Source: Clostridiales bacterium (GTDB taxonomy: Bacteria > Bacillota > Clostridia > Lachnospirales > Lachnospiraceae). From it: 32,819 nt of DNA. Below the pieces are notes generated by a model. The model saw nothing but the letters and a program-made list of their open reading frames with translations. It had not been told where the DNA came from and did no database searches. This document shows positions 1 through 32,819 of the stretch, piece after piece. Within the stretch, counting starts at the first letter, position 1. Each line of letters begins with the position of its first letter. The position numbers and the translations under genes were made by a program. The stretch covers positions 1 through 32,819 of the forward strand of contig JAAYPT010000063.1 in NCBI GenBank assembly GCA_012519695.1, given 5' to 3'.

Positions 1-77
1 AACAAAAAACTTCATAAACAACGTCATGGCGAATCCACCATTCGCTCTTTTGTCATGTCATTTTTTATTTCTAGTTC

Positions 78-83
78 ATTATA
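78..83 (-). promoter_or_regulatory. possible -10 box for a gene beyond the left edge
   Basis: A perfect TATAAT lies on the minus strand, downstream of the ftsZ terminator and reading out of the window. I see no convincing -35 hexamer 16 to 18 bases upstream, so this is only a candidate. The bases from 1 to 60 contain a small inverted repeat (GCGAAT/ATTCGC) and possible ATG codons on the minus strand, but no reading frame long enough to call. Confidence 0.25.
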
Positions 84-122
84 CACTATTTCTGACGATT
101 TGAGGAATTTCCTATTACATAA

Positions 123-155
123 AAAAGGTTTGACTCTCTTACAGTCAAACCTTTT
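123..155 (-). terminator. intrinsic terminator of ftsZ
   Basis: Two perfectly complementary 13-base arms (123-135 and 143-155) enclose a 7-base loop. On the minus strand the stem runs into TTTTTT. It lies 12 bases past the ftsZ stop codon and ends the division cluster. Confidence 0.9.
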
Positions 156-167
156 ATCCTACTATTA

Positions 168-1355
168 CTATTTTCTTGTATTCTTCAAGAACTCTGGTAT
201 CTTAATATCTCTTTCCGGAATACTGCTTTCTGGCTTCTTCGGTCTCTGTAATCCCATAGAAGATGGTGTTACACCTAACCCGCTTGTACTACTGTGAGTA
301 GTTCCTGAAGTATAAGAACTCAATGGACGAGTAGCTGTTGTTGCCGGTCTCGGAGTTGCATTTGTTGTATATTTCATACTTGGCATAATCTTTGGAGATG
401 CTGCCACTTCCTCTAAACCAGTAGCAATTACAGTGATTGTTGCTTCATCTGTCATTGTCTCATCAAACTTCGCACCAAAGATAATATTTGCATTATCTCC
501 TGCAAGATCCTGTACATAGCTTGCTGCATCATTCGCATCCATAAGAGAAATATCTCCGGAAATATTAATAATAACATGGGATGCACCATTGATAGTTGTC
601 TCTAACAATGGGCTGGCAACTGCAAGTTTTACTGCCTCGATTGCCTTCTCATCACCCTTGGCATTACCAATACCGATATGAGCCATTCCCTTATCCTTCA
701 TAACAGTCTGAACATCTGCGAAGTCAAGGTTAATCAATGCAGGTAAGTTAATCAAGTCTGTGATTCCCTGTACTGCCTGCTGTAATACTTCATCTGCTTT
801 CTTCAATGCATCAGGCATTGTAGTGCGTCTGTCTACAATCTCAAGTAATTTATCATTTGGAATTACAATCAACGTATCTACGCTGTCTTTTAATCTTTCA
901 ATTCCACCAAGTGCATTTACCATACGGGCCTTTGCTTCAAACTTAAAAGGCTTGGTTACAACACCTACTGTTAATATCCCCATGTCTTTGGCAATTTTAG
1001 CAACAACAGGTGCTGCACCTGTTCCTGTTCCACCGCCCATACCGCAGGTAACAAATACCATATCTGCACCTTTGATTGCTGCGTTTAATTCTTCACTACT
1101 CTCTTCTGCTGCCTTTTCACCAATCTCAGGCTGTGCACCTGCTCCTAATCCTTTGGTAAGCTTCTCACCAATCTGAATGAGTGTTGGTGCTTTACATAAG
1201 GCTAATGCCTGCTTGTCCGTGTTGATACCAATAAACTCAACACCACCAATATTTTCATCAATCATTCTATTTACTGCATTATTTCCAGCTCCCCCGACAC
1301 CAATCACAATGATCTTAGCACTGGAATCTGCTTCACTTGTCATAATCTCCAGCAA
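168..1355 (-). CDS. ftsZ: cell division protein FtsZ
   Basis: FtsZ is the tubulin-like GTPase that polymerises into the cytoplasmic Z ring and recruits the divisome. The product has the N-terminal Rossmann GTP fold, the tubulin signature GGGTGTG at about residues 107-113, the T7 synergy loop with NLDFAD near residue 210, a variable Ser/Thr-rich linker, and a C-terminal tail (IPEFLKN) that binds partner proteins. The chosen start is a TTG at 1355, giving 395 residues: AGGAGG lies 7 bases before it and the product then begins LLEIMTSE, like related FtsZ proteins. The in-frame ATG at 1379 precedes that ribosome site and has none of its own. It is the last gene of the cluster, 112 bases after divIB, with its own possible promoter and a strong terminator. 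Confidence 0.97.
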
Positions 1356-1405
1356 GGTTCTTCCTCCTTTTGTCCTCATTTATCCAATATAAACTCTTAT
1401 ACAAT

Positions 1406-1434
1406 ATAGTATAATTTTTTTGCTAATTAATCAA
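1406..1434 (-). promoter_or_regulatory. possible sigma-A promoter of ftsZ
   Basis: Within the AT-rich gap between divIB and ftsZ the minus strand reads TTGATT (1429-1434), a 17-base spacer, then TACTAT (1406-1411). Each hexamer matches consensus at four of six positions, so support is moderate. An extra ftsZ promoter fits the need for more FtsZ than upstream gene products. Confidence 0.4.
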
Positions 1435-1467
1435 TAAAAATTTTAAATTTTACGAAACTTTTTTCTT

Positions 1468-2211
1468 TTACTGTGCTTTTTCGAAACTTATATCCGTTGT
1501 ATCTTCCGTCCAGCTTTCCAAATGCAGGGTTCCTGCCTGCCCTTCTAGTTGGGGCATAATATAGGATAATCTTAAGATTTTTTCATTTAAATGCTTTGCC
1601 TGTCCAAGTAAAACGGTAATATTTCCATAACCCAAAGTATAACTTCCTTCTTTGCTATAATTGATACTTTGTGGTAACAATTCGTACTTCTTTAAACTTT
1701 GGGTAAGAGATAATAAGTTCTTTAGTACATTTTTCCCTTTTATAGGCAATTTTTCATATAATACGATTTCATCTACATCCAAACCGGTAATTCTCGGTAC
1801 ACCTTCAATCACATCGGATGACATTTCCACAACAATTCCATCTTTGTCAAAATATGCATTCTGCCCTAAGGAATCCATGTAAACACATCCTAATAATCCT
1901 TTTTCATATACTTTAATCGCCAATACATGGGGAGATTTTAATGTCACTTCCATAGTGTCTACAAAAGGAATATCTTCCGGTTCTACAAATTTATTTTTAA
2001 AATATACATAAAGGCTGTTCCAGGAATATTCATCCTTTAGTACCCATTCCTTTATGGTTTCTTCGGAACAGTTTACATTTCCGGTAATCTCTACTTTTTT
2101 CACGGTAAATACTTTGATTACCACCAAGGCTCCGATAGCAAGTAATGCTAAAATAATGAAAAAAATTGCCAACCGAATCTTCCATTTTTCCCTTTTTCCT
2201 TCTTGTTTCAT
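1468..2211 (-). CDS. divIB: cell division protein DivIB/FtsQ
   Basis: DivIB (FtsQ) is a bitopic divisome protein that works with FtsL in recruiting and controlling the septal FtsW-PBP pair. The 247-residue product has a short basic cytoplasmic end, one transmembrane helix at about residues 13-35, then an extracytoplasmic POTRA domain beginning FTVKKVEITGN and a beta-rich domain. The frame is open upstream to a GTG at 2250, inside ftsW. I prefer the ATG at 2211, because AGGAG lies 7 bases before it and overlaps the ftsW stop codon. The GTG has no clear ribosome site. The tight junction with ftsW points to coupled translation. Sequence conservation in this family is weak, so the call also leans on position and topology. 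Confidence 0.9.
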   Translation of the reverse strand: MKQEGKREKWKIRLAIFFIILALLAIGALVVIKVFTVKKVEITGNVNCSEETIKEWVLKDEYSWNSLYVYFKNKFVEPEDIPFVDTMEVTLKSPHVLAIKVYEKGLLGCVYMDSLGQNAYFDKDGIVVEMSSDVIEGVPRITGLDVDEIVLYEKLPIKGKNVLKNLLSLTQSLKKYELLPQSINYSKEGSYTLGYGNITVLLGQAKHLNEKILRLSYIMPQLEGQAGTLHLESWTEDTTDISFEKAQ

Positions 2212-2215
2212 ACCA

Positions 2216-3334
2216 TCACTCCTGTTCCAGTCGTATTCCTCTGGATACACTCAATACCAGTCCGATTTCTGCCAGTAAAAACAATACCGAAGTTCCTCCA
2301 TAACTGATTAATGGTAATGAAATACCCGTATTTGGAATCGTGTTTGTTACAACGGCAATATTTAAAATAACCTGAATGGCAATGTGCGCCATTACTCCGG
2401 TAACTAATAAGGCTCCATACAAGTCCTGTGCATTGTTGGCAATTACCATGAATCGCCAGATTAAAATGCCAAACAGTAGTATGACACAGATAGCACCAAA
2501 TAGTCCTAATTCTTCACAAATAATGGAAAAAATCATATCATTTTGTGCTTCCGGTACAAACCCAAGCTTTTGCATACTTGCGCCCAGTCCTTTCCCAAAT
2601 AACCCTCCGGAACCAATTGCATACAATCCTTGAAGTGTTTGGAAACCTTTTTCATATTTTTCCGGATTTAACCAGATTTTCAGACGTTCTGCACGGTAAG
2701 ATTCCAGCATAATAAACGCTGCGCCGAACACAATTACCACTCCTGCCATCACCACAAATTGCATATATTTTGGACTGGATACGAAAACCAGAGCTACTGC
2801 AATTCCCAGTATAATGATCGCGGTACTTAAGTTCTCCGAAGCAACGATAATAACCATAGGCATAACCATAATCATAACCTTTATCAGTGAGGAAAATTTT
2901 CCCATCTGCTTTGGCATCTCACTGATAATAGAAGCTAAAAACACAATAATTGCAAGTTTTGCAATTTCGGAAGGCTGAATACTTAATGGTCCTATTTTTA
3001 ACCATCTTTTTGCACCATTTAACTCGCTTCCTACAAACAAAACCAAGGTACAAAGTCCAAATGCACCTATGTACGCCAAAAGCCAAAATTTCTTCCAGAT
3101 GCGGTAATCAATCTTGGAAATTGCAAACATTACCACAAGACCGATTACCGTTGCCTGTAATTGTTTTCGCAAATAGGCGGTTCCATCTCCGAACTTAAGC
3201 TGCGCATTATAAGAGCTGGTACTATAAAGCATTACCAGTCCAAAACAGATTAAAAATAAAATAATCACAAGCAAACTATAATCAAAATACCGGATATTCT
3301 TTTGTCTTTTGTCTTGACTTTGTTCTCTGCCCAT
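2216..3334 (-). CDS. ftsW: FtsW/SpoVE-type SEDS peptidoglycan glycosyltransferase
   Basis: SEDS proteins polymerise lipid II into glycan strands in the membrane, paired with a class B penicillin-binding protein. The 372-residue product has about ten hydrophobic segments and the family signatures: the extracytoplasmic ELNGAKRW loop, QPSE (SIQPSEIAKLAI), and a C-terminal ISYGGTS. AGGAG lies 7 bases before the ATG. It sits between murD and divIB, the place of spoVE in Bacillus subtilis. Sequence alone does not tell me whether it serves vegetative division (FtsW), spore cortex (SpoVE) or both. The presence of two class B PBPs upstream makes dual use plausible. Confidence 0.93.
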   Translation of the reverse strand: MGREQSQDKRQKNIRYFDYSLLVIILFLICFGLVMLYSTSSYNAQLKFGDGTAYLRKQLQATVIGLVVMFAISKIDYRIWKKFWLLAYIGAFGLCTLVLFVGSELNGAKRWLKIGPLSIQPSEIAKLAIIVFLASIISEMPKQMGKFSSLIKVMIMVMPMVIIVASENLSTAIIILGIAVALVFVSSPKYMQFVVMAGVVIVFGAAFIMLESYRAERLKIWLNPEKYEKGFQTLQGLYAIGSGGLFGKGLGASMQKLGFVPEAQNDMIFSIICEELGLFGAICVILLFGILIWRFMVIANNAQDLYGALLVTGVMAHIAIQVILNIAVVTNTIPNTGISLPLISYGGTSVLFLLAEIGLVLSVSRGIRLEQE

Positions 3335-3355
3335 ATCAGCACTCCTGACCTTTAA

Positions 3356-4723
3356 TTACTCCGTTAAAGCTCTTGCCATTTCCTTAAACATATCGCCTCT
3401 TTGTTCATAGTTTTTAAACATTCCCCAGCTGGCACATGCAGGGGAAAGCAATACCGCATCTCCACTCTCAGCATTCTTATAGCATACATCTACTGCTTCC
3501 TGAAGGCTTTCTACAAACACAATATCTTCTTTGGGATAACCAAGCTTTATTGCTGTTTCTGCTATCTTATCTCTGGTAGCTCCTAAAAGAACCAGTTTCT
3601 TTACTTTTCCGTCAAATGCTTCTATCCACTCGTCATACTCGGAGTTTTTATCATATCCTCCACCGATTAACAGTGTTGGCCATTCCATAGCACGAATTGC
3701 CTGAATAGCTGCATCCGGATTGGTTCCCTTAGAGTCATTGTAAAAACGTACACCACGTTTTGTTACTACATATTCTATTCTATGTGCAACTGCAACAAAT
3801 CGAACTAAAACTTCTTTAATTTTTTCCCTTGGTACTCCAAAAGCAAGTGCCATGGCTGTTGCTGCCATAACATTTTCATAGTTATGTCTTCCAATTAATT
3901 TTAATTCTTTTACATTGCAAACCACTGTTTCTTTTCCTGCCGAAGCCCAGATAATATCTTCCCCCTGCAAGAAAATTCCTTCTTCTAATTTGCGCTGACT
4001 GCTGAAAAATATCACCTTTGCTTTTACTTCTTCCGCAAATTTTCGCAACACTTCGTCTTCATAGTTTAATACACATACCTGATCTTTTCCCTGATTTCTG
4101 GTAATGCTTTCTTTTGCCAGAATATAATTTTCCATGGTATGATGACGATTTAAGTGGTCTGGTGTAATATTTAAGATTGCAGAAACCTGTGGACAAAATT
4201 CGTGTACGGTTTCTAACTGAAAGCTGCTAATTTCTGCTACTGTAACGGAATCTTCTGTGGTCTTATCTACCACACTGGTATAAGGAATTCCAATGTTTCC
4301 AACTACCTGTACATTGCTATAGTAATTTTTCATAATTTCACCTAACAATGCTGTCGTTGTTGTTTTTCCATTTGTTCCGGTAATTGCAAGCACTTTTCCT
4401 TTTTCAAAAGTATAGGCTAATTCAATTTCACCCCAAATTGCAAGTCCTGCCTCACGCATGACATTTACCATAGGACTATCGGTAGGTACTCCCGGACTTA
4501 ACACTGCGATATCACAACTTTTGATTTGCTCTGTTGTGAGCGTTCCCAGTACAATCTCTACCTTTTCTAATAGTGGAGACTTTTCTCTGATTTCCTGTTC
4601 CTTTAACTCTTCATTTCCATCATATAATACAACATTCAAATTCTTTTTTACCAAAAGCTCTGCTGCTGCAATTCCGCTAATTCCTGTTCCCACAACCAGG
4701 AACTTTTTTCCTTCTATCTCCAT
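3356..4723 (-). CDS. murD: UDP-N-acetylmuramoyl-L-alanine--D-glutamate ligase MurD
   Basis: MurD adds D-glutamate to UDP-MurNAc-L-Ala in the cytoplasm, using ATP. The 455-residue length is normal for the family. Visible are the N-terminal Rossmann glycine motif (VVGTGISGIAAAELL), the Mur-ligase P-loop GTNGKTTT near residue 115, the central motif ILNITPDHLNRH, and the C-terminal segment FYNDSKGTNPDAA with SPACASWGMF near the end. GGAGG lies 6 bases before the ATG. It follows mraY by 36 bases and precedes ftsW by 21, so it is in the same transcript. Confidence 0.97.
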   Translation of the reverse strand: MEIEGKKFLVVGTGISGIAAAELLVKKNLNVVLYDGNEELKEQEIREKSPLLEKVEIVLGTLTTEQIKSCDIAVLSPGVPTDSPMVNVMREAGLAIWGEIELAYTFEKGKVLAITGTNGKTTTTALLGEIMKNYYSNVQVVGNIGIPYTSVVDKTTEDSVTVAEISSFQLETVHEFCPQVSAILNITPDHLNRHHTMENYILAKESITRNQGKDQVCVLNYEDEVLRKFAEEVKAKVIFFSSQRKLEEGIFLQGEDIIWASAGKETVVCNVKELKLIGRHNYENVMAATAMALAFGVPREKIKEVLVRFVAVAHRIEYVVTKRGVRFYNDSKGTNPDAAIQAIRAMEWPTLLIGGGYDKNSEYDEWIEAFDGKVKKLVLLGATRDKIAETAIKLGYPKEDIVFVESLQEAVDVCYKNAESGDAVLLSPACASWGMFKNYEQRGDMFKEMARALTE

Positions 4724-4759
4724 GTCTTTCCTCCATCTATACCCATTATAACCAACTTC

Positions 4760-5725
4760 TTATAATGCAAGCAACCCTATCAGGCAAAGAAGTGCTGTTA
4801 CAATAGAAAATACTGCTACTACTCTTGTTTCTGACCAGCCGCCTAATTCAAAATGATGATGAATTGGTGCCATACGGAAAATTCGTTTTCCACCGGTCTT
4901 TTTAAAATAAGTCACCTGAATCATAACAGATAACAATTCTACCCAATAAATCAAAGCTACAATCAATATAAAAATCGGCATCTGCATCATATAAGCGGTT
5001 GCTGCCACAAAACCACCTAACGCCAAGGAACCTGTATCTCCCATAAATACACTTGCAGGATATACGTTAAAAAGTAAAAATCCAAGTAATGCACCCACTA
5101 CTGCGCAGGTAATTGGTTCGATTCCGCTATTCGTTCCAATTGCTACTACTGTAAAAAAGGTTGCAATCAATACTGTTACACTGGATGCCAAACCATCTAA
5201 ACCATCTGTAAAATTAGCTCCATTTACGGTACCGATAATTGCAAGGAACATAACTGGAATTGCTAACCAACCCAAATCCAGATAAATGCCATTTTCAAAT
5301 CCTCCTGTAAAAGGCACTAACATTTTTAAGGATATATCAGAGTATCTTACCATGTAAAAAATAAATACTGCTGTTACTACAATCTGTCCTAACATCTTCT
5401 GCCAAGGCAATAGTCCATCCGATCTTCGCAATACCACTTTTAAATAATCATCCAAAAATCCAATAATTCCAAATCCTATTGTCACAAAAAGAATCGGTAT
5501 AATCTTCGGATAATCTTTCATATAAATCAGACAAGTAATAATAATACCTGCCAGTATCATAAGTCCTCCCATGGTTGGAGTACCTGCTTTTTTCAGATGA
5601 GACTTTAACTCTTCTCTCTCTGTCTGACCTACTTTTAATTTTCTTAATACCGGTATTACTACTGGTCCTAATACTGCTGTGATTGCAAATGCAATCAGCA
5701 CCGGAAAAATTACTTTCTGTGCCAT
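4760..5725 (-). CDS. mraY: phospho-N-acetylmuramoyl-pentapeptide transferase MraY
   Basis: MraY moves phospho-MurNAc-pentapeptide from UDP to undecaprenyl phosphate, making lipid I at the inner membrane face. The 321-residue polytopic protein shows the family motifs: GTPTMGG near residue 48, the Asp pair in GFLDDYLKV, NFTDGLDGLA, the catalytic FMGDTGSLALGG, and APIHHHFE near the C-terminus. AGAGGTG lies 7 bases before the ATG. A promoter candidate sits in the 152-base gap before it, so mraY-murD-ftsW-divIB-ftsZ may be transcribed independently of the two PBP genes. Confidence 0.98.
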   Translation of the reverse strand: MAQKVIFPVLIAFAITAVLGPVVIPVLRKLKVGQTEREELKSHLKKAGTPTMGGLMILAGIIITCLIYMKDYPKIIPILFVTIGFGIIGFLDDYLKVVLRRSDGLLPWQKMLGQIVVTAVFIFYMVRYSDISLKMLVPFTGGFENGIYLDLGWLAIPVMFLAIIGTVNGANFTDGLDGLASSVTVLIATFFTVVAIGTNSGIEPITCAVVGALLGFLLFNVYPASVFMGDTGSLALGGFVAATAYMMQMPIFILIVALIYWVELLSVMIQVTYFKKTGGKRIFRMAPIHHHFELGGWSETRVVAVFSIVTALLCLIGLLAL

Positions 5726-5798
5726 TTTCTTACACCTCTCGCCTTACGATGTTTTATGCTCACCGTATCTTTCTTTTTTATCTTCATATAACTTTTCA

Positions 5799-5827
5799 AT
5801 TATAAAACCTTTCCTTATATTATGCAA
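5799..5827 (-). promoter_or_regulatory. promoter candidate for mraY-murD-ftsW-divIB-ftsZ
   Basis: The minus strand has TTGCAT (5822-5827), 17 bases, then a perfect TATAAT (5799-5804), about 75 bases before the mraY start. The -35 is weak and the -10 is ideal. It would uncouple precursor synthesis and ftsZ from the PBP genes. Confidence 0.55.
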
Positions 5828-5877
5828 GTCTATTTGACCATTTACTTGTAACACTTCCGCCATAGCCTGTATTATAA

Positions 5878-7704
5878 CTACTGCGAGCTATCTGACTCTT
5901 CCTGCACTACCTCGTCTCGCTCAATTCCAAGATACGGTAAAATATTTGTATAAATATCTTTTACAACCGGAGCTGCAATCATTCCTCCATAATAGGTTCC
6001 CTGTGGGTTATTTACAATTACCAATGTCAGCACCTTGGGATTTTCTGCCGGTGCAAATCCCATAAATGCAGAGATATAGCGATGTGCACTTCGCGGTAAC
6101 GTCTGAGAGGTAGCGGTCTTTCCTCCAATGGAATAACCTTCAATATATGCTCTGTTACCTCCCCCTTCGGAAACTACTTTTTCTAACAGTCCTCGCATGG
6201 TTTCCGAAGTTTCTTTGCTTACAATCTGCTTTCCGGTATTGTATGTGAATGTTTTCACAATGTTTCCCTGGGTATCCTGAATATCCACACCGAAATGCGG
6301 TATCACGCGTTCTCCGCCGTTTATAATGGAGGAAACGGTTGTTGCAAGCTGTATAGGCGTTATCTGAAAAGATTGACCAAAGGAAATGGTTGCAAGTTCC
6401 ACCGGTCCTACATTTTCTTTTTTATGCATAATGGTAACTGCTTCTCCCGGTAAATCGATTCCCGTTTTATTCAGCAGTCCAAACTGCTTAAAATACTTGT
6501 AGAAATTGTCCACGCCAAGGCGCAATCCCACTTCAATAAAAACCGGATTACAGGAATTCATAATTCCCTGTGTAAATGTCTCTGCTCCATGCCCGCCTGC
6601 TTTTGCACATCGTATTCTACGGTCTTCTACCATTTTATATCCGGGGCAGAAAAAATTATCGTTTACTGTTACAACTCCTTCTTCTAACGCAGATGCTGCT
6701 GTAATAACCTTAAAAATAGAACCCGGCTCGTAGGTATCGTTAATACACTGATTTCGCCACATTTGATTCAATAAATCCTGTGTGTTTTCTGCATTTTGCA
6801 CCACAGAAGTTTCCTGGGTTCCTTCACTACTTTCTGCCTCGTCAGAGCTCTCTGTTTCTTCCGGTTGCTCTGGCTTAGGTGTTTCCACCAGAGTAAATGG
6901 CTCATTTAAGTTAAATTCCGGAAGATTCACCATTGCCATGATTTCACCGTTTTGGGGATTCATTACAATAACTGCCACACTGTCTGCGGACTTTTGCTCC
7001 ATTACCCTTTTAGCTGCCTGTTCACAATACATCTGAATATTGTAATCGAGACTTAAGTGGAGATTATTCCCATCTATGGGTTCCTGTCGGCGTTCTCCGG
7101 CATTTTCAATTTCTACACCTCTCGCATCTGTCAGCGTTAGTATTTTTCCGCTGGTTCCCTTCAAATACTCCTCGTATTTTACTTCTAATCCGATGATGCC
7201 CTGATTGTCTCCTCCGGTAAATCCTAATACTTTAGAGGCTAAGGAATCATAGGGATAATAACGTTTATAGTCCTCATCTACTTTTACGCCGGAAAGTTTG
7301 CAGGCTCGAATACGATCTCCGGTTTCTTTGTCCACATTGGACTTTACACGCTCAATGGAACTGACTTTTTCTACCCGCTTTCTTACCTCTGCTTCTTCCA
7401 TCCCCAGTTCTTTTACCAATACCTGAATGATTTTCTCCGGTTCTTCTATCTGGCTATGAATTACAGAAATAGTACAAACCGTACGATTGGTAGCAAGCAC
7501 CACACCATTGGTATCCAGAATCTTTCCACGGGCTGCCTTGATGTCTCGTTCTCTTTCATGCAAATCCTCTGCTTTTTGCCCATAATATTGGGAACAGAAC
7601 ACCATTAAGTATACCAAACGTCCTGCCAGAACACAGAGCACTAGCATAACCATTGTAAATACAAGCAATATTTTTCTACGGTTGTATGTCTTATTCCGAA
7701 ACAT
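5878..7704 (-). CDS. spoVD: class B penicillin-binding protein, SpoVD-like
   Basis: This is a membrane-anchored D,D-transpeptidase that cross-links peptidoglycan. In spore formers the second PBP of this cluster is usually SpoVD, used for spore cortex. After one transmembrane helix (about residues 10-35) comes the PBP dimerisation domain (RGKILDTNG) and a transpeptidase domain with SIFK (Ser near residue 329) and SCN (near 384). The third box reads KTAT (near 529) instead of KTGT. A Glu/Ser-rich insert lies near residues 280-300. No PASTA domain follows, although Bacillus SpoVD has one. I start at the ATG at 7704 (608 residues), because GAGG precedes it by 9 bases. The ATG at 7719 has no ribosome site. 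That GAGG is inside a hairpin described separately. The SpoVD label rests on gene order. Confidence 0.85.
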   Translation of the reverse strand: MFRNKTYNRRKILLVFTMVMLVLCVLAGRLVYLMVFCSQYYGQKAEDLHERERDIKAARGKILDTNGVVLATNRTVCTISVIHSQIEEPEKIIQVLVKELGMEEAEVRKRVEKVSSIERVKSNVDKETGDRIRACKLSGVKVDEDYKRYYPYDSLASKVLGFTGGDNQGIIGLEVKYEEYLKGTSGKILTLTDARGVEIENAGERRQEPIDGNNLHLSLDYNIQMYCEQAAKRVMEQKSADSVAVIVMNPQNGEIMAMVNLPEFNLNEPFTLVETPKPEQPEETESSDEAESSEGTQETSVVQNAENTQDLLNQMWRNQCINDTYEPGSIFKVITAASALEEGVVTVNDNFFCPGYKMVEDRRIRCAKAGGHGAETFTQGIMNSCNPVFIEVGLRLGVDNFYKYFKQFGLLNKTGIDLPGEAVTIMHKKENVGPVELATISFGQSFQITPIQLATTVSSIINGGERVIPHFGVDIQDTQGNIVKTFTYNTGKQIVSKETSETMRGLLEKVVSEGGGNRAYIEGYSIGGKTATSQTLPRSAHRYISAFMGFAPAENPKVLTLVIVNNPQGTYYGGMIAAPVVKDIYTNILPYLGIERDEVVQEESDSSQ

Positions 7705-7711
7705 ATACGAA

Positions 7712-7759
7712 AACCTCATAAAAGCAATTACTATGATCTATTACTTCTTTTATGAGGTT
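7712..7759 (-). promoter_or_regulatory. hairpin covering the spoVD ribosome binding site
   Basis: Two perfect 13-base arms (7712-7724 and 7747-7759) flank a 22-base loop between the two PBP genes. On the minus-strand RNA the 3' arm contains the GAGG used by spoVD, and the stem is followed by only four T bases. It may hide the ribosome site, act as a weak terminator, or both. The effect is inferred; the inverted repeat is plain in the sequence. Confidence 0.6.
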
Positions 7760-7769
7760 ATGTACTATT

Positions 7770-9740
7770 CTAATTAAAAATATTATCTGTATAGTTTTCC
7801 TGTGCAGAAGATTGTTCTTCCGGTGTCATTTGTTGCTGCTGTTCCTGACTTTGGGCATTCTCTTGTGCCTGTGGGTCTTCTTCATCCTTGTAAATATTCA
7901 TATAAGGAAATAGTTCTGTAAAGATGTCTTTCGCCAAATTCGTTGCCAGACTACTTTGCGCCTGATTTTCTACATTCGGCTCATTAATAACGACATATAC
8001 CAGTACCTGTGGGTTTTCTACCGGTGCAAATCCAATAAAGGAAACCAGATACTTTCCATTTCTACGAGGATATTTTTCTGCTGTACCTGTTTTTCCTCCC
8101 ATGGAATAACCTTCCACTTTTGCACTCTTTGCAGTTCCTGCGGAAACAGTATTATATAGATAACCCTTTACGGTATCACTGGTCTGTTTTGAAATCGTTT
8201 GTTTCAGTAAAACCGGTTCAACAGTCTGAACGGTATTTCCATTATCATCTACAATCTTTTTTACCAAATGCGGCTGATAATAGTTTCCTCCATTAATAAT
8301 AGAAGAAAAACCACTGGCAAGCTGAATCATTGTCACATTAAAGTTCTGACCGAATGAGTAGGTTGCAAGGTCTGCACTTCCCATTTCATCCGCACCTTTT
8401 ACCAAAGTATCTGTTCTGGCTTCTCCCGGTAAATCAATATTGGTTTTTAAGCCAAAGTTAAATATTTTCTGATATTTGCTAAATTCATCTTTCCCAATGG
8501 TATCTGCCATCTGCATTAATGCATCGTTACAGGAATTCATGATTGCTTTTTCAATGGTTTCCACACCATGTCCGCCATGTGCATATGCCACACACTTAAT
8601 CATATGTCCGCCCACTTCCTGATATCCGTCGCAGAAATAGGTTTCATCCCCATTTAACTTTCCGGTTTCTAATCCTGTTGCAACTGTAAATGGTTTTGCA
8701 GTAGAACCCGGCTCATAAGTATAAGTGGTACAAAAGTTTTGCCAAATTCCATTTAAATTATCCAATGTGGTCTGCTCATCCATAGATGCAATTTGCTCTG
8801 GTGTATAATATGCAGACAAATCCCACGGATTGTTTAAGTCATAACCTGTACTATCTGCCATTGCCAGAATCTCTCCATTTTGAGGATTCATTACGATTAC
8901 TGCCGTATTCTGACTTCCCGGCCCTTCTGTTGCTTCATTGGCATGTGCCGCATTAAAGGCTGCAATTTTCTGTTCTACGATATTTTGAATATTCATATCT
9001 ATCGTAGTAACCAGACTTTGTCCGTTTACCGGTTCTTTAATCGTTTTTTCAAAATTATTATCCGTGTTCAAATATCCGTACTGTCTTCCGTCTATTCCAT
9101 TTAAAGTATCATTATAGTAGTCTTCCAATCCACCAATTCCTACATTTCCGGAAGTTGTAAATCCGAGGACTTTACAAGCTAATGAATTGTATGGATATTG
9201 TCTTACATACTCTTTTTCAAACCATACTCCCTGAATATTGGGATTCACTTTATTTCCTTTATTTTTTCCTTCGGTATACACTTCATTTTCCAGTGCTTCA
9301 AATCCCTGTATCTGCTCATATGGTAATTTTTTTCGCAATACAAAATAACGACTATCTGCCTTTTCCGTCAAAGCCGTTCTCAATTCTTCTTCCGTAACAT
9401 CCGGAAAGCACTGTAGCAAAGCTGCTATCGTAGTTTCCACATACTTTTCATCTTCGTTAATAAGTTTACAATCCAATATCACATTGTATACATCCACACT
9501 GGTAGCCAGTATCGTTCCCTGAGAATCTAAAATATCGCCACGCTGATATGGAATCGTCTGACTGGCATATCCCTGTTGACTCAATACCTTTTTGGCATAC
9601 TCGTTTCCTTTGCTATATCTAATGTAAAAAAGTCGTACCACCAATGCGATTAATAACAATACTACCAGTAGAAATACTACCAGTAGTTTTTTCTTCATTG
9701 CTTTTGTAAATTTTTTGGGTTTTCTATTCTTCTTTGCCAA
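7770..9740 (-). CDS. pbpB: class B penicillin-binding protein, PBP2B/FtsI-like
   Basis: By gene order this is the divisome transpeptidase that works with FtsW at the septum. The 656-residue product has a basic cytoplasmic end, one transmembrane helix (about residues 17-40), the dimerisation domain with RGDILDSQG, and a transpeptidase domain with STAK (Ser 346), SCN (Ser 403) and KTGT (Lys 550), all intact. The C-terminus is a Gln/Glu-rich low-complexity tail of about 45 residues with no PASTA domain. The start is a TTG at 9740: GAGGGTG lies 6 bases before it, and the next ATG, 14 codons in, has no ribosome site and would cut into the basic tail. It lies 13 bases after ftsL. Confidence 0.92.
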   Translation of the reverse strand: MAKKNRKPKKFTKAMKKKLLVVFLLVVLLLIALVVRLFYIRYSKGNEYAKKVLSQQGYASQTIPYQRGDILDSQGTILATSVDVYNVILDCKLINEDEKYVETTIAALLQCFPDVTEEELRTALTEKADSRYFVLRKKLPYEQIQGFEALENEVYTEGKNKGNKVNPNIQGVWFEKEYVRQYPYNSLACKVLGFTTSGNVGIGGLEDYYNDTLNGIDGRQYGYLNTDNNFEKTIKEPVNGQSLVTTIDMNIQNIVEQKIAAFNAAHANEATEGPGSQNTAVIVMNPQNGEILAMADSTGYDLNNPWDLSAYYTPEQIASMDEQTTLDNLNGIWQNFCTTYTYEPGSTAKPFTVATGLETGKLNGDETYFCDGYQEVGGHMIKCVAYAHGGHGVETIEKAIMNSCNDALMQMADTIGKDEFSKYQKIFNFGLKTNIDLPGEARTDTLVKGADEMGSADLATYSFGQNFNVTMIQLASGFSSIINGGNYYQPHLVKKIVDDNGNTVQTVEPVLLKQTISKQTSDTVKGYLYNTVSAGTAKSAKVEGYSMGGKTGTAEKYPRRNGKYLVSFIGFAPVENPQVLVYVVINEPNVENQAQSSLATNLAKDIFTELFPYMNIYKDEEDPQAQENAQSQEQQQQMTPEEQSSAQENYTDNIFN

Positions 9741-9753
9741 CTAATACACCCTC

Positions 9754-10275
9754 TTATTTTTCTGGAATGTCTTCATACTGATTCATATAATCTGTTGTCT
9801 CAATATTAAAATATACTATCTGATCCTTGCTTGGATAAACCATACCCAGTTCATTAATTGCTGTATTTTTAATACTTTCTAAATCAATAGAGGTATTAAT
9901 TCGCTTTAAGTTTCCGTCGTTTTGTGTTTTTAAATCTGTTACCTGTGCTTCTAATGTAGCAACTGTTTTCATTCTGTTGGAAATATCTGACTGTAACTTC
10001 AGATATACAGCGCATACACTTACCATAGCCACCATAGCGATTGTTAAAAATATCACATATCCAGGGCTCATCTGTAATGCCTTTTCCTGATTTCTTCTGG
10101 CTGCAATTCTGGCTTTTCGCTGTCTCTCTTCTCGTACACGGTCTTTTTCCTGTTTCCGTTCTAATTCTCTATGTACCTGCTCACCGCGTCTTTGTGGGGC
10201 TGCTTCCATTTTCCGAACGGTATTTCCTTCTATATATCCTATATTTCTTCTATTTGCCATCTCTTCCTGATTCAT
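9754..10275 (-). CDS. ftsL: FtsL-like division protein
   Basis: This is a 173-residue bitopic protein. It has a long, highly charged Arg/Glu/Gln-rich cytoplasmic region, one transmembrane helix (about residues 72-95), and a heptad-like coiled coil outside (LKLQSDISNRMKTVATLEAQVTDLK). This is the FtsL/DivIC layout, and the position after rsmH and before pbpB is that of ftsL. FtsL forms a trimer with DivIB and DivIC that controls FtsW-PBP activity. The frame is open to a TTG at 10332 inside rsmH. I chose the ATG at 10275 because AAGGAG lies 10 bases before it. The cytoplasmic part is longer than in Bacillus FtsL. The sequence is too divergent to name without the context. Confidence 0.82.
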   Translation of the reverse strand: MNQEEMANRRNIGYIEGNTVRKMEAAPQRRGEQVHRELERKQEKDRVREERQRKARIAARRNQEKALQMSPGYVIFLTIAMVAMVSVCAVYLKLQSDISNRMKTVATLEAQVTDLKTQNDGNLKRINTSIDLESIKNTAINELGMVYPSKDQIVYFNIETTDYMNQYEDIPEK

Positions 10276-10309
10276 TCTATCTTCACTCCTTATGCATTCC
10301 TGCTTATTT

Positions 10310-11257
10310 TTACTCCTGCTGTGCCTTTTCAAACACTCTCAGTTTTGCACTCTTGGATCTGGAATTGTATACCAACTCCTCTTCCGTTGGTATGATAGGT
10401 TTTCTTGTTATTACTTTTCCTAATGATTTCTTTCCACATACGCAAATTGGGAAATCACTGGGACAAGTACATGGATTCTCGCTTTTCTTATAAATACTCT
10501 TTACAATACGGTCTTCTAAGGAATGGAATGTGATAATACAAATTCTTCCACCCGGATTCAATAAATCTATCATATCTTCTAAGGAATTTTGCAATACTTC
10601 TAATTCTTTATTTAATTCAATTCGAATTGCCTGAAAAGTACGCTTTGCAGGATGTCCTGCGTTCATTCGTATTTTCGCCGGGATTGCTGCCTTTATAATC
10701 TCAGTCAATTCACCGGTAGTCTCAATTGGCTTTTTCGCTCTTGCTGCAACAATGTGTTTCGCAATGTTTTTCGCAAATTTATCTTCACCGAAATCTCGAA
10801 TAATACGGTACAATTCCATTTCACTATAAGTATTAATCAGTTCTTTCGCTGTAAATTCCTGTCTTCTATCCATTCGCATATCCAGTGGTGCATCCTCCAC
10901 TCGATAAGTAAATCCACGTTCCGGATCATCCAATTGATAAGAAGAAACACCCAGGTCAAGGACAATTCCATCCACCTTGTATACACCAATATCGGCTAAT
11001 GCTTCTCTCATATCACAGTAATTACTGCGGATAATCTGAACTTTATCTTCAAATTCCAATAATCGCCGAGTAGCTGCCTTTATCGCATCCTCATCCTGAT
11101 CAATTCCAATAAATCTTCCCTTTGAGGATAACCGCTTACAGACTTCATATGCATGTCCACCCCCACCCAGGGTTCCATCTACATATATGCCATCCGGTTT
11201 TATATTTAAATTTTCTATTGTTTCTTTTAAAAGTACGGACTTATGTTTGAATTCCAT
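10310..11257 (-). CDS. rsmH: 16S rRNA (cytosine1402-N4)-methyltransferase RsmH
   Basis: RsmH (MraW) methylates N4 of C1402 in 16S rRNA using S-adenosylmethionine, tuning decoding at the P site. The 315-residue length is standard. The SAM-binding motif [12 protein letters not shown] is near residue 25, followed by IGIDQDEDA, the family stretch [16 protein letters not shown], and the C-terminal [11 protein letters not shown] zinc-like Cys cluster ([13 protein letters not shown]) is also visible. AAAGGA lies 6 bases before the ATG. It follows mraZ by 26 bases. Confidence 0.98.
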
Positions 11258-11283
11258 GCATATTCCTTTCCGGCGTATCTTGC

Positions 11284-11715
11284 CTAAATTGTAAGTCCCA
11301 GACTTGCCATATGTTCTGCGATTTCTTCCACATCATCATATTCATTGGTTTCTTGCCATCTGTCTTTGCTCCATATTTCTATATGATTTAAAACACCTGC
11401 CAAAACCACTTCTTTTTCTAACCCTGCGAATTCACGCAAAACAGCAGGAAGTAATACTCTTCCCTGCTTATCTACTTCACAGGACGATGCTCCTGCAAAG
11501 AAGAATCTTGCAAACTTTCTGGCTTCTTTGGAGAACTGTGATACTTCGCGGAACTTATCTTCGATGATTTTCCATTCTTCCTTGGGATACACGAATAAGC
11601 ATCCATCCAGCCCCTTTGTCACAACAAATTCATCTCCAAGTAATTCTCTGAATTTGGACGGTACTATCAGTCTGCCTTTTGCATCGATTGTGTGATTAAA
11701 TTCTCCCATGAACAT
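11284..11715 (-). CDS. mraZ: transcriptional regulator MraZ
   Basis: MraZ is the DNA-binding regulator of the division cluster. It forms a ring and binds direct repeats before its own gene. The 143-residue product carries two SpoVT-AbrB-like halves: [13 protein letters not shown] near residue 12 and [16 protein letters not shown] near residue 82. AAGGTG lies 7 bases before the first ATG, so MFMGEF is taken as the start. It is the first gene of the cluster. Six GTGG-type repeats lie upstream in its leader, so autoregulation is very likely. Confidence 0.97.
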
Positions 11716-11753
11716 TGAAAATCACCTTCTAACCGCACAGGTGTGATGGATTT

Positions 11754-11813
11754 CCACTTTTCTTTCCACTTATCCACCACTTTACACCCTTTTCTACCAC
11801 TTTCCTCCACTTG
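11754..11813 (-). promoter_or_regulatory. MraZ box: six phased direct repeats
   Basis: On the minus strand, AAGTGG-type units begin about every 10 to 12 bases. On the plus strand the CCAC (or CCCT) cores start at 11754, 11766, 11777, 11787, 11797 and 11807. Spacing near one helical turn places all units on one DNA face, as expected for the MraZ ring. Repeats of this kind are known before mraZ in E. coli and Mycoplasma. They lie just downstream of the -10 box, in the mRNA leader. Confidence 0.85.
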
Positions 11814-11830
11814 TTCTTCCATTCTAGCCC

Positions 11831-11836
11831 ATTATA
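11831..11836 (-). promoter_or_regulatory. -10 box of the mraZ operon promoter
   Basis: A perfect TATAAT reads toward mraZ, about 18 bases upstream of the first MraZ repeat. The -35 region is T-rich with no good hexamer, which suggests an activator-dependent or intrinsically weak promoter. The predicted leader is about 108 bases. Confidence 0.65.
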
Positions 11837-11863
11837 GAGAAAAAAGCAATAGAAAATTAAAAA

Positions 11864-11908
11864 AAGTCCCCCAGGAAAGAAGTTTTTTTCTTCTTTCCCG
11901 AGAGACTT
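11864..11908 (-). terminator. intrinsic terminator after the Spo0E-like gene
   Basis: On the minus-strand RNA, AAGTCTCTCGGGAAAGAAG pairs over 19 bases, including G-U pairs, with the downstream arm across a 7-base A-rich loop. Seven T bases follow. The plus strand pairs less well, so it serves the Spo0E-like gene and insulates the mraZ promoter. Confidence 0.9.
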
Positions 11909-11958
11909 CTCTTAATAATTTATTTTATTTTTTCTCCTTTAATTACATATCATTGTAA

Positions 11959-12120
11959 TTAAATTTCATCTTTTTTTAATTGCATATAATCCGCTATCAA
12001 TCCATCTAATCGAAGACTAATCTTATAACACTCTTCTCTGTCCAGACCATTCTCAGCAGATATATTCAACTCTTTTCGTACAGTTTCAATTTGCTTTTTC
12101 AGCTCTAGCAAAGGTCTCAT
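11959..12120 (-). CDS. Spo0E-like aspartyl-phosphate phosphatase
   Basis: Small Spo0E-family proteins dephosphorylate Spo0A~P and so delay sporulation. The 53-residue product matches the family helical hairpin: LKKQIETVRKELN in helix one and YKISLRLDGLIADYMQ in helix two. The family motif S-x-x-L-D reads SLRLD at residues 35-39 and supplies the catalytic Asp. The frame is open far upstream, but AAGGAG lies 6 to 7 bases before the ATG at 12120, giving the normal size for the family. A sigma-A promoter and a Spo0A-box-like heptamer lie upstream and a strong terminator follows, so this is a single-gene unit. A role in Spo0A control is inferred from the family. Confidence 0.85.
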   Translation of the reverse strand: MRPLLELKKQIETVRKELNISAENGLDREECYKISLRLDGLIADYMQLKKDEI

Positions 12121-12146
12121 TGATATCTCCTTTTCTCCCCTTTTGT

Positions 12147-12175
12147 ATTGTATCTTCTTACTGGGAAAAAAGCAA
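12147..12175 (-). promoter_or_regulatory. sigma-A promoter of the Spo0E-like gene
   Basis: The minus strand reads TTGCTT (12170-12175), 17 bases, then TACAAT (12147-12152). The -10 matches five of six positions. It is about 27 bases before the chosen start codon, leaving a short leader that carries the ribosome site. Confidence 0.65.
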
Positions 12176-12204
12176 ACAAAATGCGTGTTATTTTTACACA
12201 AGTT

Positions 12205-12211
12205 TTCGACA
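12205..12211 (-). promoter_or_regulatory. possible Spo0A box
   Basis: The minus strand contains TGTCGAA, the core of the Bacillus Spo0A box, inside the short palindrome TTTCGTGTCGAAA. It lies about 30 bases upstream of the -35 of the Spo0E-like gene, a usual place for an activator. A 7-base match can arise by chance. Confidence 0.4.
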
Positions 12212-12230
12212 CGAAATGCTTTTTTTGATT

Positions 12231-12833
12231 TTACGCGGCAGGGAGTAACAATTTCTCTATGTTTTCTCCTTTTATCAACAAAATAATTGCTTCCACCACT
12301 TGATGACATAATGCCACAATTTGACGGCAATCTCCTTCCACCGTGTTTTTTCTCTTTACATATCGGTCGTGTGCCATCTGTATAAACTCGCAAATTGCAT
12401 CCGTACTATTTAGTACTCCCTGATTATTGCGAATCCACACACAATTCTTCAAGGCTTCTCCACTTTCAATATATTCCTTTAAGCTTTTCTTTAACTTTTT
12501 CTCATATATACAGTGGTCCTTCAAACTTCCTATATAATGGGCATTGTGTGGAAAGGTAAAGTAATCCGCAACATAATGTATAATCTCTCCTAATCTACGA
12601 TAAAATACCCGTGTATTTATCTGGAAATTTTTCTGTTCTTCTACCAGAATCCGCATTTGCTCCTGTACTTTTGGAAACGTTCCTTCTATCTCGTGACGTT
12701 CTGTCAAAAAGGATGGTTTACAGTCAGGTAAAATACTTCCAAGATAAAATGCCTTCTTATGTGCCATCATATCCTGTTCAGAAATACTGTTTACCAGATA
12801 CTTTGCTAACGATATATGAGACTTTTTTCTCAT
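12231..12833 (-). CDS. zinc-dependent phospholipase C-like protein
   Basis: The protein resembles the zinc-dependent phospholipase C/S1-P1 nuclease-like family often found in Clostridia. It begins with SHISLAKYLV, then has FYLGSILPDC and a His-rich stretch YFTFPHNAHYIG near residue 95. Histidine and Asp residues in these places bind metal in true enzymes. There is no signal peptide, so it is probably cytoplasmic, and the substrate is unknown. I take the ATG at 12833 (200 residues), with GGAGG 5 bases before it. The ATG at 12845 is an alternative with a weaker site. It lies more than 100 bases before the Spo0E-like gene and has no clear promoter of its own. Confidence 0.75.
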   Translation of the reverse strand: MRKKSHISLAKYLVNSISEQDMMAHKKAFYLGSILPDCKPSFLTERHEIEGTFPKVQEQMRILVEEQKNFQINTRVFYRRLGEIIHYVADYFTFPHNAHYIGSLKDHCIYEKKLKKSLKEYIESGEALKNCVWIRNNQGVLNSTDAICEFIQMAHDRYVKRKNTVEGDCRQIVALCHQVVEAIILLIKGENIEKLLLPAA

Positions 12834-12882
12834 CATTTCCTCCATAGTCCTTCGACTTAAGATTACTGCCTCTAAAACACAA

Positions 12883-12930
12883 GAAGCAGAATAAAACTGC
12901 TAACAACTCACTTCAGTTTCATTCTACTTC
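12883..12930 (-). terminator. hairpin terminator of the DUF1540 gene
   Basis: Seventeen-base arms (12883-12899 and 12914-12930) pair fully on the minus-strand RNA with two G-U pairs, while the plus-strand RNA would have two A-C mismatches. The tail reads TTGTGTTTT. It lies about 70 bases after the DUF1540 stop codon. Confidence 0.75.
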
Positions 12931-13002
12931 CTGCCTATTCTTTTTACAAGTATTATTTTTTAAATTTTTTGTGAATATTAATGGAATTTTTAGTAAATTC
13001 TA

Positions 13003-13323
13003 CTAACATTGACATTCAAAGCTTGCACATTCTGTTTCGGCACAACTACATGCATTGCTTCCGGCAATTCCGATAGACTGTGCTGAACATTTACATTCTT
13101 CATTAAATACACAATTTTCTGCCTTACATCCCACCTCAATCTTTTCGCTTGGAGAACCTACTGAGTTACTTGCAGAACCTCTACGCTCTTTAAAACTTTC
13201 ACACCGTGTTTCATTTGATGCGGTAGCACTGTTTCCTCCAATCATGATATCTCCTTTGGAGCAGAGGTTTCCTTCGTTGTCATTATACATACAGCTTCTT
13301 ACAGAACATTTCAATTGTGTCAT
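13003..13323 (-). CDS. Cys-rich DUF1540 protein, two repeats
   Basis: The 106-residue protein has two DUF1540 units, about residues 3-44 and 64-103. Each has the pattern C-x4-C-x(n)-C followed by a Gly/Ala/Ser-rich turn and C-x-S/A-F. I count 13 cysteines. They probably bind a metal or form disulphides, but no function is established. AAAAAGGAG lies 8 bases before the ATG. Upstream are a C-rich-loop hairpin at the mRNA 5' end and a promoter that fits the sigma-G consensus, so forespore expression is a reasonable guess. A hairpin terminator follows, so it is a single-gene unit. Confidence 0.85.
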   Translation of the reverse strand: MTQLKCSVRSCMYNDNEGNLCSKGDIMIGGNSATASNETRCESFKERRGSASNSVGSPSEKIEVGCKAENCVFNEECKCSAQSIGIAGSNACSCAETECASFECQC

Positions 13324-13355
13324 TTTAAAATCTCCTTTTTCTTCTTTTTCGCAGA

Positions 13356-13401
13356 TTCAGCAGCACAAGTGGGGACTTATCCCAATTTTCGTGCTGCTGA
13401 A
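13356..13401 (-). promoter_or_regulatory. 5' leader hairpin of the DUF1540 mRNA
   Basis: Eleven-base arms (13356-13366 and 13391-13401) pair perfectly. Inside, TGGG/CCCA forms a second short stem. The minus-strand RNA has ACGAA after the first arm and CCCCACTTGT before the second. Both elements recur in the hairpin at 14288-14320. It starts about 5 bases after the predicted transcription start and ends 32 bases before the ATG. No T run follows, so it is not a terminator. Confidence 0.65.
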
Positions 13402-13412
13402 CTCTACTTTCT

Positions 13413-13441
13413 TAGTATGGAAATTTTAAAATTATTTATGC
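13413..13441 (-). promoter_or_regulatory. sigma-G-like promoter of the DUF1540 gene
   Basis: The minus strand reads GCATA (13437-13441), 17 bases, then CATACTA (13413-13419). The Bacillus sigma-G consensus is GHATR, 17 to 18 bases, CATNHTA, so both elements match at every position. No better sigma-A promoter is visible here. Activity is inferred from the match alone. Confidence 0.55.
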
Positions 13442-13461
13442 ATTGTTTCGCTGCGGAACGA

Positions 13462-13968
13462 TTACTTATTTCTTCCACAACATTTCTTATATTTCTTACC
13501 GCTGCCACATGGACATGGATCATTTGGATATACCTTTGCTTCTTTTACAACGGTGCCGGACTTCTTCTGTTCAATATACAGTTTATGTCTGGTCTCTTCA
13601 TCAAAAATCTTGTCCCACTGTGGAAGCTCATATAACCAGTCTGCCTTTGCATCTACCATGTTCTTGTAAAGCTTTTCCTTATCAAAAGCAAGACTTACCT
13701 TTGTATCTTCTTCCATCTCTTCAATTGGATTTTCTTTTATCAAGCTGTCATTAATACCGTCTAAGAATCCGGTCATTTCCATAACGGTTAATCCGTACTT
13801 CTCTGCCAATTCTTTTACAGTACCTTCCACTTTCTCATCTGGATTCTCCAGCAACTTTTCATATACGCCCTTTTCCAGCATAAAATAATCCTGCCAGAAC
13901 TTCTGAAGCTGTGCACGGTCAGTCTCCTGATTGTATGCAACACTTCTCCACTGATCTAATAATGCCAT
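13462..13968 (-). CDS. SEC-C metal-binding domain protein
   Basis: The 168-residue protein ends with a SEC-C motif, [13 protein letters not shown], the zinc-binding tail also found at the end of SecA. The N-terminal part is helical and acidic and I do not recognise another domain in it. It is soluble and probably binds a partner or the ribosome or translocase, but the role is unknown. I take the ATG at 13968, 8 bases after AAGGATGG. The in-frame ATG at 13980 overlaps that site. It has a good sigma-A promoter of its own. The two flanking C-rich hairpins belong to other transcripts. Confidence 0.85.
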
Positions 13969-14024
13969 AATAAATACCATCCTTTGTTTCGATATAATTT
14001 ACATGCATTGAAATATGCTCTAAT

Positions 14025-14053
14025 AGTATAACTCATTTCTACTGATTTTTCAA
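14025..14053 (-). promoter_or_regulatory. sigma-A promoter of the SEC-C gene
   Basis: TTGAAA (14048-14053), 17 bases and TATACT (14025-14030) on the minus strand form a near-consensus promoter about 57 bases before the start codon. Confidence 0.75.
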
Positions 14054-14088
14054 AACATTTTTACTTTTTCTTACTATTAATATTATTA

Positions 14089-14184
14089 CTAGGGAATCAT
14101 ACTTTCACACATTAATATGGTACGGCGTTTTCTATGATTCCTTAGCGGAGCATTTTTTATGTAATAGGACGTATTTTCCTATTA
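14089..14184. repeat. two unexplained inverted repeats
   Basis: The first pair of arms is 14089-14101 and 14133-14145 (13 bases, core GGAATCATA). It pairs fully on the plus-strand RNA with one G-U and has one A-C mismatch on the minus. A T6 run follows 9 bases later on the plus strand. The second pair is 14162-14169 and 14177-14184 (TAATAGGA/TCCTATTA, 7-base loop). I find no reading frame here. Confidence 0.5.
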
Positions 14185-14187
14185 TAT

Positions 14188-14233
14188 AAAACCCCCCCCC
14201 GAAAGCAACCGCACGTTGCCTCCGAGGGGTTTT
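14188..14233 (-). terminator. strong terminator of the putative small RNA
   Basis: AAAACCCCTCGGAGGCAAC pairs on the minus strand with GTTGCTTTCGG...GGTTTT through a continuous stem using G-U pairs, closed by a 5-base loop. A run of nine G bases (C9 on the plus strand, 14192-14200) gives slack in pairing. Only four T bases follow, but the stem is very stable. Confidence 0.8.
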
Positions 14234-14321
14234 AAAAGGGGAGGATAAGTATTTAACCTTATCTTTGGTTCAAAGCATTTCGCTTTCTCCGAGGAACAAG
14301 TGGGGGCTTCGTTCCTCGGAT
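14188..14321 (-). ncRNA. putative forespore small RNA of about 134 nt
   Basis: A promoter, a 5' hairpin and a strong terminator enclose a segment with no reading frame. The 5' hairpin (14288-14320) has perfect 10-base arms and a 13-base loop GAAGCCCCCACTT, and it begins at the predicted transcription start. Downstream are small hairpins AAAGC/GCTTT and GATAAG/CTTATC, then a purine/pyrimidine-rich stretch, then the terminator. A C-rich exposed loop is typical of Gram-positive small RNAs that bind G-rich ribosome sites. The hairpin resembles the one on the DUF1540 mRNA. I do not recognise a riboswitch, T-box, 6S, tmRNA or SRP RNA signature. Endospore formers have a known forespore RNA, CsfG; whether this is related cannot be judged here. 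Confidence 0.6.
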
Positions 14322-14326
14322 AATTA

Positions 14327-14355
14327 TAGTATCACCTGCTTTTTTCTTTTTATAC
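14327..14355 (-). promoter_or_regulatory. sigma-F/sigma-G-like promoter of the putative small RNA
   Basis: The minus strand reads GTATA (14351-14355), 14 bases, then GGTGATACTA (14327-14336). The latter matches the Bacillus sigma-F -10 (GGNRANAHTR) at every position and GTATA matches its -35 (GYWTA). For sigma-G the match is GTATA, 17 bases, GATACTA, with one difference. A TATAAT (14323-14328) overlaps, but no sigma-A -35 is present. Hence forespore control is favoured, with a weak sigma-A reading possible. Confidence 0.55.
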
Positions 14356-14369
14356 AAGTTTTTTCACTT

Positions 14370-15047
14370 TTATACAAATCCGCCTGTGGTTCCTGCCACA
14401 CCCAATTGCAAAATCATTTTTACCAATTTCCACATTTCATTTAAAATCACGCTGTTCGCATAGCTTAAAGGACGTGTCAATGCTCCACTTACTAACAATA
14501 CAATTAAAATCAAGTTACTGTAACGCCGTATCTGACGGAAATATTGATTTACCTTTGGAATCAGTTCTCCCAATACATTAGAACCGTCTAACGGTGGCCA
14601 TGGAATCAGATTAAACACACCGAGACCTACGTTAATTACCGCAGAATAATAGGCAAGCAATACTCCTGTATAAACAATTTTTGAATATACATTTCCATAT
14701 TTTAACAATATTCCATATATAAGAAGCGAAAGAAATGCTAACAGGAAATTCATTGCTGGTCCTGCTAAAGACACCAAAATGGTTCCCCGCTTTTTATTCT
14801 TATAACATGCAGTATTGATGCGCACCGGCTTTGCCCAACCCATATGAAAAAACAGCAGGCACAAGGTTCCTGCCAAATCCAAATGTTTGAATGGATTTAA
14901 GGTTAATCTTCCGTCTTGTTTTGGTGTAGGATCTCCCATTTTATAGGACACATATCCATGTGCAAATTCGTGAAATGAAATGGCAATTAGATTTACCGGT
15001 GCCACATATAGCATTACCCTTAATTGATGCATATAGTAACTTAACAT
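14370..15047 (-). CDS. site-2 protease family membrane metallopeptidase
   Basis: This is a 225-residue intramembrane zinc metalloprotease of family M50, the short type without a PDZ domain. The zinc site HEFAH is near residue 27 in the first helix, and the second conserved motif NLIPWPPLDG, with the Asp ligand, is near residue 150. About five to six hydrophobic segments are present. Proteins of this type cut membrane-bound regulators, but the SpoIVFB role cannot be assigned without its partner. AAAGGA lies 9 bases before the ATG. It has its own sigma-A promoter. No terminator follows, and the small RNA promoter starts 15 bases before its stop, so read-through into the small RNA is possible. 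Confidence 0.9.
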   Translation of the reverse strand: MLSYYMHQLRVMLYVAPVNLIAISFHEFAHGYVSYKMGDPTPKQDGRLTLNPFKHLDLAGTLCLLFFHMGWAKPVRINTACYKNKKRGTILVSLAGPAMNFLLAFLSLLIYGILLKYGNVYSKIVYTGVLLAYYSAVINVGLGVFNLIPWPPLDGSNVLGELIPKVNQYFRQIRRYSNLILIVLLVSGALTRPLSYANSVILNEMWKLVKMILQLGVAGTTGGFV

Positions 15048-15083
15048 TTTTCTCAGTCCTTTTTCTCGTTGATTTTATAGTTA

Positions 15084-15112
15084 ATTATAAGCGTCCCCTG
15101 AAAAAGTAACAA
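15084..15112 (-). promoter_or_regulatory. sigma-A promoter of the site-2 protease gene
   Basis: TTGTTA (15107-15112), 17 bases and a perfect TATAAT (15084-15089) on the minus strand lie about 37 bases before the start codon. Confidence 0.75.
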
Positions 15113-15145
15113 GTTAAATTTTTATAAACTTTATTTTCAAAACTT

Positions 15146-15181
15146 AAAATGCCTTGAAGATACAAGACCTTCAAGGCATTT
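15146..15181 (-). terminator. intrinsic terminator of the Cys-rich membrane protein gene
   Basis: Thirteen-base perfect arms (AAATGCCTTGAAG and its complement) enclose a 9-base loop, and the minus strand continues with TTTT. It lies 13 bases after the stop codon at 15194. Confidence 0.9.
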
Positions 15182-15193
15182 CCGTTTTCTCTA

Positions 15194-15343
15194 TTATTGT
15201 TCTGTATGGCATCCGCTATGGCACCCGGAACAGTTTCCACCGCATCCGCTACAGGACTTTCCGTTCTTTTTATCCCTATGTAAAGAATAAACTGCCAATG
15301 CACAAACTGCTACAACTACTGCACCAACGATAACTGTACCCAT
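15194..15343 (-). CDS. FeoB-associated Cys-rich membrane protein
   Basis: This 49-residue gene is easily missed because a longer meaningless frame overlaps it. The product starts MGTVIVGAVVVAVCALAVYS, one transmembrane helix, then a basic stretch and a Cys/Gly/His cluster (CSGCGGNCSGCHSGC). This is the layout of the small Cys-rich membrane proteins usually found next to the ferrous iron transporter gene feoB. Their role in iron uptake is unclear; metal binding by the six clustered cysteines is likely. AGGAGG lies 8 bases before the ATG. A consensus promoter, an overlapping operator and a terminator make it a single-gene unit. No feoA or feoB is in the window. Confidence 0.88.
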   Translation of the reverse strand: MGTVIVGAVVVAVCALAVYSLHRDKKNGKSCSGCGGNCSGCHSGCHTEQ

Positions 15344-15383
15344 GTTACATACCTCCTATTTGAGAATGTATATCATTTATCAT

Positions 15384-15416
15384 GGTTAGTATATGCTAAC
15401 TTTTTGTATTTGTCAA
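15384..15416 (-). promoter_or_regulatory. promoter and operator of the Cys-rich membrane protein gene
   Basis: The promoter is near ideal: TTGACA (15411-15416), 17 bases, TATACT (15388-15393) on the minus strand. The palindrome GGTTAGTATATGCTAAC (15384-15400, plus strand; arms GTTAG/CTAAC with 6 bases between) covers the -10. A repressor there would block RNA polymerase. The same palindrome, 14 of 17 bases identical, lies at 22610-22626. Confidence 0.75.
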
Positions 15417-15419
15417 TAC

Positions 15420-17690
15420 CTACTTCAATTCTTCTCTGACAATTTTTGCCGCAGCTACCATATTTTTCAAACTTGCTTCTGTTTCTGGAATTCCTCTGGT
15501 TTTCAGTCCACAGTCCGGGTTTACCCATAACTTTTCCTTTGGAATTTTTTCTAACATTTTTCTTATAGCTCCTACGATTTCCTCTACGGATGGAACTCGT
15601 GGTGAATGGATGTCGTAAACACCAGGACCTGATTCTGTTTCAAATCCTACTTCTTTCAGTGCATCTAAGATTTCCAGTTTGGAACGAGATGCTTCAAAAG
15701 TAATTACATCTGCATCCATTGCATCAATATCCTTAATAATATCATCAAATTCACTATAACACATATGGGTATGAATCTGTGTTTCCGGTTTTACACCGCT
15801 ATGGCATAAGCGGAATGCTTCTAATGCCCAATCCAGATAATCACTGTGCCATTCTGCTTTTCGAAGTGGAAGTTTTTCTCTTAATGCCGCTTCGTCTATC
15901 TGAATCACGGAAATTCCTGCTGCTTCTAAGTCTAATACTTCCTGACGAATTGCAAGACCGATTTGAAATGCCATTTCTTTGTGAGATACATCTTCTCTTG
16001 GGAAAGACCAGTTCAAAATAGTTACAGGTCCTGTAAGCATTCCCTTCATTGGACGATTTGTCAAAGATGCTGCATATTGGGAATATTTTACAGTAATTGG
16101 CTCAATTCTCTTAACATCTCCGAAAATAACCGGTGGTTTTACACATCTTGTTCCATAAGACTGTACCCATGCATGCTCTGTGAAAACATATCCTCCAAAA
16201 TTTTCTCCGAAAAACTCTACCATGTCGTTACGCTCATATTCCCCATGTACTAAAACATCGATATCAAGTTTTTCCTGCTCCTCCACGCATTCCTTAATAA
16301 ATGCAAATACCTTCTCATCATATTGCTCTTTCGTAATTTCACCCTTACGGAAACGACTTCTGTTTGCCTTTACTTCCTTTGTCTGTGGAAATGAACCGAT
16401 TGTTGTTGTTGGTAATAACGGAAGCCCCATTCTTTCTCTCTGTAATTTCTGACGTTCTACCCTTGGCACATTTCTTACAAAATCTTTTTCCGTAAGTGCT
16501 GCTACTTTCTGACACACCTCTTCATCTTTCATACCACGTTCTGACTGAATAACTGATACATTTTTCTGATATGCTTCTTCTTTTGTGTAATCCTTTTCGG
16601 AAAGCTCTGCCAGTTCATGAATTTCTTCTAACTTTTCTTCTGCGTATGCAAAATACTTCAAAATATCCTGAGACAGTTTCTTCTCACTCTTTGTAGTATA
16701 AGGTACATGAAGCAAAGAACAGGAAGTAGTAAGTACCAACTTGTCAGTTGTCTTCTTTAATTCCTCTATCAGCTTCAGTTTTTTGTCATAGTCACATTTC
16801 CAAATGTTCTTACCATTTACAATACCTGCGTATAAGTACTTATCCGCTGGAAATCCATTTTCCTGAATCAATTTTTCGGTATATTTTCCTTCTACAAAGT
16901 CCAGTCCCAATCCATCGAATGCCAGTTTGGAAATCTCCTGATAACAATCACGCACGTCCCCAAAATATGTCTGTAACAGAACCTTTACACTTCCCTTTGC
17001 AGAAAGAATATCCTGATACAAGTCACAGAATAATTTTTTATCTGCACTGTCCATGTCTAATACTAATGCCGGTTCATCAATCTGAATCCACTCTACCCCA
17101 CGTTTCTCACATTCCTGTAATAATTCCTGAAATGCCTTTTTTACCGGTTCTACATAGCTTTCTTTTGCTACACCATTTTCTGCAACTGCCAATTTTAAGA
17201 ATGTATATGCTCCGATAGTTACCGGTCTTGGGCAAACACCTAATGCTTTTGCTTCTTCATATTCTGCAAACAGTTTGTCTGCCTGAAGCTTCAATTCCAT
17301 TCCATTTTCTAATTCCGGTACCATATAGTGATAGTTGGTATTGAACCACTTTTTCATGGCAAATGCCTTTACATCACCATGCTCTCCCTGATATCCTCTT
17401 GCCATTGCAAAATAGGTATCTAATGGTGACAGATTCAGTTTGCGGTATCTTTCCGGTACTGCATTTAACATAACTGCCAAGTCCAACATTCCGTCATAAT
17501 AGGAAAAGTCATTCACCGGGCTTATGGTAATTCCTGCTTGCTTTTGTTTTTTTAATTTTTCACTTCTCAGTGTTTTTGCTGTTTCTTTTAATTCTGCTTC
17601 TGTTACTTCTCCTCGCCAGTATTTTTCTATGGCAAATTTTAATTCTCTCATTTTTCCGATTCTCGGATATCCTACGATAGTTGTATTCAT
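15420..17690 (-). CDS. metE: cobalamin-independent methionine synthase MetE
   Basis: MetE moves a methyl group from 5-methyltetrahydropteroyl-triglutamate to homocysteine, forming methionine without vitamin B12. The 756-residue length fits the two-barrel enzyme: an N-terminal domain (starting TTIVGYPRIGKMRELKFA) and a C-terminal catalytic domain from about residue 415 (LPTTTIGSFPQT). The zinc ligands are visible as HMC near residue 640, Glu in ITFEASRSK, and Cys in NPDCGLKTRG near residue 727. A good ribosome site (AAGGAGG) precedes the ATG. No S-box riboswitch or T-box is present in the 159 bases upstream; control probably acts through the dyad at its -10 box. Confidence 0.98.
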   Translation of the reverse strand: MNTTIVGYPRIGKMRELKFAIEKYWRGEVTEAELKETAKTLRSEKLKKQKQAGITISPVNDFSYYDGMLDLAVMLNAVPERYRKLNLSPLDTYFAMARGYQGEHGDVKAFAMKKWFNTNYHYMVPELENGMELKLQADKLFAEYEEAKALGVCPRPVTIGAYTFLKLAVAENGVAKESYVEPVKKAFQELLQECEKRGVEWIQIDEPALVLDMDSADKKLFCDLYQDILSAKGSVKVLLQTYFGDVRDCYQEISKLAFDGLGLDFVEGKYTEKLIQENGFPADKYLYAGIVNGKNIWKCDYDKKLKLIEELKKTTDKLVLTTSCSLLHVPYTTKSEKKLSQDILKYFAYAEEKLEEIHELAELSEKDYTKEEAYQKNVSVIQSERGMKDEEVCQKVAALTEKDFVRNVPRVERQKLQRERMGLPLLPTTTIGSFPQTKEVKANRSRFRKGEITKEQYDEKVFAFIKECVEEQEKLDIDVLVHGEYERNDMVEFFGENFGGYVFTEHAWVQSYGTRCVKPPVIFGDVKRIEPITVKYSQYAASLTNRPMKGMLTGPVTILNWSFPREDVSHKEMAFQIGLAIRQEVLDLEAAGISVIQIDEAALREKLPLRKAEWHSDYLDWALEAFRLCHSGVKPETQIHTHMCYSEFDDIIKDIDAMDADVITFEASRSKLEILDALKEVGFETESGPGVYDIHSPRVPSVEEIVGAIRKMLEKIPKEKLWVNPDCGLKTRGIPETEASLKNMVAAAKIVREELK

Positions 17691-17710
17691 TTTCTCCTCC
17701 TTATTGCTCC

Positions 17711-17733
17711 GTTATTATGTCTCTCATTATAAC
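17711..17733 (-). promoter_or_regulatory. metE -10 box within an operator-like dyad
   Basis: A perfect TATAAT on the minus strand (17726-17731) lies inside the dyad GTTATTATG-tctct-CATTATAAC, with 8 of 9 bases symmetric. The -35 region (TTATAC, 18 bases upstream) is weak. A regulator binding the dyad would compete with RNA polymerase. Its identity cannot be read from the sequence. Confidence 0.5.
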
Positions 17734-17761
17734 GATACTCTTTCGTTCTGTATAATACCTA

Positions 17762-17808
17762 AAAACTCCTATTTGATATAGTTTTAAGTTATACCAAATA
17801 GGAGTTTT
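17762..17808 (-). terminator. intrinsic terminator of deoD
   Basis: Nineteen-base arms (17762-17780 and 17790-17808) pair on the minus-strand RNA with one G-U pair, around a 9-base loop, and end in TTTTT. It lies about 40 bases after the deoD stop and separates it from metE. Confidence 0.9.
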
Positions 17809-17849
17809 CCTATCGTAGTTATTTTATTTTTTCAAAATTCATCTAACTG

Positions 17850-18569
17850 CTAAGCTCTAATTGCTGTTTCCAATGCGATTTCTATCATTTTTCCAAATCC
17901 TAACTGACGTTCCTCAGAAGTTAACTCTTCTGGACGATAAATATGGTCAGAAATGGTTAAAATGCAAAGGGCATGTTTTCCTGCTCTTGCTGCATTTAAG
18001 TACAAGGCACCACTTTCCATTTCAACTGCTAATACGCCCATTTTCTTGAATGCATCCTTGCTGTTTGGTCTGTCATTGTAAAAGGCATCTTCAGATAAAA
18101 TATTTCCAACCTTTACTTCTGTTCCAAGGTCTTTTGCACTTTCTACCGCAGTACTTAACAAATGATAATCTGCCAATGGTGCTAAATGTCCCGGACAGCC
18201 GAACTGCTCCACATAATCGGACACCATAGATGCTCCCATACCGATTACCACATCCATGAGTTTAATATCATCCTGGATTGCACCGGCAGAACCGATACGA
18301 ATAATGTTGTCCACTCCATAAAAATTGAATAATTCATAGGAATAAATTCCGATGGATGGCATTCCCATTCCCGAACCCATAACAGAAATTTCTTTTCCCT
18401 TATATGTTCCGGTAAATGCCAACATGCCTCGTACCTGATTGACACATTTTACATTTTCTAAATAAGTCTCTGCTATAAATTTAGCGCGTAATGGGTCCCC
18501 CGGCATTAAAACTGTTTTTGCAAAATCCCCTTCTTTTGCTTCTATATGTGGTGTTGGTGTATTTGCCAT
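17850..18569 (-). CDS. deoD: purine-nucleoside phosphorylase DeoD type
   Basis: DeoD splits purine (deoxy)ribonucleosides with phosphate into base and sugar 1-phosphate for salvage, as a cytoplasmic hexamer. The 239-residue product shows the hexameric family motifs: MPGDPLRAKFIAE near residue 22, GSGMGMPSIGIYSYEL near residue 65, the ribose contact EMESGALY near residue 183, and TISDH with the catalytic Asp near residue 207. AAGGAG lies 7 bases before the ATG. It follows azlD by 51 bases without a terminator between them, so it may be part of the azlCD transcript. Confidence 0.97.
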   Translation of the reverse strand: MANTPTPHIEAKEGDFAKTVLMPGDPLRAKFIAETYLENVKCVNQVRGMLAFTGTYKGKEISVMGSGMGMPSIGIYSYELFNFYGVDNIIRIGSAGAIQDDIKLMDVVIGMGASMVSDYVEQFGCPGHLAPLADYHLLSTAVESAKDLGTEVKVGNILSEDAFYNDRPNSKDAFKKMGVLAVEMESGALYLNAARAGKHALCILTISDHIYRPEELTSEERQLGFGKMIEIALETAIRA

Positions 18570-18620
18570 AATCTATCTCCTTCTCTCGTTTTCTTTTAGT
18601 TTACCACTTTTTCCATATTT

Positions 18621-18926
18621 TTAAAAGGGCAAAAGTGCCACCAGAAATGCTGTTAAACTGGCGAATATTGCCACTTCAAAAAGTCCTTTTCCCCGATAAG
18701 CCAAAACTAATGCAACAATCACTCCTGCACTTGCCGTAAGAACAGATCCTGTTGCATAAAAAACTGCCGGGAAGGTCATCGCTCCCAGTACTGTATAAGG
18801 TATATATGCAAGGAAAGAACGTACGAATTTATTTTCTATCTTTTTTTGAAAAATTACGAATGGCAGTACACGAATCAGATAGGTGACACCAAACATAACA
18901 AGCATATAAATCCAAAAGTTATTCAT
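18621..18926 (-). CDS. azlD: branched-chain amino acid transport protein AzlD
   Basis: AzlD is the small subunit of the AzlCD exporter of branched-chain amino acids and their analogues. The 101-residue hydrophobic protein has about four transmembrane segments and the family start MLVMFGVTYLIRVLPF. GGAGG lies 9 bases before the ATG, and the gene overlaps the end of azlC by 8 bases, so the two are translated together. Confidence 0.92.
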   Translation of the reverse strand: MNNFWIYMLVMFGVTYLIRVLPFVIFQKKIENKFVRSFLAYIPYTVLGAMTFPAVFYATGSVLTASAGVIVALVLAYRGKGLFEVAIFASLTAFLVALLPF

Positions 18927-19635
18927 GTGTCTCTTCCTCCTCTGCTTCTTCCTTTACCGGAAATAGCCATGCTCCGATTGCAGATGCTATTACTGCGCAG
19001 ATAATAATGGCAAATCCACCGGAAATCTGATTTAATCCCGGTAAATAGTACAAACAAAAACTTAATGCAACTGCCAAAAGTACTATTAAAAGTACATTTC
19101 TGTTCTTCTTAGTAACCGGTACAACAATCGCAATAAACATTCCGTAAATAGCAAGTCCCAATGCAGAAACAATATTATTTGGTAAAACATCTCCCAGAAT
19201 GGCTCCTGACACGGTTCCTAAATGCCACCCTAAAATAGGTAAAACAATCAGTCCTGCAAAATATTTACTGCTGACTTCCCCTTCTCTACTCATAGCTACT
19301 GCGAATATTTCATCGGTAACACAAAATCCAAGTAACATTTTCTTCGGTGTATGAAACTCCCTTGTTACCTTTTGGGATAGGGAAATACTCATCAATGCAT
19401 ATCTTAAATTGATAATAAACTGTGAAATTGCCATTTCTATGTAAGAACCAGCCGCTGACATAATCGTAATTCCTGCAAACTGCCCCGCAGAGGTCACATT
19501 CATTACCGATACCACCAGTGCCTGCCACCAGTCAAGTCCACTTGCTACTGCCGCAATTCCAAATGTAAAGGACACAGAAAAATAGCCAATGCCTATGGCA
19601 CCGCCATCTTTTATGCCCTGTTTAAATTCATCCAT
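18919..19635 (-). CDS. azlC: branched-chain amino acid exporter AzlC
   Basis: AzlC is the large membrane subunit of the AzlCD exporter (LIV-E family). The 238-residue product has about seven transmembrane segments and the family signatures FSVSFTFGIAA near residue 20 and NVTSAGQFAG near residue 48, then INLRYALMSISLS. The frame also opens with a GTG at 19644, but AAGGGTG lies 6 bases before the ATG at 19635, and the GTG is part of that site. A promoter lies upstream. An exporter is usual where amino acids are plentiful; neighbouring metE and deoD are not functionally linked to it. Confidence 0.93.
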   Translation of the reverse strand: MDEFKQGIKDGGAIGIGYFSVSFTFGIAAVASGLDWWQALVVSVMNVTSAGQFAGITIMSAAGSYIEMAISQFIINLRYALMSISLSQKVTREFHTPKKMLLGFCVTDEIFAVAMSREGEVSSKYFAGLIVLPILGWHLGTVSGAILGDVLPNNIVSALGLAIYGMFIAIVVPVTKKNRNVLLIVLLAVALSFCLYYLPGLNQISGGFAIIICAVIASAIGAWLFPVKEEAEEEETHE

Positions 19636-19668
19636 TTTATTCACCCTTAGCCTTTGTATTATCCGTAT

Positions 19669-19698
19669 ATTTTACTATATTTTTCCTTCTTCTGTAAA
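19669..19698 (-). promoter_or_regulatory. sigma-A promoter of azlCD
   Basis: TTTACA (19693-19698), 18 bases and TAAAAT (19669-19674) on the minus strand each match consensus at five of six positions. The start codon is about 34 bases past the -10. The -35 touches the hairpin at 19698-19739. Confidence 0.65.
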
Positions 19699-19739
19699 GA
19701 ACCTACTACAAAAAATCGGATTTTTTGTGTTTAGGTTCT
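19698..19739. repeat. inverted repeat between divergent promoters
   Basis: AGAACCTA (19698-19705) pairs with TAGGTTCT (19732-19739) and, inside, ACAAAAAAT pairs with ATTTTTTGT around a 3-base loop. It abuts the -35 of azlC. It could be an operator or a terminator for an unseen short transcript. Confidence 0.55.
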
Positions 19740-19754
19740 ATTAGCAAAAGAGAC

Positions 19755-19832
19755 ATTTCTACAAACCGTAAAAACATTTTCCAGAAGCTTTTTTACAGTT
19801 TCTAAAATTCCTCTTGCCAAATTTCTACGAAC
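19755..19832. repeat. direct repeat and second hairpin before azlC
   Basis: On the minus strand GTTCGTAGAAAT (19821-19832) recurs as GTTTGTAGAAAT (19755-19766), 11 of 12 bases alike and 66 bases apart. Between them, arms at 19763-19774 and 19790-19801 form a 12-base stem that pairs best on the minus-strand RNA. No reading frame is present. One repeat lies within the promoter of the plus-strand gene. Confidence 0.45.
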
Positions 19833-19842
19833 CCATTACTAT
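19814..19842 (+). promoter_or_regulatory. promoter of the plus-strand small membrane protein gene
   Basis: TTGCCA (19814-19819), 17 bases and TACTAT (19837-19842) read toward the only plus-strand gene, 33 bases before its ATG. Confidence 0.6.
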
Positions 19843-19875
19843 ATTATTAAGAGAATTCTCAAAGAGGTATATAAT

Positions 19876-20088
19876 ATGAAAAAATCAAAACAAATTCTTG
19901 CTATTATTGGCATTATTTTACTGGTTGCACTTTACCTTTGCACATTGGTTCTGGCTGTTTTAGGAAAAGCATTTTTCACCGTATTTATGGCAGCACTTGT
20001 GCTTAGTATTGCACTACCGGTAATCTTATGGCTCTTCACCTTGATGCAAAAGTCAAGAAAAGAAAAAAATGAAAAGAAAAATTCTTAA
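19876..20088 (+). CDS. small two-helix membrane protein
   Basis: The 70-residue protein has two hydrophobic helices (about residues 7-28 and 34-57), separated by a short turn, and a very basic Lys/Glu-rich C-terminal tail. Similar short proteins are common in Lachnospiraceae, with no known role. AGAGG lies 8 bases before the ATG, a promoter lies upstream and a strong terminator begins just after the stop, so it is clearly a gene. It is the only one on the plus strand in this window and is divergent from azlCD. Confidence 0.8.
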   Translation: MKKSKQILAIIGIILLVALYLCTLVLAVLGKAFFTVFMAALVLSIALPVILWLFTLMQKSRKEKNEKKNS

Positions 20089-20089
20089 G

Positions 20090-20152
20090 AAAAAGCTGGC
20101 ACGGAAAGATAGGAGATAACACCTTCATATCCTTTCTGTGCTAGCTTTTTTT
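20090..20152 (+). terminator. terminator of the small membrane protein gene, probably bidirectional
   Basis: AAAAAGCTGGCACGGAAAG pairs with CTTTCTGTGCTAGCTTTTT on the plus-strand RNA using G-U pairs, and TTTTTTT ends it. The minus-strand reading ends in TTTTT, so it can also stop transcripts of the helicase gene that converge from the right. Confidence 0.9.
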
Positions 20153-20193
20153 CTGAGACAATTTTATCTTGCTTATACTTTTATATGTTGTTT

Positions 20194-21105
20194 CTATTGA
20201 AATAGTTTGGATAGATTACTCTTGTATACAATATGCAATTCATGTAATGCTCGTGTCACTGCCACATACAATAACTTAGCATCTCCTTCATTTTCCTCAT
20301 AAGCCTTTTCATTCGGATTCCACAAAATTACTGCATCAAATTCCAACCCCTTGGTAAGCTGAATTGGCAATACCATAACACCCTTTTTAAATTCTTCTTC
20401 CTCCCCCTCTACGCCTAATAATGTTTTCAGTTGTTGCCGTACCTCTTCTGCCTCTTTTTCATTTCGGCAAATGACTGCCGTTGTATCGTATCCGCGTTTC
20501 TGTATTTCTTCAATTATTGTAGCTGTTTTTTGCTCTGGTTTCTCTGTCTTACAAAATGCTACTTCTTTTCCATGTCGAATCACTGGCTGAATCTTATATT
20601 TTCCAAAAGAAGCCCTCTCTAATATCTTTCCTGCATACTCTGAAATCTCTATGGTATTTCGATAACTCTTTGCTAAAATATGAAATCTTAGTCGCTGTGG
20701 CTCAAAAATCTCTTTTTGTAAATCTTCCCAATCGTTCATACCGGTTTCATAATTAATGTTCTGTGATACATCTCCCATAATAGTAAAATAGCATCCCACT
20801 AATATTCTACTCAATACATAATAAACCATAGAACCAAAATCCTGCGCCTCATCCACTATAATCTGTCCAAACTGATCCTGCACCTCTTTTTCGGAAATTC
20901 GTTTTTGAATCAATGCAAGTGATGCCACGTCATAAACATCAAATTTTCCTTTTTTACTTCTTTCCAGCCACTCATCGGTATCAACCGCGTGCTTTTTTCC
21001 ATATTCTAATATAAAACTCTGGTATATGTTTAAAATATTCTTCTGCGCATTTTCCAACTTATAATAGCCACGATATTCCTTTATTTTTTTCCTTGCAATA
21101 CTCAT
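20194..21105 (-). CDS. HelD-like helicase, C-terminal part (frame-broken)
   Basis: This frame encodes the second half of a superfamily 1 helicase: motif II IIVDEAQDFG, AKSYRNT, QLTKGLEFDAVIL, and motif VI YVAVTRA near the end. It continues the protein encoded at 21059-22216 in another frame. Removing one A from the A7 run at 21084-21090 joins the halves as HEYCKEKIKEYRGYY with no gap. The ATG at 21105 has no good ribosome site and the part alone lacks the Walker A motif, so it is not an independent enzyme. HelD-type proteins pull RNA polymerase off DNA; UvrD-like repair enzymes are the alternative. Confidence 0.8.
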   Translation of the reverse strand: MSIARKKIKEYRGYYKLENAQKNILNIYQSFILEYGKKHAVDTDEWLERSKKGKFDVYDVASLALIQKRISEKEVQDQFGQIIVDEAQDFGSMVYYVLSRILVGCYFTIMGDVSQNINYETGMNDWEDLQKEIFEPQRLRFHILAKSYRNTIEISEYAGKILERASFGKYKIQPVIRHGKEVAFCKTEKPEQKTATIIEEIQKRGYDTTAVICRNEKEAEEVRQQLKTLLGVEGEEEEFKKGVMVLPIQLTKGLEFDAVILWNPNEKAYEENEGDAKLLYVAVTRALHELHIVYKSNLSKLFQ

Positions 21106-22216
21106 GCCTATCCTCTGGCACTAAAAAACGAATACGATTCTTAATTCGCTCATTTAATAACTTACAAATCTGATGTACCGATACATTTTTATTTTCTTGC
21201 AAGGTAGTAGCAATACTTTCTTTTGAAAGAATTACACCAAGTTTTTCATCTCTTACCGGTGTACAAGGCAATAACTTTTCTCGCATATCTGCTAAATATT
21301 TTTCCAACTCCTTTACAAAGTTTAATTTACTTTTAAATGCCTCCTTAGTTTCTACAACCTGATACTTTTTCTTCCACTCTCTTCCCAGTATTTCACGGAA
21401 AAAAACGTCCATTCTTTTCTGTTTTACATGATGAACATCCAGTTCAGGCAAACCACTGGTAATGTAATTCAGTAACATATCATTACTTCCGATAATGCAA
21501 AACTCACTTGGTGTAAAACGTTTTTCATAGTTATACAAAATATAAGAGATACGATGCATAGCAACGGTAGTTTTTCCACTTCCCGCCACTCCCTGTACAA
21601 TGATATTTGCAAATGGGGTTTCACGAATAATCTCATTTTGTTCCTTTTGTATTGTTGAAATAATGTCTCCCAACACTACATCTTTATTTTGCGAAAGATA
21701 TTTTACCAATAACTCATCTGTAGCTGCGGTATCATTGTCATAATACCCTATCAACTTTCCATCATTTACATCAAATGTGCGCTTTAATTTTAAATCAACC
21801 GGAATTGTACCTATGTCCGGTACATCATAGCTTCCAGCTCCCAATTCATTTTCATAGTATAATGTAGAAACCGGCGCGCGCCAGTCAATTACTATCACAT
21901 TTGTTTTATCTTTGGAAACTCCATTTTTCCCAATATATAAGCTTTCTTCCTGCCCTGTTTTTATCTCCTTGTAATCAACTCTTCCAAAATAAGGTTTTTG
22001 AAATGCAGCTCGATTTTTTCGAAGCATATTCTCGTTATGTTCTTGCATGTCACGACTTACAATCAACTGATTGTAAAGCTCCGTATCACCAGAGGAGACT
22101 GCTGCATATAATTCCTCTGTTTCCTTTTTTCCCTTTTCTGCCTTTTCTTCATAAAGAATTATATTTTCTCGTATGACCTCTCGACACCTGTTAAAATGTT
22201 CCTGTTCTTCTCTCAT
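21059..22216 (-). CDS. HelD-like helicase, N-terminal part (frame-broken)
   Basis: The frame holds the N-terminal half of a HelD-type superfamily 1 ATPase: a charged coiled-coil start (MREEQEHFNRCREVIREN), the VIVIDWRAPVSTLYY stretch typical of the HelD group, and Walker A GVAGSGKTTVA near residue 210. It then leaves frame at an A7 run and stops after 23 unrelated residues. Joined with the next frame it would give about 673 residues, near the family length. The start is the ATG at 22216, with GGAGG 9 bases before it. The longer TTG-initiated frame reaches past that site. A sigma-A promoter lies upstream. It may be a real lesion, a sequencing error or a slippage site. Confidence 0.85.
   Translation of the reverse strand: MREEQEHFNRCREVIRENIILYEEKAEKGKKETEELYAAVSSGDTELYNQLIVSRDMQEHNENMLRKNRAAFQKPYFGRVDYKEIKTGQEESLYIGKNGVSKDKTNVIVIDWRAPVSTLYYENELGAGSYDVPDIGTIPVDLKLKRTFDVNDGKLIGYYDNDTAATDELLVKYLSQNKDVVLGDIISTIQKEQNEIIRETPFANIIVQGVAGSGKTTVAMHRISYILYNYEKRFTPSEFCIIGSNDMLLNYITSGLPELDVHHVKQKRMDVFFREILGREWKKKYQVVETKEAFKSKLNFVKELEKYLADMREKLLPCTPVRDEKLGVILSKESIATTLQENKNVSVHQICKLLNERIKNRIRFLVPEDRHEYCKEKNKGISWLL
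21084..21090 (-). other. A7 homopolymer at the helicase frame break
   Basis: The minus strand reads GGAAAAAAATAAAGG. With seven A bases the first frame continues into a stop; with six A bases the two helicase frames fuse exactly. Such runs are prone to replication slippage, polymerase slippage and sequencing error. Confidence 0.85.
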
Positions 22217-22305
22217 ATGCTTTTGCCTCCTTCTTGCTTCTTTTTCGTTGCTTAGTAAGGATAACAAAAATTTAAAATTAATACTAGACTTATATTTTTC
22301 ATTAT

Positions 22306-22334
22306 GTTATAGTGTTGTATAGAGTCATAGCCAA
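22306..22334 (-). promoter_or_regulatory. promoter of the HelD-like gene
   Basis: TTGGCT (22329-22334), 17 bases and TATAAC (22306-22311) on the minus strand. The leader would be about 80 bases and AT-rich. Confidence 0.6.
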
Positions 22335-22372
22335 AAACAGGAACGCATGTCAGAACATGTGTTCCTGTTTTT
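22333..22372 (-). terminator. terminator after the small membrane protein gene
   Basis: Eighteen-base arms (22333-22350 and 22355-22372) with a 4-base loop and T5 on both ends. The minus-strand gene ending at 22379 is the only upstream gene, so it is placed on that strand, although it could work both ways. Confidence 0.85.
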
Positions 22373-22378
22373 CATTTT

Positions 22379-22582
22379 CTATTTATCTTCTTTTTTCTGT
22401 ATCAGCCAGAACAGTCCCAAAATACATCCTAACCAGCAGATACAATTTAAGGCATATTTTACAATGATAAAGTATTCCGGGTATCCATCCCAACGCCAAA
22501 TACCCATAATACGTTCCACTATCTCAGGCAAAAATGCTCCTATGATAAGTAAAATGATAGATAAGATATTTTTTTGTTTCAC
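22379..22582 (-). CDS. small membrane protein under a metal-repressor-like operator
   Basis: The 67-residue protein has two hydrophobic helices (about residues 5-22 and 38-60), joined by a Trp/Tyr-rich loop, and a charged C-terminus. It does not belong to a family that I recognise. AAAGGAGG lies 8 bases before the GTG at 22582; a TTG at 22585 is the other option. It has its own strong promoter with an operator over the transcription start, and a terminator. The operator resembles DtxR/IdeR boxes and the one before the Cys-rich membrane protein gene, which hints at metal-dependent control. Confidence 0.75.
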   Translation of the reverse strand: MKQKNILSIILLIIGAFLPEIVERIMGIWRWDGYPEYFIIVKYALNCICWLGCILGLFWLIQKKEDK

Positions 22583-22606
22583 CAACCTTCCCTCCTTTAT
22601 GATTTG

Positions 22607-22626
22607 TTCGGTTAGTTTAACCTAAC
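22607..22626. promoter_or_regulatory. DtxR/IdeR-like operator
   Basis: On the minus strand TTAGGTTAAACTAACCGAA (22607-22625) matches the DtxR/IdeR consensus TTAGGTTAGSCTAACCTAA at 16 of 19 positions. The inner palindrome GGTTAGTTTAACCTAAC (22610-22626, plus strand) shares 14 of 17 bases with the site at 15384-15400. It lies just past the -10 of the promoter at 22634-22662, over the expected +1. Confidence 0.65.
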
Positions 22627-22633
22627 ATCTTTC

Positions 22634-22662
22634 ATTTTACCTAAGACCATATTGCCTGTCAA
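22634..22662 (-). promoter_or_regulatory. strong sigma-A promoter of the small membrane protein gene
   Basis: TTGACA (22657-22662), 17 bases and TAAAAT (22634-22639) on the minus strand: a consensus -35 and a -10 with five of six matches. Confidence 0.85.
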
Positions 22663-22676
22663 GATTTCACTTTCTA

Positions 22677-23270
22677 TCATTCTCCTGTGGTATCTGTACT
22701 TGCATCTCCACTTGTATCACTACTTGTATCCGCAGTAGCTGTCATATCTTCCACACTCTTAGAAAATGCGGTACTCATACTACTATCTACGATATAAATA
22801 GTATCCGAGTTATTATCCATGATATAATACTGGTTCGTAATCTCATTTTGCATTCCGATGGTAATGGTTCTTGTACCATCCCCCATCGTAAATGTCAATA
22901 CATTGGTTGGATTATCAAATCCATACTCACTGGTATCTTCTACATTTTCCAGCTTTTCTTCTGAGGTAACATCGGCTACTGCCGCTAACATGGTATTTAT
23001 TTTATCTTGGTCAATATTGATGCTATGATCCGACTGATAATACCAGGTATCTCCATCCTTTTCAAAGGTAATGGTTGTTCCGTTTAACTGATAGGAGAAG
23101 GCGTTGACTTTCTCCTTATCAATTTTAACTGCTTCTATCTTCTTACTTTCTTCTTCCTTTTGTTCCTTTTCGGCTGTTTTTGCATTATATGTTTTCAATC
23201 CGAAATATGCAGCTACGCAAAGAACTACTAAAACACAAATTCCAATAAACTGTTTTTTCTGTCCATTCAT
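22677..23270 (-). CDS. DUF4340 domain protein of a Gld-like ABC system
   Basis: The 197-residue protein has an N-terminal membrane anchor (about residues 8-25), a charged linker, and a beta-rich extracytoplasmic domain of the DUF4340 type (INGTTITFEKDGDTWYY-like strands and YGFDNPTNVLTFTMGDG). The last 25 residues are Ser/Thr/Asp-rich. It begins on the last base of the stop codon of the GldF-GldG fusion gene (TAATG), so it is translated together with it. DUF4340 proteins commonly accompany GldA-GldF-GldG ABC systems. The cargo is unknown. The promoter of the next gene starts 15 bases after its end. Confidence 0.85.
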   Translation of the reverse strand: MNGQKKQFIGICVLVVLCVAAYFGLKTYNAKTAEKEQKEEESKKIEAVKIDKEKVNAFSYQLNGTTITFEKDGDTWYYQSDHSINIDQDKINTMLAAVADVTSEEKLENVEDTSEYGFDNPTNVLTFTMGDGTRTITIGMQNEITNQYYIMDNNSDTIYIVDSSMSTAFSKSVEDMTATADTSSDTSGDASTDTTGE

Positions 23271-25402
23271 TATCTCTTTCTCCTTCTTGCCCAGATGACA
23301 ATGCCTGTTACCAATAATCCTAATGGAATCAGAATTAATACAATTATCATTCCAATGGTAATTGCACTCTGTGTCAATGTCAGATTAGAAACTTCATAAG
23401 ACTTCACTGGAACTACATTTTCTGTTTCACCACTGGTAAATTGTGATGTAATTCCCGTAAACAATGTCAGGTTATTTCCATATACCTGTTGGCTAACATC
23501 ATCTGTAAAGATATTGACACCACCAAACAGATACAATTCTGTACTTTCTCCACCATCTTCTGCTGCTGCCTTTGTTACATGAAGACCTACTGCAAACGGT
23601 CCGTCTACATCATTTTCACCTTTTGAATAGTCTGATGCTGTGGTAACATCCTTCTTTGCAAAAGAATTTTCAGAAGTTGTAAGCAATGGTGTATATGTGA
23701 TTCCACTTGCGGTTGCTTCGTTGTCTGTCTGCTGTGGATAAGTAAATCCCTGACTAAACGGTGTGAAAATCCTGCCTTCTGCTGCTTTTGAAGTAACTGC
23801 ATCCGAGCCAATCTCCGGTAACAGATAGTATTGATTCTTATAATAATGCTGTGTATCATTTTCTACCACTAATCCATCTTCCAGTGTTACGTTATAGGCT
23901 GACAATATCTTTTTGAAATTACTTAAATCTTCTTCTGCATAATTCGATACAATAATTGCTTTTCCACCATTCTCAAGATAATTTGTAATCTTTGTTACAT
24001 CATCCTCAGAATAGTCCTTAGATGGTCCCAATAGCAACAAACAAGCTGCATCCTCCGGAACAGAATCATTTTCCAACAAATTTAGTGTTTTTAACTCAAT
24101 ATTTTGTTTTTCTAATGCATCTGTAAAACTTCCGGATAAGCTATATTCCTCATGTCCGGTAATTGCATACATCACTGTTGTATCTTCGCTGGTAACATAG
24201 GAAATGGCACTGGTAATCTGTCCTTCTCCATCATAACCTGTTACCTTCTGCTGATAGGTGGTGTAATCTACGTCATATTGATAAATGTCATTGTAATCAA
24301 TTACTTTAGAACGCTTTTCTCCAACTACAATTAAACTATTCTTTGTAGGAGAACTCTCCGTATAATCTTTATAAAATGTTGGTGCTACTGATGGGTCCTT
24401 ATACTCTACGGTAACATGATTGGAATAAGATTCGTAACGCTTTAATGTCTTTTCCAAATTTGTATCCTGACTATCTTTCTTTGCCAGAACATAAATCGTA
24501 ACATCTTCTTGCAAATTATCCAACATTTTTTCTGTATCCTTTGTAATGGAATACAGTTTCTGTGATGTTACATCGATACTTGCTAACTTTTCCGGTAACT
24601 GTGTTGCTACCATGTTTACAGCCACTACTGCTACCAGGGCTACTACTATCATACTACTGCTGAATACACCAAGTTTTAATTTCTTTGTGCTCATACTCCA
24701 ACGTCTTTTCTGAATAGACTGCGAAGTAAGAAACAGGAAAAATACGCTCATTGACACATAGTATATCAATGACTTTACATCAATACATCCCTGAAAGAAA
24801 TTATCCATCCCGCTGGTTAAATCAAAACAATTCAGAATTTTGGTAACAATATTTCCAGTAGAAGAAATCACCTGAGTAATTCCGTTCATCATATAACCTA
24901 AAAATAACAGTGCAAAGGTAAGAACTGCTGCAATTACCTGACTTTCTGTAATGGATGAAACAAAAGTTCCGATTGCAATACAGGTCATTCCAAAGAGCCA
25001 ATACCCTAACACAGCTGCATAACACTCAGCAAATTGGATTTCTCCAAAAATATGTAAAAATACCGGTGTGATTGCCATAACTGCTACTGCAATAGTAAAA
25101 ATAGTTGCTACTGCTAAATATTTTCCCCACACTACTTTTCCTACCGAAACCGGTGCGGTTAAAATCAACTGATCTGTTTTTGTCTTTCGCTCCTCTGCTA
25201 AAACACGCATTGTTAATATTGGGACTGTTATTAGCATAATCACTGTGGTTGCTGATAAAGTATTTGATATATATGGGGAACCATAGGCAAGATTATACAC
25301 ATAAAAATATAGTCCGAATAAACCTAACGTTGCTGCTAAAAATAACCATCCAATCACAGACTGGAAAAACGATTTTATTTCTCTTTTATAGATTGCCCAC
25401 AT
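23270..25402 (-). CDS. ABC-2 permease fused to a GldG-like domain
   Basis: The 710-residue protein joins two usually separate parts. Residues 1-235 form an ABC-2 type permease with six hydrophobic segments (begins MWAIYKREIKSFFQSVIGW; includes MRVLAEERKTKTDQLILTAP, a known mark of GldF permeases). After a helix near residue 250 comes a long extracytoplasmic GldG-like domain (ITSAISYVTSED, ITGHEEYSL, LLLLGPSKDYSEDD), closed by a C-terminal helix near residue 685 and Arg/Lys residues. It begins on the last base of the ATPase stop codon (TAATG), with GGAGG before it. GldA-F-G is known from Bacteroidetes gliding; here it must do something else, unknown. Confidence 0.9.
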   Translation of the reverse strand: MWAIYKREIKSFFQSVIGWLFLAATLGLFGLYFYVYNLAYGSPYISNTLSATTVIMLITVPILTMRVLAEERKTKTDQLILTAPVSVGKVVWGKYLAVATIFTIAVAVMAITPVFLHIFGEIQFAECYAAVLGYWLFGMTCIAIGTFVSSITESQVIAAVLTFALLFLGYMMNGITQVISSTGNIVTKILNCFDLTSGMDNFFQGCIDVKSLIYYVSMSVFFLFLTSQSIQKRRWSMSTKKLKLGVFSSSMIVVALVAVVAVNMVATQLPEKLASIDVTSQKLYSITKDTEKMLDNLQEDVTIYVLAKKDSQDTNLEKTLKRYESYSNHVTVEYKDPSVAPTFYKDYTESSPTKNSLIVVGEKRSKVIDYNDIYQYDVDYTTYQQKVTGYDGEGQITSAISYVTSEDTTVMYAITGHEEYSLSGSFTDALEKQNIELKTLNLLENDSVPEDAACLLLLGPSKDYSEDDVTKITNYLENGGKAIIVSNYAEEDLSNFKKILSAYNVTLEDGLVVENDTQHYYKNQYYLLPEIGSDAVTSKAAEGRIFTPFSQGFTYPQQTDNEATASGITYTPLLTTSENSFAKKDVTTASDYSKGENDVDGPFAVGLHVTKAAAEDGGESTELYLFGGVNIFTDDVSQQVYGNNLTLFTGITSQFTSGETENVVPVKSYEVSNLTLTQSAITIGMIIVLILIPLGLLVTGIVIWARRRKR

Positions 25403-26346
25403 TACTGTTGTCCTCCTTCCCCAGTTAACGCAAGGAAAATGTCTTCTAAGGATTTTCCGCTGGTGTTCATTCCATAAATCGGAAGTTCTGCATTTGCGAA
25501 AGCATAAAAAACACTTTCTCGAATATCTGTATTTTTTTCACTTTCTAATATGAGCTTACAGATTCCCTCTTCGTTTTCTTTTTCTGTCTGAATGCTATGT
25601 ACACCTGAAATATTTTCTGCAACTCTTCTTACATCTTCTTCTGCACCCTTTATTTCCAATGTCAACTCTAATCCACTTTCCATTTTCTCTGTGAGATTTT
25701 CTGTTGTGTCACTTGCTACTAATTTTCCTTTGGAAATAATAAAGATATGGTCGCATACTGCACTAATTTCTGAAAGAATATGAGAACTTAAAATAACGGT
25801 ATGGTCTTTTCCTAATTTTTTAATCAGTTCTCTGACCTCTATCATCTGCTTGGGGTCTAAACCTACGGTTGGTTCATCCAAAATGATAATTTCCGGAAAT
25901 CCTAAGATTGCCTGAGCCATTCCCACCCTTTGTTTATATCCTTTGGAAAGATTGCGAATTAACCTTCCGGACATCTGAGTAATTCCGGTCATTTCCATCG
26001 CTTTTTCTACTTCTGCTTTGCGATTTGCCTTTGGAATCTGCTTCAATTCTGCTACAAACTCCATATACTCTTTTACCGTCATTTCTACATATAATGGCGG
26101 CAATTCCGGTAAATATCCGATTGCCTTTTTTGCTTCTTGCGGTTGTTTTAAAATATCGAATCCATTGATTTTTATTTCGCCTGATGTGGCACCAAGATAG
26201 CCGGTAATCATATTCATAGTAGTTGATTTTCCTGCACCATTTGGTCCAAGGAAACCATAGATTTTTCCGTTTTCCACGGTAAGATTTAAATCATCTACTG
26301 CTATATGATTACCGTACTTCTTAGTCAGATGTGTAATCTCAATCAC
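25402..26346 (-). CDS. ABC transporter ATP-binding protein, GldA-like
   Basis: This is the cytoplasmic ATPase of the exporter-type ABC system. The 314-residue product has Walker A GPNGAGKST near residue 36, a Q-loop, the signature NLSKGYKQRVG near residue 134, Walker B IILDEPTVGLDP, and the switch His in ILSSH. A C-terminal extra domain of about 80 residues is typical of drug/bacteriocin-export and Gld type ATPases. The start is a GTG at 26346, with GGAGG 7 bases before it. It heads the operon with the permease fusion and DUF4340 genes. I found no convincing promoter in the 132 bases upstream. Confidence 0.93.
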   Translation of the reverse strand: MIEITHLTKKYGNHIAVDDLNLTVENGKIYGFLGPNGAGKSTTMNMITGYLGATSGEIKINGFDILKQPQEAKKAIGYLPELPPLYVEMTVKEYMEFVAELKQIPKANRKAEVEKAMEMTGITQMSGRLIRNLSKGYKQRVGMAQAILGFPEIIILDEPTVGLDPKQMIEVRELIKKLGKDHTVILSSHILSEISAVCDHIFIISKGKLVASDTTENLTEKMESGLELTLEIKGAEEDVRRVAENISGVHSIQTEKENEEGICKLILESEKNTDIRESVFYAFANAELPIYGMNTSGKSLEDIFLALTGEGGQQ

Positions 26347-26439
26347 GTCGATTCCTCCCTGTGTGTTTTTTGATGTTTATGTGTCTTGAAAACATCCTTT
26401 TCTTATTGTAGGAATCAAATGTGTTGATTTATAGAAAAA

Positions 26440-26458
26440 TTTGTGATTTTTTTGTGAT
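26440..26458. repeat. tandem TTTGTGAT repeat
   Basis: TTTGTGAT occurs at 26440-26447 and 26451-26458, one helical turn apart, in the only gap before the ABC operon. It could be a two-unit operator. The match is short and the region very AT-rich, so chance is possible. Confidence 0.25.
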
Positions 26459-26478
26459 GAAATTTTTAAACTATGCTC

Positions 26479-27087
26479 TTACTCGCAGGAAACGCCTAAT
26501 TTTTTCAGCTCTTCTTCTGCCTGCTCTTTTCCCTTAAACCAGATTGCATGCATACCATTTTCTTTTGCTGCAATAATATTTTTCTCGTTATCATCTAAAA
26601 ATACACATTCCTCTGGTTTGAGATGATACGTATCAAATAAACTTTGAAAAATTTCCGGCTCTGGCTTAATCTGCTGAACCTGATAAGAAAATAAAACGCC
26701 ATCCATATCTGCTACAAACGGCAGTTCCTGTTTTGTCATTTCAAAAGCTCTTTTTCCATAATTTGACAAGATATAAGTCTTATATCCCTTTTCTCGGAAC
26801 TTTTTCACCCAGGACACCGAATATGGAAAACAATGAATACTTTCCGGTATATTCTCCCATACCAAACGTATTTCCTTTTCATATTTCGGCGCATTTTGGA
26901 TAAATCCTTTTAAAATATCTTCATCGCTCATCCGACTCCGATCCAGTTCATTCCATAACGGAGACAACGCCGTTGCATTTGCAACAGCGTCATAAGCTTC
27001 TCCCGTAATATGTAATGTTCGAAGCATACGCTCCCAACTGTATTCTACTAATACATTTCCTACATCAAAAACAATATTACGAATCAT
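26479..27087 (-). CDS. HAD-superfamily hydrolase, YihX-like
   Basis: The 202-residue protein is a haloacid dehalogenase-type phosphatase with cap type 1. Motif I reads FDVGNVL with Asp 8 as nucleophile; the second acidic residue is replaced by Gly-Asn, as in YihX-type sugar-phosphate phosphatases. Motif II is LSNYGKR, motif III Lys is in IKPEPEIF, and motif IV reads FLDDNEKNI. It may act on a sugar phosphate such as glucose 1-phosphate, but the substrate is not set by the sequence. GAGGAG precedes the ATG. It begins 11 bases after purA ends, so the two are in one operon. Confidence 0.9.
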   Translation of the reverse strand: MIRNIVFDVGNVLVEYSWERMLRTLHITGEAYDAVANATALSPLWNELDRSRMSDEDILKGFIQNAPKYEKEIRLVWENIPESIHCFPYSVSWVKKFREKGYKTYILSNYGKRAFEMTKQELPFVADMDGVLFSYQVQQIKPEPEIFQSLFDTYHLKPEECVFLDDNEKNIIAAKENGMHAIWFKGKEQAEEELKKLGVSCE

Positions 27088-27098
27088 ATTTTCTCCTC

Positions 27099-28373
27099 TT
27101 AGCGGTAGATGATATCATCTCTTCCCGGTCCATTAGAAACCATGGTAATTGGGAAACCAATTTTTTTCTCTACAAACTCGATATATTTACGGCAGTTTTC
27201 CGGTAAATCCTCATATTTCTTAATACCACGAATATCACATTTCCAACCCGGTAATTTTTCAATAACCGGCTTTGCTTTCTCTAACTTTGCTGTAGTTGGG
27301 AAATCAGTTGTAATTTCTCCGTCAATATCATATGCCACACATACCGGAATTTCATCCAGATATCCTAATACATCCAATACGGTAAATGCTACATCTGTAG
27401 TTCCCTGAATACGGCAACCATATTTACTTGCCACTATATCAAACCATCCCATACGTCTTGGTCGTCCGGTTGTTGCTCCGAATTCTCCGCCATCACCGCC
27501 ACGACGTCTTAACTCATCTGCTTCATCACCGAAAATTTCACTGACAAATGCACCTGCACCAACCGCGGAAGAATATGCCTTACATACAGTAATAATCTTC
27601 TTTATTTCATAAGGTGGAATTCCTGCACCAATTGCTCCATAAGCTGCTAATGTAGAAGAAGAAGTTACCATTGGATAGATTCCGTGATCCGGGTCTTTTA
27701 AAGAACCAAGCTGACCTTCCAATAAAATATTTTTTCCAGCCTTAATTGCCTCATAAAGGTATGCTGAAGTATCACATACATATGGTGCTACCATATCGCG
27801 ATAGCTGTGAAGTTCTTCTAATAAATCCTCTGGTTTTAATGCTGGCTTATGATATAAATGTTCCAAAATAACATTCTTTGTCTCACATACACGCTCTACT
27901 TTTTCCTTTAAAAGTTCTTCATCAAATAACTCACTTACCTGAAAACCGATTTTTGCATATTTATCAGAATAAAATGGAGCAATTCCTGACTTTGTGGAAC
28001 CGAAAGAATTTTTACCTAAACGTTCTTCCTCACACTGGTCAAATAAAATATGATAAGACATTACCATCTGTGCACGGTCAGATACCAAGATTTTTGGCAT
28101 CGGAACATTTCTATCTACAATAGACTGAATTTCCTTAAATAATACTGGAATATTCAATGCTACTCCGTTTCCGATAATACTTGTGGTATGGTTATAAAAT
28201 ACACCACTTGGAAGGGAATGTAATGCAAACTTACCATAATCATTTACGATTGTATGTCCTGCATTTGCGCCTCCCTGGAAACGTACAATAATGTCAGCTT
28301 CTTTTGCTAACATATCTGTAATCTTTCCCTTTCCTTCATCGCCCCAGTTCGCTCCAACAACAGCCTTTACCAT
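27099..28373 (-). CDS. purA: adenylosuccinate synthetase PurA
   Basis: PurA joins IMP and aspartate with GTP to form adenylosuccinate, the first step toward AMP. The 424-residue product has the glycine-rich loop GANWGDEGKGK (catalytic Asp 12), GGANAGHT with the catalytic His near 40, the IMP-contact GSTKSGIAPFY, and ATTGRPRRMGWFD in the C-terminal half. GGAGG lies 9 bases before the ATG. A promoter lies 40 to 70 bases upstream. The HAD gene follows by 11 bases. Confidence 0.98.
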   Translation of the reverse strand: MVKAVVGANWGDEGKGKITDMLAKEADIIVRFQGGANAGHTIVNDYGKFALHSLPSGVFYNHTTSIIGNGVALNIPVLFKEIQSIVDRNVPMPKILVSDRAQMVMSYHILFDQCEEERLGKNSFGSTKSGIAPFYSDKYAKIGFQVSELFDEELLKEKVERVCETKNVILEHLYHKPALKPEDLLEELHSYRDMVAPYVCDTSAYLYEAIKAGKNILLEGQLGSLKDPDHGIYPMVTSSSTLAAYGAIGAGIPPYEIKKIITVCKAYSSAVGAGAFVSEIFGDEADELRRRGGDGGEFGATTGRPRRMGWFDIVASKYGCRIQGTTDVAFTVLDVLGYLDEIPVCVAYDIDGEITTDFPTTAKLEKAKPVIEKLPGWKCDIRGIKKYEDLPENCRKYIEFVEKKIGFPITMVSNGPGRDDIIYR

Positions 28374-28412
28374 GTTTGAATTCCTCCTTGTATTTTACCT
28401 TTTTACTTCATG

Positions 28413-28441
28413 ATTATACAGAAAAAAGATGCATAAGTAAA
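28413..28441 (-). promoter_or_regulatory. promoter of purA
   Basis: TTTACT (28436-28441), 17 bases and a perfect TATAAT (28413-28418) on the minus strand. Confidence 0.65.
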
Positions 28442-28451
28442 ATCAATGTTT

Positions 28452-28468
28452 GTTATATTTGATATAAC
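28452..28468. repeat. GTTATAT-TTG-ATATAAC palindrome
   Basis: A perfect 7-base inverted repeat with a 3-base centre lies 10 bases upstream of the purA -35 and just past the end of the LysR gene. It may be an operator for purA. It is too AT-rich to exclude chance. Confidence 0.35.
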
Positions 28469-28474
28469 TCCTGC

Positions 28475-29359
28475 TTATCTTTCTATCATGTTTAATAATT
28501 GTTGTGCCGCCGCAGACATTGGTATTCTTTCGTCTGCCACTACACAAATCTCTCGACTTGGAATTCTTTTTTCAAATTCCAGTAAAAATAATTCTCCGGT
28601 TTTTAAATAATCTTCTGCAAAATCTTTTACCACGCTGGCAATTCCCAATCCTTTTACTGCAAATTGTATCAACATATTGCTGGTGGCAAGTTCAAATTCC
28701 GGGTGTAACACCACATCATTTTCCTTTAAAAAACTTTCTACATAATTTCTTGTAGAAGTAGTTCCTTCTAAGCACATAATAGGAAGTTCTTCTAATTGTG
28801 CATACTGCAACTTTTTCCCTTTTAACTTTTCAAAGTTCTTCCCAGCTACAAAAACATCTTCTATCTTTCGAACTGTTTCTATTTTCCAATCATGTCGACT
28901 AATAATAGGTGTACTTACCACACCAAAATCAATTTTTCCGTCTTGAAGATGCTTTAAAGTCTCCGGTGTGGGAGCATTGGTTACTGTTACTTTGATTCCC
29001 GGATAACGCCGATGGAACTTTTCTAATACTTCCAATAAGTAAAACTGCAATGTCATATCGCTGGCACCGATACGAATTTCTCCGGTTTCCAGTTCCAACA
29101 TTTCTTTAAATTTTCGTTCTCCTTGTTGAATGTACTCATAACCGCGTTGAACAAAAGAATACAACACTTCCCCCTCGGTAGTAAAACGTACTCCCTTCGA
29201 GGTGCGTACAAACAGTGGGCTTCCCAATGCTTCTTCTAAATTCCGAATTGCCTGACTTACCGCCGGTTGGGAAACCGCAAGTTCTTCCGCAGCCAACGTG
29301 ATACTTTTCATTTTTCCCACATAATAAAATATTTTATAATATTCCAAATTAATATCCAT
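28475..29359 (-). CDS. LysR-family transcriptional regulator
   Basis: The 294-residue product has the N-terminal winged helix-turn-helix (residues 1-60; SITLAAEELAVSQPAVSQAIRNLEEALG) and a substrate-binding domain from about residue 90 (GEIRIGASDMTLQFYL). The ligand and targets are unknown; a neighbouring target is common for this family, and here purA or degV would be candidates. The frame is open to 29503, but the homologous start is MDINLEYYKIFYYV at 29359, with TAGGAG 5 bases before it. A hairpin lies between it and degV. No terminator separates it from the purA promoter. Confidence 0.93.
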   Translation of the reverse strand: MDINLEYYKIFYYVGKMKSITLAAEELAVSQPAVSQAIRNLEEALGSPLFVRTSKGVRFTTEGEVLYSFVQRGYEYIQQGERKFKEMLELETGEIRIGASDMTLQFYLLEVLEKFHRRYPGIKVTVTNAPTPETLKHLQDGKIDFGVVSTPIISRHDWKIETVRKIEDVFVAGKNFEKLKGKKLQYAQLEELPIMCLEGTTSTRNYVESFLKENDVVLHPEFELATSNMLIQFAVKGLGIASVVKDFAEDYLKTGELFLLEFEKRIPSREICVVADERIPMSAAAQQLLNMIER

Positions 29360-29396
29360 GCTCGCTCCTATTTGATAAATCTGCCCTTCGCAATAG

Positions 29397-29430
29397 AAGG
29401 AAGGAACCGTAACTAAACAGCTCCTTCCTT
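29397..29430 (-). terminator. hairpin between degV and the LysR gene
   Basis: Perfect 9-base arms AAGGAAGGA/TCCTTCCTT surround a 16-base loop. There is no T run on the minus strand, so a terminator role for degV is weak. It could instead be a leader structure of the LysR mRNA, 38 bases before its start. Confidence 0.4.
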
Positions 29431-29453
29431 GCTTTTCTACTTTTCTTTTATTC

Positions 29454-30320
29454 TTATTCCGGTAAGCTCTTGCTACATGCAATTGCCAGTGCTCCTGGTC
29501 CAATATGGCAAGATATACTTAATGACAATGGGTCTATCTCTATTTCAAGATTTGGATAATGTTCCTTTAACATCTCACGAAACTCTATTGCAGGTTCTAT
29601 ATCCTTGGTATATGCAATAAATAAATGCATTCCTGTTCCATCTTCTGCCTGAAAACGTTCCTTAAAATCCTTTGCCATTGCATCTAGCATAATAGACTTT
29701 GCCTGTTTTACTGTTCTCGCTTTTGCAAAAGCATCCAGCTTTTCCCCCTGAATCTGAAGTACCGGTTTTAATTTTAACAGGGTTCCCAGTGCTGCTGCCG
29801 CAGGTGTAATTCTTCCACCTTTTTTCAGATAATATAAAGTGTCTAACATGATATAGATACTGGAATCAAACTTTACTTTTTCCAGGTATTCCTTAATCTG
29901 TTCCGCATTCATTCCTTTTTTTGCTAATTCTACAGCATCTAATACAGACTGTTTCTGTGTTACGGAAATTCGTTGGTTATTCACCACCTGAACCTTTCCT
30001 TCATAATCCTGTGATAACATAATTGCAGTCTCACAAGAGCTACTAAGTCCACTAGACATCGGTATATATACCACTTCATCATATTCCTGAAGTAACTTGT
30101 CCCAAAAATCTGTTACATCGCCAACTGCTGGCATAGATGTGGAAATTTCCGCATTTCCCTCTAATTTTTCATAAAACTGTTCCTGGGTTAAATTCACACC
30201 CTCATAATAAGTTTCACCATCTATAAAAAAAGGCATTGGAATGACATGTACTCCATATTCCTTTGCCTGCTCCTGAGTAATTCCACTATTACTGTCGGTT
30301 GCCACTGCGATTTTACTCAC
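29454..30320 (-). CDS. DegV family fatty-acid-binding protein
   Basis: DegV proteins bind long-chain fatty acids, and some (FakB) present them to the kinase FakA for phosphorylation. The 288-residue product has the family marks IAVATDSNSGIT at the start, the Asp/Ser-rich EISTSMPAVGD near residue 60, YIPMSSGLSSSCETA near 85, and HIGPGALAIA near the C-terminus. The start is a GTG at 30320: AAAGGAGG lies 8 bases before it. The ATG at 30344 lies upstream of that site. No fakA is in the window. It sits between groEL and the LysR gene, each separated by hairpins. Confidence 0.93.
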   Translation of the reverse strand: MSKIAVATDSNSGITQEQAKEYGVHVIPMPFFIDGETYYEGVNLTQEQFYEKLEGNAEISTSMPAVGDVTDFWDKLLQEYDEVVYIPMSSGLSSSCETAIMLSQDYEGKVQVVNNQRISVTQKQSVLDAVELAKKGMNAEQIKEYLEKVKFDSSIYIMLDTLYYLKKGGRITPAAAALGTLLKLKPVLQIQGEKLDAFAKARTVKQAKSIMLDAMAKDFKERFQAEDGTGMHLFIAYTKDIEPAIEFREMLKEHYPNLEIEIDPLSLSISCHIGPGALAIACSKSLPE

Positions 30321-30394
30321 TGTGTTGTCCTCCTTTAAGTTCATTCTGTTGGGTATTATACCACATTTTCATAAGAGATACAACTAAAACAAAG

Positions 30395-30423
30395 CCCCTT
30401 GATTCCCTTAAGGAACCAAGAGG
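30395..30423 (-). terminator. terminator of groES-groEL
   Basis: CCTCTTGGTTCC pairs with GGGAATCAAGGGG on the minus-strand RNA, using G-U pairs, around a 4-base loop, and CTTTGTTTT follows. It lies about 37 bases after the groEL stop. Confidence 0.8.
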
Positions 30424-30459
30424 TTTTGCTTTTATCTATCCTTGATTCAGGCTTGAGAA

Positions 30460-32103
<1,644 letters not shown>

Positions 32104-32156
32104 CTATTATATAAACTCAATCTTGTGGATTGGTAATCGCTTATGAAATATTTATT

Positions 32157-32456
<300 letters not shown>

Positions 32457-32495
32457 TTATTTATAAATCTATTTTTTGCATATCTTTTAGTCTTA

Positions 32496-32522
32496 CTAGC
32501 ACTCATTTAATTCGAGTGCTAA
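32496..32522 (-). promoter_or_regulatory. CIRCE operator of groES-groEL
   Basis: CTAGCACTC, 9 bases, GAGTGCTAA: the HrcA-binding CIRCE element with one base off the TTAGCACTC consensus. It lies in the leader between the promoter and the groES ribosome site. HrcA represses here at normal temperature; hrcA itself is not in the window. Confidence 0.97.
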
Positions 32523-32535
32523 CGCTTATGTATTT

Positions 32536-32564
32536 AATGTAGCACTACACTTTTTCTTTGTCAA
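32536..32564 (-). promoter_or_regulatory. sigma-A promoter of groES-groEL
   Basis: TTGACA (32559-32564), 17 bases and TACATT (32536-32541) on the minus strand, just upstream of CIRCE. Confidence 0.8.
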
Positions 32565-32706
32565 TACAGTTTTTGAGATTTTATAAAAAGTTTAGATTTG
32601 AGACATCTTTTCCTAAAGCGTTTTTATATCATAAAAAAATTATATATTTTCACAATTTCATGTAATGCGATATTTCCTGTGATAGATATAAGAAAGGTTC
32701 TAAAAT
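32565..32706. other. AT-rich spacer without a recognisable gene
   Basis: Together with the groES control region, the stretch from 32445 to the right edge holds no gene. In this part I see only AT-rich sequence and no reading frame. A TATAAG near 32690 could be a -10 box on the plus strand, but it has no -35. Confidence 0.5.
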
Positions 32707-32754
32707 AAATGTTGGGGTAACGAATTATATTTGATATTCGTTACTCCAACATTT
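32707..32754 (+). terminator. orphan plus-strand terminator
   Basis: Nineteen-base arms (32707-32725 and 32736-32754) with a 10-base loop pair fully on the plus-strand RNA with one G-U, and T6 overlaps the end. The minus-strand RNA would have one A-C mismatch and a broken T run. No plus-strand gene precedes it nearby. Confidence 0.65.
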
Positions 32755-32773
32755 TTTGTTATGATAAAAGAAA

Positions 32774-32816
32774 ACCCCCAAGCGCCAACGTCTACCAAAC
32801 AAATGCACTTGGAGGT
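32774..32816 (-). terminator. terminator of a gene beyond the right edge
   Basis: ACCTCCAAG and CTTGGGGGT pair on the minus-strand RNA with one G-U across a 25-base loop, and TTTTCTTTT follows. It probably ends a minus-strand gene just outside the window. Confidence 0.6.
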
Positions 32817-32819
32817 ACA

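Follow-up and report, generated by a model that had tools for sequence, protein, structure and literature searches.

A candidate forespore small RNA family of Lachnospiraceae with a sigma-F/sigma-G type promoter and C-rich segments

The window analysed here, the whole stretch of 32,819 nucleotides from the genome of a Lachnospiraceae bacterium, carries an M50 peptidase gene, a predicted small RNA and a gene for a SEC-C motif protein, on one strand and in that order (Table 1). An earlier note, made from the sequence alone, had described a hairpin with a C-rich loop, a stable terminator and a promoter at this locus, and all three are present, on the minus strand. The note did not name the strand, however, and it missed the most conserved part of the RNA, the core at 14269-14234. 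Likewise, of the span 14188-14355 that it assigned to the feature, about 14320-14188 corresponds to the RNA, whereas 14355-14327 is promoter. The folding energy of the predicted RNA is -59.1 kcal/mol (z -5.34), which none of 200 dinucleotide shuffles equalled, and the RNA is present in one copy in its own genome (3.16 Mb, 111 contigs). The claim that the RNA has no reading frame also stands: on its own strand it contains no ORF of 40 aa or more, and from ATG, GTG or TTG no closed reading inside it is longer than 9 codons, while a 59-aa mechanical ORF that overlaps it lies on the plus strand (14265-14444).

Table 1. Features of the small RNA locus and the adjoining gene, in positions of the window
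Feature	Position	Strand	Basis or remark
Sigma-F/sigma-G type promoter, GTATA-N14-GGTGATACTA, also readable as GTATA-N17-GATACTA	14355-14327	minus	pattern match, genus alignment
Small RNA, about 133-138 nt, predicted start about 14320-14325	14320-14188	minus	fold, genus matches
Hairpin 1, TCCGAGGAACGAAGCCCCCACTTGTTCCTCGGA, CCCCCA loop closed by AAG/CTT	14320-14288	minus	predicted fold
Hairpin 2, AAAGC/GCTTT	14286-14272	minus	predicted fold
Conserved 36-nt core, ACCAAAGATAAGGTTAAATACTTATCCTCCCCTTTT, with purine-rich 5' part	14269-14234	minus	genus and family comparison
Short hairpin inside core	14263-14244	minus	predicted
CTCCCCTTTT, 3' end of core, mostly unpaired by prediction	14243-14234	minus	predicted fold
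Intrinsic terminator, 15 pairs followed by T run	14229-14188	minus	predicted fold; letters vary in relatives
SEC-C motif protein gene, NCBIfam NF004088 (PRK05590, hypothetical)	13462-13980	minus	adjoins the RNA, separate gene

The sigma-F and sigma-G consensus patterns used here come from work on B. subtilis. The earlier reading of the promoter, a sigma-F match at every position together with a sigma-G reading, is correct letter by letter. The sigma-F pattern occurs once in the whole window, at the RNA promoter; the sigma-G pattern occurs 11 times, so that a sigma-G match alone would prove little. In print, the sigma-F elements of csfB are given as GTATA and GGGGAGGCTA, and in C. difficile, too, the forespore regulons are described as overlapping (PMC7438776).

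Conservation in relatives, the lack of which the earlier note would have taken as a refutation, is pronounced within the genus for promoter, loop and core. Among 60 relatives searched together with the own genome, strong DNA matches (E below 1e-20) were found in 27 of the 28 that belong to the same genus, the sole exception being a genome that is 85% complete (G001); the best match beyond the genus is weak and confined to the core (G035, E 6e-5). In an alignment of 28 genus copies, the -35 element GNATAAA and the -10 element ATACTA or ATAATA are kept, as is the loop GCCCCCACTT with few exceptions (ATTT in one copy, TCCCCC in two), and the core is nearly invariant, with a few single changes, while the letters of the terminator vary. 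Promoter, loop and core are thus kept in 27 genus relatives, which rules out a chance origin of the locus.

The evidence from base pairing is mixed. The pairs of the genus structure were named by hand, since a free RNAalifold prediction on the genus alignment did not give hairpin 1, whose stem was probably obscured by MAFFT gaps. In this named structure 88.9% of cells pair, compared with 39-51% when the partners are slid, and its covariation score exceeds that of 493 of 500 shuffles. Moreover, paired changes are seen in the stems: among 27 distinct rows, one pair of hairpin 1 is A-U in 14, G-C in 9 and G-U in 3, and one pair of hairpin 2 is C-G in 17 and U-A in 4. By contrast, pairs with a two-sided change number only 3, not above shuffles (mean 3.6; 428 of 500 have at least as many) and fewer than the 6 found in one slid version of the structure; further pair types likewise show no excess (12 versus 13.6 in shuffles), and in hairpin 1 one pair is broken in 16 of the 27 rows and another in 19. 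The compensatory changes with a conserved C-rich loop that the earlier note named as potential support are seen in part: the hairpin 1 stem has some paired changes and C-loops recur across the family, but two-sided changes are no more frequent than in shuffles. Within the genus the core hairpin does not vary and so gives no covariation signal; across the family, only 46 of 86 rows have T as the third base in the 5' arm of this hairpin, and that pair is often not kept.

The same RNA can be followed far beyond the genus. A genus RNA model (R1), which has only 10 pairs owing to the same stem gaps, matches 45 of 299 Lachnospiraceae genomes representing 298 genera. The matches that were read share a purine-rich box, then ACTTATCCTCCCC, then a terminator. 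In the 28 best R1 loci outside the genus, itself a lenient selection, TACTTATCCTCCC is exact in 26 and AATACTTATCCTCCCC in 23, and AAWGA is found up to 25 nt before the core in 26. The CCCCCA hairpin 1 is a form of the genus, other genera having other C-loop hairpins or none. The search of Lachnospiraceae genomes proposed in the earlier note proved productive: a sequence-only core model, built partly from loci of the genomes that were searched again, finds the core in 98 of the 299 genomes (97 of 298 genera), although three SigG-positive genomes matched by R1 are absent from these 98 (G065, G073, G152). Outside the family, a search of 341 genomes of the class gave no core match better than E 2.1e-4, a value close to chance for so many genomes. 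Furthermore, a pattern scan of named genomes returned at least 119 stretches with the core pattern. The 80 titles among the matches listed are mostly Lachnospiraceae, Clostridiales or similar, and the carriers listed include Hungatella hathewayi, H. effluvii, Roseburia hominis An869, Lactonifactor longoviformis, Murimonas intestini and Lacrimispora defluvii; one MAG among them is labelled Paenibacillaceae, and others only Bacillota or bacterium. For copy statistics on promoters and C-runs, 164 unique copies were gathered that contain TACTTATCCTCCC[CT] exactly; in the 86-row alignment this stretch is therefore invariant by construction.

The distribution of the core is linked with that of the spore sigma factors. 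We searched the 299 genomes for SigG with TIGR02850; none passes the curated cut-off, and the classes rest on a gap in a clearly bimodal score list, split by eye into 185 genomes with E<1e-100, 15 intermediate ones (6e-62 to 3e-92) and 99 with background matches (above 1e-50) or none. The core is found in 93 of the 185 SigG-positive and 5 of the 15 intermediate genomes, the latter possibly having SigF alone or a broken contig, and in none of the 99 without SigG/SigF-like matches (Fisher p 1e-22 for core against SigG, kinship being ignored, although nearly every genome represents another genus). Confinement of the RNA, in this sample, to genomes with spore sigma factors is thus supported at the level of genome content. 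The remaining 92 SigG-positive genomes have no core match. When 20 of these were read beside their SEC-C gene, the model revealed three divergent copies (L257, L258 and L267, with E of 1.7e-4, 4.6e-4 and 0.01) and a fourth divergent-looking copy was seen by eye (L249), compared with no model match beside the SEC-C gene in 20 SigG-negative loci; 3 of these 40 stretches end at contig ends (L252, L268, L271).

Across the family, most copies of the core have such a promoter. Of the 160 copies whose upstream sequence reaches 150 nt or more, 96 have the sigma-G type pattern GNATA-N16-18-[CAG]ATNNTA, in which the letters permitted at the first -10 position were picked after seeing the copies; they comprise 24 of the 26 from the own genus and 72 of the remaining 134, and the spacer is 17 in 80 of them and 18 in 16. 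Dinucleotide shuffles give a mean of 3.3 and a maximum of 7; among about 141 GC-matched windows of the same loci, coding DNA included, 0 to 6 have the pattern, and on the antisense strand of these windows it was found 4 times. A sigma-A-type pattern, by contrast, is not enriched (15 of 160 copies versus a shuffled mean of 12.2). A sigma-F type pattern, whose spacer is 14 in 74 of 76 matches, extends the picture: 37 copies match both types, 59 sigma-G only, 39 sigma-F only and 25 neither, so that 135 of 160 bear a sigma-G and/or sigma-F type promoter, whereas sets of about 141 GC-matched windows average 2.55 and never exceed 6. Together with the absence of the core from the 99 genomes without SigG/SigF-like matches, this strongly supports, at the level of sequence, the proposal of the earlier note that the locus is a small RNA gene of forespore type. 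The existence of a conserved RNA gene with a promoter of the sigma-F/G class is thus well supported by these comparisons. The distance from -10 to core falls into three groups, 23-34, 50-86 and 98-153 nt; in short forms the promoter runs nearly straight into the core, whereas in long forms one or more hairpins are inserted.

These inserted hairpins tend to present C-rich loops. A run of at least four C upstream of the core is found in 70 of 97 promoter-bearing copies, with a mean unpaired probability of 0.98. Among 71 long copies, many of which come from one genus and are thus not independent, 65 have a C-run compared with 31.3 in shuffles, and in 44 the run lies within a hairpin loop with at least four closing pairs, compared with 2.4 in shuffles (maximum 5). 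The C-loops are closed by 16 different stems, the commonest being TTGGA/TCCAA, AACAA/TTGTT and GACAA/TTGTC. In addition, CTCCCC after the core hairpin is predicted to be mostly open, with position means of 0.67 to 0.90. Exposed C-rich loops are accordingly a predicted property of this RNA.

The neighbourhood of the RNA varies. Among 179 unique matches, 148 are decidable and 31 are not; 82 of the 148 have a SEC-C gene no more than 1 kb from the core, a count biased towards linkage, since copies with short flanks were counted if the gene was present and set aside if it was not. Where the two are linked, the SEC-C gene follows the RNA on the same strand in 23 copies and lies divergently upstream in 59. 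The other 66 copies have no nearby SEC-C gene, three of them (L227, L229, L239) being chance-level matches from the class. M50 was found beside the RNA in only two other genomes among the loci compared, some of which have short flanks (L002/L077, L003). That the neighbour gene is not constant argues for a free-standing RNA gene. A functional link between the RNA and SEC-C is further weakened by the presence of the SEC-C gene in 283 of the 299 Lachnospiraceae genomes, and their adjacency probably reflects old synteny with rearrangement.

The Rfam search suggested in the earlier note returned no family at the cut-off: no family, LhrC included, reaches its gathering score in the window, nor does any in 20 family loci (59,583 bases). 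The best match below the cut-off at the locus, rli117 of Listeria (E 0.007, 19.6 bits versus 87), falls far short and was rejected, and the 20 loci gave one weak match over the small RNA, to BSnc120 (27.1 bits versus 114). Near one of them lies a likely T-box leader (L038:1704-1911, plus strand; 90.9 bits, cut-off 93). No name for the RNA was found in the literature among the matches listed, subscription papers lying mostly outside the scope of that search.

Among the closest known systems is CsfG of Bacillus, which has CU-rich conserved segments in loops and between helices and a sigma-F/sigma-G promoter, and which is described as restricted to the forespore (PMC9147052, PMC3574147). The earlier note considered that the RNA might be a distant relative of CsfG, and this is not borne out. 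The Rfam family RF00516 (ylbH), which represents the reverse strand of the CsfG locus (PMC3574147), fails to match the own genome at E<=0.001, and at a laxer limit its best matches (E 0.32 and 0.37) lie elsewhere than the RNA locus; in both searches a B. subtilis control scored over the cut-off. Conversely, the core model finds nothing in 12 loci brought in by RF00516. With no model match either way, membership of that family was rejected. In a phylum-wide search RF00516 is over its cut-off in 3 of 149 genomes, and the best nine weaker matches (L064-L072) contain TCTTCCTCCGGTTTCTCCTCTCCC or close forms, several with a GTATA..CATA-type promoter. This sequence is missing from the Lachnospiraceae RNA. 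Moreover, CsfG is situated between ylbG and ylbH (PMC3574147), whereas the RNA described here is flanked by M50 peptidase and SEC-C genes. The two resemble each other in their promoter class, as judged from sequence, and in having CU-rich segments that in the Lachnospiraceae RNA are predicted to be unpaired, although the letters differ from those of CsfG-type loci. The RNA thus appears to be an analogue of CsfG in layout and promoter class, possibly a replacement of it, and a relationship by descent is not supported. It is best read as a new family of forespore small RNAs, distinct from CsfG. As to RF00516 itself, dozens of Bacillota genomes give CsfG-like matches that fall short of the cut-off of 50, at about 30-49 bits, and the family is typed in Rfam as a cis-regulatory leader on the opposite strand; the model seems too narrow.

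For the C-rich segments, a close parallel is the LhrC family of Listeria, whose UCCC sites block Shine-Dalgarno sequences, as demonstrated with matched mutations; the same source states UCCC sites for target binding by RNAIII, RsaE, SprD and FsrA (PMC4132741). The UCCC sites of LhrC lie in a loop and a single-stranded stretch, as the CCCCC loop and the CUCCCCUUUU stretch are predicted to do here, and its redundant CUCCC(...)UUUU motif is close to CUCCCCUUUU. The loop in our RNA, however, reads GCCCCCA, with no U before the C run. LhrC is also induced by LisRK and present in five copies, whereas the Lachnospiraceae RNA has a sigma-F/G type promoter and one copy in its own genome. A UCCC-type motif, used for target pairing in RsaE/RoxS, FsrA, RNAIII and SprD, is likewise shared with these RNAs (PMC4132741). 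The Rfam models revealed no sequence relation between any of the four and the Lachnospiraceae RNA. They act in vegetative or stress regulation, unlike the forespore-type RNA considered here.

Taken together, the promoter class, the conserved core and the predicted C-rich segments make it fairly probable, in our judgement, that the locus is an independent gene for a small RNA that RNA polymerase carrying sigma-F and/or sigma-G would transcribe in the forespore and that would act in trans. At least two unpaired C-rich segments of the RNA would be exposed, one being the loop of hairpin 1 (CCCCCA) and the other CUCCCCUUUU, which follows the core hairpin. By pairing with G-rich Shine-Dalgarno regions these would most likely keep a group of mRNAs from being translated while the spore develops, as LhrC or RsaE do with theirs. 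Translational repression is suggested by analogy with LhrC-type C-rich segments, which block Shine-Dalgarno sites. More generally, what we infer rather than show is forespore transcription, base pairing, repression of translation and the identity of any targets.

A search of the own genome for such targets gave no specific one. A long antisense target is not apparent, as the complement of the core with up to three mismatches has 6 non-self sites compared with 6 for the reversed control. By eye, two of the six lie closely before an ATG, one at a galU-like start (AAAAGGAGAAGATAATTATG) and one at an oxidoreductase-like start (L245); the best site, with two mismatches, has no start codon close behind. 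GGGGAGG-N4-10-ATG occurs 13 times compared with 7 in the control, 8 of the 13 putative starts opening a frame of more than 100 codons, and no spore theme was seen by eye among these sites. SASP leaders in five genomes of the genus have ordinary RBSs with only a generic GGAGG. In the leaders of one SASP gene (L289-L293), ACNAAAGA-like runs that resemble the 5' part of the core stand just before the RBS, possibly as mere A-rich RBS composition. Through short seeds the core may address many targets; alternatively, it may be a general decoy or a binding site for a protein.

The second of these options deserves to be weighed against specific pairing. The CU-rich core could mimic the anti-Shine-Dalgarno tail of 16S rRNA and, as a general decoy with no specific target set, titrate strong Shine-Dalgarno sequences, broadly lowering translation as the forespore goes dormant. 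Indeed, TATCCTCCCCTTTT of the core resembles the 3' tail of 16S rRNA, and the core is found in 97 of 298 genera, yet no long specific target was found. We nevertheless regard this as an unlikely account: high abundance would be needed, and generic pairing does not explain why more than CCTCC is kept, namely AATACTTATCCTCCCC in 23 and AAWGA in 26 of 28 loci. Equally doubtful is a bolder combination, in which a Lachnospiraceae family fills the place that CsfG has in other endospore formers and, with a conserved anti-Shine-Dalgarno mimic plus C-loops, silences translation broadly as dormancy sets in, an unrelated sequence doing the same job in the spore. That the core is a protein-binding site, through which the RNA sequesters or guides an RNA-binding protein such as an RNA chaperone or the SEC-C protein, seems to us less likely still; the strong conservation of a partly unpaired sequence would fit it, as would the SEC-C gene, which lies in one of two orientations no more than 1 kb from 82 of 148 copies, but that gene is also present in most genomes without SigG and the RNA (283 of 299 in all), and with 66 copies lacking it nearby the link is probably old synteny.

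Readings that deny a separate trans-acting RNA fare much worse. The order of M50, RNA and SEC-C on one strand of the window is what one would expect of a leader or attenuator of the SEC-C gene, or of the 3' end of the M50 peptidase mRNA. Such a cis element is very improbable, however, as the RNA has its own promoter-like site and terminator, SEC-C is divergent upstream in 59 of the 82 linked copies, and M50 adjoins the RNA in just two other genomes among the loci compared. A small-protein gene or a dual-function RNA can be given even less credence: although short start codons exist inside the RNA, none is conserved in the genus alignment, no closed reading exceeds 9 codons, and the stretch from AAWGA to AATACTT varies in length by single bases.

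If specific trans pairing of a forespore RNA is the correct reading, the family bears on a stage of development in which post-transcriptional control is little known. Lachnospiraceae are a dominant gut family, and spores are thought to aid their spread between hosts; the RNA is a good candidate for a sporulation regulator not recorded so far. For CsfG, one paper states that no mRNA target is identified (PMC9147052), although a later paper lists it among factors regulating sporulation, germination and competence mRNAs (PMC12456014). That a second, unrelated family has the promoter class of CsfG and resembles it in its C-rich layout points to a shared need, and the Lachnospiraceae RNA offers an independent system in which to seek targets of forespore small RNAs. 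Moreover, since the core is absent from the 99 sampled family genomes without spore sigma factors, it is a possible sequence marker of sporulating Lachnospiraceae, although only about half of the SigG-positive genomes have it.

Elsewhere in the window, a further sigma-G type site, GCATA-N17-CATACTA (13441-13413, minus strand), stands about 90 nt before a DUF1540 gene (13323-13003, minus strand), and a GTATA..CATACTA site also precedes a gene in another stretch (L259) that by eye looks to be of the DUF1540 type; judging from these sites, DUF1540 may be a forespore gene here. Some genomes carry two copies of the core (L095, L120, L034, G098, G117, G184, G185, G730). The paired copies are about 200 nt apart in Lactonifactor (L120) and in G185, and thousands of bases apart in Hungatella (L095, G098).
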